NCBI GenBank assembly: GCA_016192075.1
Contig: JACPUU010000011.1
Location: 1-64,000, forward strand
Origin: Bacteroidota bacterium
GTDB taxonomy: Bacteria > Bacteroidota > Bacteroidia > Flavobacteriales_D > Crocinitomicaceae
DNA length: 64,000 bases
Direction: 5' to 3'
This document shows, piece after piece, positions 1 to 64,000 of the stretch. The notes below the pieces were generated by a model, which did not search any database, had not been told where the DNA came from, and saw only the letters and a program-made list of their open reading frames with translations. Both the position numbers and the translations under genes were made by a program. Every line of letters begins with the position of its first letter. Within the stretch, counting starts at the first letter, position 1.

Positions 1-972
1 ACCTACAAAATAAGACATGGTATCTACTCCATCTCCTACGTTTAAGTCACATACTGCGCGAACATACCAGTGGTAATCTGTTGATCCGGTCAATCCGGTC
101 AGTCCATCTGAGTTAGTCAGCAAGCCATAATCCTGTGTACCTGCTCCCAATAAAAAGCCTGAAGTTCCCCATTCTACATCCCAAAGTGTTTCCATTCCGC
201 CTGCTGTCCAGTTTAGTGTGGCACCTGATGCTGATAGACCGGTAACGTTTGGTGAGGTGGGCACAGGACAGACAGGTAATGTTGTAAAGGAGTATGGTCC
301 TACAAAACAGCCAGTACCTGCCTGAACATAGTATTCATAGCTGGTTTCAGGCTGCAGACCTGTGAAGTTATACGATTGTGTAAGAACGTTTGCTGATGTT
401 CCTGAACCAAGCACAAAGCCAGCCAGTCCATATTCAATGGTCCAGTCAGTTGCAGTACCGTCAGTCCAGGTGGAAGTAGCTCCTGTTGAAGTAATAGCAC
501 TGGTAGCGATACCTGTTGCACTAGAACTTGGTGTATAGGAAAGCGACCAGGTAAAGCCGGCACCTGTCCAGTAGTTATCCCACTGAATGTAATAGGTTAC
601 ACCAGCAGTTACCGTAGCGGTAACCTGAGATGCGTAAAATGAACCAAACCCTGTGTTACAGAAGTCATCACTGCTACCAACACACGAAAGTGTACCGCAG
701 TCTCCGCTATACACCTGAAGTTTTGTATCAGCACCACCAAAACACGAGTTAACGTTGATAGAACCGTCGCATGACGGCACAAATGAATACCAGTCGGCAT
801 TCGCTCCGCCGTAACCGGCACAACTGTTGTTAGCCCCACCACCAACGGAAGGACCATTTGCCACATACGTTCCGGCAGTAACGGGTACAGCTGTAGCACA
901 ATTGTCTCCCTGCGCAAACGCCTGAGAGAAAAAAATACCGCTACAAAGCAGAACCGAGTAGAGTTTTTTCAT
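1..972 (-). CDS. Secreted fibronectin type III repeat protein, 3' end cut by window edge
   Basis: The reading frame runs from an ATG at 972-970 to the window edge without a stop (324 codons visible), so the C-terminus is missing. It begins with a signal peptide (MKKLYSVLLCSGIFFSQAFA, then Q). A Cys-rich segment of about 120 residues follows, resembling the pre-peptidase C-terminal (PPC) beta-sandwich seen in Bacteroidota exoproteins. After it come fibronectin III-like modules with the recurring pattern W-x-IEYG/VEWG-x-x-GF-x-x-GxGT. The visible end, around MSYFVG, matches a segment of the large protein at 7808-11029, so the two are paralogues. By analogy with that protein it is probably exported by the Sec and type IX systems and ends in a sorting domain outside the window; this is inference. 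A promoter-like element lies at 997-1024. Confidence 0.85.
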   Translation of the reverse strand, partial: MKKLYSVLLCSGIFFSQAFAQGDNCATAVPVTAGTYVANGPSVGGGANNSCAGYGGANADWYSFVPSCDGSINVNSCFGGADTKLQVYSGDCGTLSCVGSSDDFCNTGFGSFYASQVTATVTAGVTYYIQWDNYWTGAGFTWSLSYTPSSSATGIATSAITSTGATSTWTDGTATDWTIEYGLAGFVLGSGTSANVLTQSYNFTGLQPETSYEYYVQAGTGCFVGPYSFTTLPVCPVPTSPNVTGLSASGATLNWTAGGMETLWDVEWGTSGFLLGAGTQDYGLLTNSDGLTGLTGSTDYHWYVRAVCDLNVGDGVDTMSYFVG

Positions 973-996
973 AAAAATAGGTAAGTTTAAGTGAGA

Positions 997-1024
997 CAAA
1001 TGTAAGGAAATACAATGATTCCAA
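997..1024 (-). promoter_or_regulatory. Bacteroidota-type promoter for the FN3 cargo gene
   Basis: On the minus strand TACATTTG (1004-997) fits the Bacteroidota -7 consensus TAnnTTTG. A TTG (1024-1022) lies 17 bases upstream as the -33 element. The start codon is about 25 bases downstream. The leader contains ACTTAAACTTA, also found before the paralogue at 11029. Confidence 0.55.
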
Positions 1025-1081
1025 TCATCTTTTTAATTGATATAAATAGTTTTTTTTGCGATCAAAAACAACTAATTTTGT

Positions 1082-4000
1082 TTATTTCTTATCAAAACAA
1101 TGGATTTCACCGTTATTTTCTGAAACGATTAAGGTTTGATTGATCCAAAGCAGATCCTTCACATCACCGTCTACAAAAAACCCGGACTCAACAGGATTTA
1201 ATGCCTCAAAGGTTCCGTCACCGCGACCTAACAGGACAATTCCCCGGCCGCCGTCGTAGCGAATTGTTTCTACCTCAGCTGCAAAGTTATTACCGGCACC
1301 TATAATATCCAGTTTACCATCGGCATTAATATCCTTGAGAATGGTTTTATTCAAAGGGCCTAACTGGGCTAAAACCGGAAGGTTAACTAACCTGAAACCG
1401 CCGCCATCACTCAACAACAATGCGCTTGAAAATGTTGTGGCAGAATAATGAAGGGCTTTTTCAAGATTTTCTTTTCCGTAAATTTTTTCAAGATCAGCCA
1501 CGGCAAACTCATTGTATGTAGGAAATTTTTCCTGGATAAACGGCATTTGCTGCGATGAACACTGGCGTCCACGAACGGGATAACAAACCCCGTTCTGGTA
1601 TTCACCCAATACAATATCATACGATCCGTTTCCATCAAAATCATGGCAATAAATTTCCAACGGATGACTTTCGGACGGATGAAACTTATTGTTCTCTCCT
1701 ATATTACCCACTACGTAATCATTTTTACCATCTCCGTTAAAATCTCCCTTTGAAACAGAGGTCCACCAACCAACAGATTTTTGCAGGTTGTATTTTGCTG
1801 TAGTGTTTGTAAAAATGCCCTCTTTGTTCTCAAACATGGAAACCGGCATCCACTCTCCAACACATACGAGATCCAGATCTCCATCTGCATCAAAATCATC
1901 AAACAGCGATTCTGTAATCAGACCCGGCCCCATTAAATCAGGTGAAGTACTGGTAACATCTTCAAAAACACCCTTGTTATTATGCAGCAAATAACTGCGC
2001 GGTGCAAACGGATAAAAACCGGGTGTTTGCCTGCCACCTACAAAAATATCCTGGTAGCCATCGTTGTCATAATCACCTACGGCAATACGTTGTCCTGATG
2101 TTTCCATCAGGGGTAAACGGGTAGCTGTTTCATTTACAAATTTTCCGGTTCCGTCATTGATGTATAACTGGTCCATCATAAAGGTTGAATTATACATGTA
2201 TTCATTAGAACCGCTCACAACATACAAATCAAGGTCGCCGTCATTTTCCACATCTATAAAGGCTGATCCAAGTTCTTCCCGGTTTTTTTCTTTTTCCCAG
2301 GGACCGGGTTGTTTCACAAAGTCTCCCGAGGCATTCTGTTTATAAAGCGTACCTGCAAAACCCAGTGAGCCGGACACGTAAAAATCTTCCAGTTTGTCTC
2401 CGTTTACATCTCCGCCAGACATAAAAGGCCCCAGTTGAGACATTTTATGCGGCATCAGAATTTCACGCTCAAAATCATCTGCAAAAATTTCCTGGTGCCG
2501 GTGTTTTATTTTTTTGCCGGCGTCGTTTACAAAGAGTGGTTGATTGGCTGGTGCAGTCATTTCTGCGGGAACAGCATCGGCATAATTTAACTCCAGTAAC
2601 TGATCAGCCTGAATATTTTTGCGCTCAATTTTTTTTCCGTCTGCAAAATATACTTCCACTAATTCTACAACAGAAACCGCACCCAGCCCAAAATGCAAAA
2701 CCGGATCAACGCCTGACTGATAACCACGGGTTAACTGAACTGTTTTGAACTGAATGCCCGAACTGGTTTGCAATTTGATTTTTGCGCCGCAGGCAAATTT
2801 ATTTTTTTCACTGCCTTTTATTTTTAGTTTGAGAAAGTGATTGGACGTTTTCAATTCATTCTGCATCACAAAAGACACCTCATCCATATTGTTCACCACC
2901 AGGTCAAGATCACCGTCATTGTCAAAATCAGCATAGGCTGCACCGTTTGAATTAACCGGCTGATCAAAACCCCATTCATCCATCACCTTGTTAAAGTGCA
3001 AATCACCGGTATTCTGAAACATGTAATTACGGATTTTTGTTGCCGGCATCAGTTCAAGTGCCTCTTCATAATCTGCAAAGTTGCCGTCGCGCTTTTTTGT
3101 CTCCAATAAAAAGTCATTGTCACGTGCATCACGCCGGTAACCATTTGTTACAAAAAGATCATTAAACCCATCGTTGTCAAAATCAGCAAAAAGCGGAGCC
3201 CAGCTCCAGTCTGTTTTGGCAACACCGGCCAGCTGTGCTACGTCACTGAAAGTTCCATTGCCATTATTCAACTGCAGCGCATTAAACATGTATTGATAAT
3301 GATAACCGGCACGTACCACATTCCAGAATTTTTCAGTGCTCATGCCGCCCATATTTTTTTTGGAGCGGATATGATCTTCACTCACCATATCCAGCGTAAT
3401 GATATCCAGGAAACCGTCATTGTTAAAATCGGCAATATCATTGCCCATGGAAAAAGAAGATATGTGGCCTGTCCGTGTTTTTATTTCTTCAGAAAAAGTA
3501 CCATTACCGTTATTCATGTACAGATAGTCAGGCGCCATGTAGTCGTTTGAAATATAAAGATCTTCATACCCGTTATTATCCACATCAGCAACAGCCAGGC
3601 CCAAACCAAAAGCATGATTTTTTATACCTGCCGCTGCGCTGACATCGGTAAAAAGCCCATTGTCATTTCTGAAAAGCTGGTCTGAAAAAGCGCTGCCGGC
3701 CTGGGCATAGGTTTCAATTTCTGCTACCGAAACACTTTGTGTACGGCCGGTTTGAAACGGGTGATTCATTACATACAAATCAAGATCACCATCATTATCG
3801 TAATCAAAAAAGGCTGACTGTGTGGTGGGCCGTTCAGAGTCAATGCCGTATTGCCGGGCCTGCTCTGTAAAAGTCAAATTGCCGTTGTTTATATAGAGTA
3901 AATTAGAACGCAGCGTATCCTGATCAGGACATGCGGAACGTGAAACATAAATATCCAAAAAACCATCGGCGTTAACATCTGCCATTACAACACCGGTTCG

Positions 4001-4393
4001 CCAACCTGAACCTGCTTTTACACCAATTGCAGTTGCCGTAATGTCTTCAAATTTCATGGCTCCCTTATTCAGGTATAATTTGTCAGGAACCTGGTTGCCG
4101 GTAAAATAAATATCTGTGAGACCGTCGTTATTAATATCACCTACAGCCACACCGCCGCCGTTATAAATGTATTCGTAGTTGAAATAATTGAATGAATCTG
4201 TTTCAACAATGGTATTGGTAAAATCAATGCCGCTTTGGGCCGGAGTTAACGTTTCAAAATGCATGGAATGCAGCACGGAATCTTTATCTGAGTGCATACC
4301 AGGTTCAGCGCTTTCACCACAGGAAGTTACCAGAATAAAAAGAGCTGCTGCTGCAAAATAGGGGCTGGTTGGAGTGCTGCTTTTTTTATCCAT
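1082..4393 (-). CDS. FG-GAP/VCBS repeat lipoprotein with ASPIC/UnbV domain (paralogue 1)
   Basis: This is a surface or periplasmic lipoprotein of 1103 aa; its biochemical function is unknown. The N-terminus has a hydrophobic stretch ending in the lipobox LVTSC (Cys25), so signal peptidase II processing is expected. Many FG-GAP/VCBS calcium-binding-type repeats (D-x-N-x-D-G-x-x-D-I/L-Y/V) occupy roughly residues 70-520 and 640-1000. Between them, at about 525-590, is an ASPIC/UnbV domain (CGAKIKL, RGYQS, HFGLG). The C-terminal part carries a motif shared by all three paralogues here: YPVRGRQCSS-x-QMPFI, then FPTY. The start lies only 10 bases after the stop of the next paralogue upstream (4404-7655), so the two are probably cotranscribed. 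Family members of this architecture are common in Bacteroidota and may bind polymers or metals; that role is inference. Confidence 0.85.
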   Translation of the reverse strand: MDKKSSTPTSPYFAAAALFILVTSCGESAEPGMHSDKDSVLHSMHFETLTPAQSGIDFTNTIVETDSFNYFNYEYIYNGGGVAVGDINNDGLTDIYFTGNQVPDKLYLNKGAMKFEDITATAIGVKAGSGWRTGVVMADVNADGFLDIYVSRSACPDQDTLRSNLLYINNGNLTFTEQARQYGIDSERPTTQSAFFDYDNDGDLDLYVMNHPFQTGRTQSVSVAEIETYAQAGSAFSDQLFRNDNGLFTDVSAAAGIKNHAFGLGLAVADVDNNGYEDLYISNDYMAPDYLYMNNGNGTFSEEIKTRTGHISSFSMGNDIADFNNDGFLDIITLDMVSEDHIRSKKNMGGMSTEKFWNVVRAGYHYQYMFNALQLNNGNGTFSDVAQLAGVAKTDWSWAPLFADFDNDGFNDLFVTNGYRRDARDNDFLLETKKRDGNFADYEEALELMPATKIRNYMFQNTGDLHFNKVMDEWGFDQPVNSNGAAYADFDNDGDLDLVVNNMDEVSFVMQNELKTSNHFLKLKIKGSEKNKFACGAKIKLQTSSGIQFKTVQLTRGYQSGVDPVLHFGLGAVSVVELVEVYFADGKKIERKNIQADQLLELNYADAVPAEMTAPANQPLFVNDAGKKIKHRHQEIFADDFEREILMPHKMSQLGPFMSGGDVNGDKLEDFYVSGSLGFAGTLYKQNASGDFVKQPGPWEKEKNREELGSAFIDVENDGDLDLYVVSGSNEYMYNSTFMMDQLYINDGTGKFVNETATRLPLMETSGQRIAVGDYDNDGYQDIFVGGRQTPGFYPFAPRSYLLHNNKGVFEDVTSTSPDLMGPGLITESLFDDFDADGDLDLVCVGEWMPVSMFENKEGIFTNTTAKYNLQKSVGWWTSVSKGDFNGDGKNDYVVGNIGENNKFHPSESHPLEIYCHDFDGNGSYDIVLGEYQNGVCYPVRGRQCSSQQMPFIQEKFPTYNEFAVADLEKIYGKENLEKALHYSATTFSSALLLSDGGGFRLVNLPVLAQLGPLNKTILKDINADGKLDIIGAGNNFAAEVETIRYDGGRGIVLLGRGDGTFEALNPVESGFFVDGDVKDLLWINQTLIVSENNGEIHCFDKK

Positions 4394-4403
4394 GAAAAAA
4401 ATT

Positions 4404-7400
4404 TTAATATGAATATACTGAAAAATTTTCGCGGCTTGGCAATGTTACAACAAAACGCTGCGCCTGCGCATTTTTCAGAATAAGGGCGCTTTTGATGTCT
4501 TTGCCCAGGTAAATACCGCTCTGATAACTGAGTTGTGTTAAAAAGGTGCCATCTTTCTGTCCAACCAGCAGAACGCCAAAGTTTGAATCGTAACGAATGG
4601 TTTCTACCTCAGCCTCGTATTTATTACCCAGTACTAAAATATCCTGAATGCCATCGTGGTTAAAATCATCTGACAAAATACTGTTAACGGCACCAAACTG
4701 GCATTCATTGGGTAGTTTGGTCAACATAAACTTTCCGTTGACAAGCGTCATGGTACAGTTTTCAAAAATGGTGGCATCAAAATGCACAGCCGATTCCAGT
4801 TTTTCTTTGGTATAAATTTGAGTAAGATCTGCGGTTGCAAACTGATCGTAGGTTGGAAATTTTTCTTTAATGAAAGGCATTTGCTCAGATGAGCACTGGC
4901 GCCCCCTGACCGGGTAACAAATGCTGCCCTGGTATTTGGCAAGTACAATATCATTGGTGCCGTTTTCATCAAAATCATTCATATAAATCTGCAGCGGTTT
5001 ATTGGCAGACGGGTGAAATTTATTGTTTGCACCAATGTTTCCAAGAATGTACTGTTTTGATCCGTCCGGCTTGGTGAATTCAGAAATTGCTGACCACCAC
5101 CCAACGGTATTTGACAATTCATATTTAACGGTTGCATTCACAAATTTTCCGTTCTGATTTTCAAAAACCGTTACCGGCATCCACTCGCCTACCATTAGTA
5201 AATCCTGATCAGCATCGTTGTCAAAATCAGTAAAAATGGCATCGGTTACCATGCCTACATTTTCCAGTTCAGGAGCAAATGCGGAAGTTGATTCTACAAA
5301 TTTTCCGTTTTGATTCAGCAGAATAACTGACCGGGGTGTTTTGGGATAACTCTCAGGCACCTGACGGCCAAATACAACAAGATCCAAAAACCCGTCTTTG
5401 TTAAAATCATGGCTCACTACTTTTTGACCACTTTCATAAATGTTTGGAACAGCATCTGCGGCAGCAGTCAACGTACCTTTACCATCATTCAGATACAACC
5501 GGTCTTTTAAAATAGGATGATTGGCCGGGCATTCATTACTGCCTGAAACAACGTATAAATCCTGGTCACCGTCATTATCGGCATCCAGAAATACAGAGCC
5601 CATGTCTTCGTGATTGCGGTCTTTCAAAAGGGCCGGTTGATCGATACGTTGAAAGGTACCATCGGCATTTTGCAGAAACGTTTCACCCGGATACCCGCGC
5701 GAACCACCAATAAAAAGATCATCCAGTTTATCTCCATTTAAATCACCGGCTGACATAAACGGTCCCAGTTCAGACATTTTATTCGGCAGCAGCACTTCTT
5801 TCTGAAAATCTTCTGAAATCATTTCTTCATGTTTATAATCAAGTCCTTTAATATGAGTTTCATTAAACACAAAATTTCCGGTAACTGCTTTTTCACGTTT
5901 TACTTTTACCGCCGTAGTATAATTTAATTCAAGGGTTGAATTTCCGTCTAACTGCACCAGTTCGGTCTGCTCATCTTTATTCCAGATAACGGTTAGTTTG
6001 GTTATGAGCTGATCATTCCCCAAACCAAACTGAATGATGGGTGACACGGACGATTGAAAACCACGCGTAGGATTCATTTCACGGATTTGTTTTCCGGATT
6101 CGGTTTCAATAATTACTTTGGCACCCAAACACATGGAATTGCCTGGCATGCCGCCGAGCTTAACCCTGAAATAATTGCTTGTTTCTTTGATTTTGTTTTC
6201 AAGAATAAATGAAGGATCGTCCATGGCCGAAACTACCAGGTCAAGGTCTCCGTCATTATCCAAATCTGCATAAGCCGCGCCATTGCAGTTTACCGGCTCA
6301 GACATGCCCCACTCCAAAACCATTTTGGAGAATGAAAGATCACCGTTGTTTTTAAAAATATAATTGGGCACTTTCACCGCAGGGGCTTTGCTGATAACCT
6401 CTTCAAAATTCATTTGTTCAGAGGCACCTTTTACCTGTGTTGAGTAATAAATCTGAAAGTCATTGTCACGCACATCTCTTTTATAACCGTTGGTAATGAA
6501 GGCATCTGAATATCCGTCATTGTCAAAATCAGCCAGCAGTGGCGCCCAGCTCCAATCAGTTTTTGAAAGGCCCGCCAGTTGCGCAATTTCAGCAAAATGC
6601 AAATCACCCAGGTTAAGCTGAAGTGCATTAAACATGTATTGATAATGATGCCCCACATTGACATAATACCAGAAATTTTTGGTACTCATACCGGCCATGT
6701 TTTTTTTAGACCGCACGTGATCTTCACTGGCCATATCTACCGTAAAAATATCCGGCAGCAAATCGTTGTTGATGTCAGCAATGTCAATACCCATAGCATA
6801 AAGCGCAATGTGCTGTGTTTTTTCTTTGATCACATTCCGGAATGTGCCGTTTCCGTTATTGAGGTAAAACCGGTCAGCCTCAAAATAATCATTGGTCAGG
6901 TAAATATCCGGATATCCGTCATCGTTTAAATCACTTACCGTAATGCCCAGTCCAAATGTTGCGGCATCACGCAGCCCGGCTTTTTCGGTAGCGTTTACAT
7001 ATTTGCCGTTTACGTTTTCATAATAGACATCTTCACCCCCGGTTTGATAATCTGGCTGATCAAAACGAATTCCCTGAAACCGTTTTCTCCAGACCGGGTG
7101 ATTGAGTAAATACAAGTCCAGGTCATTGTCTGCATCTGCATCAAAAAATACAGCCTGCGTGGTATTGGATGAATCAGCAATACCATAAGCTGCTGCCTGC
7201 TCAACAAATTTTTTGCCGCCCTGGTTTACATACAAAAGATTTTTGCGCATTTGAACATTGTCATGATAACCTGCCCGGGAAACATACAGATCAGGGAAAC
7301 CATCATTATTAATGTCTACTACCGTGGTACCAGTAGTAAAGCCTTCAGGCTGCGTTTTACCGAGAAATTTTTGAGTGACATCTACAAATTCCAGGTTTCC

Positions 7401-7655
7401 TTTATTCAGATACAGTTTATTGGCGCCCTGGTTTGAGGTAAAGAAAAGATCTTCGTTGCCATCACGGTTAAAATCAGCAACCGAAACCCCGCCACCGTTG
7501 TACAGGTACTCGTAGGTTAGCCCGTTGATCATATCTGTTTCAGTAATGGTGTTACTGAAAGTGATACCGGATTTTTCACTGCCAACCTTAACAAATCCCT
7601 GGCTGAACACATTTAAACCGGCAAACAAAAAACAAATGGCAAAACACTTTTTCAT
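4404..7655 (-). CDS. FG-GAP/VCBS repeat secreted protein with ASPIC/UnbV domain (paralogue 2)
   Basis: The ATG at 7655 is preferred over an upstream ATG at 7730, because it gives a standard signal peptide (MKKCFAICFLFAGLNVFSQ) while the longer form adds 25 non-signal-like residues. The product is 1083 aa. Unlike its two neighbours it has no lipobox cysteine and looks like a signal peptidase I substrate, so it should be soluble or anchored another way. Domain order is the same: FG-GAP/VCBS repeats, an ASPIC/UnbV domain near residues 510-570 (LGAKVII, RGFQS, FGLG), more repeats, and the YPVRGRQCSSEQMPFI motif. It is the most divergent of the three copies by eye. A TATTTTTG element (7685-7678, minus) could be its -7 box, with a poorly placed -33. 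It is probably the first gene of a two-gene transcript with paralogue 1. Confidence 0.84.
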   Translation of the reverse strand: MKKCFAICFLFAGLNVFSQGFVKVGSEKSGITFSNTITETDMINGLTYEYLYNGGGVSVADFNRDGNEDLFFTSNQGANKLYLNKGNLEFVDVTQKFLGKTQPEGFTTGTTVVDINNDGFPDLYVSRAGYHDNVQMRKNLLYVNQGGKKFVEQAAAYGIADSSNTTQAVFFDADADNDLDLYLLNHPVWRKRFQGIRFDQPDYQTGGEDVYYENVNGKYVNATEKAGLRDAATFGLGITVSDLNDDGYPDIYLTNDYFEADRFYLNNGNGTFRNVIKEKTQHIALYAMGIDIADINNDLLPDIFTVDMASEDHVRSKKNMAGMSTKNFWYYVNVGHHYQYMFNALQLNLGDLHFAEIAQLAGLSKTDWSWAPLLADFDNDGYSDAFITNGYKRDVRDNDFQIYYSTQVKGASEQMNFEEVISKAPAVKVPNYIFKNNGDLSFSKMVLEWGMSEPVNCNGAAYADLDNDGDLDLVVSAMDDPSFILENKIKETSNYFRVKLGGMPGNSMCLGAKVIIETESGKQIREMNPTRGFQSSVSPIIQFGLGNDQLITKLTVIWNKDEQTELVQLDGNSTLELNYTTAVKVKREKAVTGNFVFNETHIKGLDYKHEEMISEDFQKEVLLPNKMSELGPFMSAGDLNGDKLDDLFIGGSRGYPGETFLQNADGTFQRIDQPALLKDRNHEDMGSVFLDADNDGDQDLYVVSGSNECPANHPILKDRLYLNDGKGTLTAAADAVPNIYESGQKVVSHDFNKDGFLDLVVFGRQVPESYPKTPRSVILLNQNGKFVESTSAFAPELENVGMVTDAIFTDFDNDADQDLLMVGEWMPVTVFENQNGKFVNATVKYELSNTVGWWSAISEFTKPDGSKQYILGNIGANNKFHPSANKPLQIYMNDFDENGTNDIVLAKYQGSICYPVRGRQCSSEQMPFIKEKFPTYDQFATADLTQIYTKEKLESAVHFDATIFENCTMTLVNGKFMLTKLPNECQFGAVNSILSDDFNHDGIQDILVLGNKYEAEVETIRYDSNFGVLLVGQKDGTFLTQLSYQSGIYLGKDIKSALILKNAQAQRFVVTLPSRENFSVYSY

Positions 7656-7746
7656 GATAAAACTGAAGATTACCCGGCAAAAATACGAAATACCAACCCA
7701 ATTAGGTGCAATGCTGAATTTTAAGCACAATACGCCCTGGATGCTG

Positions 7747-7788
7747 AAAAAAAAATCGCCCGAATCCGATAACCGGACCCGGGCGATT
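7747..7788 (-). terminator. Rho-independent terminator after the large FN3 cargo gene
   Basis: A perfect 9-bp inverted repeat, AATCGCCCG (7754-7762) with CGGGCGATT (7780-7788), encloses a 17-base loop. Read on the minus strand it is followed by nine T residues (complement of 7747-7755). It lies just downstream of the stop of the gene at 7808-11029. Confidence 0.85.
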
Positions 7789-7807
7789 GCATTTAACTAC
7801 TAAAATC

Positions 7808-10800
7808 TTAGTTTTTCACAATGCGTACTTCCTGCATGTTGTTGTCAGAACTTACGCGGATCATGTAAACACCATCTTCATACGAATTCATATCCAGGAT
7901 ATAATTGCCTGAATAGTTTCCGATATTTTGACTGAAGAGCAGTTTACCTTGCAAATCAAACACTTCAATCACACCATTTTCAACGGCGCTGATTTGAACT
8001 GTAAGGTGGTCAGAAACCGGGTTAGGGAAAACCACTAATCCGTTGTTTTCTTCTTCTGAAATACCAAGTCCGACACAATCATCGAGTGTAATGGTCAGTG
8101 TTGAAGATGCATCCGGGCATGAGGTTGTGCTGGTTACAGTATACGTAAATGAATACGTACCGGCAACAAACATGTTGGATTGGAAAATATCATTTACCAA
8201 TGCACCGGTAGCGTCATTATCTGTCCATGTACCACCCATGAAAGGAACGCCTGTCAGGTGTTGAATCAGATAAATGTTTTCACTGTTACAAGCGGTGATT
8301 GCATTGTCTCCGCCAGCACTTGGGCCTTCTTCAACGGTAACTGAAGTTTCTACAGTGTCTGATCCGCATACTGAACCATCCACATAGAAGAATGGATATG
8401 TTCCTGCACCAACACCTGTAAAGTCTACTACGTTTGGCAGGTCATTTCCAACACCTGGTGATGGATTGTACCAGGTACCAGCGGTAGTTGTATTACCAGT
8501 AATGGTTTGGAAAAGGTCAAATGAACCTGTGTTCTCGCAAATTGCTGCTCCAAGGCTGCTTCCGGCACTGATTGCAGGATCAACAGAATAAACTTCTATT
8601 CCAAAGTTACCAGGACCAGTTGTAGTTGCTGCATCCACTTTGATGTAATAGGTATCACCCGGGATGAGTGAGCACAAAGTCAGTGTAGAACCATAAGGTG
8701 GTTGTGTAGAAGCCGGATCAAGTGTATTGGCTCCGATCAGGTCATAGTTTGCATAAATACTGCAATCACCGGTTGTGTAAACAGCAACCTGTGTTCTATG
8801 GTTTGTCAGATCACCAAAAGTTGAAATGGTTGCAGCACCGGTTGAAGGCGCTTTAAATGTAAACCAAACACTTTTTCCGCTTACAGCAGAACACCATGAA
8901 GTCTGGCTCAGGCATTGTCCGGTAACAATTGGCGGAACTACTTCACCTGCATCTACTGTTGCGCCGGTGTTGTAGTGCTGAATCTGAGGTGCATTTACCA
9001 CAATTTCAATAGCCTCACACGGTACGTTGTTTTTCAGCAATGTACTGAATGAATAAGGTCCGGTCCATGTTGAGCTACCGTCTGTACCACCGCAAACTGC
9101 GCGAACATAGTACTGGTATGGTGCAGCTTCATTTAAGCCGGTTGCATAATAAGGGTTGTCAACGGTTGACGCTACACTTCCAAGTTCTTCACCTGTACCA
9201 GGTGTAAAACCAGGTTGTCCCCATTCAATATCCCACATGGTTTCTGAACCACCTGCCTGGAATAATAAGTTAGCAGCACTGCTGGTAATATTAATTGCGT
9301 TCAGGTTAGATGGTGCAGGACACGTTGCGCTTGTTGTAAAACAATAAGGGCCAGCCCATGCTGATGCTGAATCAGACGTTGATCCACAATTGGATTGTAC
9401 ATAAAAACAATAGTCTGTATCAGCGGTTAAGCCTGTAAGTACTGTTGTTGGTGTAGTTGTAACGGCTACTGAAGTACCTGTGCCTTGTGTAAAACCTGAA
9501 ACACCGTATTCAACAGTCCAGTCAGTTGATGTTCCGTTTTCTGTCCAGTCAATTACAGCGTTGTCTGTTCCAATAATAGATGTTCCAAGACTGCTTGGTG
9601 TTGCGCAGAATGTTGCACTGGTCCAGGTAAAAGGACCAACCCAGCCTGATAATTCATCTGGTGTAGGACCACAAATAGCCTGTACATAAAACTGGTACGA
9701 TGTATTAGGTGTAAGACCTGTTACAGGTGCTGGTACCAATGAGGTATTTGAGATCAGGTTTGATCCGGTTCCACCCAGTGGGAATCCAGACTCACCCCAT
9801 TGAATATTCCATGCTGTTTCAAGACCACCGGCTGTCCAGCCAAGGTCAGCCTGGAATCCGTTGTCATTGGTTACGTTAAGTGCTGATGGGTTTGCACATG
9901 CAGTAGGTGTAGAAAATGAAAGCGGCCCAACGAAATAAGACATTGTGTCTACTCCGTCACCGGTATTCAAATCACAAACTGCTCTTACATACCAGTGGTA
10001 AGTTTCATTTGGAGACAGTCCACTCAGCGGGTCTGTAGCTGAAGGTAAACTGAAATCCTGAACACCTGTTCCAAGTAAGAATCCGTAAGTTCCCCATTCA
10101 ACATCCCACAAACTTTCCAAACCACCTGCAGTCCAGTTCAGGTCAACTGAAGAAGACGTGAGGTTTGTAGTATTTGGTGCAGTTGGTATTGGGCACAACG
10201 GTGTTGTAGTAAATGTACCAACATTGCTTGGGTATGAAATATCACCACCACCGCAATCAGCATAAACATAATAATCATATACCGTTTCAGGATTCAGACC
10301 TGTAAGAACGTATGGGTTTGTAATAACCGGTACAAGTGTTCCTGTTCCCGGGGTAAAACCGTCAAAACCGTATTCAATGATCCAGTTGGTTTGAAGCCCG
10401 TCTAGCAGTGTCCAGCCAATTGTTGCTGAAGTAGCACCAACAGCACTTGCGTTAACCGATGTTACCGGCAGACAGGTTGGAGGAGGCAACACGTTGAGTG
10501 TGTAGTCTTCTGTTTCACCATAAGTATATGTTCCGCATGAAGCAGGTACAAGACTTGTTTCACGGCAAACAACACGCATGCGCGTGTTACCGGTTACAGC
10601 TGTACCCGGAACAGTAAGTGCATAATTGTATGAAATCGGAGCTCCACCGGCATACGGTGATGTTCCAATCAACTCACCCGCATCCAGGAAGTCAAAATCC
10701 TGGTTCCAGTCAATGTAAACAGCCGTTCTTCTGCTGTAATAAGTTGGCCCGCTGCCATCATCACCGGTTAGTGTAGAAATGGTATAAGACTGGTACGGTG

Positions 10801-11029
10801 CAACATCTGCAACCTGCGCTGTATAATCTGTATACGTACCGCTAAGACCAGCCCCGAGCGCACCGGATGATTGATTAATTGTTTGTGACTGCCCGACGAG
10901 TGTCACATTCCAAATTTCCGTGTCGTAGACGCTAGTCGCATTGGATGCACAATACTGCGCTGAAGCAGTATTGGCAACCAAAGCCAAAAGCAAAACTCCT
11001 CCGGAAAACCGTAGTAATTTTCTTTTCAT
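7808..11029 (-). CDS. T9SS type A cargo protein with GEVED and five fibronectin III domains
   Basis: The product is 1073 aa and predicted extracellular. In order it has: a signal peptide (MKRKLLRFSGGVLLLALVANTASA-Q); a GEVED domain (YIDWNQDFDF ... YGETEDYTL, about residues 25-180); five fibronectin III-like modules of about 90-100 residues, each with a W-x-x-x/E-W/YG-x-x-GF-x-x-GTG signature (about 185-665); a PPC-like beta-sandwich (about 670-820); a region with two Ig/PKD-like repeats; and a C-terminal T9SS type A sorting domain beginning VVFPNPVSDHL and ending in EVRIVKN. Family knowledge says the sorting domain directs export through SprA and cleavage or anchoring at the surface. Adhesion or matrix binding is likely but inferred. 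It is flanked by its own promoter and a strong terminator, so it is probably monocistronic. It interrupts the VCBS paralogue cluster. Confidence 0.88.
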   Translation of the reverse strand: MKRKLLRFSGGVLLLALVANTASAQYCASNATSVYDTEIWNVTLVGQSQTINQSSGALGAGLSGTYTDYTAQVADVAPYQSYTISTLTGDDGSGPTYYSRRTAVYIDWNQDFDFLDAGELIGTSPYAGGAPISYNYALTVPGTAVTGNTRMRVVCRETSLVPASCGTYTYGETEDYTLNVLPPPTCLPVTSVNASAVGATSATIGWTLLDGLQTNWIIEYGFDGFTPGTGTLVPVITNPYVLTGLNPETVYDYYVYADCGGGDISYPSNVGTFTTTPLCPIPTAPNTTNLTSSSVDLNWTAGGLESLWDVEWGTYGFLLGTGVQDFSLPSATDPLSGLSPNETYHWYVRAVCDLNTGDGVDTMSYFVGPLSFSTPTACANPSALNVTNDNGFQADLGWTAGGLETAWNIQWGESGFPLGGTGSNLISNTSLVPAPVTGLTPNTSYQFYVQAICGPTPDELSGWVGPFTWTSATFCATPSSLGTSIIGTDNAVIDWTENGTSTDWTVEYGVSGFTQGTGTSVAVTTTPTTVLTGLTADTDYCFYVQSNCGSTSDSASAWAGPYCFTTSATCPAPSNLNAINITSSAANLLFQAGGSETMWDIEWGQPGFTPGTGEELGSVASTVDNPYYATGLNEAAPYQYYVRAVCGGTDGSSTWTGPYSFSTLLKNNVPCEAIEIVVNAPQIQHYNTGATVDAGEVVPPIVTGQCLSQTSWCSAVSGKSVWFTFKAPSTGAATISTFGDLTNHRTQVAVYTTGDCSIYANYDLIGANTLDPASTQPPYGSTLTLCSLIPGDTYYIKVDAATTTGPGNFGIEVYSVDPAISAGSSLGAAICENTGSFDLFQTITGNTTTAGTWYNPSPGVGNDLPNVVDFTGVGAGTYPFFYVDGSVCGSDTVETSVTVEEGPSAGGDNAITACNSENIYLIQHLTGVPFMGGTWTDNDATGALVNDIFQSNMFVAGTYSFTYTVTSTTSCPDASSTLTITLDDCVGLGISEEENNGLVVFPNPVSDHLTVQISAVENGVIEVFDLQGKLLFSQNIGNYSGNYILDMNSYEDGVYMIRVSSDNNMQEVRIVKN

Positions 11030-11419
11030 AATAGATAGATAAGTTTAAGTTCGGAGCAAAGGTAAGGCTACCCTTTAGTGTGAAGTGCAAATTGTTAATT
11101 AGTAAGATTTTTTGCAAATCCAATTTTTAAGGAAGCAATCTGATGAAACGATTTAAATTTCGTTAGAAAATTTTTTTGTTTCAAGCCATTTCATTTCGTC
11201 GAATACTAAATCGATTTTGGTCATTAAAATTGGCCCGATTAACAGCTTTTTACAGAAAGCAGGTTTTACGTTTGGAAACCGAATTGAAAACGGGATTTGT
11301 TTGTTTTCTATCAAAAATTCAAACATCTGATAGAATCATATACAAGTAGCTCTCCAATAAGCGGGTCACGATTTTCTAAATTAGGCTGGCTTAATTAACA
11401 ATTAAGTACTGTTCGCAAT
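11030..11419. other. Gene-free intergenic stretch of 390 bases
   Basis: No convincing coding frame or RNA gene is seen. The right-hand end follows the stop of the lipoprotein gene at 11420-14713, and no good intrinsic terminator was found there. The left-hand end holds the promoter and leader of the gene starting at 11029. The rest is A+T-rich with only short imperfect inverted repeats. Confidence 0.6.
11057..11091 (-). promoter_or_regulatory. Bacteroidota-type promoter for the GEVED/FN3 cargo gene
   Basis: On the minus strand TACCTTTG (11064-11057) matches TAnnTTTG, and TTTG (11091-11088) lies 23 bases upstream as the -33 element. The short leader up to the ATG at 11029 contains ACTTAAACTTA, shared with the paralogous gene starting at 972. 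Confidence 0.55.
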
Positions 11420-14400
11420 CTATTTAAGCTGACTGAATGCAAAAACCGGCATATTATTTGATGCAACAAAAACTGTTTTTCCAATCATCAAAATATCCCG
11501 TACATCAGTATTTGCAAAGAAGCCTGATTCGGCAGGTGCAAGCTGGGTGAAATTACCCTGCCCGTCACCCAGCAGTAAAATTCCACGCCCGGCATCGTAA
11601 CGAATGGTTTCTACCTCAGCCTGAAAATTATTGCCTGCCCCCAGCACATCCAAATTTCCATCACCGTTAAAATCTGCCGCAACCGTTTTATTGAGCGGAC
11701 CCAACTGAGCATAAACCGGAAGAGGCGTAAGCACAAACGACGAACCTTTACTTAATAAAATACATGACCTGAATTCATGTGCCGTATAATGAAGTGCGCT
11801 GTTCAGCTTATCATCACCATAAATCTTCTTTAAATCAGCACCTGCAAAATCGGTATAGGTAGGAAACTTTTGTTCAATAAATGGTGTTTGCTCACTTGAA
11901 CATTGCCTTCCCCTGACAGGATAACAAACTCCATCCTGGTATTTTCCAAGCACAATGTCATAGCTTTTGTTGTTATCAAAATCTGCGCAGTAAATTTCAA
12001 GCGGGTGACTGACGGAAGGATTAAATTTGTTGTTTTCACCCAGGTTGCCCAACACGTAATCATTTTTACCATCACCGTTAAAATCGCCGGCTGTAATTGA
12101 ATTCCACCAACCTTCTGATTGAGACAATCCCTGTTTGGCAGTTGCATTTACGAACACACCACCGGTATTTTCAAAAAATGAAACGGGCATCCACTCCCCT
12201 ACACAAATCAAATCAAGGTCGCCGTCTGTATCGTAATCATCAAACAAGGAAGCGGTAATCATTCCCGGACTCATCAGATCTGAAGATTGAGCTGTAATAT
12301 CTGTAAAAACACCACTGTTATTCTGCAATAAAAAACTTCGCGGTGCAAACGGATACATGCCCGGTACCTGCCTGCCGCCAACAAACAAATCGGCATCGCC
12401 GTCCTGGTCAAAATCACCGGCGCAGATACTTTGCCCGGATGTTTCCATTTCAGGCAGGCGTGCAGCTGTTTCATTGCTGAAATTGCCTTTTCCATCATTG
12501 ATGTATAACTGGTCCTGCATTTGCGGTGCGTTGAAAGCATATTCGTTTGAACCGCTTACCACATATAAATCCTGATCACCATCCTGGTCAGCATCAAAAA
12601 AAAGAGAGCCCGACTCTTCACGCGCAGCTTCTTTTTTCCATGGTCCGCTTATTTCTGAAAACGTGCCGGACGCATTCTGAACAAAAAGTGCACCCGGAAA
12701 ACCGGCAGCACCTGAAATATAAAGATCTTCCAGCGCATCACCGTTACAATCACCTTTGGACATAAACGGACCCAGCTGACTCATTTTATGAGGGAGTAAA
12801 ACCTCCCGTTTAAAATCATCAAAAAAAACTTCACGGTGAACATAGTTAACCGGCCGGTCCATTAGCAGTTCAAAAACAGGTTCGGTTATTTTTTTTGCTG
12901 GTTCTGTCAATTCTGCATCTGCATAATCTACTTCAAGCAACTGATTGGTTTTTACCTGTTGCATTTTGACCGACTTGTTATCCGGCCAGATTACTTCGAG
13001 TTCGTCAATCACGGTATGTTCACCTAATCCAAAATGTACAATTGGTTCAACGCTTGACTGGTAACCCCGCTCAACCTGAAATTCACGGTACTGAACCGTA
13101 TTACCTGTTTTCACCCGCAGTTTCACACCGGTTGCCATTCTGTTTTTTTCAGACCCTTTGAGTTTAATACGCAAATAATGATTCTGTGATTTGAGATCAT
13201 TGCGGATAATGGATGAAACCTCATCCATGTTATTCAGCGCCAGGTCAAGGTCTCCATCATTATCAAAATCAGCAAATGCAGCACCGTTTGAATTCACGGG
13301 CTGACTCAACCCCCAGGCATCTGTTACTTTTTCAAATTTCAGATGGCCGGAATTGTGAAACATGTAATTCTGAATTTTTGTTGCGGGCAAAAGTTCAAGT
13401 GCGGCCTTAAAGTTGGTTTTCTGTGTTTGATTTTGCCTGATTTTCAACGTTGCATCCACGTCACGGGCATCGCGTTTATAGCCATTGGTAATAAAAAGAT
13501 CAAGCCGGCCGTCATTATCAAAATCAGCAAACAGCGGTGCCCAGCTCCAGTCTGTTTTTGCGACCCCGGCCAGTTGTGCTATTTCAGAAAAAGTGCCGTT
13601 TCCATTATTCAGTTGCAAGGCATTGAACATATACTGGTAGTGAAATCCATTTCGCACGGACTCCCAAAACCGTTGTGTATTCATGCCGCCCATATTTCGT
13701 TTGGCACGTGCGTGATCTTCACTTACCATATCCAGCGTCATAATATCAGGCAGTTCATCATTATTAAAATCGGCTACATCATTCCCCATTGAGTAATTTG
13801 AAATGTGCTGTGTACGTTGCCATATTTCATTTTTGAAGGTGCCGTTTTGCTGGTTGATGTACATAAAATCAGGTGCTGAATAATCGTTGGAAACATAAAT
13901 ATCCTCATACCCGTCCTTGTTAAGATCAGCTATTGCCAGGCCCAGACCAAATGCGTAATTATAAATGCCGGCTTCTTTGGAAACATCAGTAAACCGGCCG
14001 CCATCATTGCGCAACAAAACATCTGAAAAAGCATCGTACGCCTTTTGAATGGTTTCACTATTTGCAGTGCCGGCCTGGCCGTTGGTGAGATTAACCTGGT
14101 TGTACAGGTGATTCATCACGTATAAATCCAGATCATCGTCATTATCGTAATCAAAAAAAGCAGATTGGGTGGTATTACGTTTAACATCTATTCCATATTC
14201 TGACGCCTTTTCTGTAAATGTCAGATCACCGTTATTGACATAGAGTAAATTTGCCAGCAGATTTTTATCTGACGGCAAGCCTGAGCGGGAAACATAAATA
14301 TCAAGCCAGCCATCGTTATTAATATCTACCATTACCACACCCGTGCGCCACCCCTCATGCGCCTTATCACCAATTGCCTTTGACGTAATATCTTCAAACT

Positions 14401-14713
14401 GCATGTTTCCTTTATTGAGGTAAAGCTGATCTGAAACCTGGTTGCCGGTAAAATACAAATCCGTCAAGCCGTCATTGTTGATATCACCAACCGCAACGCC
14501 GCCACCGTTGTAGATGTATTCGTAATTAAAGAGATTAAATGAATCTGTTTCTGTAATTGTATTGGTGAAGTTAATTCCTGACTCTTCAGGCGTAAGTGTT
14601 GTGAGGGTCATTTTGAATGCAGTTGAATCATCCGCCTGATCTGCATGGGTGTTGTTACCGGAACAGGCCGCTAAAACTGGTATAAGGGCCAGAAACAAAT
14701 AACGGTTCACCAT
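11420..14713 (-). CDS. FG-GAP/VCBS repeat lipoprotein with ASPIC/UnbV domain (paralogue 3)
   Basis: The product is 1097 aa and the closest relative, by eye, of the protein at 1082-4393. Long stretches such as YEYIYNGGGVAVGDINNDGL are identical in both. The lipobox VLAAC places the lipid-modified cysteine at residue 17. FG-GAP/VCBS repeats flank an ASPIC/UnbV domain whose HFGLG motif is near residue 560. The YPVRGRQCSSEQTPFI motif and the final EVETIRYDAGRGILLL segment are conserved. It is probably an outer-membrane or periplasmic lipoprotein of unknown biochemical role. A perfect inverted repeat directly abuts the start codon (14714-14747), which may affect translation. It is separated from the other two paralogues by a T9SS cargo gene, so this is a dispersed duplication within 14 kb. 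Confidence 0.85.
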   Translation of the reverse strand: MVNRYLFLALIPVLAACSGNNTHADQADDSTAFKMTLTTLTPEESGINFTNTITETDSFNLFNYEYIYNGGGVAVGDINNDGLTDLYFTGNQVSDQLYLNKGNMQFEDITSKAIGDKAHEGWRTGVVMVDINNDGWLDIYVSRSGLPSDKNLLANLLYVNNGDLTFTEKASEYGIDVKRNTTQSAFFDYDNDDDLDLYVMNHLYNQVNLTNGQAGTANSETIQKAYDAFSDVLLRNDGGRFTDVSKEAGIYNYAFGLGLAIADLNKDGYEDIYVSNDYSAPDFMYINQQNGTFKNEIWQRTQHISNYSMGNDVADFNNDELPDIMTLDMVSEDHARAKRNMGGMNTQRFWESVRNGFHYQYMFNALQLNNGNGTFSEIAQLAGVAKTDWSWAPLFADFDNDGRLDLFITNGYKRDARDVDATLKIRQNQTQKTNFKAALELLPATKIQNYMFHNSGHLKFEKVTDAWGLSQPVNSNGAAFADFDNDGDLDLALNNMDEVSSIIRNDLKSQNHYLRIKLKGSEKNRMATGVKLRVKTGNTVQYREFQVERGYQSSVEPIVHFGLGEHTVIDELEVIWPDNKSVKMQQVKTNQLLEVDYADAELTEPAKKITEPVFELLMDRPVNYVHREVFFDDFKREVLLPHKMSQLGPFMSKGDCNGDALEDLYISGAAGFPGALFVQNASGTFSEISGPWKKEAAREESGSLFFDADQDGDQDLYVVSGSNEYAFNAPQMQDQLYINDGKGNFSNETAARLPEMETSGQSICAGDFDQDGDADLFVGGRQVPGMYPFAPRSFLLQNNSGVFTDITAQSSDLMSPGMITASLFDDYDTDGDLDLICVGEWMPVSFFENTGGVFVNATAKQGLSQSEGWWNSITAGDFNGDGKNDYVLGNLGENNKFNPSVSHPLEIYCADFDNNKSYDIVLGKYQDGVCYPVRGRQCSSEQTPFIEQKFPTYTDFAGADLKKIYGDDKLNSALHYTAHEFRSCILLSKGSSFVLTPLPVYAQLGPLNKTVAADFNGDGNLDVLGAGNNFQAEVETIRYDAGRGILLLGDGQGNFTQLAPAESGFFANTDVRDILMIGKTVFVASNNMPVFAFSQLK

Positions 14714-14747
14714 AAAAAAAGTGTTTATGTAAACTTACACTTTTTTT
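14714..14747 (-). repeat. 11-bp perfect inverted repeat abutting a start codon
   Basis: AAAAAAAGTGT (14714-14724) is the exact reverse complement of ACACTTTTTTT (14737-14747), with a 12-base loop. On the minus strand the second arm ends immediately before the ATG of the lipoprotein gene. The inner part also contains a GTTTA-TG-TAAAC palindrome. It could be a leader hairpin or an operator. Confidence 0.6.
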
Positions 14748-14860
14748 GAGATTCAAAAAAGGCCCGGTCAATCTGCCACGCATGCCTGTTTGCAGAATGT
14801 ACCACCAGCAACAGAAATTGCAGGTGATACCCTAACCAATGGATGAAAACCATACAACCT

Positions 14861-14890
14861 TTTGGTCTATGTAAATTGTTCTTACTTTTG
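14861..14890 (+). promoter_or_regulatory. Bacteroidota-type promoter for the SDR gene
   Basis: TTTG (14861-14864) and TACTTTTG (14883-14890) are 18 bases apart, fitting the -33/-7 consensus. The ATG at 14908 follows 17 bases later. This is one of the clearest promoter matches in the window. Confidence 0.65.
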
Positions 14891-14907
14891 AGAAAAACAA
14901 ATCAGTC

Positions 14908-15693
14908 ATGAATTTAGATCTTCAGCACAAAACAGCGCTTGTATGCGGAAGCACACAGGGAATAGGTAAAGCAGCAGCCCTTGAACTTGCCAAACTGGGC
15001 GCCAACATTCTATTGCTTGCGCGTGATGAAGTCAAATTAAAATCCACACTGGCTGAACTGGATTCAAGCCGCGGACAAAAGCATGCCTATCTATCTGCCG
15101 ACTTTGGACAAACAGCTGAACTTGAAAAAAAATTAGCTGAATTTCTGAAAGACAAACCCGTTGAAATTCTGGTCAACAACACCGGCGGCCCGGCAGCCGG
15201 ACCCGTCAACACGGCCACATTAGAAGAATTCAGAGTGGCATTCAACATGCACCTGATCTGCAATCACATTCTGGTAACAGCGGTTAAAGACAAAATGATT
15301 GCAGCCGGATACGGCCGTATCATTAATGTAATTTCTACCTCCGTAAAACAGCCCCTGCCAAATTTGGGCGTATCAAACACTATACGCGGCGCGGTTGCCA
15401 ACTGGAGCAAAACCCTGGCCAATGAGCTGGGACAATTCAATATTACCGTAAATAATGTGCTGCCTGGTGCTACCAATACCATTCGCTTAAAATCTATCAT
15501 TGAAACCAAGGCTCAAAAAACCGGTGAAGCTTACGACGCCATTCTGAAACACATGGCTGATGAGTCACCCATGAAACGAATTGCCGAACCGGAAGAAGTA
15601 GCCAATGTAATTGCATTTTTAGCATCACCGGCAGCCAGCTATGTTAACGGAGTTAATGTACCGGTTGACGGCGGAAGAACAAAAAGTTTGTAA
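14908..15693 (+). CDS. Atypical short-chain dehydrogenase/reductase family protein
   Basis: This is a 261-aa cytoplasmic Rossmann-fold protein. The nucleotide-binding motif CGSTQGIG (residues 13-20, in place of TGxxxGxG), the NNTGG motif (90-94, NNAG-like) and the C-terminal PVDGGRTKSL are typical of the FabG-like SDR family. Ser143 (VISTS) occupies the usual catalytic serine position. The canonical YxxxK is replaced by S156-N-T-I-R160 in an otherwise aligned segment. This deviation is known in a divergent SDR subgroup often annotated as 3-oxoacyl-ACP reductase, so the reaction cannot be assumed. The gene has its own promoter and stands alone on the plus strand among minus-strand genes, converging on the hydrolase gene 21 bases downstream. 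Confidence 0.88.
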   Translation: MNLDLQHKTALVCGSTQGIGKAAALELAKLGANILLLARDEVKLKSTLAELDSSRGQKHAYLSADFGQTAELEKKLAEFLKDKPVEILVNNTGGPAAGPVNTATLEEFRVAFNMHLICNHILVTAVKDKMIAAGYGRIINVISTSVKQPLPNLGVSNTIRGAVANWSKTLANELGQFNITVNNVLPGATNTIRLKSIIETKAQKTGEAYDAILKHMADESPMKRIAEPEEVANVIAFLASPAASYVNGVNVPVDGGRTKSL

Positions 15694-15714
15694 CATTAAG
15701 CCTGAAACATTGCT

Positions 15715-18390
15715 TTAAAAATCTTCACGCATCATGGCATCGTATGCGCATTGATGCACTTTTTTGCGGATACCATACTCATACGTTTTGTTATTCACAT
15801 CCGGGTGAACCGCATTGGAGAGGTAAATGTAAATCAGGTTATGTTCCGGATCAACCCACAAACAGGTACCAGTAAAACCGGTATGTCCGTACGTGCCAAG
15901 AGACGCGTTTTCAGACATACCAAATGAAGTAGACCCCATGGATGGTTTATTAAACCCCAACCCGCGGAAACAATTTTGCTGTCGCGCTGTAAATTTTTCG
16001 ATTGTTTCTGCTTTCAGATAACGCTGCCCGTTATAAACACCTTTGTTTAGCCACATCTGGCACAGAATTACCAGATCACCCGCCGTTGAAAAAATACCGG
16101 CATTACCTGCAATGCCTCCATGCAGCGCTGCATTTGGATCATGTACATGTCCGTGCAAAAGCTGTTTTCTCCAATAGGTTTCATTTTCTGTTGGTACAAT
16201 AAGATCACGGCTGAAATAGTTCAGCGGACGAAACCGCGTGTGATTCATACCAAGCGGTTTGTAAAACGTATTGTACAAAAATTCTTCGTACAGATTTTTA
16301 TCTTTTAACTGTTTTCTGCTTTGTGTAAAACCAAATTTTTCAGGACTTTTTTCAATAAAGCTTTTGAACATAAAATAAAGCGTGTTCATATTTACATCAC
16401 TGTATTTGTAAGGCTTTGAGGGATCAAGGTAAATTTGGTTCAACCGCAGCCACATTGAATCCTGCTGGTCACGTTCCAGGTAAAATCCTTCGGCAACTTC
16501 GGTATTATAAACTGAATCAGGCCGGTCACAAAAAAACCGGTCGTACCGTCCAACTTCAGGAGACGTGTACCGCATGTATTTAATGATGGGAAAACCAGCC
16601 GGCAAACCACTGGTGTGCGTAAACAATTCCTGGAAAGTAATGTTGCGGATGGTGCTTGGATATGGTAAATGCTGACGCAGCGAATCTGGTAAATATTGAT
16701 TCAGACTGTCATCCATTTCATAGAGTCCCATTTCATACAGTTTCATTCCAACCAGGGTGGTAGACACAATTTTAGTCAATGACGCCAGGTCATACATTGA
16801 ATTTTCGGAGACAAGTGTCTGACCGGCGTAGGTGTACTTTCCAAAAACCCGGTCATAGATTATACACCCGTCTTTGGCTATTACTACCTGACCACCGGGA
16901 AAAGCATGATTACTCATGCAATTGTTCATCAATCCTGAAATGGCAGACAGGGTATCTTTATCCAGTCCGCAAAATTCAGGATCTGTGTGGGCCAATACTT
17001 TTTTCTCCGTAAAAATTCCCCGTATCAATGAATCGGGCGCAGCAAAATCAGCAGACAGCGGCAGCCTTGAACACAGTTGCTGCACAAATAAATCACCGTT
17101 AAAATCAGTCAGTGACGGATAATAAACCAGGTGCGGACAAGCAGAAAGCGATTCGAAATGAGCAGGGTTTGAAAAAGCCACCACTACATTTTTATCTGCT
17201 TTAACAGCGGCAATTTTTTCAAGCACCTCAGCACTGCAGGTATCATTGAGCAGAACTACTTTATTGCCCTTTGCACCTGAAATTTCATCAATTGCCAAAA
17301 CATCCAGCTTACGGCCGACGTAAGAAACACCACAATCACTCCGCACCTTTTGAGTAAGGTGAACCTCGCTTTCACCATACACCGTAAATTTGGATTTAAA
17401 GGGAACCAGTTTTTTTTCATTTCGAATAAGTGCTGTGGATTTTACCTGCATGTTCAGGCGAATGTAGCTTAACTCAGGCGCAGCATTTACTTTAACCGGA
17501 TGAGGATTGCGGAGCGCTTTACGAATCAAAATGCGGCGCGTGCTTTCATTAAAAACCACCAGGTCTTCTTCAGCCGGTTTCCAGGCAGAAAAGGTCTCTG
17601 CTGCTTCCAGCCTTCTGAAAACAAAATCGGCCCCGTGCTTCAGCAGTTCATTAATTGCCTGCTCTTTACTTTTTACAAAAAAAAGTCCGTTGTAATCATT
17701 GGCCATGCGGTATGATTCAAAATTGACCGTGTCATACCTGTTTAGATTAACCAGTACCCCGTGATGCGTTGATTTGAGCGTGGTGATAAAATCATCAAAC
17801 TGTTCAGCGGCATGGTTGTCACTATACGTGGCAACTATTGGTATCAGGCCCTGTTTTTTTGAAATGGTATCAAGCCAGATCTGGTTTGATTTATCAGGGT
17901 CAACGGTTAATTCAAAATTCAGCAAATGGTATCCGGCTTTGTCAAAAAAATCTGTGAAACCGGGATTGCGGTTTTGTTTATTGACCTGCCAGAACGGATA
18001 GGGAACGGCACCCACCAATTCAAAATAATTGGCAAAGAAAAAAGGTTGTACCAGGTTGTGTGTGTCAAGGCATTCTTTGATGCGTTGAACACTGTCAGCA
18101 TCCCATCCTGAAAAATAAAGGGCACCGGGTTGATTGGCAATAATCCACTGGCTCAGACTGTCCAGCGCAAACTGGTAATTGGCGGGAACTTCAATGATCA
18201 GGTGCTGAAAATATTTTTGCTGTTCAGTTAACCCGCCTAAAATAGAATCAGCCCAAACCGTTCCGGTAAGATCTTCGGGAGTAGCGGTAACAGAAACTTC
18301 TTCTTCACCGCCGCAGGAAAAAAGAAAAAAGGAAAGCAAAACAAAAACGAAAAGGAAACTTTTCAGGTGACGTAGCATGCTGGTTAACAT
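15715..18390 (-). CDS. Lipoprotein: degenerate GH3-like domain fused to beta-lactamase-family serine hydrolase
   Basis: The product is 891 aa. The signal ends in the lipobox FLFSC, giving Cys26. An alternative ATG at residue 5 is possible. Residues about 40-360 resemble the glycoside hydrolase 3 (NagZ-like) barrel in layout (LYFSGWDADSVQRIKE, GYHLLNFELTVDPD, ESTRRILIRKAL), but the catalytic KHFPGHG loop is absent. Residues about 480-890 form a class C beta-lactamase/penicillin-binding-protein-like domain with the SxxK motif S537-L-T-K540, a YSDVN motif and a GHTG triad. Intact GH3 plus serine hydrolase fusions are common in Bacteroidota and are thought to act on cell wall fragments. Here only the hydrolase half looks active, with a peptidase/esterase or transpeptidase-like reaction on the periplasmic or outer surface. 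The GH3 reading is inference from weak similarity. Confidence 0.82.
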   Translation of the reverse strand: MLTSMLRHLKSFLFVFVLLSFFLFSCGGEEEVSVTATPEDLTGTVWADSILGGLTEQQKYFQHLIIEVPANYQFALDSLSQWIIANQPGALYFSGWDADSVQRIKECLDTHNLVQPFFFANYFELVGAVPYPFWQVNKQNRNPGFTDFFDKAGYHLLNFELTVDPDKSNQIWLDTISKKQGLIPIVATYSDNHAAEQFDDFITTLKSTHHGVLVNLNRYDTVNFESYRMANDYNGLFFVKSKEQAINELLKHGADFVFRRLEAAETFSAWKPAEEDLVVFNESTRRILIRKALRNPHPVKVNAAPELSYIRLNMQVKSTALIRNEKKLVPFKSKFTVYGESEVHLTQKVRSDCGVSYVGRKLDVLAIDEISGAKGNKVVLLNDTCSAEVLEKIAAVKADKNVVVAFSNPAHFESLSACPHLVYYPSLTDFNGDLFVQQLCSRLPLSADFAAPDSLIRGIFTEKKVLAHTDPEFCGLDKDTLSAISGLMNNCMSNHAFPGGQVVIAKDGCIIYDRVFGKYTYAGQTLVSENSMYDLASLTKIVSTTLVGMKLYEMGLYEMDDSLNQYLPDSLRQHLPYPSTIRNITFQELFTHTSGLPAGFPIIKYMRYTSPEVGRYDRFFCDRPDSVYNTEVAEGFYLERDQQDSMWLRLNQIYLDPSKPYKYSDVNMNTLYFMFKSFIEKSPEKFGFTQSRKQLKDKNLYEEFLYNTFYKPLGMNHTRFRPLNYFSRDLIVPTENETYWRKQLLHGHVHDPNAALHGGIAGNAGIFSTAGDLVILCQMWLNKGVYNGQRYLKAETIEKFTARQQNCFRGLGFNKPSMGSTSFGMSENASLGTYGHTGFTGTCLWVDPEHNLIYIYLSNAVHPDVNNKTYEYGIRKKVHQCAYDAMMREDF

Positions 18391-18412
18391 TCAGTAAACC
18401 AAATGTACAATA

Positions 18413-20824
18413 TTACCGCAAAACAACGATGTGCCCTGTATATTCATGTGGAACCAATTCACGGTCCACTACACGGGCTTTATAAATAAAAACAGCGTCG
18501 TATGGAATTTCATTTTTATAAAGTCCATCCCACTGAAAGTACATGTCTGTTGTTTCGTAGATCAGCTGACCCCAGCGGTCATAGATCTGGAACAAAAATT
18601 CAGTTGCACCAACCACACTTACTTCATAGGTATTATTAAACCGGTCAGCATTGGGTGTAAATGAATTTGGTGCGTAAAAATAAAATTCAGGTTTAATGTA
18701 CACCGGTTTGGTAACCGTATCTGTACAGCCAATTTCATTGTATGCTATCAGCGTTACATCATACCAGCCCCAATGGCCGTAAGTTGTAACCGGTGAATTC
18801 ATGGTAGATGTTTCACCGTTATCCAGGTCCCAGAACCAGGAGACACCGCCGGTGGTCAGGTTTTGAAATGCCACCGGTAAATCAACCATTGGATTGTTTG
18901 TCAAAACGGCAAAGTTGGCATTTGGCCGCACCACCTCTACTACGGTGATACCATCTATGTGATAGGTATGACAATCATCTTCAACTGAAACGGTATAGGT
19001 TTGCGTGTAATTGGGTGAAACATAAACAGACGGATTTGTTTCACCGGAGTGATGCCAGTAATAAGTATAATTGCCCAGTCCTTCAGAAGCAATCACATAA
19101 ATGTTGGCCGTATCGCCAGGGCAAATCAACTGGTCAGGACTCATGGTAAGTTCAAGAACAGAGGCAATAACATTGTCCGTAATTGTTTGCTGGGTTGGTG
19201 TGCCGCAGCCATCTTCAATCTGTACCGTGTAAGTTGTGCTTACCATTGGAGAAACAGTTATAACCGGACCGGTTCCAATAACGGTGGTGCCATCCATCCA
19301 GGTATAGGTAAAACTGCCTTCACCCCCGGTAGCTTCAGCAAATAAATTGATCGGTGTATTCGGGCAAAGAACCGAGGTATCTGGTGAAGTGATTATGTTT
19401 ATTGGCGGATAAACCGGGACCGTAATTGTACCGCTGCCATTTGCCGGAACACCGAGGCAGGCATCTGTTGCCGTAAGTGTATAGGTAGTGGTTGCAGCCG
19501 GACTCACAACGATATCCTCGGTTGTTTCACTGGTGCTCCAGCTATAAAGATAAGGCGGTAAGCCTCCGGTGACGGTTGCATCAATCGCTATCTCTTCACC
19601 GGGACAATGGACACTGTTATTGGGTACCAAAACCTGCACCGGCGCTGTATTTTTGATCAGAAGATTCAGCGTAATATAGTTGGTAACGCCACACGGATCA
19701 GGCTGGTCAAGCTGTATCACAACCGTCTCATCACCCTCCAGAATGGCATCTGAAAAAACATCGACGTTGAATGTTACCGTTGTCTGGCCGGCAGCAAAAT
19801 TTATGGTTGGAGGTATGTTTGAATAATCAACCCCTTCTGTAGCCGTTCCTGAAACAATAACCGGAATACTTTGTGCCGTAGCTGCCATGGAGTTTGCACG
19901 GGTAATGGTAACTGTTGCGGTTTCACACCCTTCAGCCATCGAATAATTGTCACCAAAAGCGTCAAGACTTAGGTCTGCATTCATTTCAATAGGCGCAAAA
20001 CTAGCCAGTGAATTGGCCTCCAGAAAAATACCGGAATCGTAGGCTCCGTCACCGGCATCAGCAATTGAAATAATCAGGTGATACGTTTCACCACACTCAA
20101 CCTGGGCCTTAGCCTCCAGTATAACTGTGAAACCATCGTACTGAATGTAAAAGTCACTTGAATTATAGGGTGCATTTGAACCTGTACCATTGTTGATGTA
20201 ATAGGAACAATTCTGGCAGGGACCGGTATTGGACGTTCCGTTATTGATATTGTCAATTGAAACGGCACCGCCGCCGCCAGGAATTGTAGCCATGTTATAG
20301 GTGCCGCCAAAACCAGGGCCGCTGATGTAAAACGCAAAGGCATCGTTAAATCCGCCGTCTACAAACTCAGGGTATTCATCTGAACCAAAAACATAACGGA
20401 AACGCACACTGTCACTTTGTGGAACAAAATCAAACTGAAGTATTGCTGCATTATACGTATCAGCACCTGCTAACGCTGTGAGCGGACCATACCCCGGTTC
20501 ACCGTTGTCAGTACCGGCTGAACCACTGTCATTGGGGCCGTGAGGGCCATTTCCACCAAATAAACCGCCTGAATTGAGCACGGTTCCGGTAGTCATTACA
20601 ATTCCGCTGGTTAAACCCAGATTGGTACCCGTGCCGGTAAATGAGCCAATTGCTTCAGCATTTCCGGTATAGGTTACATTTGAAACGGCAACACCACTAC
20701 CAACCAAAACATTTTCAACCAGTTGTGCAGGTGTCATAGACGTTGATGTTGTCAACTGGCTTTTTACAGAAGAAGCCATCAACAACGAAACGCAAAAAAA
20801 TACTATGCTGACCTGTTTGTTCAA
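18413..20824 (-). CDS. Choice-of-anchor L / Calx-beta / PKD protein with T9SS type B sorting domain
   Basis: The product is 803 aa and predicted surface-exposed or secreted. The start is a TTG (20824-20822): an in-frame stop lies just upstream, and this start gives a proper signal peptide (NKQVSIVFFCVSLLMASSVKS-Q). Domains in order: choice-of-anchor L (about 25-270; LTTSTSMTPAQLVENVL ... FGSDEYPEF), a Calx-beta-like module (about 290-390; GTATEGVDYS ... EGDETVVIQL), three SprB-like/PKD-type repeats (about 395-640), a PKD domain (FWDLDNGETS ... GWYDVTLIAYN) and a C-terminal gliding-motility-associated CHU_C type B sorting domain (YAPNSFTPNADRFN ... YDRWGQLIYET ... YKARVVD). Such proteins are carried by the type IX system. 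A TAAATTTG element at 20897-20890 may be its -7 box. Confidence 0.87.
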   Translation of the reverse strand: MNKQVSIVFFCVSLLMASSVKSQLTTSTSMTPAQLVENVLVGSGVAVSNVTYTGNAEAIGSFTGTGTNLGLTSGIVMTTGTVLNSGGLFGGNGPHGPNDSGSAGTDNGEPGYGPLTALAGADTYNAAILQFDFVPQSDSVRFRYVFGSDEYPEFVDGGFNDAFAFYISGPGFGGTYNMATIPGGGGAVSIDNINNGTSNTGPCQNCSYYINNGTGSNAPYNSSDFYIQYDGFTVILEAKAQVECGETYHLIISIADAGDGAYDSGIFLEANSLASFAPIEMNADLSLDAFGDNYSMAEGCETATVTITRANSMAATAQSIPVIVSGTATEGVDYSNIPPTINFAAGQTTVTFNVDVFSDAILEGDETVVIQLDQPDPCGVTNYITLNLLIKNTAPVQVLVPNNSVHCPGEEIAIDATVTGGLPPYLYSWSTSETTEDIVVSPAATTTYTLTATDACLGVPANGSGTITVPVYPPINIITSPDTSVLCPNTPINLFAEATGGEGSFTYTWMDGTTVIGTGPVITVSPMVSTTYTVQIEDGCGTPTQQTITDNVIASVLELTMSPDQLICPGDTANIYVIASEGLGNYTYYWHHSGETNPSVYVSPNYTQTYTVSVEDDCHTYHIDGITVVEVVRPNANFAVLTNNPMVDLPVAFQNLTTGGVSWFWDLDNGETSTMNSPVTTYGHWGWYDVTLIAYNEIGCTDTVTKPVYIKPEFYFYAPNSFTPNADRFNNTYEVSVVGATEFLFQIYDRWGQLIYETTDMYFQWDGLYKNEIPYDAVFIYKARVVDRELVPHEYTGHIVVLR

Positions 20825-21094
20825 AGTGGGTTATTTTTCTACTATTCTTTTCCTTTACTGATAAGACGTAAAATCAAAGCCTTAGTTGTCAAATTTAAGC
20901 AAAAAACGAGCCAAATGTGCACCTGGCTGAGTTAAGTGTTGGTTATTACCGTTTTTAAGGCAGAGCCAGCCTGGTTTTTCGTATAAACTGACCTTTATCA
21001 GAACCTGTCAATTAATCACTCCCTCTTGTTAAATAATCAAAAACCGGCAGAATAGCTGACACGGGGAGACCTGATTCTTTAATTTGATTTAAAT

Positions 21095-21958
21095 TTGTCA
21101 GTCTTGAAAATATCAGATAGAATACGGAATTATATTGACCAGCTGCGTGAAAAGCACAAGCTGACGTATATTGACGATACCACCTACCATGAAAAGTGGA
21201 GCTTCAACGTGTCAAGCCTCAGCCTGATTTCACTGGTGCTGGTTTATACCTTGGTTATCGTTTTGGTGGTCATGGTGCTTTTCAGGTACACCTCCCTGAA
21301 CAATTTTGTAAACCCGTATGACAACGATGAAACGCGCAGCCTGATTGAAAAACAGTCACAATCCATTGATTCGCTGTATGCTGTGACGGGGTCCAATGAA
21401 AAATACCTGGACAATCTTAAAAAACTGCTGAACGATGAGCCGTTTGATGACAGCATTAGTCTTCGGCAGCAGGATACAACCTATTTGCATTATACTCCCG
21501 ATTTTTCCAAGTCAAGAGAAGATTCCCTGCTGCGTGAGAAAGTGGAGCGTGACATGAAAGGCGGCGGACCATTGGAAAGCGGCTATGCCATTGACTTTTT
21601 CTTTCCACCGGTAAACGGGCGTATTTCACAGTCTTTCAACAGTGAGAAAGATCATTTTGGGGTAGATGTGGTAACGGCGGCTGATGAACCCATTAAAGCC
21701 TGCCTGGATGGAACTGTCATTGTTTCGGGATGGATTCCCGGTGAAGGCAATATTTTGATTATTCAGCACAACAACGATTTTATATCGGTTTACAAGCATT
21801 GCTCTGTACTGCTGAGAGAACAAGGTGACAAAATACTAACCGGCGACCCGGTTGGAATTGTTGGAAACACGGGCGAAAACACCTCAGGGCCACACCTGCA
21901 TTTTGAACTCTGGCAAAAAGGCAATGCGCTGAACCCGCAGGAATTTATTTCATTTTGA
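21095..21958 (+). CDS. M23-family metallopeptidase, membrane-anchored
   Basis: The product is 287 aa. No ATG is available before the membrane segment. The start is therefore TTG at 21095, or TTG at 21104 giving MKISDRIRN. A short charged cytoplasmic tail precedes one transmembrane helix (about residues 40-63), then a periplasmic stalk and a LytM/M23 domain. Zinc ligands are visible as H187-F-G-V-D191 and H267-L-H269. Family members are peptidoglycan endopeptidases, or scaffold proteins when ligands are missing; here all the expected ligands are present. It precedes the RND exporter gene by about 100 bases. TAAATTTG (21090-21097), a perfect -7 match, overlaps the first TTG, so the downstream TTG or another promoter may be used. 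Confidence 0.85.
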   Translation: MSVLKISDRIRNYIDQLREKHKLTYIDDTTYHEKWSFNVSSLSLISLVLVYTLVIVLVVMVLFRYTSLNNFVNPYDNDETRSLIEKQSQSIDSLYAVTGSNEKYLDNLKKLLNDEPFDDSISLRQQDTTYLHYTPDFSKSREDSLLREKVERDMKGGGPLESGYAIDFFFPPVNGRISQSFNSEKDHFGVDVVTAADEPIKACLDGTVIVSGWIPGEGNILIIQHNNDFISVYKHCSVLLREQGDKILTGDPVGIVGNTGENTSGPHLHFELWQKGNALNPQEFISF

Positions 21959-22034
21959 TGTCTGGAAAACCCGGCAGGTTTAATTTAAACGCGTTTCAGC
22001 AGATTTTTCTTCTTAATATCTAAAGCCATTGTAT

Positions 22035-22042
22035 TACTTTTG
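22035..22042 (+). promoter_or_regulatory. Possible -7 promoter element before the RND exporter gene
   Basis: TACTTTTG matches TAnnTTTG and lies 22 bases before the ATG at 22065. No TTG is found at the expected -33 distance, so the call is weak. Confidence 0.35.
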
Positions 22043-22064
22043 AATCTTAAAATTAAATTGCCCC

Positions 22065-24722
22065 ATGTGGTTTAAAGTATCCCAGCTGATTCTACGTAAC
22101 AGAATTACCATTCTTGTCTCCATTTTTCTTATCACCAGTTATTTTGGATACTTTGCACTCACCAATATTAAAATGGACAACACCTATGGCACCATGCTGC
22201 CAAAGGATTCCCAACCGAAAAAAGATTATGAGCTTTTAAAAAAATCATTTGGCGGCAGTGAATCGCTCCTGATTTTTGCAATTAAGACCGAGAATATTTA
22301 TTCACTTGAAAAATTTAATGCCTGGTATGATTTTGGGGTTAAAGTGGCTTCTTTTGATGCCATTGATTCTGTTTTCTCAGAGGCGCATATCTACCACCTT
22401 CAAAAAGATACGGTCAACGAAAAATTCTTTTTTGACAAGGTTGTTAAACACCGGCCCCAGACGCAGGAAGAAGTTGACAGTCTGAAAAAAATTATACGCG
22501 GCAACCCGTTTTTTGACGGGCTTATTTACAACAAAGAAACCGATGCATCACTCATGATGGCCTTTGTGAATGAAGAGATCATGAGTGATATGAAAACGGC
22601 AAAAGTGCTGTTTGATGTTGAAGCTTCTGCAGACGCATACGAGCCAATTCTAGGTGAAATACGCGTTTCAGGTATGCCTCACATACGTGTTGCGGTTGGT
22701 AAAAAACTGGAGGGGGAACTTGGGTTCTTTATTGCACTGTCAATTGGTGTGACATCGCTGATTCTTTTCTTGTTCTTCCGTTCAATACGCGTGGTTCTGA
22801 TTTGCATTGCCGTGGTTGCAATTGGTGTTATTCTTTCACTGGGATCCATTGCTGCGTTTGGTTACAAGCTTTCTATTCTGATGGTGCTTATTCCGCCGCT
22901 GATTATTGTTATCAGTGTTCCTAACTGCATTTACCTGATCACCAAGTATCACCAGGAGATTAAAGAACATGGTCTAAAAATCAAAGGCCTTTCACGCATT
23001 ATTCAAAAAGTGGGAGTTGCCTCATTCCTTACAAACCTGACCACCGCACTGGGCTTTGGTACTTTTATTTTTACCAATTCAGAACGGCTTTTTGAATTTG
23101 GCGTCGTTGCCTCTATCAACATCATGGCCTGTTTTGTACTCTGCCTGACCGTGCTGCCGATTATTTTAAGTTACTCCAAAGTGCCGCAGACAAAACACCT
23201 GAAGCACCTCGAAAAACAATGGCTTACTTATTTTGTGGAAAAACTGGAATACCTGAGCATGTACCGCAGAAAATGGGTTTATGCAGGTACGGGCCTCATT
23301 GCAGTTACAGCAGTTATAGGCATTCTGCAAATTAAAACAACCGGAAATATTACCGGTGATTTGCCGCAGAATGATCCAATCACCACAGATCTTAAATTCA
23401 TTGAAGAAAATTTTGGCGGCTCTATTCCGTTTGATTTGCTGATTGACACCAAAGACACCAACTCATTCTTCAGACGCTTTGAAGAAATTGAACGGGTACA
23501 AAAATACCTGAATGGTTTTGATCAGTTTTCAAAATCACTGTCAGCGGCAGACGGGGTTAAAATAGTGAACATGGCTTACAGCGGGAATGACTCTTCACGC
23601 TACGTTATTCCATCCTTGACAAAACTGGGAAAAATTTTACCTTACCTGATGAACTCTGCATCACAAACGGGTTCAAATGCTTTCCTGGATTCTACCAAAA
23701 TTATTACGCGCATTACCATGCAGATTAAGGACATTGGTTCTTATGAAATACAGGAAATTATTGACAGCGTTACACCGGTAATTGATACCATACTGAATCC
23801 GAAACATCATAACACTGACAGCGTTTACCAGATCATTCTGAAAGAATCAGGAGACAAAAAACTGGCACAGGTAAAAAATCTGTTCAACCTGAATTCTGCG
23901 GTTTCATTTAACCTGAAACGAATTTATGCTGCCGGTGATCAAAACAAGATGGATGAATTCATGATGGATGATTCCAAAATTTATTCTTTTTATGACAAGG
24001 CAGGTTTTAATGACAGTCTGAAAAAAGCCATTGACCGTGACCGGTGGGAGGTAAAATATACCGGAACTTCAGTTGTTGCATCAAACGGAACACAATACCT
24101 GGTTTCAAACCTGTTCAGCTCACTGGCCATTGCCATTATTCTGATTGGATTAATCATGGCTGTTTTGTTCCGCGCATGGCGCATGGTTTTGATTTCACTG
24201 GTTCCCAATTTTATTCCGCTTTTAACAACCGCCGCCATTATGGGGTATTTTGGAATTCCTATGAAACCTTCTACCCTGCTGGTGTTTAGCATTGCCTTTG
24301 GTATTTCAGTAGATGACACCATTCACTTTCTGGCCAAGTTCAGACAGGAATTAAAAACACACGAGCATGATTTCAGACGCTGCGTTTTGGTAGCGCTGCG
24401 TGAAAGCGGTGCCAGTATGATTTATACCTCCATTATTCTTTTCTTCAGTTTTCTGATGTTTACGTTTTCTGAATTTGGCGGAACCAAAGCGCTTGGTTTA
24501 CTGATTTCCCTGACACTGGGTGTTGCCATGTTCTCTAACCTGATTGTATTGCCAACCCTGTTGTTGTGGATGGACAAAAAGATAACCAACAAAGCATTGC
24601 GTGAACCTTTGCTGCAACTTTATAACGAAGAAGAAGATATTGAACTTGACAGCCTTGAAATTGAGCGTACCGTGAAAAAGTACGAAGAAGAGGATGCCAA
24701 ATCTCAACCGGATGGAGAGTAA
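22065..24722 (+). CDS. RND superfamily (MMPL/patched-like) exporter
   Basis: This 885-aa inner membrane protein has the duplicated RND layout. TM1 (about residues 12-32) is followed by a large extracytoplasmic loop, then a five-helix bundle (about 220-390). A second single TM (about 410) precedes another large loop and a final bundle (about 690-850). The motif FGISVDDTIHFLAKFRQEL in the second bundle is typical of the hydrophobe/lipid-exporting branch (MMPL, HpnN-like, predicted exporters of the RND superfamily). Proton-driven transport of a lipid or hydrophobic molecule is the family expectation, and the substrate is unknown. The C-terminus is a charged tail rich in E and K. The gene overlaps the start of the prenyl synthase by 11 bases, which suggests translational coupling and perhaps an isoprenoid-linked substrate (inference). 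Confidence 0.87.
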   Translation: MWFKVSQLILRNRITILVSIFLITSYFGYFALTNIKMDNTYGTMLPKDSQPKKDYELLKKSFGGSESLLIFAIKTENIYSLEKFNAWYDFGVKVASFDAIDSVFSEAHIYHLQKDTVNEKFFFDKVVKHRPQTQEEVDSLKKIIRGNPFFDGLIYNKETDASLMMAFVNEEIMSDMKTAKVLFDVEASADAYEPILGEIRVSGMPHIRVAVGKKLEGELGFFIALSIGVTSLILFLFFRSIRVVLICIAVVAIGVILSLGSIAAFGYKLSILMVLIPPLIIVISVPNCIYLITKYHQEIKEHGLKIKGLSRIIQKVGVASFLTNLTTALGFGTFIFTNSERLFEFGVVASINIMACFVLCLTVLPIILSYSKVPQTKHLKHLEKQWLTYFVEKLEYLSMYRRKWVYAGTGLIAVTAVIGILQIKTTGNITGDLPQNDPITTDLKFIEENFGGSIPFDLLIDTKDTNSFFRRFEEIERVQKYLNGFDQFSKSLSAADGVKIVNMAYSGNDSSRYVIPSLTKLGKILPYLMNSASQTGSNAFLDSTKIITRITMQIKDIGSYEIQEIIDSVTPVIDTILNPKHHNTDSVYQIILKESGDKKLAQVKNLFNLNSAVSFNLKRIYAAGDQNKMDEFMMDDSKIYSFYDKAGFNDSLKKAIDRDRWEVKYTGTSVVASNGTQYLVSNLFSSLAIAIILIGLIMAVLFRAWRMVLISLVPNFIPLLTTAAIMGYFGIPMKPSTLLVFSIAFGISVDDTIHFLAKFRQELKTHEHDFRRCVLVALRESGASMIYTSIILFFSFLMFTFSEFGGTKALGLLISLTLGVAMFSNLIVLPTLLLWMDKKITNKALREPLLQLYNEEEDIELDSLEIERTVKKYEEEDAKSQPDGE

Positions 24723-25683
24723 TCTGCAGAAATACCTTCAGTTTATAGAAGACTCCGTTAAAGCTGTCCGCTTTCCTGAAAAGCCTGCGTCACTTTACGA
24801 ACCCATGTCTTACATACTGCGCCTGGGCGGAAAAAGAATGCGTCCGGTACTTACCCTCATGGCCTGCGACGCTTTTGGATCTGATTATAAAAACGCACAA
24901 AATGCTGCACTTGCAGTGGAACTGTTTCACAATTTCAGCCTGATTCACGACGATATTATGGACAAGGCGCCCCTGCGCCGCGGTGAACAAACAGTACATA
25001 CCCGCTGGAATGAAAATACAGCAATACTGAGTGGTGATGCACTGCTTATTGAAGCGTATAAACTGCTTTTAACGTACGATGCCGGAAAAAGCCAGTCCCT
25101 GATAAAGCTGTTTAACACAACCGCAACAGAAGTTTGCGAAGGCCAGCAATACGACATGGATTTTGAATCACGCACCGTGGTTTCAATTCCCGAATACCTG
25201 GATATGATTCGTTTAAAAACCGCCGTGTTACTGGGATGCAGTTTGCAAATGGGGGCCATTCTGTCCAACGCATCTGCCGAAAATCAAACAGACATTTACC
25301 ATTTTGGTGTAAACCTTGGAATTGCTTTTCAACTGCAGGATGACATTCTTGATTTGTATGCCGACCAGGCCAAATTTGGCAAACAGATAGGCGGTGATAT
25401 ACGTTCCAACAAAAAAACATACCTGGTGTTAAAAGCATTTGAAGACGCCACGCCTGATCAGCACAAAGCGCTTTCTGCGTTAATTCAGGAAAAGGAATCA
25501 GACCAAAAAGTAACCAATGCCGTTGCGCTTTTTGCAACGTTACATATCAAAGAAAAAGCCATGGCAAAAATGAATGAGTTCTATACAACAGCCATGAAAA
25601 ATTTAGCGCATTTACAAATTTCTGAAGAACACAAAAAGCCATTTTATGAACTGGCTTCTTTTCTGATGAATCGTGAAAACTAA
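24712..25683 (+). CDS. Polyprenyl (geranylgeranyl-type) diphosphate synthase
   Basis: This is a cytoplasmic trans-prenyltransferase of 323 aa from the ATG at 24712. An ATG at 24694 would add six residues and a longer overlap. It condenses isopentenyl diphosphate with allylic diphosphates for menaquinone side chains, carotenoids or similar. Motifs seen: GGKRMRP, the first Asp-rich motif D80-D-I-M-D84 with the following RRG, and the second D210-D-I-L-D214. The residue five positions before the first motif is Phe75 and there is no insertion in the motif; in known enzymes this pattern goes with C20 products, so a geranylgeranyl synthase is my inference. It is cotranscribed with the upstream exporter (11-base overlap) and converges with the GNAT gene, overlapping by 4 bases. 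Confidence 0.9.
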   Translation: MESNLQKYLQFIEDSVKAVRFPEKPASLYEPMSYILRLGGKRMRPVLTLMACDAFGSDYKNAQNAALAVELFHNFSLIHDDIMDKAPLRRGEQTVHTRWNENTAILSGDALLIEAYKLLLTYDAGKSQSLIKLFNTTATEVCEGQQYDMDFESRTVVSIPEYLDMIRLKTAVLLGCSLQMGAILSNASAENQTDIYHFGVNLGIAFQLQDDILDLYADQAKFGKQIGGDIRSNKKTYLVLKAFEDATPDQHKALSALIQEKESDQKVTNAVALFATLHIKEKAMAKMNEFYTTAMKNLAHLQISEEHKKPFYELASFLMNREN

Positions 25684-26144
25684 TCCAGAACCAACTTACC
25701 GTTTACCCACTCCGGATCAAGGCTGGCTTTATACTTTTTGTAGAATGCTATAGCGGGCGTATTCCACTCCAGCACCTGCCAAGACAATCTTTTCATACCC
25801 CGTTCGGTTGCAATTTGCAGCACACGGTCAAATAATTTTTTGCCTGCTCCCGCCCGTCGGAATTTTTCAGTAACGCACAAATCTTCCAGGTATAAGCATT
25901 TGCCGCGCCAGGTAGAATACGTTGTAAAAAAAAGTGCAAACCCAATTATGCCATGCGAAGCTGATTCAGCAACCAGGCACTCAAAAGCAGGGTTGTTTCC
26001 AAAGCCGTCTTCAATTAACTGATTGGTTGAATTACGTACCTGGTCACGCGCATTTTCATACACCGCCAGTTCCGTAATTAAATCCAGCACGGCGTGCATA
26101 TCGCGTTTTTCAGCTGTACGAATAATTACATCATCCGCCTTCAT
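25680..26144 (-). CDS. GNAT-family N-acetyltransferase, diamine acetyltransferase-like
   Basis: This 154-aa cytoplasmic acetyltransferase has the acetyl-CoA-binding motif A as FRRAGAGKKLFDRV and the SSAT-like segments DLITELAVYE near the N-terminus and LYLEDLCVTEKFRR before motif A. The C-terminal WNTPAIAFYKKYKA carries the usual Tyr region. Similarity is to the spermidine/spermine or thialysine acetyltransferase group, so a small amine or polyamine is a reasonable substrate, but this is not proven. The start is 5 bases after the sprA stop, making it the last gene of the maeB-ruvA-sprA operon. Its stop overlaps the convergent prenyl synthase gene. Confidence 0.87.
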   Translation of the reverse strand: MKADDVIIRTAEKRDMHAVLDLITELAVYENARDQVRNSTNQLIEDGFGNNPAFECLVAESASHGIIGFALFFTTYSTWRGKCLYLEDLCVTEKFRRAGAGKKLFDRVLQIATERGMKRLSWQVLEWNTPAIAFYKKYKASLDPEWVNGKLVLD

Positions 26145-26149
26145 TTGAA

Positions 26150-29100
26150 TTATTGGGCAAGGTTAAACCGCAATGAAATTCCGGCACTGGTATTTGCGGT
26201 TGGATATGCATTAGACAGAACCGGGGTATTTACCACACGGTCAAAATAAACGGCAGCATTCAGGTTTGGCCCCAGGTTATAATCAACCCTGAATTTTAAC
26301 GAATAGGTTTTGGTACCTGCTGTTGGCTGATTTGTGTCTTCCAGAATATTACGTGCAATGGATAAATTATTACGGATGTTCAGGTCAAAACGAATATTCA
26401 AATCACTCTCCGGTGTTTTGCCCATAAATTTAATCGGCAATTTAATTTTTGAGAATTTGTAGCCTGAACCAATCACAATTTCCCAGCCGCGCATTTCCAT
26501 AATCTGCAGGTTTGGAATATTCAATGCCAGTGAACGGTCTTTGGTGTATTCCAGTTTGGTGATCAACCCGTTTTGTCCGATTGTCCAGGTAGCATCAAGT
26601 CCAATAAGTGGAGCAAACTGTTCCGTAATGGTAATACTTTGAATCTGGCGGCCCGGTATAAAGTTATTGGATGCATCCCTGTTCTGTGTTCCGTCAGGAT
26701 CAAACGCTGCCAGGTTTGTCTGAAAATTAGATACCGATACGGTTGAACGATACGCGTGTGAAATGGTAAAATTCTTCACCCGGTCTTTCAAAAAGTCAAA
26801 TTTGGAAAGACCGTTGTAACGGATATCCCAGTTTGGTAATGGAATGGCACCAAACACATCAAAGAAGTTGCTTCCGCTTCCTTTGCCGGTATAGGCAGCA
26901 AAAAATGAACCTATCAATACATCCTGCTGGTTGTTTCCAAAACCATCATAGAAACCGGTGCTGTCTACATAACTTGTTCCCTGCTGCATACCAAGCTGCG
27001 CAGAAACTTCATCACGGTATTCACGCATGGAATTAAATGATTCAGAGAAATAGGTTGAATCCATTTTTGAAAAAGCTGTTTTCCAGGTAATGGTTGTAAA
27101 CGTTAAAGAACCCATATTGACCCTGTTCTGATATTCCCAATAACCCGGTATACCTTCAGGTGAAAAAATTGTATCGTTATACCGGTAATACCCGTTTTCA
27201 TTGTTGGTGTATTTCCGGTCCATGGTCAGGTTGATGGATAAATCCTTAAATGGCATGAGTGTTATTTTTCCATTAAACGACTGCATGTGTGTCACCGTAT
27301 GCTGTACATTCAACAGCGGATTTGAAACCAGCCATCCGTTTGCGGCGGCATACGGTGCAAAAGTACCATACTGTCCCCAGGCATCTGTTGGCCGTCCAAG
27401 CAGGTTGTAGTTTTGCTGACCGGATACAAATGCAAAGCCCGGTGCTCCAAAATTATTCATACCAAGCATGGTTGTCGGATTATTGAATCCAGGCAGCAGC
27501 ATTCCATCTGTTTCAGTATAGGTAAAGTTGGCTGACTGAACGGTCATAATCATTTGCCCGACTACTTTCCATACCGGATGCAATTCTCCTTTTTCTTTTT
27601 TCTCTTTCTCCTTATCGTCTTTTTTACCTTCAATGTCTTTTGGATCACTGTCACTGCCCTCTTTACCGGTTGATGTTCTACCCCCACGCTGCGGGTTACC
27701 GCCGTTTACTCTTCTGAAGAATTCAAGCCGGTTGTAAATTTTCGTTAAATCAGCCTGCCCGCTGATGTTAAAATTAGATGAGTTTTGAATGGTATGACCA
27801 TACGCCGGCTGTGCAATAGGTGCCCTTAACCACTCATAACTTCCGCGGTACTTGACATTGGTTGTGAGCCAGTCTGTAAGCGGCAGCTGGTTAAATGGTA
27901 TCTTGTAGGTGATGTTGTAATTGTGATTATACCCCAGGGTGTAACCGCCAAAACGGTTATTGGTATCTGACGATGTGCTGAACGGGTTAAATGCCTTGTC
28001 AATTCCGTTACGGTAAAGTAAATAATTGGCATGGTCGGCTGAGCCAGCTTCGGCATTCGGATTTATGGCTCCGTTAGGCTCATAAATAATAGCACTGTTT
28101 ATAGCGGTAAATGTAAATTTCAGCTGTTTGGTCAAATCATACTTCACATCGTAATTCCGGTTCCAGGTAAAATTTTTCAGATACGTCGGCTGAAATACAA
28201 ACATGGTATCGAGTAGGTTTCTATTCTGCCGTTCATTGTACATACGTGTTAGCTCTGAACTAAATGCAATGGATTTAGGCCCCAGGAAAAAGTTAAATTC
28301 CTTAATAAGTCCGAACCATTTTGATTTTTTGAAAAAGGCATTGTCTTTAAATGGTTCAACGGCAATTGGTTTTCCTGAAAAAGTGTAGTTCAGCGCACCG
28401 CGGTAAGTTTTAGTGAGATCGTGATCGGTATTCAGGTCCCGCTGATACAATTCATTATACGAGTAGGTTGCTGACCAGTTTTCAATGTCCCAAACGTGTA
28501 CTTCTTTTCCGGCGGGCCGCTCACGCCTTACGTTGGTAAAATTGTAATACCGCCTGATGGTAATATCACGGGACATTCTGGCACGCTCCTGCCGGGTTGC
28601 AAGGTCATAGTCAGACAGCCTTACGTCAGGCGCCAGCAAATCATACTGCGGGTCAATGGCCGCTACTGAATAACCGTACAGGAATGGTACCTGAACATTG
28701 GCTTTACTGCCTAAAAACTGGCCCAGCTCCACGCTGGTGGAAACATCAAACGCACTTCGGGTATCACGCTGCCGCTCGCTTACTTTTTTCTCAATACTTC
28801 CCCACCCTGGTGTAGAATAAGAACCTGCAACATTGACATTTCCAAAATCAGCCAGCTGCATGCTTACCCGCGCAGTAGATGCCCAGCCGCCATGCTGGTC
28901 AAAATCAGTCAGCCGCAATTCATTTACCCATATTTCAGCGCATTTTTCAAGACCATCTTCTGCATACATCCACGGGTGATTGGTATCTTTTCCGGGGTTT
29001 CTGACGCCGATCATAATCACTTTCAATCCCTGAAGATTTGGATTACCTTTTAATTTAATACGTGAAACAACTCCGGTTGTCGGGTCAGGCGGCAATGTAA

Positions 29101-32100
29101 TCACGTACTCAGATGTTGCTGAAATACCGCTTGCATTCCGCTGCATTTTCATGTTGGTCAGTGAATCAAATGCAACAATGATGTTATTTGCCTCTGGCCA
29201 GATGGCAAGGTCATTTTCAAACGTAGTTCCCCACGGAGTTACTTTTAGCGGAATTTCAAATTCATAATAGTTGTTTTCAAAATCAGTTCCCAGCCGGATA
29301 AAAACAGTCAGCTGATCGTCCTGCAGTCCGTTTTCATAATTGCGCGCTTCACCGTGAACAAACATGCGCAGTTTTTCATACGAACGCACATCAAACGTTA
29401 CGTTTTTGTAGGTAGCCCGTGCCTCACCGTCTTTCAACCCACACACCTGCAATGCAAGCGCCTGCTCATTCAGCTGACGGTAATTAATGGAGGCGTTATC
29501 CTGCTGGCGCTGAATGCCCGGAGGAATGCAATAGTTAACCGGTTCTTTATAATTATTTTCTTCCAGGTTTACAGCACCCACATTAAACTCAGTTGAGTTA
29601 GGATCATCCTGAATTTGTTCACCCGGCTCATCAATATTATTCAGGTATTTTCTCCACTCACCACGTATTAATTCCAGCTTGGCAAAACGCAGCACCACGG
29701 GGTGATCAAAACCTGTCACATACATTCTCATAAACCGTATTGAGCGGAAATCTGAAATGCCATTGATAACGGCATCCGGATCATTGATTGGAATTTTAAA
29801 CTGATACCAGGTTTCTTTTTTACCGGTGTCTTCATTGATTGTGACTACCGTTTTATTGGTTATATAGTTTTGTCCTTCTACCAAATCCTGCGGTCTGAGA
29901 CTTACCTCATACTGAAAATAACTTTCTGTTTCACTCAGGTTATTATCCTGGTTCAGATCTTCAATATCGGGCGTGGTGGTTGCCTGTGTCGGATAGCCAT
30001 CTGAATTCATTTGCGAAGCCATATCTGACGTAGGTGAGTTACCTTCAGTACCGTTATAATATTTGTACCGTTCAACAATATCCAGCGTAGCTGCATCGTA
30101 ATCATCATCGAGGTAATAATTGTAATAATCACTTGACGGATCATCCAGCAATTTTTGTTTGGCTTCAGGTGTCAGGCCGCTGGCATTTACCCAGGCAATG
30201 AATTCATCAAAATGGTTTTTTTCAGCATCGTTGCTCAGTCCGTCCAAACCAACATCCTGAAATACGCGGGCTGATGAATTGTTGTCAAATGCGTTGACAA
30301 TAACCTGCTGGTTGGGAATAGCGGCCCAGGCCGTGGTGTCATAATCACCGGGATCAAACGTGGCACTGGCAGGTAAACCGTTCTCAAAACTTTTGCGTGA
30401 ATCAGGCAAAATATCTTCTGAAATATTTCCAAGATTAAAATACAAACTACCACCGTTCATGTTTACGGTACCACTGTCTGTTGCATCATCATTGAACGGA
30501 TCAAGCAACCAGAACTGGATAAACTGAATGTTGGCCTGCTCAAAATTGGTGGTGGTGAGTGAACGCATAATACCTGCCCACCGGTCTTCAGGATTTATAA
30601 AATGATCGTCTGCATCAATGTATGCACCAACTGTGTCGTAGTTATAAGGGCCGCGCTCCGTTGGATAATAGGCCATGTCAAAAATAGGAATGTTATTCAG
30701 CGTTCCCTGCGGTGGATTATACTGCGGAAATAAATCTGTCTGCGCAACCATGTGCATGAGTGAACTCTCTGTGTAAAGCGGATTGTCTACCATGTACTCA
30801 GGCGTTGTGCTGCTGTTCTGATAAAATGCTGTTGGATCTATCACGTACCAGGCCAGGTGTGCGCGGTCAAAGCCGGAAGCGAGCCCTGTTTTGATTGACG
30901 CTTCAGGAAAAAGGTCAGATTGTCCCTGTGGTATGGAAGCCAGTTTCCAGGTTCCGAATGTTTTAATATCTATGGCACTCTGACTGCCTTCAAACCCATC
31001 GATGTATGAAATACCCTCTTTGCTGATTGCGCGTTGTGTACCCGGAATCAGGTATGCAAATTCACCGTTGGCGGTAATGTATGATTTTTCTTTGGTAGAA
31101 ATAACCGGTAAAAAGTCTACTGCTTTTGTCAAAAAAGGTACTTCACCGCGGTAGCGCAAATCAGTTCCCAAAACGGTGTTGCTGATTGGTTCATCACCAA
31201 TATTTACTTTTTGTGTGAGCGGTTTTTCAGTCAGGTTAATAACGGTTGCACCAATATTAAAATCTTTATTAAACTCATAATTAAAGTGAGCCCCTACCAT
31301 GGACTTGGACTGGAATCCAAAAACAGAATTACTTTCAAGCTTTACGCTGATTGGTGTTTGCGCTTCGAGAATTCCCTGGTCCAGAATTTTTACCCGGCCC
31401 AGGTTGTAATCAACCGTATAGTCAACACCCTCTGTCAACACCCGTCCGCCGGCGGTTACAACAACACTACCTTCAGGAATATTCAACGCATTCAGTGAAA
31501 TTTCAGAACTGACAGATGACTTATAACTGCCCTTTAATTTAAACCTGTTTTTGCCCGGTATTTGCTGCGCAGCTGTTTTAGTAGAATCATACAGTTCCTG
31601 AAAAACAATGGCTTCAATCTGCGTTGGTGCAAGAGTACTTTGTGCGGCCATTTTTTGTTCAAGCGTGGTTCCAAAAGGTTCAATGGTGGTAAAATAAATA
31701 CGCCCGGTTTTTGGATCAATTGTTCCGCCATTAATGGCCCGGTTATTATCGTATTGAATGGGTACATAATCAAAACGACCGTCTGATGCAATGCCGTTGT
31801 TCAGGTTAAGCCGGTCAAGATCGAGCTGCTGCATGAGCAGTTTATTGTCAACGCCTTCGTATGGCAGGTAATTAATATCTGTACTGGTCATTGGGTTATT
31901 ATACCAGGCGTCCAGAATAAAATCAGCCTGGCTTACCTGGTAAGCTCCAATTGAATAAACGTTTTTCATCATCAGGTCCCACGTTTTATTTTTGGGATTG
32001 ATAACAGTTGGTTTAATCAGTTTCAAAATCAATGCACTTTTTGAACCTTCCTGTACCGGAACATCGGTCGTAAATTCACCCACCTGGTACGTTCTTCCGG

Positions 32101-33457
32101 CATAGGTGTACTGGTAGGCAACCGCCAGTACCTCATCCTGGTTCAGGGGTGATTTCAGAGAGATGTATCCAAGCTGCGAGTTATAGGTAAATTCCTGATC
32201 ACTCAACTGACGTGCATTTTCAACCTTTTCAAAATGCTGTGACTGGGCAAATGGCCCCGGTACACCTGAATAGGTAGAAAGGTATGCTACTGCATTGGAA
32301 AAATCGCGGATCTCCTGCGAGCCGGACATAATACCATACAATTCATTGGCGGCGTTGTCAGGGAACTGACCCGAAAACTGAATGGGATTTCCTTCACAAT
32401 ATTCTGATTTGGTTTCACCCAAATCTGTAAATCCAATAATGTTACGTGTGTTTTCTACTTTATTAATGCGGTTGGTTACCCAAACTTCTATTTTGGTGAT
32501 ATTGACCCCTGAGTTTACAATAGGCATGGTTTGCATGGCCGTATCATAATGATCACGGTGATAATAGTTCAGAAAGTAGTGCTTATTGGCCTCGTAATTG
32601 TCAGCAAAAACTTCATAATCCTGCACCTGGGCACCGCCTGAAACATTAATCTCCTGCTGCTTTCCACGTTGCTGTGACAAAATAGTCTGCACGGTTAAGG
32701 GACCAAATTTTAAATCTGTTCTGATACCAAACAAACTTTGTGAACCCTGAATCAAGGTTGAGTTCAGCGGCAAACTCACATTTCCGGCCTGAATTTTTTG
32801 TATGATTTCATCTTCATAACCGGTGTACTCAATTTTAACCACGTTCTCAAAATTGAAGGTGGCTTCTGTATTCTGCTGAATGGTTAGTTTTAGTTTATCT
32901 CCAATCTGACCAACCAGGTTCAGGTTGATTTTTTGCTGGAAATCAAATGTTGCAACACGGCGTTGTTTAACCGGTAAAACCGGGTTGTCATACCGTGATA
33001 TGTTTACGCCAAAAGAAAGTTCAGCTGATCCCTGCGGACGGATATTGATTTCATCTCCCCCGAAAATAATGTCAAACGCCTCACTTTTCATTTTAATGGG
33101 CGGAATGAGGTTACCACGCTGCTGGGCATTTTCCTGGTCTACCTTTTCCATAAAGTACCCATTCAGTGCCTCTTTGCGCTGATACTCCAGGTACTCATCC
33201 ATGGTCATGGAAGTAGGATACCGGTAATATATGCTGCCTATTTTCTGATAGATTTCATACTGGCCGGTAATTGGGTTGTAGATAATCTCTGTATTCAGGT
33301 TAGACGGATCACTGAGATTTATGGGCGAATTTTTTTTCTGCGTATAATCATAGTAATCATAGAGCGGAAAAGGCAGGGTTACACCTCCTGTATCAGTTTG
33401 TGCAGACAGCTTGGAACCGGCAATTACAATTATGAGTATGGTTAAAATGTACTTCAC
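26150..33457 (-). CDS. sprA: SprA, outer membrane translocon of the type IX secretion system
   Basis: The product is 2435 aa, close to the roughly 2400 aa of characterised SprA. The start codon is GTG (33457-33455), followed by a signal peptide (KYILTILIIVIAGSKLSA-Q). Early residues include SPINLSDPSNLNTEIIYNP, and the protein is rich in amphipathic beta strands and aromatic residues throughout. It ends as an outer membrane barrel protein (GISLRFNLAQ). In characterised flavobacteria SprA is a giant single-chain barrel that passes folded cargo across the outer membrane, with PorV and a plug protein. Its cargo here would include the type A and type B sorting-domain proteins in this window. It follows ruvA by 7 bases and precedes the GNAT gene by 5, so it is expressed from a transcript starting at or before maeB. 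Confidence 0.93.
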   Translation of the reverse strand: MKYILTILIIVIAGSKLSAQTDTGGVTLPFPLYDYYDYTQKKNSPINLSDPSNLNTEIIYNPITGQYEIYQKIGSIYYRYPTSMTMDEYLEYQRKEALNGYFMEKVDQENAQQRGNLIPPIKMKSEAFDIIFGGDEINIRPQGSAELSFGVNISRYDNPVLPVKQRRVATFDFQQKINLNLVGQIGDKLKLTIQQNTEATFNFENVVKIEYTGYEDEIIQKIQAGNVSLPLNSTLIQGSQSLFGIRTDLKFGPLTVQTILSQQRGKQQEINVSGGAQVQDYEVFADNYEANKHYFLNYYHRDHYDTAMQTMPIVNSGVNITKIEVWVTNRINKVENTRNIIGFTDLGETKSEYCEGNPIQFSGQFPDNAANELYGIMSGSQEIRDFSNAVAYLSTYSGVPGPFAQSQHFEKVENARQLSDQEFTYNSQLGYISLKSPLNQDEVLAVAYQYTYAGRTYQVGEFTTDVPVQEGSKSALILKLIKPTVINPKNKTWDLMMKNVYSIGAYQVSQADFILDAWYNNPMTSTDINYLPYEGVDNKLLMQQLDLDRLNLNNGIASDGRFDYVPIQYDNNRAINGGTIDPKTGRIYFTTIEPFGTTLEQKMAAQSTLAPTQIEAIVFQELYDSTKTAAQQIPGKNRFKLKGSYKSSVSSEISLNALNIPEGSVVVTAGGRVLTEGVDYTVDYNLGRVKILDQGILEAQTPISVKLESNSVFGFQSKSMVGAHFNYEFNKDFNIGATVINLTEKPLTQKVNIGDEPISNTVLGTDLRYRGEVPFLTKAVDFLPVISTKEKSYITANGEFAYLIPGTQRAISKEGISYIDGFEGSQSAIDIKTFGTWKLASIPQGQSDLFPEASIKTGLASGFDRAHLAWYVIDPTAFYQNSSTTPEYMVDNPLYTESSLMHMVAQTDLFPQYNPPQGTLNNIPIFDMAYYPTERGPYNYDTVGAYIDADDHFINPEDRWAGIMRSLTTTNFEQANIQFIQFWLLDPFNDDATDSGTVNMNGGSLYFNLGNISEDILPDSRKSFENGLPASATFDPGDYDTTAWAAIPNQQVIVNAFDNNSSARVFQDVGLDGLSNDAEKNHFDEFIAWVNASGLTPEAKQKLLDDPSSDYYNYYLDDDYDAATLDIVERYKYYNGTEGNSPTSDMASQMNSDGYPTQATTTPDIEDLNQDNNLSETESYFQYEVSLRPQDLVEGQNYITNKTVVTINEDTGKKETWYQFKIPINDPDAVINGISDFRSIRFMRMYVTGFDHPVVLRFAKLELIRGEWRKYLNNIDEPGEQIQDDPNSTEFNVGAVNLEENNYKEPVNYCIPPGIQRQQDNASINYRQLNEQALALQVCGLKDGEARATYKNVTFDVRSYEKLRMFVHGEARNYENGLQDDQLTVFIRLGTDFENNYYEFEIPLKVTPWGTTFENDLAIWPEANNIIVAFDSLTNMKMQRNASGISATSEYVITLPPDPTTGVVSRIKLKGNPNLQGLKVIMIGVRNPGKDTNHPWMYAEDGLEKCAEIWVNELRLTDFDQHGGWASTARVSMQLADFGNVNVAGSYSTPGWGSIEKKVSERQRDTRSAFDVSTSVELGQFLGSKANVQVPFLYGYSVAAIDPQYDLLAPDVRLSDYDLATRQERARMSRDITIRRYYNFTNVRRERPAGKEVHVWDIENWSATYSYNELYQRDLNTDHDLTKTYRGALNYTFSGKPIAVEPFKDNAFFKKSKWFGLIKEFNFFLGPKSIAFSSELTRMYNERQNRNLLDTMFVFQPTYLKNFTWNRNYDVKYDLTKQLKFTFTAINSAIIYEPNGAINPNAEAGSADHANYLLYRNGIDKAFNPFSTSSDTNNRFGGYTLGYNHNYNITYKIPFNQLPLTDWLTTNVKYRGSYEWLRAPIAQPAYGHTIQNSSNFNISGQADLTKIYNRLEFFRRVNGGNPQRGGRTSTGKEGSDSDPKDIEGKKDDKEKEKKEKGELHPVWKVVGQMIMTVQSANFTYTETDGMLLPGFNNPTTMLGMNNFGAPGFAFVSGQQNYNLLGRPTDAWGQYGTFAPYAAANGWLVSNPLLNVQHTVTHMQSFNGKITLMPFKDLSINLTMDRKYTNNENGYYRYNDTIFSPEGIPGYWEYQNRVNMGSLTFTTITWKTAFSKMDSTYFSESFNSMREYRDEVSAQLGMQQGTSYVDSTGFYDGFGNNQQDVLIGSFFAAYTGKGSGSNFFDVFGAIPLPNWDIRYNGLSKFDFLKDRVKNFTISHAYRSTVSVSNFQTNLAAFDPDGTQNRDASNNFIPGRQIQSITITEQFAPLIGLDATWTIGQNGLITKLEYTKDRSLALNIPNLQIMEMRGWEIVIGSGYKFSKIKLPIKFMGKTPESDLNIRFDLNIRNNLSIARNILEDTNQPTAGTKTYSLKFRVDYNLGPNLNAAVYFDRVVNTPVLSNAYPTANTSAGISLRFNLAQ

Positions 33458-33464
33458 GCTTTTT

Positions 33465-34040
33465 CTACAATACTTTCAACGCTTCTTTAATTAATTGCTC
33501 TACGGTTTGATTTTCTGCTGCTACTTTTTCTACTGCCTTTTCTGCCTTTTTCTTATCAAAACCGAGCGCTAACAGGGCTGTTAACGCATCATTTTGATTT
33601 GTATTGTTTGGCTTAAAAATATTTCCGGCAGCAAAATCTGACTTGGCTACCTTGTCTTTGAGGTCAAGTATCACGCGCTGTGCGGTTTTTGAACCAATTC
33701 CTTTGATGCTCTGAATTAAACCAACATTCTCTGTGAGGATAGCTGTGGCAATTTCATCTGAACTCAATGAAGACAACATCAGCATAGCGGTATTAGCACC
33801 TATGCCTGACACAGCAATCAGGTGATTAAACATTTCCCGTTCTTTTTCTGAATAAAAACCATACAGCACGTGCGCATCTTCACGCACCTGCAGTTGCGTC
33901 AGAATGCGGATGTTTTCATCATTGCCTATTTTGGAATATGCATTCAGGCTGATTCTGACAAAATAACCAACACCGCCACATTCCACTACAATATAGGTGG
34001 GTGTCTTTTCTACAAGGCGTCCATTCAGGTGTGTAATCAT
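33465..34040 (-). CDS. ruvA: RuvA, Holliday junction DNA helicase subunit
   Basis: The product is 191 aa, the usual length. RuvA forms a tetramer that binds Holliday junctions and loads the RuvB motor for branch migration. The N-terminal OB-fold (MITHLNGRLVEKTPTYIVVE) is followed by the helix-hairpin-helix region (VSGIGANTAMLMLSSLS ... IKGIGSKTAQRVILDLKDK). The C-terminal domain that contacts RuvB (DALTALLALGFDKKKAEKAV) comes last. It starts 3 bases after the maeB stop and ends 7 bases before sprA. The partner gene ruvB is at 44481-45500, so ruvA and ruvB are not adjacent; this is common in Bacteroidota. Confidence 0.95.
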   Translation of the reverse strand: MITHLNGRLVEKTPTYIVVECGGVGYFVRISLNAYSKIGNDENIRILTQLQVREDAHVLYGFYSEKEREMFNHLIAVSGIGANTAMLMLSSLSSDEIATAILTENVGLIQSIKGIGSKTAQRVILDLKDKVAKSDFAAGNIFKPNNTNQNDALTALLALGFDKKKAEKAVEKVAAENQTVEQLIKEALKVL

Positions 34041-34043
34041 ACG

Positions 34044-36311
34044 TTATTTTGTTTGGGCGTCGAGAACGGCCACTTTAATCATGTTGGTAATTTCTCTGAC
34101 CGAGCTTCCAAGCTGCAGAATGTGAATTGATTTTTTTGTTCCCAGCAAAATAGGGCCAATAGCTTCTACGTCTTCTACCATTTCCTGCAGCAGTTTATAG
34201 GCAATGTTTCCGGCTGACAACGATGGAAAGATAAGTGTATTCACTTTTTTATTTGCCAGCGTTGAAAAATCAAATTTGTCTACCAGCATGTCATTGTTCA
34301 ATGCAAAGTTTGCCTGAATTTCACCATCTACCGTCAGTGTCGGGTAGCGCTCTTTAATCAGTTTAACTGCTTTGCTCATTTTAATGGCATCGGGTGTTTG
34401 GGAAGACCCGAAGTTGGAATAAGACAACAACGCAATGCGTGGTTGAATATTCAGCCTGCGCACCTGTTTTGCCACCAGGCCGGTAATCTCAGCAATATCT
34501 TCAGCAGTAGGGTCAATGTTTACGGTTGTATCAGCCAAAAATAACGGGCCGCGTTTTGTTGCCAGAATGTACATGCCGGCTACTTTTGAAACGCCTTCCT
34601 GTATACCAATTGTCTGCAATGCCGGTTTAATTACGTCACCGTATTTTCGGGTAATACCCGAAATAAAGGCATCTGCCTCACCGGTTTCAACCATCATGGA
34701 TCCAAAATAGTTTCGCTCACGCATTATTTTGATTGACTCAAATAAGGTGGCTCCTTTTCGTTTACGGCGATCAAAAAATAATTTTCCGTAGCGCTCGCAG
34801 TTTTTAACCTGTGATTCTTCTTTCGGGTCAATAATTTCAAGATGAGAAAATTCCAGGTTGTTTTCTTTGATCAGCTCCATGATACGATCTCTCCTTCCCA
34901 GGAGAATCGGGTAGGCAAATCCTTCTTCCTGCGCAATTTGGGCAGCCTTCAGTACTTTGTAATTATCTGCCTCGGCAAAAACCACGCGTTTTGGATTTTT
35001 TATGGCTTTTTCAGTTAGCAGGTTAACCAGTTTATTATCTAGTCCCAGGCGGTGTTTCAGCTCATCTTCGTAAGCATCCCAGTCTTTGATAATATGCCGC
35101 GCAACGCCTGATTTTATGGCTGCTTTGGCTACCGCTGGTGAAACGGTTGTGAGCAAACGTGAGTCAAGCGGTTTGGGTATAATTGACTCTTTACCAAACG
35201 AAATATTTTTTGCTCCATAGGCTTCATTCACCTCTTCGGGCACAGGTTCTTTAGCCAGCGCCGCAATAGCTTTTACCGCGGCCAGTTTCATAGCCTCATT
35301 AATGCAGGTAGCCCTTACATCCAGCGCTCCCCTGAAAATAAATGGGAAACCAAGCACGTTGTTAACCTGGTTTGGCGTATCAGAGCGGCCTGTTGCCATA
35401 ATGATGTCTTTTCTGACAGACGTGGCTTCTTCATACGAAATTTCAGGTACCGGATTTGCCAATGCAAAAACAATCGGGTTTTTAGGCATTGACTTGATCA
35501 TGGCTTTTGACACCAGGCCGCCTTTGGACAAACCGAGAAAAACATCGGCCATTTCCATGGCTTTGATCAGTGATATATCATTGGGGTGACCTGCAAAATC
35601 TTTTTTATGCGTATCCAGGTCCTTCCTTTTTTTAGTCAAAAGGCCTTTGCTGTCATACATGTAAATGTTTTCTTTTTTAGCACCCAGGGCCACATAAAGT
35701 TTGGTGCAGGAGTACGCCGCAGCACCCGCGCCTACAATGACAATTTTAACTTTATCAATTTTCTTTTTAGCAAGCTCAAGCGCATTCAGCAAAGCTGCGC
35801 TGGTGATAATTGCCGTTCCATGCTGATCATCATGCATGAGCGGTATATCCAGCTCTTCTTTTAACCGCCGTTCAATTTCAAAACATTCCGGCGCCTTGAT
35901 ATCTTCAAGGTTAATTCCCCCAAAAGTCGGCGCAATGGCTTTTACGGTTGCAATAAATAATTCAGGGTCCTTTGCATCTACCTCAATGTCAAAAACATCA
36001 ATGTCTGCAAATATTTTAAACAATAGTCCCTTACCTTCCATCACCGGTTTGGCCGCTTCAGGACCAATATCACCCAACCCAAGCACAGCCGTACCGTTAG
36101 AAATAACGGCCACCAGGTTTCCCTTGGCTGTATACTTGTATGCATCGGCCTTATTTTCTGCAATAGCCAGGCAGGGGTCAGCAACACCCGGCGAGTAAGC
36201 CAACGAAAGGTCACGCTGCGAACTTGTTGGCTTGGTAGGAATTACTTCTATTTTTCCCGGCCTTCCGCTGGAATGGTATTCGAGTGCATCTTGTTGTCTG
36301 ATTTTTGCCAT
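34044..36311 (-). CDS. maeB: NADP-dependent malic enzyme with phosphotransacetylase-like domain
   Basis: The ATG at 36311 ([14 protein letters not shown]) is preferred over an upstream ATG at 36377 because it matches the usual MaeB N-terminus and gives 755 aa. The enzyme decarboxylates malate to pyruvate with reduction of NADP. The N-terminal malic enzyme half (about 1-430) shows [25 protein letters not shown] and the dinucleotide-binding [12 protein letters not shown]. The C-terminal half (about 440-755) is the phosphotransacetylase-like regulatory domain ([25 protein letters not shown]). In other bacteria that half binds acetyl-CoA for regulation and is not catalytic. It is the first gene of a tight operon with ruvA, sprA and a GNAT gene. 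No clear promoter match was found upstream. Confidence 0.93.
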
Positions 36312-36562
36312 TCGAAATTGAGTTAAAATAAGCCGGTAAAGATAAAAAAACTCACCGAAACGACCCCTTTTGATCACCCCAAAATGAAGAGATTGTGCGC
36401 TTTCTGTAATTTCAGGCAGAAAACCAGGCCGCCTTACCCGCTCAATGAACTGACCTTAAGGGCCGTGTACGTTTATTAAACCAGCCGGTAACGCGTAATA
36501 TTCACGCCGACATTAAATCAGGTTAAATATTTGACTAATTTTAGAATCGATTTTTTACATCC

Positions 36563-37273
36563 ATGTCCTTAAAACGAAAACGAATTGTTGTACTTACCGG
36601 AGCAGGCATTAGCGCAGAAAGCGGTCTTGGCACTTTCAGGGACAAGGGCGGACTATGGGACGAACACGATATCAACGATGTAGCAACCCCTGAAGCCTGG
36701 ATAAAAAATCCGAAACTGGTGCTTGACTTTTATAACAAACGCCGGGAGATGGTGGTTACTTCCAAACCTAACAGCGCTCACCTTGCGCTTGCCAGGCTTG
36801 AAAAACACTTTGACGTACAAATCATTACGCAAAACATTGACGATCTGCATGAACGTGCCGGATCTTCAGACATTCTTCACCTGCATGGTGAAATTCTGAA
36901 AGCCCGCAGCATTCAGAACGCTGAAAGCCTGTATCACATTGGCGGAAAAAAAATAAAATGGGGTGATCTGGCCCCGGATGGCCATCAGTTAAGACCCCAC
37001 GTGGTTTGGTTTGGTGAACCTGTTCCCAAAATGTACGAGGCTGAAGATATTGTGCGTGAAGCTGATATTTTTATTGTAATTGGTACATCGCTTAACGTCT
37101 ATCCGGCAGCCAATTTAATTTACGTTTGCTCACCCGGCATCGAAAAATTCATTGTTGATTTGAATGAACTGACCAACGTGAAATACAAAAACCTGCAGCA
37201 CCTGAAAGGAAAAGCTTCAGAGCGGGTTCCTGAACTGGTAGATAAACTGATCAACGGAAAAAAACAAAACTAA
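36563..37273 (+). CDS. cobB: Sir2-family NAD-dependent protein deacylase (CobB-like) lacking zinc cysteines
   Basis: This 236-aa cytoplasmic sirtuin removes acyl groups from lysines using NAD. Motifs seen: GAGISAESGLGTFRD (13-26), TQNIDDLH (89-96) and the catalytic His in HLHGE (His108). Later come RPHVVWFGE and GTSLNVYPAA. Y57-N-K-R60 is the Tyr-x-x-Arg pair that in CobB and SIRT5 recognises succinyl or malonyl lysine. The segment between HGE and RPHVVWFGE contains no cysteine at all, so the four-Cys zinc site of typical sirtuins is missing. Similar zinc-less forms occur in other Bacteroidota as I recall. The gene stands alone, divergent from maeB, and ends in a bidirectional terminator. Confidence 0.9.
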   Translation: MSLKRKRIVVLTGAGISAESGLGTFRDKGGLWDEHDINDVATPEAWIKNPKLVLDFYNKRREMVVTSKPNSAHLALARLEKHFDVQIITQNIDDLHERAGSSDILHLHGEILKARSIQNAESLYHIGGKKIKWGDLAPDGHQLRPHVVWFGEPVPKMYEAEDIVREADIFIVIGTSLNVYPAANLIYVCSPGIEKFIVDLNELTNVKYKNLQHLKGKASERVPELVDKLINGKKQN

Positions 37274-37301
37274 AAAGGGCCATTTTCATGGCCCTTTTTT
37301 T
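37272..37301. terminator. Bidirectional intrinsic terminator between convergent genes
   Basis: A 12-bp perfect stem, AAAAAGGGCCAT (37272-37283) with ATGGCCCTTTTT (37288-37299), encloses the loop TTTC. The A and T runs on each side allow it to serve the sirtuin gene (plus) and the small T9SS cargo gene (minus). Confidence 0.88.
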
Positions 37302-37322
37302 AATTCGTATGAATTTATAAAA

Positions 37323-38039
37323 TCAATGTCTTACAATTAGCTTTTTAGTTTCTACAACCTCATTGTTTTTAAGGATGGAGTAGAAATAAATTCCATTGGT
37401 CAGGTCCGTTACCGAAATACTGTTCTGGCCGTCAACCAATACTGCTTTCTCTACCAGTTCACCCATAATGTTGTAGATTTTTACCTGCACCGCGTTTCCA
37501 CCGGTAGTAACCTGAATGTTCAGCTGAGAAGAAACCGGGTTTGGATAAACCGAATACACAATTGGTGTTTCAGGGGTGCTCAAAAAACAATCCTGACCAC
37601 CGAAACGGTATTTTACCTGGATAGAATCCTGAAAAGTTCCCAGGCCTGTATAGGCTTTATAGGTGTAAATAGCGCAACCGGCAGTAGCGTGTGGATACAC
37701 TTTTGGTTGGAAAACGGTTGAATCACCAGCCGGAATGCTCATTGTGGTTGGTCTGCTGTAAACAGTTGTATTGGTTGCATCAAAGCAAAGCACATCATCA
37801 CAAATCTGATCAGTAAAAACACTGGTATGTGCCAGGCGGGTGCGCGACCAGGTTATGGTTAAAGGCCCGGATGTTTTATTTACCAGGTAATAATTTCCAA
37901 GTGTGTGGTCGGCTGTGGCTGCACTGTCAATTGTAATAACGGTACCTGAAATCGGAACTCCGTTTTCATGAAACTCAAGGGTCTGTGCAAAAAGAACCGG
38001 GGCAGACGCCAAAGCAATAAAAGAGAAAATGTGTTTCAT
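37323..38039 (-). CDS. Small secreted T9SS type A cargo protein of unknown function
   Basis: The product is 238 aa. A signal peptide (MKHIFSFIALASAPVLFA-Q) precedes a beta-rich region of about 140 residues with four cysteines (CDDVLCFD and others). This region resembles the unrecognised N-terminal modules of many Bacteroidota exoproteins that have a short beta-sandwich. The C-terminal 75 residues are a T9SS type A sorting domain (YSVYPNPVSSQLNIQV ... KIYNIMGELVEKA ... LTNGIYFYSI ... KKLIVRH). It should be exported through SprA. No enzymatic motif is visible. It is divergent from the thioredoxin-fold cargo gene at 38217 and shares the terminator at 37272 with the sirtuin gene. Confidence 0.88.
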   Translation of the reverse strand: MKHIFSFIALASAPVLFAQTLEFHENGVPISGTVITIDSAATADHTLGNYYLVNKTSGPLTITWSRTRLAHTSVFTDQICDDVLCFDATNTTVYSRPTTMSIPAGDSTVFQPKVYPHATAGCAIYTYKAYTGLGTFQDSIQVKYRFGGQDCFLSTPETPIVYSVYPNPVSSQLNIQVTTGGNAVQVKIYNIMGELVEKAVLVDGQNSISVTDLTNGIYFYSILKNNEVVETKKLIVRH

Positions 38040-38179
38040 AATGTTAGGTTGATCTGATATGTAAATGTACGAAAACTTTTAATCAAAGTTCATTCCAAAA
38101 GCAAAACAGGTTGGATTCCCAGAATTTAGGAACCCAAGAATCAGGAATCTTAGAATGGCAGATTACCGGGATTAAATTT

Positions 38180-38187
38180 TATATTTG
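38180..38187 (+). promoter_or_regulatory. Possible -7 promoter element before the thioredoxin-fold cargo gene
   Basis: TATATTTG matches TAnnTTTG and lies 29 bases before the ATG at 38217. No TTG occurs at the right distance upstream. The codon use of the gene suggests strong expression, which supports a nearby promoter. Confidence 0.4.
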
Positions 38188-38216
38188 ATGCACTAATCTT
38201 AAATAATTGATTTATC

Positions 38217-39761
38217 ATGAAGAAAACATTACAAAGTTTAGGTTTTGTTGCAGCTCTTACCATTGGTGGTCAGGCAAACGCACAATTACCTGATTACGGT
38301 ATCTATCCGGGGGGATTGGTATTGACAGATTTCGGCGGAGGAACACATGATATCGATGCGATATTGGACGGTGGTACTCCGGTAATCATTGATATGTTTG
38401 CCGTATGGTGCGGTCCATGCTGGTCATACCACACCGGTGGAACACTGGAATCGGTATACAACAGCATTGGAGACGGCGGCAGCGGTCAGGTTAAAATTTT
38501 TGGTGTTGAGGCCGATGCTTCTACTCCAGAAGCTGACATGGACGGCGGTGGATCATCACAAGGTGACTGGGTAACCGGTACAGCTTATCCAATGGCAAAT
38601 AACGATGCTATTGCTGGTATGATGAACCTGGCTTATTACCCAACATTGTTGTTGGTTTGCCCTGACAGAACTGTAACCGAAGTTGGCCAGGCTACGCAAG
38701 CTCAGTGGGAAGCTGCAGTTAGTGCATGCGGTGGTGTTGCTACTGACGCAAACGATTTACGCGTAGTATCAAATGAAACTGCAACTACAGCAATTACTTG
38801 CGGTGGTGGAACTACATCTGTTTCATTTGACGTTGCAATTCAAAACTACAGTACTGCTACAATTACAGGATCAAAAACAGTTTCTGTTATGGACGGTGTT
38901 ACTACCATTGGTTCAACTACCGTTTCAGTTAGCCTGGCTCCTTATGAAGGTATGCTGGTTTCTGTGCCTGTTGACCTGGCTGCTGGTACATATAACTACA
39001 CTACTGTTATTACAAACAGTGATGATGATATCACCAACAATGGTACACCAACAGCTGTTACAGTTACAAATGCTGCAAACGTTGGAACCGGTGACCTGGT
39101 TCTTCACATCACCATGGACAACTACGGATCAGAAGTAGGTGTACTGATGGCTTCAGGTTCTCCATACCTGACTGATGCTGCTGCTGCTTATTCAGCCGGA
39201 AACGGTGGAACTTATACTGGTCTGATCGACTTTCAGGCAATTGGTACATGGACTGGTTCAGGTTCAGGTGCTGGTGTTGTAAGAAATGTTGACTGGTATG
39301 GTTTGGCTGCCGGATGCTACCACTTCATCATGTTTGATGATTACGGTGACGGTATCACTTACCCAAGCAACGGTGCTATCAACCTTGAGTCTGAAAGCGG
39401 ATACAACGGAAGTTATGCAGTAGATTACGGTTCATGGGCTACTTATGCTTTTGAAGTAACAACTGCTGGTAACGGTGGATTTACAGGAATTGAAGAAGCT
39501 ACAACTGTATCTTCTGCTTCAGTTTATCCAAACCCTGCTGTAGACATGACTAACATTGAATTCAATGTTACATCTGCTTCTGAAGTAACTATTCAGGTAA
39601 TCAATACACTTGGACAAGTTGTTTATGTAAACAACATGGGTGAAGTAAATGGAGCTCAGAAAGTGGTTGTTAACACAACTGATTTTGAAGCTGGCATGTA
39701 CCTGATCAACATTACTGTTAACGGTGATGTTATGACCAAACGTGTTTCTGTTACGAAATAA
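38217..39761 (+). CDS. Secreted thioredoxin-fold protein with T9SS type A sorting domain
   Basis: The product is 514 aa. A signal peptide (MKKTLQSLGFVAALTIGGQANA-Q) is followed by a thioredoxin-like domain (about 25-180). Its active-site motif WCGPC sits in IDMFAVWCGPCWSYH, and a cis-Pro-like YYPTLLLV follows. A CARDB/Ig-like region (about 190-290) and a second beta-rich module with VRNVDWYGLAAGCYHF and FDDYGDGI follow. The C-terminus is a T9SS type A sorting domain (ASVYPNPAVDMTNIEF ... QVINTLGQVVYV ... MYLINITVNGD ... KRVSVTK). It should act outside the cell or on the surface in thiol-disulfide exchange (inference). Codon choice (GTT, GCT, GGT, ACT) is visibly more biased than in neighbours, a sign of high expression. 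A strong terminator follows. Confidence 0.9.
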   Translation: MKKTLQSLGFVAALTIGGQANAQLPDYGIYPGGLVLTDFGGGTHDIDAILDGGTPVIIDMFAVWCGPCWSYHTGGTLESVYNSIGDGGSGQVKIFGVEADASTPEADMDGGGSSQGDWVTGTAYPMANNDAIAGMMNLAYYPTLLLVCPDRTVTEVGQATQAQWEAAVSACGGVATDANDLRVVSNETATTAITCGGGTTSVSFDVAIQNYSTATITGSKTVSVMDGVTTIGSTTVSVSLAPYEGMLVSVPVDLAAGTYNYTTVITNSDDDITNNGTPTAVTVTNAANVGTGDLVLHITMDNYGSEVGVLMASGSPYLTDAAAAYSAGNGGTYTGLIDFQAIGTWTGSGSGAGVVRNVDWYGLAAGCYHFIMFDDYGDGITYPSNGAINLESESGYNGSYAVDYGSWATYAFEVTTAGNGGFTGIEEATTVSSASVYPNPAVDMTNIEFNVTSASEVTIQVINTLGQVVYVNNMGEVNGAQKVVVNTTDFEAGMYLINITVNGDVMTKRVSVTK

Positions 39762-39782
39762 ATTATAGTCACTTGACTGAAG

Positions 39783-39811
39783 AGCCCGGTAGCCCTGCTA
39801 CCGGGCTTTTT
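39783..39811 (+). terminator. Intrinsic terminator after the thioredoxin-fold cargo gene
   Basis: A perfect 11-bp stem, AGCCCGGTAGC (39783-39793) with GCTACCGGGCT (39797-39807), has a 3-base loop and is followed by a T run. It begins 21 bases after the stop. Confidence 0.92.
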
Positions 39812-39959
39812 GTTTACCACTACCCCATTCTGGCTGATTTTGGGATTCCAACTATTTCACCTCTCTTAATCGCATCAAACTTATTATTTCGAGTATATTT
39901 ACTCATCTGGAAAAAATTTGGTCTGTTTTTTGAATGACCAGCAACAAAACTTAAACAAC

Positions 39960-40475
39960 ATGAAAAAACTATTCTTCTTTCCCATTGCTGCTATTGCCTT
40001 GTTTGCATTTTCGCCATCAACGAATGATGAAACAGACCCGGGTAAAAAGCTGCCTGCCGTGAACATTAAGGATATGGCCGGAAACCCCATTAATACAGCA
40101 GAGGTAACAAATGACGGCAACCCGATCGTTATTTCTTTTTGGGCTACCTGGTGCAAACCCTGCAAACTTGAATTAAATACTATTGCTGAAGAGTATGATA
40201 CCTGGCAGGAAGAAACCGGTGTAAAACTGATTGCCGTTTCTGTCGATGATCAAAAAACCACCAATACGGTTGAACCGGTTGTAAATGCCGCCGGCTGGGA
40301 ATATGATATCTGGATGGACCCGAACGGTGATTTTAAACGTGCCCTGGGTGTAAACTTTGTACCGCATACATTCTTGCTGGATGGTGAAGGAAACATTGTT
40401 TATTCACACAACAATTTTGTACCCGGCGATGAAGAAGTTTTATACGAACATGTGAAAGAAGTGAGCAAAAAATAG
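39960..40475 (+). CDS. TlpA/ResA-like periplasmic thiol-disulfide oxidoreductase
   Basis: The product is 171 aa from the ATG at 39960. An upstream ATG at 39918 would add 14 residues before the obvious signal sequence (MKKLFFFPIAAIALFAF) and is unlikely. A single AhpC/TSA-TlpA type thioredoxin domain has the active site WCKPC in ISFWATWCKPCKLEL and the cis-Pro segment FVPHTFLLDGEGNIV. Family members reduce or exchange disulfides in periplasmic proteins, for example in cytochrome c maturation. The leader contains ACTTAAAC (39949-39956), as in two cargo genes of this window. It is followed after 52 bases by a DUF6029-like barrel gene and then an Omp28-like gene, probably as one operon. Confidence 0.88.
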   Translation: MKKLFFFPIAAIALFAFSPSTNDETDPGKKLPAVNIKDMAGNPINTAEVTNDGNPIVISFWATWCKPCKLELNTIAEEYDTWQEETGVKLIAVSVDDQKTTNTVEPVVNAAGWEYDIWMDPNGDFKRALGVNFVPHTFLLDGEGNIVYSHNNFVPGDEEVLYEHVKEVSKK

Positions 40476-40527
40476 CCGCTCTTTTGTCTGATTCGCCCCC
40501 ATATCCCCAAATCCACTATTAGTTAAC

Positions 40528-42207
40528 ATGAAACGACTTCTACTGCCAATTTTCCTTGGCACTTTTTCTGCAATTGCGCAACAAGAAGGTTTAAACGTAA
40601 CCGGCAACGTAGAAACCACCTTTCAATACCTGAATGAAGACACGTTAATTGGTGCCAAACAACCAGCTGAAAAGGCCGTATTGAACAATTACGCACTGGT
40701 TAATTTTACGTATAAAAATTTCAGAGCAGGTACCCGTTTTGAATCTTATCTTCCGCATTTGCTGGGATATCCTGACCGTTATTCAGGCTCTGGCATTGGT
40801 TACCGTTATGCCGGTTATTCAACCGAACAGCTTGATTTTACGGTAGGTAATTTTTACGAGCAATTCGGTAATGGTATGATCTTTCGCTCGTATGAGCAGC
40901 GCCAGTTAGGTATTGACAATTGCATGGATGGTTTAAACCTCCGGTTTCGTCCGGTACCCGGCTTTGAGTTAAAAGCAGTTTATGGAAAAATGCGCTATAG
41001 TTTTACAGATGGAAAACTGGTAAATTCTGATGGTATTGTCCGGGGATTTGACGGATCTATTGATTTCAGTAATTTTTACAATCTGCTGGCTGATTCAAAA
41101 TTCAAACTGGTTATTGGAGGCAGCTTTGTCAGCAAATACCAAAAAGCAACCCATGCGTTGTACAATATGCCTCAAAATGTTGGCTCTTACGGAGGCCGGG
41201 TTGAAATGAAATACGGCCGGTTTTTTATGAATGCCGAATACATCATCAAAGAAAATGACCCTTCGTTTGACAATAATTACATTTTCAACAACGGTCACGC
41301 TGCGTATGCAAACCTGGGCTATACGCAAAAGGGACTGGGTATTATACTCTATGCCAAATCCATTGACAATATGAGCTTCAGGGCCAATCCCGATGCATCC
41401 CTGACTGATCTGAACATAAATTTTTTACCGGCACTTACCAAATCACATACTGAAAACCTGGCGGCTACGCTGTACCCTTATGCTACACAACCAGTGGGTG
41501 AAGTGGCTTACCAGGCCGATATTTTCTATAAAATTCCAAAAGAAACAAAACTCGGCGGTAAGTATGGCACTGAAATCAACATCAATTTTGCTACATCTTA
41601 CCGGCCGGTGAGACATACATCGGGTGTTGATCTGGCTGATTCGTCCCGGGTAACTTACCAGACCAACCTGTTTGATAAAAGCGATAGCCTGTACTACCGT
41701 GACTTCAACATTGAAATAAAACGCACCCTCAACAAACGCTGGAAGGTAGGTGCAAAATATTTTCACTTTGATTTCAACAACAGCGTTACCGTGGTTTCCA
41801 AAGATGCGCATGGCATGATTAACTGTCACATTGCCGTTGTAGACGTACAGTTTAAAATAAACAAAAAACACTCGTTACGCACTGAATTACAAGGGCTCTG
41901 GACCCGAACCGTTGATATAAGCGGTGTGCCAACCAAACAGGATAAAGGAGACTGGGCAACCTTTCTGCTTGAGTATAATATTTCGCCTAAATTCTACTTT
42001 GCGGTTATGGATCAATACAATTATGGCAACCCTATTGAATCGAGACGTGTACATTACCTGATTGGAACAGCCGGCTATATTTTTGGCGCAAGCCGGATTT
42101 CAGTTTTATATGGAAAACAACGTGAGGGTATTTTTTGTATCGGGGGTGTATGCCGCACCGTTCCTGCAACCAATGGTCTCACTATAACATTTACCACAAG
42201 CTTCTGA
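40528..42207 (+). CDS. DUF6029-like outer membrane protein
   Basis: The product is 559 aa. A signal peptide (MKRLLLPIFLGTFSAIA-Q) is followed by a mature protein of alternating aromatic and polar beta-strand segments, ending in a hydrophobic strand with a terminal Phe (LTITFTTSF), as in outer membrane barrels. The segment RFESYLPHLLGYPDRYSGSGIGYRYA and FYEQFGNGMIFRSYEQRQLGID is characteristic of the Bacteroidota DUF6029 family as I recall it. Function is unknown. It lies between a TlpA-like gene and an Omp28-like gene only 3 bases downstream, which suggests a joint role in the envelope. A CxxxxxC pair near the end (CIGGVCR) is worth noting given the redox neighbours. Confidence 0.82.
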   Translation: MKRLLLPIFLGTFSAIAQQEGLNVTGNVETTFQYLNEDTLIGAKQPAEKAVLNNYALVNFTYKNFRAGTRFESYLPHLLGYPDRYSGSGIGYRYAGYSTEQLDFTVGNFYEQFGNGMIFRSYEQRQLGIDNCMDGLNLRFRPVPGFELKAVYGKMRYSFTDGKLVNSDGIVRGFDGSIDFSNFYNLLADSKFKLVIGGSFVSKYQKATHALYNMPQNVGSYGGRVEMKYGRFFMNAEYIIKENDPSFDNNYIFNNGHAAYANLGYTQKGLGIILYAKSIDNMSFRANPDASLTDLNINFLPALTKSHTENLAATLYPYATQPVGEVAYQADIFYKIPKETKLGGKYGTEININFATSYRPVRHTSGVDLADSSRVTYQTNLFDKSDSLYYRDFNIEIKRTLNKRWKVGAKYFHFDFNNSVTVVSKDAHGMINCHIAVVDVQFKINKKHSLRTELQGLWTRTVDISGVPTKQDKGDWATFLLEYNISPKFYFAVMDQYNYGNPIESRRVHYLIGTAGYIFGASRISVLYGKQREGIFCIGGVCRTVPATNGLTITFTTSF

Positions 42208-42210
42208 CGT

Positions 42211-43140
42211 ATGAAAAATTCAGCTGTTTATTTGACCCTGGCATTGTTTGCAGCTACCATAGCTGCCTGCGACAAAGTTGAAAACCCTATTAAACCGGCC
42301 ATATTGGTTGATACAAATTTATACCCGGGAAACTGGGATGATTATCCGTATCCAACGTTTACTGCAAATACCAATACAGACCGCAACGTGCTGCTGGAAG
42401 ATTATACGGGCCACCGTTGCCCTAACTGTCCGGCCGCTGCAAGCGTTGGAGAAGCTATTGAAGCTGCAAACGCAAGCCGTGTCTTTATTGCCTCTGTTCA
42501 TGCCGGACCCGGCGGATTGTCTGGCTTTCAGCAATTGGCATCTGACTGCGGTACCATTACCAATCCAACCAATGAATTCTGTACCATTTTTTACAATACC
42601 GAGAGCCTGGCTTACGGTGCCGCCTTTCAAACCGGGTATGGTTTTTTTGGAAATCCACAGGGTACGATCAACCGGATTACGTTCAGCGGATCATCCATGT
42701 TTCAGTTTTCGACAGACTGGCAAACAAGGGTGGATGAAGTGCTAACAGCAAATGATCTGAAAATTAACCTGCAGGCGCAGGCCAACTACTATCCTGAAAC
42801 AAATGGTATGTATCTGCACGTTGAGTCTGAATTTCTTCAGGACATGACCGGGGAATACAACCTGGTTGTTTATGTACTCGAAAATGAAGTGATCGATTTT
42901 CAGGACAGCGCTACCATTATTCTGGAAGACTACCGTCATGAAAACATTTTAAGAGGGTGTATTGATGGCCTTCCATGGGGACGCAGTATAACCGGAAATC
43001 ATACTACCGGTGAAAAAACGTATTATGACTATTCCTACGAGTTTCCAACAGGCCAGGTTAATACTGATTTTCATTTCCTGATCTATGCTTACGATGTGGC
43101 TACGTACGAAGTGCTTCAGGTTATTAAATACGAGTTTTAG
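42211..43140 (+). CDS. Omp28-related lipoprotein with thioredoxin-like CxxC
   Basis: The product is 309 aa. The lipobox ATIAAC gives a lipid-modified cysteine at about residue 20. The conserved Omp28 segment NVLLEDYTGHRCPNCPAA contains a CxxC in a thioredoxin-like fold. It is followed by FIASVHAGP and the cis-Pro-like GFFGNPQGTINR. The C-terminal half is a beta-sandwich (ENEVIDFQDS ... YSYEFPTGQ) as in family members. The Omp28 family is annotated as outer membrane proteins of Bacteroidota, and a thiol-redox or adhesion role has been suggested but not settled. It starts 3 bases after the DUF6029 stop and closes the tlpA-like/barrel/omp28 operon. Confidence 0.87.
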   Translation: MKNSAVYLTLALFAATIAACDKVENPIKPAILVDTNLYPGNWDDYPYPTFTANTNTDRNVLLEDYTGHRCPNCPAAASVGEAIEAANASRVFIASVHAGPGGLSGFQQLASDCGTITNPTNEFCTIFYNTESLAYGAAFQTGYGFFGNPQGTINRITFSGSSMFQFSTDWQTRVDEVLTANDLKINLQAQANYYPETNGMYLHVESEFLQDMTGEYNLVVYVLENEVIDFQDSATIILEDYRHENILRGCIDGLPWGRSITGNHTTGEKTYYDYSYEFPTGQVNTDFHFLIYAYDVATYEVLQVIKYEF

Positions 43141-43314
43141 ACCTAAAACGGTTTTACCGGGCCCATTTTAAGATTTTTTAGTTTATCGGGTAAAATATCC
43201 CGCAAATTCCTGCGTCTTCTAAGGACAGAAATGAATACCAACCTGTGAATAAAATTCATTGGTTTATTTTTCACTTCTGAAGCTATTTTTTTTATTTTTA
43301 TAGAAACATAACAT

Positions 43315-43506
43315 ATGCCTATGTTAGAAATGTGCAAGGAAATACTTACAAAGGTTAGTTTTGACCGGTTATTATTTCAGAAAGAGTTGAATAAGGCGTT
43401 GAAATGGTTACAATCAGAAGAGTTAGACTATTTCAGAGACTGGTGTTTATCTACTTTTGGAAAAACCTACCCGGACATCTTAAGGTCAGCTTTTAAGCGC
43501 GCCTGA
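43315..43506 (+). CDS. Small conserved-looking cytoplasmic protein of unknown function
   Basis: The product is 63 aa if the first ATG (43315) is used; ATGs at 43321 and 43330 give 61 or 58 aa. The sequence is helical and charged with two cysteines (MCKEILTKVSFDRLLFQKEL; EELDYFRDWCLSTFG). It has no signal peptide or membrane segment. Support for a real gene: plausible codon use, an own upstream region of 174 bases, and a strong terminator 23 bases after the stop. I recall similar short proteins beginning C-x-E/K-I-L-x-K-V-S-F in other Bacteroidota, but no function is known to me. Confidence 0.7.
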   Translation: MPMLEMCKEILTKVSFDRLLFQKELNKALKWLQSEELDYFRDWCLSTFGKTYPDILRSAFKRA

Positions 43507-43529
43507 TTAAAAAAATAAGAATGATCGTA

Positions 43530-43560
43530 AATGGGCCTCTTCGGGGGCCCATTATTTTTT
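43530..43560 (+). terminator. UUCG-tetraloop intrinsic terminator overlapping the queG stop
   Basis: A 10-bp stem (43530-43539 with 43544-43553, one T-G pair) is capped by TTCG closed by a C-G pair and followed by ATTATTTTTT. It serves the small gene ending at 43506. Its 3' arm contains the stop codon of the convergent queG gene. Confidence 0.88.
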
Positions 43561-44481
43561 GGTCAGGTCAATAAACGTGATGTTCCTTTTCAGGCCTTTG
43601 TATTTTGCCCGTTTCACTGGTGAATTTTTGAACGTAGCTTTAAAATATTCCTCCGATAAATCAGCCAGCTGCTCGTCACTCACACTCAGGGGTGAAGCGG
43701 TAAAGCGCTCTTCAGAGGTTGGTGTTGAAAAACGGTTCCAGGGGCAAACATCCTGGCAAATGTCACAGCCAAAAACCCAGCCCTCCATTTTACCCTTAAA
43801 CGGCTGCGGTATAAATTCATCTTTCAATTCAATGGTCAGGTACGAAATACATTTTGAACCATCTACCACATAGGGTTTGATAATTGCCCCGGTTGGGCAT
43901 GCATCAATACAACTGGTGCAGGTGCCACAATGGTCATCAACCGGTGAATCATAATCCAGGTCACAATCAATAATAATTTCACCAATGAAGTAAAATGATC
44001 CTACTTTCTGGGTCAGCAGGTTGCCGTTTTTTCCAACCCAGCCCAGGCCAGATTTTTTTGCCCAGGCTTTTTCAAGAACCGGCGCAGAATCTGTAAAACA
44101 GCGTGCATTCACGGGGCCAATGAGCGTTACAATAAAATCCAGCAGTGCAGTCAGTTTATCTTTTACTACCTGGTGATAATCTTCGCCGTAAGCATATTTA
44201 GAGATCTTATACTGCCTGTTTTCAAAAACAGCTGACTTAGGATAATAATTCTGCAAAACCGAAATCACCGAACGCGCCCCATCAACCAGCAGTGCCGGGT
44301 TAAGGCGCATATCAAAATGATTCTCCATATACGTCATTTTGCCGTGCATTCCGGATTGCAGCCAGGTTTCAAGATGTGGGGCCTCCTCTTCTAAAAAACC
44401 GGCTTTGGATATACCGCATGAAATAAACCCAAGCGCTACTGCTTTTTCTTTTATTTTCAGCGTGAGGTCTGTTTTTGTCAT
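43552..44481 (-). CDS. queG: Epoxyqueuosine reductase QueG
   Basis: This 309-aa cytoplasmic enzyme catalyses the last step of queuosine tRNA modification, reducing epoxyqueuosine with cobalamin and two [4Fe-4S] clusters. Seen here: the N-terminal [19 protein letters not shown], and [14 protein letters not shown] in the cobalamin domain. The two ferredoxin-like motifs are [16 protein letters not shown] and, paired with it, [14 protein letters not shown]. The length is slightly short of some homologues, which carry a C-terminal HEAT-like region, but the catalytic core is complete. The ATG overlaps the ruvB stop by one base (ATGA type), so the two genes are translationally coupled. The stop lies in the terminator hairpin of the convergent small gene. 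Confidence 0.94.
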
Positions 44482-45500
44482 CAGAATAGTCCGCTCTGAT
44501 AGAAGCCCAGGTCTTTTCCAAGATGCTTGTACGCCTTTTCGGTAGCCTTTCTGCCGCGCTGTGTGCGCATCAAAAAGCCCTCTTTGATCAGAAAAGGTTC
44601 ATATACCTCTTCAATGGTTCCGGCATTTTCACCAACAGCCGTAGCAATGGTTGTTAAACCAACCGGGCCGCCGTTGAATTTATCAATCAATACAGAGAGA
44701 ATTTTGTTATCCATTTCATCCAGTCCGTACTGGTCAACATTCAGTGCATCCAGCGCAAAATGAGCAATTTTGAGATCAATTGTGCCTGACCCCTTTACTT
44801 GTGCAAAATCACGCACGCGGCGCAACAATGCATTGGCTATGCGGGGTGTGCCCCTGCTGCGACCGGCAATTTCAATCGAGGCCTCCTCTGAGATACCAAT
44901 ATTCAAAATGCCTGCTGCGCGTGTAACAATGTGTGAGAGCACTTCTACATCGTAGTATTCTAACCGGCTGTTAATCCCAAAACGTGCCCTTAGCGGAGCC
45001 GTAAGCAAGCCGCTGCGGGTGGTAGCACCAATTAAGGTAAAAGGGTTTAATGTTAGCTGAACGGTGCGGGCGCTGGGGCCGGAGTCGATCATGATATCAA
45101 TCGTGAAATCTTCCATGGCAGAATAGAGGTATTCTTCCACCACGGGGCTCAGGCGGTGAATTTCATCTATAAACAGCACATCACCTTCCTGAAGGTTAGT
45201 CAACAAACCGGCCAGATCACCTGGTTTATCCAAAACAGGGCCTGAGGTTATTTTGATGCCAACACCAAGTTCATTGGCAATAATATTTGCGAGGGTTGTT
45301 TTTCCAAGACCCGGGGGGCCGTGCAAAAGAACATGATCGAGCGACTCTTTTCGCCGGCGGGCAGCTTCTACAAATACGGACAGGTTATCAATGACCTTAC
45401 CCTGCCCGGCAAAATCACCAAACTGCTTAGGCCGGAGAACTTTATCAATTTCCTCCTCTTTCCGTAAAGCCTCATTATCTCTGTAATCAAATGATTCCAA
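44481..45500 (-). CDS. ruvB: RuvB, Holliday junction branch migration ATPase
   Basis: This 339-aa AAA+ motor forms hexamers on either side of RuvA at Holliday junctions. The start is TTG (45500-45498), giving [19 protein letters not shown]; no ATG fits this N-terminus. Walker [10 protein letters not shown] is at 61-69 and Walker B is LFIDEIHRL. Sensor motifs lie in [18 protein letters not shown], and the C-terminal winged helix has [21 protein letters not shown]. It is followed directly by queG. An intrinsic terminator for the respiratory operon lies between this gene and coxA, so ruvB-queG must have its own promoter in the 74-base gap or arise from readthrough. Confidence 0.95.
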
Positions 45501-45520
45501 CCTGATTTTTTTATAAAGAT

Positions 45521-45556
45521 AAAAAAACCCATCCGAAAAAGATCGAATGGGTTTTT
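45521..45556 (-). terminator. Intrinsic terminator of the act-cox respiratory operon
   Basis: AAAAACCCAT (45523-45532) pairs with ATGGGTTTTT (45547-45556), extended by a mismatch and two more pairs. On the minus strand the hairpin is followed by a run of T residues. It begins 18 bases after the coxA stop. Confidence 0.88.
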
Positions 45557-45574
45557 ATAATGCGTGTTTAAGAA

Positions 45575-47365
45575 TTAATGTTCTTCCTCGCCGTCTTTTA
45601 CCGGTACGGTTTGAAGCACAAAATCTTCTTCCATGCCGGGCTTAGAATAATCGTAAGGCCATCTGTGAACTTCAGGTATCGCTCCAGGCCAGTTACCGTG
45701 AACGTGTTCAACCGGTGTAGTCCACTCCAGTGAATTACCTTTCCATGGGTTTTGAGTAGCCACCTGGCCACGGCGAATGCTGTAGAAGAAATTGAAAAGG
45801 AAAATCAACTGGCTAATGGCCGCAATTACTGCAAACACTGAAATAATAACATTCAGGTCAACCATCATACCATACTGATTTGAATCAAATCCTTCGTAAA
45901 CACTGTAGTCATAATAACGGCGAGGTGCCCCGCCAATACCTACAAAGTGCATTGGAAAGAATACACCATAAGCGCTTATAAATGTCAGCCAGAAGTGAAC
46001 CATTCCAAGTTTGGAGTTCATCATACGGCCATACATTTTAGGGAACCAATGATAAACCCCTGCAAACATTCCAAAGATTGCCGACAGACCCATTACCACG
46101 TGGAAGTGAGCAACCACAAAATACGTATCATGAACCTGAATATCCAAAGCTGAATCTGCCAGAATGATACCTGTGATACCACCTGTTACGAAAGACGAAA
46201 CGAGACCAATCGAGAAAAGCATGGCCGGTGTAAAGCGGATATTCCCTTTCCAGAGTGTGGTCAGGTAGTTAAATGCTTTTACCGCTGATGGAATAGCAAT
46301 CAGCAATGTTGTAAACACAAATACACCACCCAGGAATGGATTCATACCGGTAATAAACATGTGGTGACCCCAAACAATGAATGACAGGAATCCGATTGCG
46401 AGAATAGAACCAATCATTGCACGGTAACCAAAAATTGGTTTACGTGAGTTGTTGGCAACAATTTCTGAAGTCAGACCAAGTGCAGGTAAGAGTACAATGT
46501 ACACCTCAGGGTGACCCAGGAACCAGAACAAGTGCTCAAACAAAATTGGTGAACCACCTGACTGCTCAAGAATCTCAGACCCTACAATGGCATCATTTAC
46601 ATAGAAGCTTGTTCCAAGTGTACGATCCATTAACAGAAGTACTACACACGATACAAGTACCGGGAAAGAAAGCACCCCAAGAACAGCAGTAACAAAGAAC
46701 GCCCAGATGGTCAAAGGTAATCTTGTCATTTTCATACCTTTTGTTCTAAGGTTAAGAACAGTAACGATGTAGTTCAGTGAACCCAAAAGTGATGATGCCA
46801 CGAAAATGGTCATTGACAATAACCACAATGTCATACCGGCACCTGAACCCTGAATTGTTTCTTCGTATACAGAAAGCGGTGGATAAATTGTCCAACCGGC
46901 TGAAGCAGGGCCTGTTTCAATGAACAGGGAATACAACATCAATACTGAAGAGATAAAGAACAACCAGTATGAAATCATATTCAGCAAACCAGACGCCATA
47001 TCACGTGCACCGCACTGCAATGGAATCAGGAGGTTACTGAATGTTCCCGACAGACCGCCTGTCAATACAAAAAACACCATGATTGTACCGTGAATGGTAA
47101 CCAGACCAAGGTACATTCCGCGGTGCAGAATTCCATTCGGGGCCCAGGTATCGCCAAGGAAAAACGATAAAACGCCACTGCTTTCACCTGGCCATCCCAA
47201 CTGAATTCTGAACAATATAGAAAGGATAACGGCAACACAAGCCATGAAAATAGCTGTTACCAAAAACTGCTTGCCAATCATTTTATGATCCTGGCTGAAA
47301 ATGTATTTGGTAATAAAACTTTCCTTGTGATGATGTCCGTGATCAGTATGAGCTGCTGCTGACAT
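45575..47365 (-). CDS. coxA: Cytochrome c oxidase subunit I (aa3-type)
   Basis: This 596-aa inner membrane catalytic subunit carries heme a and the heme a3-CuB centre that reduces oxygen to water and pumps protons. Seen: an N-terminal His-rich tail (HTDHGHHHKE), about 12 transmembrane helices, and the WTIYPPLS motif. The HPEVYIVLLPALGL motif carries a CuB ligand and the D-channel glutamate, and WGHHMF the other two CuB histidines. VHDTYFVVAHFHVVMG contains the two heme histidines. The sequence type is A-family as judged from HPEVY. It is the last gene of the eight-gene act-cox operon, after coxB, and ends in a strong terminator. Subunits III and IV are not in this window. Confidence 0.95.
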   Translation of the reverse strand: MSAAAHTDHGHHHKESFITKYIFSQDHKMIGKQFLVTAIFMACVAVILSILFRIQLGWPGESSGVLSFFLGDTWAPNGILHRGMYLGLVTIHGTIMVFFVLTGGLSGTFSNLLIPLQCGARDMASGLLNMISYWLFFISSVLMLYSLFIETGPASAGWTIYPPLSVYEETIQGSGAGMTLWLLSMTIFVASSLLGSLNYIVTVLNLRTKGMKMTRLPLTIWAFFVTAVLGVLSFPVLVSCVVLLLMDRTLGTSFYVNDAIVGSEILEQSGGSPILFEHLFWFLGHPEVYIVLLPALGLTSEIVANNSRKPIFGYRAMIGSILAIGFLSFIVWGHHMFITGMNPFLGGVFVFTTLLIAIPSAVKAFNYLTTLWKGNIRFTPAMLFSIGLVSSFVTGGITGIILADSALDIQVHDTYFVVAHFHVVMGLSAIFGMFAGVYHWFPKMYGRMMNSKLGMVHFWLTFISAYGVFFPMHFVGIGGAPRRYYDYSVYEGFDSNQYGMMVDLNVIISVFAVIAAISQLIFLFNFFYSIRRGQVATQNPWKGNSLEWTTPVEHVHGNWPGAIPEVHRWPYDYSKPGMEEDFVLQTVPVKDGEEEH

Positions 47366-47404
47366 AATTATTATTCTTGGTTAATTTTTGACTCTGTTAA
47401 TTTC

Positions 47405-48589
47405 TTAGTTTACTGAGGCTACAACATTGGTTGTGTTGCCTTCCTCAATCCATTTTTCATATTCGTCCTGTGTTCCCACAATCACACGCATATTCATGTT
47501 TGAGTGAGACTCACCGCATATTTTGTTACACAACAGAATGTAATTAAATTCCGGATTATCGGTTTTTTCACGCATCTCAGCAGTTGTATAAATAGGGGTG
47601 AATTTAAGTTTTGTACGCTGCCCCGGAACACAGTTCATTTGTGCCCTGAAGTGCGGAAAATAAGCTGAGTGAATAACATCACGTGAACGCATGATGAACT
47701 GATACTCCTGATCTTTTATCAGAAATAGTTCTTTTGCCGTGAAATCATCTGCTGCCAACACATCTGTTGAATCAGAATAGTTGCTTTGCATTAAAACAAC
47801 ACGCTCACGAATGCGTTCCAGCTTTTCCACTTTTGATCTTAATTTTTCAGATGCGGCAACTGAGAATATTTTTTGACTGGCTTCTTCAGCAGCAATGTCA
47901 TTGTGCATTGCAGTAATTGTGCTGTCAAGTTCTTTCAATCTCCACTCAATGTTATTTTTGGTAATGATTCCAAGTGGATTTGGATTTTCAACCCAGGTAG
48001 TAACCAGTTTGTAATCTGCATGACCCAATTTGTTGTCGTCACCTGAATAGCGTGCGGTGAAGTTGAATTGTTCAGCATAAAGCTCAACAATCACGGCATC
48101 ATCCGATGGTTTACCGGTGATTTTATTCCAGGTCATCAATCCTAAAATAATGATTACGGCAAGTGCACCTGCAGGAATAACGGTCCAGATCATTTCAAGA
48201 CGGTTGTCATGCGGAAAATAATACGGTTTACGTTTTGGATCGTATGCATATTTGTATGCAAAGATGAAAAGGACAGCATTGGTACCAAAGAAAACGGTTA
48301 ATACAATAATCCAGTTGATATTGAACAACCAGTCTACATCTTGACCGTGTAAAGAAGCTGCCTCAGGCAACATTCCGTTTCCATATTCATAAAGCATGTA
48401 AACTCCGCTTCCAAAAAATGCAGCGAGAAAGAGAATCATCATCATCGCATTGATGTTATTCACACGAAGATCAATGTCTTCTTCTCTTCTATTCCTGATT
48501 TTTGAAGTCAGTTCGTAAACGCGCATTAACTGTGCAACGGCTATTGCAACCAGAACGATTACTACCAAAACAATCAATTTCATTTCCAT
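47405..48589 (-). CDS. coxB: Cytochrome c oxidase subunit II with extended N-terminus and insertion
   Basis: The product is 394 aa, longer than classical subunit II. About four hydrophobic helices are visible before residue 170, against two in the classical protein. The CuA domain shows H307 in DVIHSAYFPHF and C354-x-x-x-C358-x-x-x-H362-x-x-M365 in CNKICGESHSNM, so the binuclear copper site is complete. There is no fused cytochrome c. Between the first CuA strands and the His ligand lies an extra stretch, about residues 205-278, rich in E, K, L and A, that looks like a helical coiled coil. It receives electrons from the cytochrome domains of ActA or ActE in the complex III-oxidase supercomplex known from Flavobacterium. 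Gene order act genes-coxB-coxA is as expected. Confidence 0.93.
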   Translation of the reverse strand: MEMKLIVLVVIVLVAIAVAQLMRVYELTSKIRNRREEDIDLRVNNINAMMMILFLAAFFGSGVYMLYEYGNGMLPEAASLHGQDVDWLFNINWIIVLTVFFGTNAVLFIFAYKYAYDPKRKPYYFPHDNRLEMIWTVIPAGALAVIIILGLMTWNKITGKPSDDAVIVELYAEQFNFTARYSGDDNKLGHADYKLVTTWVENPNPLGIITKNNIEWRLKELDSTITAMHNDIAAEEASQKIFSVAASEKLRSKVEKLERIRERVVLMQSNYSDSTDVLAADDFTAKELFLIKDQEYQFIMRSRDVIHSAYFPHFRAQMNCVPGQRTKLKFTPIYTTAEMREKTDNPEFNYILLCNKICGESHSNMNMRVIVGTQDEYEKWIEEGNTTNVVASVN

Positions 48590-48615
48590 GATAAATTCTT
48601 TTTAAGCTTCAATAA

Positions 48616-49833
48616 TTAAATCTCGTGGTGTTTACTTTCGTCCAGATATGGGTGATTTTTAGGCATCAACGGAGCCTTGGTAAGCGTATTCAGGATGAAA
48701 AAGGTAAATACTCCGGCAAATAACAGCAGGAATCCGACTTCAATAAATCCAATGCATCCGAACTCGCCCATTGTGCCTGGTGTAATTAACATGTAAACAT
48801 CTGTCCAGTGCCCCAGCAGAATGATCAGACAAACCACCGCTAAAATACCGGTATTGCGTTTTGCTTCGCGGGACATCAGAACAACCATTGGAACAATGAA
48901 GTTAACCATGAACATTGCCCAATAGGTGAATTTGTAATTTTCAATTCTGAAATCGAAATAAATAACCTCTTCCGGAATATTTGCATACCAGTAAAGCATG
49001 AATTGTGAGAAGAAAAGGTAAGACCAGAGGAAGCTGGTTGCAAAAATCCATTTACCCACATCGTGAATGTGGCTGTCATTTACCTGCTGCAGGTATCCGT
49101 GTTTTTTCAGATACAATAATACCAGCATAATAGTGGTCATAGATGTACACCACATTCCGCCAAAAACATACCAGCCAAACAAGGTTGAGAACCAGTGTGC
49201 GTCAATAGACATGAGCCAGTGCCAGCTTGAGGTTGAAGAAAAGTAACCGAACAGTACCAGGAACAACGCCCCTTTTACATAATTTTTATAGTGGATTTTT
49301 GTGCCGCCTTCAACATCTTCCTGCAAGCTGCGTTTGCGGAAACCTCTGTAGAAAAGAATGTATACCGCAAAATAAAGTGCTGTTACAACCCAGAAAAAAG
49401 GTTTGGTCAGGAAAGGAGCTTTGTTTGCAATGATGGTATCGTGTTCAACAATTTGCGGATCCATCCACGAATAAATGTGACCCAGGTGATGACCATCCAC
49501 TTCGGTATAGCCTCCTTTAGTCAGTGTCAGGAAAGCGAACAACGCGAGTAATACGGCAATTCCTACATACACGTAAGAAGCAACGCCTTCTACCACCCGT
49601 TTAATAGCTACAGACCAGCCGGTTTCAGTAGCATATTGCAACGCCAGGAAAAACAATGCGCCCAGTGCAATGGCAAAGAAGTAGAAGCCGTCAATAAGCA
49701 GATTGGAAAGAATCCGTGTCTTGAACTGCTCATCGTCGATGTGCACAACAACTCCAATAATTACGGAGATCAGGCCTACGGCAATGGCTCCGAAAATTGT
49801 CTTTTTAGCTTTGGAAGAAATTTGAAATTCCAT
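48616..49833 (-). CDS. actF: Alternative complex III subunit ActF
   Basis: This 405-aa integral membrane protein has about ten predicted helices. It belongs to the quinol:cytochrome c oxidoreductase membrane subunit family, which is related to but shorter than ActC. Polar and charged residues within helices (for example HWLMSIDAHWFSTLFGWYVFGG) are typical of ActF. In known complexes ActF and ActC form the membrane core and offer proton pathways. It starts 28 bases after the actE stop and is followed by coxB after 26 bases. Its place as the sixth gene of the cluster matches the conserved actABCDEF order. Confidence 0.9.
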   Translation of the reverse strand: MEFQISSKAKKTIFGAIAVGLISVIIGVVVHIDDEQFKTRILSNLLIDGFYFFAIALGALFFLALQYATETGWSVAIKRVVEGVASYVYVGIAVLLALFAFLTLTKGGYTEVDGHHLGHIYSWMDPQIVEHDTIIANKAPFLTKPFFWVVTALYFAVYILFYRGFRKRSLQEDVEGGTKIHYKNYVKGALFLVLFGYFSSTSSWHWLMSIDAHWFSTLFGWYVFGGMWCTSMTTIMLVLLYLKKHGYLQQVNDSHIHDVGKWIFATSFLWSYLFFSQFMLYWYANIPEEVIYFDFRIENYKFTYWAMFMVNFIVPMVVLMSREAKRNTGILAVVCLIILLGHWTDVYMLITPGTMGEFGCIGFIEVGFLLLFAGVFTFFILNTLTKAPLMPKNHPYLDESKHHEI

Positions 49834-49861
49834 GTACTCTTCTTTTTCGTTTTAATACTTC

Positions 49862-50608
49862 TTAATGAGGCGCAACAACGTCCGCCGGAATAACAGCCGG
49901 TTCAGCACTTGCTGTAGCAGTTGAATCAGCTGTCACTGCAGCTGCCCCTTGCTGTTTGCCCTGCAATTTCTCTACATAATGAACGATTTTCCAGCGCTCT
50001 TCTTTATTCAATTGAGAAGCGTGAGCCCCCATCATGTTTCTACCGTATGTAATCGAGTAAAAAATTGTTCCGGCAGGAAGATCTTTCAAAGGACCATTAT
50101 ACGCAGGTGGCGGCGGGAATTTTCCGGCGCTGTTAGCAACTGTTGGTCCTTGGCCATCACCTGTTTTACCATGGCAATGCAAGCAGAAAAGGCCATACAG
50201 TTTTTCACCTTCTTTTACCGCTTCTTCTGAATAAGGAATCGGGTTTTTGTCAAATGCAGAATTGGCATATCCGGCTGAATCCTGGCTTGTTCCATACAAA
50301 CCGTGCGTTTTGTCAGCGCCTATAGGGGCTCCAAAACGATAAGGCATCATAATAGCGACGTTATCACCGGTGCCGTAATATGGAATTGTACCAGCCGGCG
50401 GTGTCAATGATACTTTGTCACCAACCAGTTCAGGTCTGAATAAACCACGTACTTCAGCATAATCAACATACGCTTCTATGGAAGGTGAGCGGTACATATC
50501 CGGCATGTATTCCAATCCGGGTGAGTTTGGATCACCAACGCATGATGCCATCACTCCTGCGAAAAGAATAAAAGCACCGGCATTTAATTTTAGTGTGTTC
50601 AATTTCAT
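49862..50608 (-). CDS. actE: Alternative complex III subunit ActE, monoheme c-type cytochrome lipoprotein
   Basis: The product is 248 aa. The lipobox VMASC gives a lipid-anchored cysteine near residue 23. A single CxxCH heme-binding motif (LFCLHCHGKTGDGQGP) is present, with a distal Met in GRNMMGAHASQL. The C-terminus is an Ala/Thr-rich linker (QQGAAAVTADSTATASAEPA) ending in VVAPH. In alternative complex III, ActE carries one of the hemes that pass electrons to the oxidase or soluble cytochromes. It follows actD by 12 bases and precedes actF by 28 bases. Confidence 0.92.
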   Translation of the reverse strand: MKLNTLKLNAGAFILFAGVMASCVGDPNSPGLEYMPDMYRSPSIEAYVDYAEVRGLFRPELVGDKVSLTPPAGTIPYYGTGDNVAIMMPYRFGAPIGADKTHGLYGTSQDSAGYANSAFDKNPIPYSEEAVKEGEKLYGLFCLHCHGKTGDGQGPTVANSAGKFPPPPAYNGPLKDLPAGTIFYSITYGRNMMGAHASQLNKEERWKIVHYVEKLQGKQQGAAAVTADSTATASAEPAVIPADVVAPH

Positions 50609-50620
50609 AATTGCGACGAG

Positions 50621-51166
50621 TTATTTAATAACCACGTAATCTTTTTCTTCAATTTCAATAACGCTTGTCTCTTTAATCTTAGAGTGAATTTCAGATGCAC
50701 TCAAACCATGATTTTCAGACAACCTGATTTCCATTACAAAACGGTCATCTGTTGTTCTTGGATATGGATTATCTGCCGGCATACCAGGCAAGGTTTTGTT
50801 ACGCAGCAAATAGATAATTGCCATACCGTGTGCAGCAAAAAGCACTGTAAACTCAAACGAGATCGGAACAAATGCAGGGAAGTTTTCCATCAGGCTGAAA
50901 TTTGGTTTACCACCAATATTCATTGGCCAGTCATCAATCATAATATACTTGAAACCAACTACGGCCAGCATCAATCCGGTTAAACCCAGCATGAATGCTA
51001 CAATTCCAAGACGTGTGTGTTTGACCCCTATGATCGGATCAATTCCGTGTACCGGAAACGGAGAAAAAACATCTGAAATATGAACACCCCCTGAAACCAG
51101 TTTCCGGGCGCTGTTTTTCAACGTTTCGTCATCGTCGTAAGTTGCATATATAACTCTGTCTGCCAT
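50621..51166 (-). CDS. actD: Alternative complex III subunit ActD (DUF3341 family)
   Basis: This 181-aa protein has two central transmembrane helices (LGIVAFMLGLTGLMLAVVG and FPAFVPISFEFTVLFAAHGM). These are preceded by a soluble ferredoxin-fold-like domain (VIYATYDDDETLKNSARKL) and a HGIDPIIGV loop. This layout fits DUF3341, the ActD subunit found between actC and actE. It has no cofactor motif and is regarded as a structural subunit at the periphery of the complex. Spacing is 28 bases to actC and 12 to actE. Confidence 0.92.
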   Translation of the reverse strand: MADRVIYATYDDDETLKNSARKLVSGGVHISDVFSPFPVHGIDPIIGVKHTRLGIVAFMLGLTGLMLAVVGFKYIMIDDWPMNIGGKPNFSLMENFPAFVPISFEFTVLFAAHGMAIIYLLRNKTLPGMPADNPYPRTTDDRFVMEIRLSENHGLSASEIHSKIKETSVIEIEEKDYVVIK

Positions 51167-51194
51167 TGTTCAACTTATTAAATTCGTTATAATA

Positions 51195-52589
51195 TTAATG
51201 GTGATCGCTGTGTCCCGGAGCGGTTCCGTTCTTATAGCTTTCTCCTGAAATTTTCAAAATAGTTTTAAGCTCACTGATTGCCAGTACAGGGAAGTAACGG
51301 GCAAACAACAGGTAGAATGAGAAGAATAATCCCAATGTACCAATAAAGATTCCGATATCTACCCAGGTTGGGTAGAACATGCTCCATGCAGATGGCAAAT
51401 AATCTCTGTGGATTGATGTAACAATGATTACAAAACGCTCAAACCACATACCAATGTTTACTACAATTGAAATGAAGAAGGTGAATAACAAACTTCTTCT
51501 GAGTCTTCTGATCCACATCAGCTGCGGAGAGATTACGTTGCAGGTCATCATTGACCAGTAAGCCCACCAGTAAGGACCGGTTGCACGGTTAATGAATGCG
51601 TACGACTCATACTCAACACCTGAATACCAGGAGATGAATAACTCAGTCAGGTAAGCAACACCTACAATTGAACCTGTTACCATGATAACGATGTTCATGT
51701 ACTCAACGTGACGGGTGTGGATGTATGCTTCCAGTTTCATTCCTTTTCTCAGAATCAGCAACAGGGTTTGTACCATGGCGAATCCGGAGAATACGGCTCC
51801 CGCTACGAAGTATGGAGGGAAGATGGTGGTGTGCCAGCCCGGGATTACCGAAGTAGCAAAGTCAAACGATACAATGGAGTGAACCGAGAATACGAGTGGT
51901 GTAGCAAGACCGGCAAGAACCAGGGAAACAATTTCAAAACGGTTCCAGTGTTTTGCTCTTCCTGACCAGCCGAATGACAAAATGGAATAGGCTTTTTTAG
52001 CTACCGGGCTTTTTGCACGGTCACGGATGGTTGCAAAATCAGGGATCAGACCGATGTACCAGAAAACGAGGGATACCGAAAGATAGGTTGAGATCGCAAA
52101 TACATCCCAGAGAAGCGGTGAGTTAAAGTTTACCCAAAGTGAACCAAACTGGTTTGGAATTGGCATTACCCAGTAACCTACCCAAAGACGACCCATGTGA
52201 ATGAGCGGGAACAAACCGGCCATGAATACGGCAAAGATGGTCATTGCCTCAGCAGAGCGGTTAATAGCCATTCTCCAACGCTGTCTGAAAAGCAAGAGTA
52301 CCGCTGAAATCAGCGTTCCGGCGTGACCGATACCTACCCACCATACAAAGTTGGTAATATCCCAGGCCCATTCTACCGTTTTATTCAATCCCCAGGTACC
52401 AATACCTGTACCCAAAAGGTATACAATACAGCCAACTCCGTAAAGTCCAACCAGCATTGCAATACCCAGCATGATGTACCATGCTTTTGGTGCTTTTCCT
52501 TCAATAGATCTACAAACGTCTTCTGTAATATCATGATACGTTTTGTGACCTAAAATTAGCGGTTCTCTTATTGCAGATTCTTTATGCAT
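51195..52589 (-). CDS. actC: Alternative complex III subunit ActC, NrfD-like quinol-oxidising membrane protein
   Basis: This 464-aa protein of the NrfD/PsrC family has about ten transmembrane helices. Seen: MLGIAMLVGLYGVGCIVYLLG near the N-terminus, and GIGHAGTLISAVLLLFRQRW with the conserved His near the quinol site. HSIVSFDFATSVIPGWHTTIFPPYFVAGAVFSGFAMV and WWAYWSMMTCNVISPQLMW follow. In known alternative complex III structures the quinol site lies in ActC next to the iron-sulfur clusters of ActB. It sits directly after actB with a 34-base gap, as in the canonical order. Confidence 0.94.
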   Translation of the reverse strand: MHKESAIREPLILGHKTYHDITEDVCRSIEGKAPKAWYIMLGIAMLVGLYGVGCIVYLLGTGIGTWGLNKTVEWAWDITNFVWWVGIGHAGTLISAVLLLFRQRWRMAINRSAEAMTIFAVFMAGLFPLIHMGRLWVGYWVMPIPNQFGSLWVNFNSPLLWDVFAISTYLSVSLVFWYIGLIPDFATIRDRAKSPVAKKAYSILSFGWSGRAKHWNRFEIVSLVLAGLATPLVFSVHSIVSFDFATSVIPGWHTTIFPPYFVAGAVFSGFAMVQTLLLILRKGMKLEAYIHTRHVEYMNIVIMVTGSIVGVAYLTELFISWYSGVEYESYAFINRATGPYWWAYWSMMTCNVISPQLMWIRRLRRSLLFTFFISIVVNIGMWFERFVIIVTSIHRDYLPSAWSMFYPTWVDIGIFIGTLGLFFSFYLLFARYFPVLAISELKTILKISGESYKNGTAPGHSDHH

Positions 52590-52623
52590 TCTTGCTCTTT
52601 TTTAGTTAATCTGACTATTCTTA

Positions 52624-55600
52624 TTAATGATGTGCTTCTTCCTGGTTTGGTTCAGTATGCCCCTCGTCCGTGTGTCCCTCTTCTGCATGTTCACCGTGTC
52701 CGGCTTCTTCGTGTGCCGTCTGGATCAGAGCCAAAGCCTCATTGTGCTCATTTCTTACTTTTACTTTGTACCAGATATTTGGTTTTGTACCAACTTCTTC
52801 CAGTACCTGGTATGAACGATCTTCCTGTGAGCTTTTGCGAACCATTGATTCAACGTCATTCCAGTCACCAACTGTAATTGCATTGGTAGGACATACATCT
52901 GAACAAGCAGTTGTAACGTCACCGTCCATTACTTTACGGTCTTCTTTTTTAGCAACCAGTTTACCGGCCTGAATTTTCTGAACGCAGAATGAGCATTTTT
53001 CCATTACCCCACGTGTTCTTACAACAACATCCGGGTTCAGTACCATACGTCCAAGGTCATCCTGTGCAGGATTCACTTCAACAAATTTGCGGTAGCTTGG
53101 ATAGTTGAACCAGTTAAAACGACGCACTTTATATGGACAGTTGTTTGCACAGTAACGGGTACCAATGCAGCGGTTATAAGCCATCTGGTTTAAGCCCTCG
53201 TTGGAGTGAGTGGTTGCAGCTACCGGACATACTGTTTCACACGGAGCGTGGTTACAGTGGTGACACATCATTGGCATGTGAACCACTTTTGGATTTTCAG
53301 CCGGAATTTCCAGCGCGCCAAATCCACCTTTATCAAATGCTGCATCATCACGTGTACCAACAGTTGGTTCAGCATCTGATGCATAATAACGATCCAAACG
53401 CAGCCAGTGCATATCACGGCCACGGCGAACTTCATCTTTACCAACAACCGGTACGTTATTTTCAGACTGACAAGCGATCAAACAAGAACCGCAGCCGATG
53501 CATGAGTTCAGGTCAATTGTCATTGCCCAGCGGTGTCCTACGTGTTCAACCGGGTGTTCATCCCACAGGTTAAATTCACTGATGTGTTTTTCATCGTGAT
53601 TCCAACCTGAATGCAGCATGTGTGCATGGTTGTAGGCTGATTTAGGCTGATTTTTATAAATTTCAAGCGTGGTCTCTTTAACAATAGAGTTACGCGCCAT
53701 TACGGTGCTGTGTGTTTGTGTACAGGCCAGGTGGTACACATCTGCTGTTTTAGTAACTGAGTCAGCATTTACTTCGAGAATTCCATTTGCTGCAATTTTA
53801 TATCCGTTTTCACCGATTTTTTTGCGGCCTCCGTTTGAGCCTGATTCATGTTTACCAAATTCAGTGGTATGGAATGCTGAACGGCCAATTTTTTCTCCGC
53901 CTTCACCGCGTCCGTAACCCAAGGCAATACCAATTGTTTTTGGTGCCTGACCCGGTTGTGGATAAACCGGCAGTGTTAATTCTTTCTCGCCAACTTTAAC
54001 TGTAACTACTGAAGAAGGGCTTTCTTGTCCTACCTCAGTGCTCAGTCCTTTTTCTTTCATATCAGCCGGAGACATGGTTACATAGTTGTCCCAGCTTACT
54101 TTGGTGATAGGATCAGGCATTTCCTGCAACCATGGGTTGCCGGCCTGAATACCTGTTCCGATAGATGCTTTCTGATACAATGAAATTTCCCATTCACTGC
54201 CTGTTACAGCGGCCATGTCTTTTCCGGCAGCAGCCAGATCACCGGTAAACGGCCATACAGACGGAACAGCCACCATTACATCACCGCAACTGTTGTGAAC
54301 GTGTTCATTCCAGTAACTGAAGAAATCAAGGTGTTTTGTTTGTTGCGGGAAACCATATAATTCCCAGTTGTATTTAATGCGGTCGTGCAGATTGGTGCTA
54401 TCAGGACCAACATGGGATGCCTGACCAGACCAGATCATGAGTGATTCAATTGAACCGCGTGTATTGTTTAACGGGCGAATTGTAGGCTGCGCCAGTGAAT
54501 AATGGCTCATTTTCGGATTAAAATCACCCCATGATTCAAGGGCATGATGATCCGGGCAAATATACTGACAAGCAGTAGCTGTTTCATCTGCATAACGGGC
54601 CATTGAAACCGTCAGCTCAACATTGGCAAGTGCTGTTTTGAAAGCTTCTCCGTTTGCGTGTGAATACGCAGGATTGGTATCCCACATAATTAACGCGCCT
54701 ACTTTTTTCTCGTTCATCTCTTTTACCAGACGATCCATTTTTTCATCTTCAGAAACGAATAAATTAATCGGATCATTCAGGTTAATGGCAGAGATATAAT
54801 TATTAAGTGCGTAGTTGATTGAATTGACAACTACCTGGTGTGATTTTCTGTTTGAACCGCAAACCAACAGGGATGTACCTTTGTTTGCTTTCAGTTCTTC
54901 AGCTGCCATTTTTAATTTGGCAACGGTATCTTCAGACAATGAAGCGGTATCAACACCACTGATTGCAGAACCGGCAATTTCTTTGTGTAAGAAAGCCAGC
55001 ACTTTTCCATACTCAGAAGGTTTAACCATTCCGCGTACATCAGCATTTGAACCAGTAACAGACATGTTTGCCTCAAACTGAAAATGGCGTGACATAAAAG
55101 CACCATCAGGGTTTCTGTTTACCAGGTATTGTCCTACAAATTGTGTTGGCAATAACCATGCATTCAGAAAATCTGCTCCGACAGAAACAATAACTTTTGC
55201 TTTAGAGAAATCGTAATCAGGAATAATGCGTTTTCCAAAAGAAGCGAGGTTTGCTTCACGGATACCGTTATATGAAACGGCGTCGTATTGAATGTGTTCT
55301 ACTTTATCAGACGATGCATTAACCGGCATTGCAGCAGCATCAGCCGGAGCAGCCTCACCTTCAGCAGGGGCAGCACCCGGTGTAACAACAGTACCACCGA
55401 ATTTACCGATGAACTGAGAAATAACATCTTGTGCAGACGGGCTGATTACGGTACCTGACAAAAGGACAATTTTTTTACCTTTTGCCTGTGCGTCATTTAA
55501 TCCTTTAATGATATTGGCATCAACACCTGCCCAGTCAGCATCAGCACCTGTCATCTGCGGTCCTTTCAAACGCTCTCCGTCATACAATGAAAGTACAGAA

Positions 55601-56013
55601 GCAGCAATTTGCGGGTTTACTGATCCTTTGGTGAAACCATGATCGCGGTTTCCTTTAATGTGAATAGGACGGGCTTCACGCGTTTTTACCAGAATGCTGG
55701 CATACGAATATCCGTCGTAATACGATGAGGCATACCAGTTGGCAACACCCGGCGTTACTTCTTCCGGTTTTACAACATAGGGTACTGCATTCACAACCGG
55801 AGCTTCGCAGGCAGCCACTGTTGCAGCAGCCACACTGAACCCGAGGAATTTCAGGAAATCACGACGACCTGTTGATGATTCTTTCAATTTATCATCAGCA
55901 AGGAACTGATCTACGGTTAACTCCTGAGGAAATTCTCTTTCAGCACGCTCCGTAAATTGCGGAGTAGCATTTAATTCATCAAGACCTTTCCAGTATTTTT
56001 TAGTTGTTCCCAT
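52624..56013 (-). CDS. actB: Alternative complex III subunit ActB, molybdopterin-oxidoreductase-like iron-sulfur protein
   Basis: The product is 1129 aa. A twin-arginine signal (GRRDFLKFLGFSVAAATVAAC) ends in a cysteine that may be lipidated, so the protein folds with its clusters before export. Residues about 100-740 resemble the molybdopterin oxidoreductase fold but without clear cofactor-binding residues, as is known for ActB. The C-terminal part (about 780-1010) has four cysteine groups: CIGCGSCLIACQSENN, CHHCNHAPCETVCP, CIGTRYCANNCPYK, and CSFCVQKI paired with CSDVCPTNAI. These would hold three [4Fe-4S] and one [3Fe-4S] cluster. It ends in a His/Glu-rich tail. Electrons pass from ActC-bound quinol through these clusters to ActA hemes. 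Confidence 0.95.
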   Translation of the reverse strand: MGTTKKYWKGLDELNATPQFTERAEREFPQELTVDQFLADDKLKESSTGRRDFLKFLGFSVAAATVAACEAPVVNAVPYVVKPEEVTPGVANWYASSYYDGYSYASILVKTREARPIHIKGNRDHGFTKGSVNPQIAASVLSLYDGERLKGPQMTGADADWAGVDANIIKGLNDAQAKGKKIVLLSGTVISPSAQDVISQFIGKFGGTVVTPGAAPAEGEAAPADAAAMPVNASSDKVEHIQYDAVSYNGIREANLASFGKRIIPDYDFSKAKVIVSVGADFLNAWLLPTQFVGQYLVNRNPDGAFMSRHFQFEANMSVTGSNADVRGMVKPSEYGKVLAFLHKEIAGSAISGVDTASLSEDTVAKLKMAAEELKANKGTSLLVCGSNRKSHQVVVNSINYALNNYISAINLNDPINLFVSEDEKMDRLVKEMNEKKVGALIMWDTNPAYSHANGEAFKTALANVELTVSMARYADETATACQYICPDHHALESWGDFNPKMSHYSLAQPTIRPLNNTRGSIESLMIWSGQASHVGPDSTNLHDRIKYNWELYGFPQQTKHLDFFSYWNEHVHNSCGDVMVAVPSVWPFTGDLAAAGKDMAAVTGSEWEISLYQKASIGTGIQAGNPWLQEMPDPITKVSWDNYVTMSPADMKEKGLSTEVGQESPSSVVTVKVGEKELTLPVYPQPGQAPKTIGIALGYGRGEGGEKIGRSAFHTTEFGKHESGSNGGRKKIGENGYKIAANGILEVNADSVTKTADVYHLACTQTHSTVMARNSIVKETTLEIYKNQPKSAYNHAHMLHSGWNHDEKHISEFNLWDEHPVEHVGHRWAMTIDLNSCIGCGSCLIACQSENNVPVVGKDEVRRGRDMHWLRLDRYYASDAEPTVGTRDDAAFDKGGFGALEIPAENPKVVHMPMMCHHCNHAPCETVCPVAATTHSNEGLNQMAYNRCIGTRYCANNCPYKVRRFNWFNYPSYRKFVEVNPAQDDLGRMVLNPDVVVRTRGVMEKCSFCVQKIQAGKLVAKKEDRKVMDGDVTTACSDVCPTNAITVGDWNDVESMVRKSSQEDRSYQVLEEVGTKPNIWYKVKVRNEHNEALALIQTAHEEAGHGEHAEEGHTDEGHTEPNQEEAHH

Positions 56014-56040
56014 ATCTATAATAAGGCTCTTAAATCAATA

Positions 56041-57405
56041 TTAATAGTGACATTTTGCACATTCCAATCCACCCAACTCTGCAACGGTTACCACATCATC
56101 TTCAAGATAAGACTGGTAGGTGCGTTTGTCCATCAATAGTCTCTCATGAATTACTCCATAATAGGAGTCCGGGTTATTTTGAGCAGCACCGGCAATGTCA
56201 ATTTTTGAGTTATTGTGGCATTCAATACACCATCCCATTGTTAAGGTAGGGCGTGTGAATTTCACTGCATTTTCCTGCAGGCCGGCAGTTTTATCTGCTT
56301 CAGTGGTACCAACTGCATTCAGATCAGCTGATGTCATTATACGGGCAACTGTTTCTTTACGCATGTTACCATGACAAGCCTGGCAATCAAGTCCGCCAAC
56401 AACTACGTGTTGTGAGTGATTGAAATAAACGTGATCAGGCAGGTTGTGTACTTTAACCCATTTGATTGGTTTTTCAACGCCTGAATAAGTCATTGTGGTT
56501 GGATCAAATCCGGCAGCGTCGTAAATTTTCTGAATTTCAGCAGTACCGGTTGTTGTACCTTCTGAAACAGCTTTGTGGCAGTTCATACAAACATTCACTG
56601 AAGGAATGCCGGCATGTTTTGATTTGGTTACAGAGCTGTGGCAATATTTACAGTCAATGCCGAGTTTGCCGGCATGCAATTCGTGTGAATAAGCAATAGG
56701 CTGTTCCGGTTTATAGTTTTCATAAACACCAATTTCCATCAGATCCAACATTCCGGCAACGAGCAGAATAATCATCAGAATAAAAGAAGAAACACCGACA
56801 AAGCCTCTGTTATCCCAGGCCCAGCGACGGAAAGAACCAGTAATAGACTCTTGCGGCAATACCTGCTGACCATCTTGTTCACGTGAAATGTTATTAAGCT
56901 GACCTTTAATGCCGCCTACTGTGAAAATAACCACAATCATCAGACCGCCGATTACCCACCAGAACCAAGAAGAAGATTCTTCTGTTCCGACTTCAGCAAC
57001 ATTTTCTGTAGGTTGAACCGCAACCGGAGGAGTGTACGCTTCAACATATTCCAGAACCGCATCAATTTGTTCGTTGGTCAGGTTCTGAGCAGTCATGGAA
57101 GCTTTGTTCCATTTGCTGAACAAACTGTTGGCGTATGAATCACCCGAAGCAATTACTGCGGCTGAGTTACGCACCCAGTTATACATATTTTCCTCAGAGG
57201 AATTGTCAATCCAGCGCTGACGGGCACCTTTCAGTGCCGGACCGGTCATGTCTTTGTCAGGCTTGTGACAAGACGCACAGTTTTGCTGGAATAATTTTTC
57301 ACCGTCTTGCGCAATGGCACGATCATTGTACCCCATTGAGAGGACGATTGATACCACGAAGAACGATTTGAAAGTCTTAGAGATGAACGAACTAGTTATT
57401 TTCAT
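56041..57405 (-). CDS. actA: Alternative complex III subunit ActA, multiheme cytochrome c
   Basis: The ATG at 57405 is preferred over one at 57477 because it directly precedes a signal-like segment (MKITSSFISKTFKSFFVVSI ... AIA-Q). The 454-aa product has six CxxCH motifs. One is in an N-terminal monoheme cytochrome domain (43-47, CASCH). Five more follow in the C-terminal part, starting at residues 252, 273, 341, 393 and 449 (CKYCH, CMNCH, CQACH, CIECH, CAKCH). Two hydrophobic helices (about 165-185 and 215-240) separate the halves and anchor the protein. The pentaheme half is the conserved ActA core. The fused N-terminal domain, which I recall in other flavobacterial ActA, could deliver electrons to the oxidase. 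It is the first gene of the operon. A TAGGTTTG element (57489-57482) lies upstream without a good -33. Confidence 0.92.
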   Translation of the reverse strand: MKITSSFISKTFKSFFVVSIVLSMGYNDRAIAQDGEKLFQQNCASCHKPDKDMTGPALKGARQRWIDNSSEENMYNWVRNSAAVIASGDSYANSLFSKWNKASMTAQNLTNEQIDAVLEYVEAYTPPVAVQPTENVAEVGTEESSSWFWWVIGGLMIVVIFTVGGIKGQLNNISREQDGQQVLPQESITGSFRRWAWDNRGFVGVSSFILMIILLVAGMLDLMEIGVYENYKPEQPIAYSHELHAGKLGIDCKYCHSSVTKSKHAGIPSVNVCMNCHKAVSEGTTTGTAEIQKIYDAAGFDPTTMTYSGVEKPIKWVKVHNLPDHVYFNHSQHVVVGGLDCQACHGNMRKETVARIMTSADLNAVGTTEADKTAGLQENAVKFTRPTLTMGWCIECHNNSKIDIAGAAQNNPDSYYGVIHERLLMDKRTYQSYLEDDVVTVAELGGLECAKCHY

Positions 57406-57644
57406 TTGCAAAATTTTAGGCTTTTTGCTGTTGTGTACACGTTGATTAATCACAGGCAAAATTATAAGAATGTCCATTTACCAAACCTAATCCAACCACT
57501 TTTTAGAGCAGCTAAATCTAATTTAAAATGATTCTAAATAGACAAATAATCACAAACTCTTCGATAATAATCACTTGTAGCCATTCTTTGATCAATTTTA
57601 GAACGATTATTTATTGAAATTACCGGCACCAAAACGGAAATCCC

Positions 57645-57652
57645 TACCTTTG
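57645..57652 (+). promoter_or_regulatory. Possible -7 promoter element before the SPOR gene
   Basis: TACCTTTG matches TAnnTTTG and lies 19 bases before the ATG at 57672. The nearest upstream TTG (57614-57616) is 28 bases away, farther than usual. Confidence 0.4.
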
Positions 57653-57671
57653 TTCTAAATCGAAATATTTC

Positions 57672-58163
57672 ATGAAATTTTTCACCCTGATTTTCACTGT
57701 TTTTTGTCTCGGAAATTTGCTTTTTGCACAAGATCAAAGTCTTGGTTTTCCAACCGGAACTGATACCCTTCCAAAGGTGCAGAATACACTCAATTTTGCC
57801 TCAAAACCAGGTAAACTAAGTGTATACAAAGATGAACGCATTACCAAAATTGAAGATTTTGTACGCACCGGTGAAGGAAGCATTGAGGGTGTAAAAATAG
57901 ACGGCTATCGTGTTTTGATTTTTTTTGACATGTCAAAAACAGTTGTTGAACAGCAGAAAGCTTATTTTCTTTCAATGTATAACCAGCATAAAGCATATGT
58001 TGATTACATGGCACCAAATTACCGGGTGCGTGTCGGAAATTTCAGAACTGAACTTGAAGCTGAAAAACTGAAACAGGAAATTCTGCCTCTTTTTCCAACC
58101 GCCATTGTGGTTTCAGACAAAATTCAATTGCCTGACCTGAATGCTCCGGCTACAAATCCATAA
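57672..58163 (+). CDS. SPOR-domain-like secreted protein
   Basis: The product is 163 aa. A signal peptide (MKFFTLIFTVFCLGNLLFA-Q) is followed by a short linker and a C-terminal SPOR-like domain (about 85-150; YRVLIFFDMSKTVVEQQKA ... YRVRVGNFRTELEAEKLKQEI). SPOR domains bind denuded peptidoglycan glycan strands, often at division sites. No other domain is visible, so this may be a small periplasmic peptidoglycan-binding protein. It is a single gene between the divergent act operon and the convergent infB gene, with which it shares a bidirectional terminator. Confidence 0.85.
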   Translation: MKFFTLIFTVFCLGNLLFAQDQSLGFPTGTDTLPKVQNTLNFASKPGKLSVYKDERITKIEDFVRTGEGSIEGVKIDGYRVLIFFDMSKTVVEQQKAYFLSMYNQHKAYVDYMAPNYRVRVGNFRTELEAEKLKQEILPLFPTAIVVSDKIQLPDLNAPATNP

Positions 58164-58207
58164 GAAACTATCAGGAACCAATCAACGGAATAACCCGCAG
58201 CCATAAA

Positions 58208-58246
58208 ATAAAAAAATCCCGGTCAAAAATGAACCGGGATTTTTTA
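58208..58246. terminator. Bidirectional intrinsic terminator between the SPOR gene and infB
   Basis: ATCCCGGT (58216-58223) pairs with ACCGGGAT (58233-58240), extended by A-T pairs to about 14 bp. It has an A run on the left and a T run on the right, so it can stop transcription from both convergent genes. Confidence 0.9.
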
Positions 58247-58260
58247 TGTTTTGACTTGAA

Positions 58261-60963
58261 TTATAATTTTGATTTGACTTCAACCATCTGGTAACTTTCA
58301 ATGGTGTCACCTACTTTGATGTCATTAAACTTATCAATGTTCAAACCGCACTCGTATCCGTTTTTCACTTCTTTCACATCGTCTTTGAAACGCTTCAGTG
58401 AGCCCAGGTGACCAGTATAGATTACGATGCCATCACGAATGAGGCGAATTTCATTTCCACGAAGAATTTTTCCTTCGGTAACAAAACATCCGGCAATGGT
58501 TCCGATTTTAGAAATATCAAATGTTTCACGTACTTCAGCAGTACCAACAATGTCTTCTTTGTATTCCGGCGCAAGCATTCCCTCCATGGCTGTTTTAACC
58601 TCTTCAATAGCCTGGTAAATGACGGAGTACAGGCGAATGTCGATTTCTTCTTTTTCAGCCAGTTTACGGGCTGTTGCAGATGGCCGTACCTGGAATCCAA
58701 CAATGATTGCGTTGGATGCAGAAGCCAGCGTAACGTCTGTCTCAGAAATGGCACCAACCCCTTTGTGAATAATATTCACCTGAATTTTAGGGGTAGACAA
58801 TTTCAACAGGGAATCAGACAAGGCCTCAATAGAACCATCCACGTCACCTTTGACAATGATGTTAAGTTCCTGGAAGTCTCCGATTGCAATACGGCGCCCG
58901 ATTTCATCAAGCGTAATGTGTTTTTGTGTACGCAAGCCCTGTTCACGGTGCAATTGTTCACGTTTGGCTGCAATTTGTTTCGCTTCTTTTTCGTCAGACA
59001 AGACATTGAATTTATCACCGGCACTTGGTGCACCGGTAAATCCAAGTATTGATACCGGCGTAGACGGGCCGGCTTCTTTAAGTGCCTGCCCACGTTCATT
59101 GTGCATGGCTTTTACTCTTCCGTAATGCTGTCCGGCAACAATAAAATCACCAACATGCAATGTACCCGCTGCTACCAACAGGGTGGTTACATATCCGCGG
59201 CCTTTGTCAAGCGTAGCTTCAACTACGGTACCAACTGCATTTTTATCCGGATTGGCTTTAAGTTCAAGAATATCTGCTTCAAGCAATACTTTCTCAAGCA
59301 AGGCATCTACGTTGGTTCCTTTTTTGGCTGAGATTTCCTGGGACTGGAATTTTCCACCCCAATCTTCAACCAAAATATTCATTTGAGAAAGTTGCTGCTT
59401 AATGCGTTCAGGATCGGCTCCCGGTTTATCAATTTTATTGATTGCAAAAACCATTGGAACACCGGCAGCCTGAGCGTGCGAAATGGCTTCTTTGGTTTGC
59501 GGCATCACATCATCATCAGCGGCAACAATAATAATGGCAATATCGGTTACCTGGGCACCCCGGGCACGCATGGCGGTAAATGCCTCGTGACCTGGTGTAT
59601 CCAAAAACGTGATGTGCCGGCCGCTGCTAGTTTCAACTGAATAAGCACCAATGTGCTGGGTAATACCACCGGCCTCACCACTGATTACGTTTGCTTTACG
59701 GATGTAATCGAGCAGGGATGTTTTACCGTGATCGACGTGACCCATTACCGTAACAATTGGCGGACGCGACTGCAGATCTTCCGGTGAATCGGTATCTTCT
59801 TTAATTGACTCCTGTACCTCAGCACTGATGAATTGTGTTTCAAATCCATACTCGGCAGCAACAATCTGAATGGTTTCAGCATCAAGACGCTGATTGATGG
59901 AAGCAAAAATACCCAGTGACATACAGGCTGCGATGACCTCGTTAACCGAGACACTCATCATGGAAGCAAGCTCAGAAACGGTTACAAATTCTGTTAGTTT
60001 CAGAATACCTTTTTCCTGCTCTTCACGCTCCAGTTCAGCCTCACGTTTTTGCGCAAATAATTCACGCTTTTCACGACGCAGTTTGGATCCCTTGCTTTTT
60101 CCACCACCACCCTGAAGACGGGCCAGTGTTTCTTTAATTTCTTTCTGAATTTCTTCTTCTGTTACCTGCGGTTTGTCAACACGTGATTTACCACCGGCTT
60201 TGTTTGGCATGCCTTTGCGCGGTGCCGTTTCAGCAGCTTGTTTTTCAATGTTGACTTTCTTGATCCGCTTTCTTTTCTTGCGTTCAGCCTCAGACAATTC
60301 ATTGTTGGATTTTTCTTTGGCTACCGGCAGTACAATTTTACCAATTACGGTAGGACCAGTCAGTCTTTCGGTTTTTGCTTTAATGGTTTCAATCTGCTCA
60401 GGCACTACCACTTTAGGGGCTTCAACAACCGGTTTTTCTTCTTTTTTAGGAACAACCTCTTCTGCCTTTTTCTCTTCTTCTACAACCTTTTTCTTTTTGT
60501 CCGGACGTGTTTTCTGATTCAGCGCATCGAGGTCAATTTTACCTACAACGGCTACTTTAGCCTGTCCCTCAGTCACGCGCGGTTTTTCAACCGGTTCAAC
60601 CACTTTTTCAACTTCAGCTTTTACCTCTTCAACCGGCTCTTTCTTCTCTGCCACAGGACGTGCCCGTTTAGGTTTTGGCAGCTCTTCTTCCTCCTCTTCG
60701 GTATCTTCCGATTTTTTGTCTTTTTTGACGTCCTTCAATGAGAGTGACTCCCGTTTTTCACGGGAAATTGCAACATTTTCAGACGCCTGTTTGGCTGTCT
60801 TGTCATCTGCAAATTCCTCATCCAGGATAGCGAGCACTTCCGCTTCGACCTTTGTATTCGGATTCGAATCGAGTTTTACTCCTTTGGTTCCTAAAAAGTC
60901 GATAATAGTAGCAATACTAATATTGAACTCTTTGGCAACCTTATTTAATCTTTTTCCCGACAT
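58261..60963 (-). CDS. infB: Translation initiation factor IF-2
   Basis: This 900-aa GTPase places initiator tRNA on the small ribosomal subunit. The N-terminal IF2-N module ([20 protein letters not shown]) is followed by a long low-complexity, highly charged linker rich in E, K, V and P (about 60-300). A second IF2-N-like helix region ([20 protein letters not shown]) leads to the GTPase domain starting at G408 (GHVDHGKTS). This domain contains DTPGHEAF and NKID. The C-terminal domains II, III and IV end in [17 protein letters not shown]. It is the last gene of the rimP-nusA-infB operon, 84 bases after nusA, and ends at a bidirectional terminator. Confidence 0.96.
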
Positions 60964-61047
60964 TCTTTATAATTCTTTCTTTTTCTAATTCCACGTAATG
61001 CTCCCGATAGCGGGGCTGTGGATTTTCGTTTTTTGTTACGTTGAAAA

Positions 61048-62286
61048 TTACTCCTCAAATTCTGATTTCAGTACGTTCAGTACGTCATCAATTGTTTCTT
61101 CTTCAAGGTCCGTTCTTTTCAATAATTCTTCTTTATTCAATTCCAGGACAGATTTAGCGGTATCCAGACCAATTGCTTTCAGCTGGTCAATAATCCATCC
61201 TTCAATTTCATCTGCAAATTCATCGAGATCCACATCTTCAATATCCTCAGCTCCCTCACGGTAAACATCAATTTCATACCCGGTTAATTTGCCGGCCAGT
61301 TTAATGTTGTGACCGCCTTTACCAATTGCCAGGGAAACCTGGTCTGGTTTCAGATACACCTCAGCCCTGCCACTTTCTTCATTCAATTCAATGGATGTGA
61401 TTTTAGCCGGAGAAAGTGCACGCTGAATAAATAATTTATCGTTGTTGGTGTAATTGATTACATCAATGTTTTCATTTTTCAACTCACGTACAATTCCGTG
61501 AATCCGCGCACCTTTCATACCTACGCAGGCCCCAACCGGATCAATACGATCATCATACGATTCAACGGCAACCTTGGCACGCTCACCTGGCTCACGCACA
61601 ATTTTTTTAATGGTGATCAAACCATCAAAAACTTCAGGTACTTCCAATTCGAATAAGCGCTCGAGGAATTCAGGAGCTGTTCTGGACAACACAATTACCG
61701 GTGTATTGTTTCTAAGATCTACACGCGCAACAACCGCGCGGATTGATTCTCCTTTTTTGAAATAATCCGATGGGATCTGTTCTGATTTTGGCAGAATGAG
61801 TTCATTGCCTTCATCATCCAATACCAGAATTTCGCGCTTCCACACCTGGTAAACTTCACCGGCAATAATTTCACCAATACGTTCACGGTATTTTTTATAG
61901 ATATGATCTTTTTCCAGTTCAAGAATACGTGAAATGAGGTTTTGACGAAGAGCCAATACGTTGCGTCGACCAAAATCACCCAACTTAATTTCTTCAGCAA
62001 CTTCTTCACCTACTTCAAAATCAGCCTCAATTAATTTTGCTTTTGAAAGCGCAATTTCAAGATTTTCATCTTCTACTTCACCATCAGGCACAATTTCACG
62101 GTTGATCCATATTTCAAGATCTCCTTTATCAGGGTTAATGATAACATCGATATGCTCGTCATTACCAAATTTTTTCTTCAGCATTGAACGAAAAACATCC
62201 TGAAGAATGTTCATCATGGTTTCCCGATCGATGTTTTTAAACTCTTTAAATTCAGAGAAGGATTCAATTAATTCCAGCGCATTCAT
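61048..62286 (-). CDS. nusA: Transcription termination/antitermination factor NusA
   Basis: The product is 412 aa. It binds RNA polymerase and nascent RNA and modulates pausing, termination and antitermination. The N-terminal polymerase-binding domain (LELIESFSEFKEFKNIDRE) is followed by an S1 domain (about 130-200; GEIIAGEVYQVWKREILVL) and KH domains (DPVGACVGMKGARIHGIVREL and SLAIGKGGHNIKLAGKLTGYEIDVY). It ends in an acidic helix region with TAKSVLELNKEELLKRTDLEEETIDDV. The long duplicated C-terminal acidic repeats of E. coli NusA are absent. It starts 20 bases after the rimP stop. Confidence 0.96.
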   Translation of the reverse strand: MNALELIESFSEFKEFKNIDRETMMNILQDVFRSMLKKKFGNDEHIDVIINPDKGDLEIWINREIVPDGEVEDENLEIALSKAKLIEADFEVGEEVAEEIKLGDFGRRNVLALRQNLISRILELEKDHIYKKYRERIGEIIAGEVYQVWKREILVLDDEGNELILPKSEQIPSDYFKKGESIRAVVARVDLRNNTPVIVLSRTAPEFLERLFELEVPEVFDGLITIKKIVREPGERAKVAVESYDDRIDPVGACVGMKGARIHGIVRELKNENIDVINYTNNDKLFIQRALSPAKITSIELNEESGRAEVYLKPDQVSLAIGKGGHNIKLAGKLTGYEIDVYREGAEDIEDVDLDEFADEIEGWIIDQLKAIGLDTAKSVLELNKEELLKRTDLEEETIDDVLNVLKSEFEE

Positions 62287-62306
62287 AATCTACATTACTA
62301 CATTAA

Positions 62307-62780
62307 TTAAAAAGTGATAACCAGTTTTGTTTCTTTGATTTCATTGTATTTAAGCGGGACACTCTGCGTAACCCATTCTTTTTTCTTTCTGCCCTCAATG
62401 GCCTTTTTTTCTTTGGTTTCAATTACAAAAGAGGTTTCGTCTGCTTTTACAATTGTTCCCTCAAGGCTTCCTTTTTCGGGTAATTTAACTTTTACCGGGC
62501 GGCCAATATTTTTGATGTATTGTTTGTACACCCGCAGCGGCTGATCTATTCCGGCTGACGACACTTCCAGTGCAAAATCTTCAGCTTCACGATCGAGGTT
62601 ATGCTCGATATTTCTGCTCACGGCCACACAATCTTCAATAGAAACCGAGCCTTGTTCCCGGTCAATTTCTACCAGGATATTGTTTGAACCGCTGATTTTG
62701 ATTTCGACAATGTATAATGCCGGATCATGCTCTGCTATTCGCTCCTGTGCCAGTTCTTCTATTCTGCTTTTATTAATCAT
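62307..62780 (-). CDS. rimP: Ribosome maturation factor RimP
   Basis: The product is 157 aa from the ATG at 62780 (MINKSRIEELAQERI). An upstream ATG at 62819 would translate through the leader hairpin and add an unlikely extension. RimP helps mature the 30S subunit. The N-terminal domain (LYIVEIKISGSNNILVEIDRE; SIEDCVAVSRNIEHNLDRE) includes the conserved ALEVSSAGIDQPL motif. The C-terminal SH3-like domain (GRPVKVKLPEKGSLEGTIVKA) follows. It is the first gene of the rimP-nusA-infB operon. A short leader with a predicted promoter and a strong terminator-like hairpin precedes it, suggesting attenuation. Confidence 0.94.
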   Translation of the reverse strand: MINKSRIEELAQERIAEHDPALYIVEIKISGSNNILVEIDREQGSVSIEDCVAVSRNIEHNLDREAEDFALEVSSAGIDQPLRVYKQYIKNIGRPVKVKLPEKGSLEGTIVKADETSFVIETKEKKAIEGRKKKEWVTQSVPLKYNEIKETKLVITF

Positions 62781-62791
62781 TGCGTATAAAA

Positions 62792-62813
62792 AGAGGGGAC
62801 TGTTGTCCCCTCT
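62792..62813 (-). terminator. Terminator-like hairpin in the rimP leader (possible attenuator)
   Basis: AGAGGGGAC (62792-62800) is the exact reverse complement of GTCCCCTCT (62805-62813), with a 4-base loop. On the minus strand it is followed by a T-rich run and then the rimP ATG 11 bases later. It looks like an intrinsic terminator placed inside the leader. Confidence 0.7.
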
Positions 62814-62841
62814 CATCAATGTATAAATAAATATTACAGTG

Positions 62842-62877
62842 CAAATATACGCATTTTCTGATCAAACGACCAAAAAA
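62842..62877 (-). promoter_or_regulatory. Bacteroidota-type promoter for the rimP-nusA-infB operon
   Basis: On the minus strand TATATTTG (62849-62842) matches the -7 consensus, and TTTTTTG (62877-62871) lies 21 bases upstream as the -33 element. Transcription would start near 62835, giving a leader of about 55 bases. Confidence 0.6.
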
Positions 62878-62936
62878 CCGTAAAAGTTTCTGGTTTTAAG
62901 ATGGATATTGTGCCTTTGAGGGCTGATTGCGGCGTG

Positions 62937-63710
62937 CTAGCGTGTCCGGATCTCAAACAAAACCAGTTTAGCCGGTGATGCATCGCTTTCAAGGCTTGCA
63001 ATCTGGATATTCAAAAAATAAACGTCATCCTTTATAGCATCAGGCACAAATACCATTTCGGTAATGGTTTTATGAAGCCAGGGATTTTGCGGATAGTTCC
63101 AGAACAAATGATGCGCCGCCAATTCGCCGCCATCGTTTTCACGGTCAACCGACGGCAAATCAACCACCAGGTGATCAATACCCAAATCAAGAATATACTG
63201 TATGGCCGCGGTGGTGAGGTAAGCCGGGTTGGTGTTTGAATAATTGCGGTGGCGTTTTTCAGTGGTGTTATCCGCTGTTCGAATAATCAAAGCATTACAG
63301 CCTGCTGCATTGCCCGCACATTTGACAGCTTCTTCAACCAGTTCTTTGGTAATAACCTGGTCCTGCTGGTTATACTGTTCATTTTTGACAACCTGTGGTG
63401 CTACTGAAATCAGCTGTGCTTTAAAATGAAATTCACGCAGACATTGGTTAATGGTAAAATTTTCTTTTGAGATATGGCCCACGCATTCTGTATGCGTCCC
63501 GTTTCCATGCGGGTTAAGCATAATATTCCGAAAATTAACACTGCCGCCGCGGTTCACATCTCCCACAAACTGTGCAGTAATTACCGGTTCAATTTTTACA
63601 GGGTCGCAGTACCAGGCTCTGACTGAATCAGAATCGGCAGAAAGGGGAATTGAAATATCCATTCCGGCCGCGGTGTCAATATACGTTTCTGGGTCAAGAT
63701 ATAATTGCAT
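62937..63710 (-). CDS. Cyclase-family (kynurenine formamidase-like) hydrolase
   Basis: The product is 257 aa and predicted cytoplasmic. The metal-binding motif of the family appears as HGNGTHTECVGH (consensus HxGTHxDxPxH). Further conserved elements are LIIRTADN, YLTTAAIQYILDLGIDHLVVDLPSVDRENDGGELAAHHLFW with the Asp and His of the active site, and EMVFVPD. The family includes arylformamidases and polyketide-type cyclases. The substrate here is not evident, and no tryptophan catabolic genes are adjacent. It lies upstream of rimP on the same strand, but a predicted promoter separates them. Confidence 0.85.
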   Translation of the reverse strand: MQLYLDPETYIDTAAGMDISIPLSADSDSVRAWYCDPVKIEPVITAQFVGDVNRGGSVNFRNIMLNPHGNGTHTECVGHISKENFTINQCLREFHFKAQLISVAPQVVKNEQYNQQDQVITKELVEEAVKCAGNAAGCNALIIRTADNTTEKRHRNYSNTNPAYLTTAAIQYILDLGIDHLVVDLPSVDRENDGGELAAHHLFWNYPQNPWLHKTITEMVFVPDAIKDDVYFLNIQIASLESDASPAKLVLFEIRTR

Positions 63711-63823
63711 TGGTCAAATGTAACGGAAATTCACCACACCTGTTAGCGGTTTGCCCTCACAATGTTCAGGCCGGAATGGTCACACCATAGCTGAAAAAAT
63801 TGTAATTTCGTTCTACAAACGGT

Positions 63824-64000
63824 ATGGCTAAACACAAACTCTTTGCAGAAGACGATTATGAATTTGAGCTGATTGGTATTTGCTCCAACAACAGCGATTA
63901 CCGCTTGTGCTGGAATATTAATCAATGCCTTCAGATTGGTTTGAGCAAAGGAGATGATTATTCACTATTGTCAAAAAAAGACGGTGAAAGTTTTCATTCG
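63824..64000 (+). CDS. IPExxxVDY-family protein, 3' part beyond window edge
   Basis: An ATG at 63824 opens a frame of 59 codons running to the window edge. The N-terminus (MAKHKLFAEDDYEFELIGIC, then SNNSDYRLCWNINQ) resembles the small Bacteroidota IPExxxVDY family, whose members begin with a similar DYEFELIGI ... DYKLAW segment. The diagnostic C-terminal motif lies outside the window, so the call rests on the N-terminus only. Function of the family is unknown to me. It is divergent from the cyclase-family gene. Confidence 0.75.
   Translation, partial: MAKHKLFAEDDYEFELIGICSNNSDYRLCWNINQCLQIGLSKGDDYSLLSKKDGESFHS

Follow-up and report, generated by a model that had tools for sequence, protein, structure and literature searches.

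Autoregulation of NusA in Bacillus subtilis by termination in the leader is reportedly the subject of a primary paper by Mondal from 2016. A review describes the process as NusA-stimulated termination in the gene's own 5' leader (PMC12288461). For the rimP-leaders, Naville and Gautheret proposed in 2010 an attenuation with NusA as the best candidate (PMC2965389). The leader of the rimP-nusA-infB operon analysed here has several features in common with the attenuators as described in that paper: a terminator hairpin with a U-stretch in the leader of the same operon, a G-rich 5' arm and a C-rich 3' arm (here GAGGGGAC and GUCCCCUC), a hairpin located 4-130 nt from the gene start (12 nt here, median of 15 nt in 67 loci) and no larger conserved element or antiterminator (here a 4-base complement was found in 0 of 67 leaders). 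A possible difference lies in the letters, with the class-specific GAGGGGAC/GUCCCCUC in place of an exact GGGc/gCCC, and a further one in the predicted leader, which is only about 57 nt long. With regard to the published GGGc(...)gCCC motif, our locus shows GGG and CCC within GGGGAC/GUCCCC, and some relatives carry GGGGC/GCCCC. The B. subtilis nusA operon likewise has an intrinsic terminator in its leader, which is predicted from the sequence in our case, whereas the B. subtilis leader of about 180 nt (PMC2965389) is much longer than the one described here. The term "Bacteroid" is absent from the main text of PMC2965389. By sequence comparison, the element is a new, class-specific example of the known rimP-leader attenuator type.

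No Rfam family reached its gathering threshold in the window, i.e., the complete analysed stretch of 64,000 nucleotides. For the leader, allowing E-values of up to 10, we obtained eight sub-threshold matches, to other families. The family RF01770 ("rimP", 102 positions) stands for the same gene and also has a hairpin before the start; however, its covariance model fails here, with no match in the window or the genome, and among 14 control genomes it matched in E. coli only. The rimP leader of E. coli K-12 contains two tandem hairpins (by eye) with the tRNA gene metY upstream, and our own class model, R1, gave no match there. For Flavobacterium psychrophilum a structured, transcribed 5' element of rimP was listed without Rfam hits (PMC9723704). 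It resembles the present element as a structured 5' region found in other Flavobacteriaceae genera, but it appears there as a list entry only, without sequence or mechanism, and was likened by its description. In the main text of the B. thetaiotaomicron transcriptome paper (PMC7366714) rimP is absent. Within the literature on rimP/nusA leaders and Bacteroidota, covered mostly through papers outside subscription, no other description of the element was recognised.

All genes of the locus lie on the minus strand. A cyclase gene (62937..63710, Pfam and ORF list) is followed by rimP (62307..62780, RimP_N and RimP C-terminal SH3 domains), nusA (61048..62286, with the N-terminal NusA_N, S1 and KH domains) and infB (58261..60963, IF-2), all assigned by Pfam. 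Past infB, the operon probably ends in a terminator at 58211..58245, a site found by the consensus scan only. Promoters of Bacteroidota follow a -33/-7 consensus. Upstream of rimP we found a -33-like TTTG (62871..62874), a spacer of 21 nt and the predicted -7 box TATATTTG (62842..62849), which has the form TAnnTTTG and was also obtained in the class comparison. The same form of the box is given in PMC9723704. Placing the transcription start 4-5 nt past the -7 box, the predicted 5' leader of rimP-nusA-infB covers 62781..62837. The box is separated by 29 nt from a hairpin GAGGGGAC-AACA-GUCCCCUC (62793..62812), in which 62812-62805 pairs with 62800-62793 to form a stem of 8 bp around a loop of 4 nt (AACA). 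An additional pair A62813-U62792 extends the stem to 9 bp. The U-tract UUUUU (62788..62792) is followed by AUAC as a distal interruption, and the rimP ATG is located at 62780, i.e., 11 bases past the 9-bp stem and 12 nt past the 8-bp stem. Thus, the preliminary description, which had named a -33/-7 promoter match at 62842-62877, a perfect 9-bp hairpin at 62792-62813, a U-rich tail and the rimP ATG 11 bases later, was correct in each of these elements. Folding the 50 nt that reach from the predicted transcription start to the last U of the tract gave the hairpin as the only structure in the best fold (-18.3 kcal/mol, z of -5.28, none of 200 shuffles as stable). In a 68-nt piece the hairpin gave -21.6 kcal/mol (z of -5.25). 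Reading both strands of the 4.65-Mb genome, the exact stem pattern was found at one site.

An in-frame TTG/ATG at 62819/62816 (window 62814-62819) extends the rimP reading frame through the hairpin. A rimP start upstream of the hairpin was rejected, as the distance from hairpin to start was spread over all three frames (26/21/20 of the 67 loci) and an open in-frame upstream ATG was present in only 3 of 67. Automatic annotation may call a wrong rimP start at such codons.

For the comparison, rimP was detected in 38 of 39 genomes of relatives, 59 of 61 genomes of the phylum and 35 of 40 genomes of the class. Loci were taken from 30 of 39, 30 of 59 and 30 of 35 places, respectively, and merging of overlapping loci left 67 distinct class-level leaders plus 15 from outside the class. 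Among the first 30 leaders, the hairpin was found by script in 28, while the other two had variant hairpins by eye. When the whole leader was folded, the best structure contained the hairpin for 64 of the 67 class-level loci, and weaker hairpin forms were seen by eye in the remaining 3. The leaders were aligned with MAFFT (alignment A1, 67 rows, 65 distinct). The 8-bp stem was paired in 94.2% of the cells compared to 86.1% in shuffles and 43-73% when the stem was slid along the alignment. Changes on both sides were observed for 7 of the 8 stem pairs, a number which 5 of 500 shuffles got to, and the covariation score of 0.329 (0.181 in shuffles) was reached by none of 500. RNAalifold recovered the same 8-bp stem. 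Counting the pairs from outside, the fourth was G-C in 67 of 67 leaders and the third was G-C in 66 and G-U in one, with hairpin limits set by hand for 23 of the 67 loci, which leans towards paired arms. The conservation next to rimP and the compensatory stem changes for which the preliminary description had asked were both observed.

A generic terminator scan of 55000-64000 did not report the rimP-leader hairpin among its sites; our guess is that the scan ran the stem into the U-tract, which left too few T. As the 11 terminator-like sites in this region were close to the mean of 9.6 in shuffles, a consensus match alone is no proof and the case rests on comparison. We then applied a strict filter, which required five or more stem pairs, an energy not above -7 and four or more T within the first six positions; 56 of the 67 class-level rimP leaders passed. 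Among other genes with an intergenic leader 8 of 351 passed, one of which is a rimP site (L108). The 11 class loci that failed had shorter, bulged, mismatched or T-poor hairpins, including weak ones as in L022, L153, L185, L187 and L199. Outside the class the filter was passed by 5 of 15 rimP leaders; by eye and with looser folds, a hairpin plus T-run of other sequence was seen before rimP in 14 of 15, with L168 showing no hairpin by eye or in looser folds. The general design may therefore be wider than the class, with the letters as a class signature. In these outside leaders (L164-L178) the hairpin letters differ, and L167, L172, L174 and L175 have the class motif inverted, with the run of C in the 5' arm.

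Controls were drawn from the same DNA, where 191 convergent gene ends, with genes called as simple ORF picks, gave 46 terminator-like hairpins. In the class leaders, TTTTT followed directly after the stem in 43 of 67. Comparing the 56 filtered leaders with the 46 controls, T was less frequent in the leaders at +6 (0.48 versus 0.85), +8 (0.32 versus 0.54) and +9 (0.29 versus 0.61), and the opposite was found at +7 (0.75 versus 0.54), which speaks against a weakening at every far position. Over +6 to +9 the mean was 1.84 T of 4 in leaders and 2.54 in controls, with a Mann-Whitney p-value of 8e-5 that is optimistic because the leaders are related sequences. By these T counts the distal interruption of the U-tract, the suboptimal-terminator feature of the B. 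subtilis type, was found in the leaders. Terminators that depend on NusA or NusG have been described with such interruptions, their 3' ends lying 7-9 nt away from the hairpin (PMC8060035). The stems were stronger in leaders than in controls (median of -15.0 versus -12.05 kcal/mol), so the element is not of the weak-hairpin kind of NusA target. Six loci had at most 3 T among the first five positions (L160, L184, L186, L188, L189, L197), with L160 counted as T-poor only because its stem was set one pair short. The other five combine a hairpin with a poor U-tract and would be terminators that depend strongly on a factor, unless their hairpins serve another role.

Regarding the letters of the stem, GGGGAC..GUCCCC was present in 39 of the 56 filtered leaders and in 0 of the 46 control terminators, in whose 5' arms CCC was commoner than GGG (16 versus 6 of 46). 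By this comparison, conservation of the letters goes beyond what termination alone would require of the stem. A similar remark on letter conservation in other bacteria was made by Naville and Gautheret (PMC2965389).

Based on the comparison of leaders, we consider it likely that hairpin and U-tract form a leader terminator of the rimP-leader kind, which would act partially and whose efficiency would most likely be set by NusA. In this model, RNA polymerase would start about 25 nt before the hairpin and arrive at the terminator near +45 to +50. Some of the transcripts would end there as RNAs of about 50 nt, and others would continue into rimP, nusA and infB. NusA bound to the polymerase would help the hairpin to form and would promote pausing at the U-tract, whose distal part is weak; a rise in NusA would then increase termination and lower the synthesis of new NusA. 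In the 67 loci, the part of the leader that precedes the hairpin is short (about 21 nt) and poor in G+C (26%). A 4-base complement to the six outermost bases of the 5' arm was found in it in 0 of 67, so that no sign of a conventional upstream antiterminator is seen. Since the start codon lies past the hairpin and a frame through the hairpin is not conserved, translation of rimP cannot decide on termination. With no antiterminator seen and the rimP start placed past the hairpin, the choice would be made neither by an RNA switch nor by rimP translation. A NusA feedback as in B. subtilis is the most economical reading for this leader, with the NusA dependence carried over by analogy from other phyla. 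Of the NusA-dependent attenuation through a short leader proposed in the preliminary description, the conserved hairpin behind a promoter box stands and matches the published proposals, while termination itself and the part of NusA are predicted.

The strict conservation of the letters is compatible with a further reading, namely that the letters themselves are read, and that the emerging 5' arm GAGGGGAC, or else the folded hairpin, offers NusA or another factor a sequence-specific site. We regard this as possible, though doubtful. As the letters were absent from 46 of 46 control terminators, conserved class letters are what a sequence-specific reading predicts. Because the terminator lies only about 25-50 nt past the predicted start, the polymerase would have to gain the factor right after leaving the promoter; if the reading was true, the leader would act as a gauge of the rate at which free NusA associates with new elongation complexes. 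Alternatively, leader termination may be real but tuned by NusG, RimP, a ribosomal protein or polymerase speed in place of NusA. Distal U-tract interruptions also occur in NusG-dependent terminators (PMC8060035), RimP feedback was raised as a possibility by Naville and Gautheret (PMC2965389), and letters conserved beyond pairing are expected for recognition by some protein. However, NusA is encoded in the operon itself, and its autoregulation has been reported for E. coli (cited in PMC2965389) and B. subtilis (PMC12288461), which makes tuning by one of the other factors unlikely in our view.

Third, the hairpin could act post-transcriptionally, either by protecting the 5' end from decay or by hindering ribosome binding near the start codon. 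In the 67 loci, the median distance from the end of the best-scoring hairpin to the start codon is 15 nt, near enough for contact with a bound ribosome, and a few relatives have the poor U-tracts mentioned above. On the other hand, a T-run follows directly after the stem in most loci. The fold obtained for our locus had suggested that the start codon pairs with the 5' leader; this was rejected, as such pairing was found in 13 of 67 loci and 22.4 were expected from shuffled 5' segments. A post-transcriptional role of this kind is very unlikely.

Whether the hairpin belongs to rimP was examined as well. Scanning a collection of 84,980 genomes with the pattern GAGGGGACN{3,6}GTCCCCTCTTTTT, which finds exact motifs only, at least 118 stretches with the exact motif were obtained, and all 118 listed, holding 121 matches, were rimP leaders. 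For 115 of the 121 listed matches rimP was found downstream by tblastn. Two stretches (L051 and L063) are cut by their end, yet match a related RimP start, and the other four listed matches are rimP sites seen from the opposite strand, the motif being nearly palindromic. As far as names tell, the 80 record titles among the matches listed are Bacteroidota. A TAnnTTTG box was present at most 60 nt upstream in 108 of 117 rimP-oriented matches listed and in 67 of 67 class-level loci. In 65 of 67 it was located 13-31 nt (median of 27) from the best-scoring hairpin, compared to 45 of 2946 control windows of 33 nt holding such a box. The nearest upstream long ORF was found on the same strand in 39 loci and on the opposite strand in 25, with none found in 3. 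Given a box upstream of the hairpin and neighbours of any orientation, the hairpin is, as far as the comparison goes, a leader element of rimP and not the terminator of the upstream gene; it lies past the promoter box and does not move with that gene. With the box, and thereby the predicted start, upstream in all 67 loci, the sequence also speaks against a transcription start downstream of the hairpin. That the hairpin is the 3' terminator of the cyclase gene, with another rimP promoter further down, was the simpler alternative of the preliminary description and is most improbable, for although the cyclase gene is on the same strand, ends at 62937 and would have its readthrough stopped as well, the box lies between this gene and the hairpin, the hairpin is kept where the neighbour points away (25 of 67) and the 12 nt from the 8-bp stem to the ATG leave no room for a promoter.

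In 5 of 8 contigs scanned (L041, L077, L106, L115, L121; the three with titles are Bacteroidales or Bacteroidetes), the rimP hairpin is preceded at a distance of 17-70 nt by a tRNA-Gln (TTG) gene of the same strand. The arrangement is like that of metY before rimP in E. coli, and in these loci the hairpin may also end the tRNA transcript.

For a possible wider regulon, the model R1 was also used to search 39 genomes, which is partly circular since it was trained on many of these loci. By our reading of the matches listed, rimP was the best match in 22 of 24 genomes of the own family and in only 4 of 15 other genomes of the order; three of these 15 and one of the 24 had no match listed. In the own genome rimP reached 40 bits versus 32.5 for the next match listed. 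Several other strong R1 matches fall on both strands, as bidirectional terminators do. The second-best R1 site in the window (37267-37306) was matched on both strands with 27.6 and 24.3 bits and looks like an ordinary bidirectional terminator.

The layout of the element is compact, with the box, about 27 nt, an 8-bp hairpin, the U-tract and the start codon about 15 nt past the stem. The motif is also present in Flavobacterium johnsoniae (L065), and its small size makes reporter testing easy. For annotation tools it provides a signature without counterpart in the Rfam copy searched. With this element, a known but little-studied attenuator would be extended to the class of the analysed bacterium, which raises the questions of how the amount of a general elongation factor may be regulated in this phylum and whether the stem of a terminator may double as a sequence-specific protein site.
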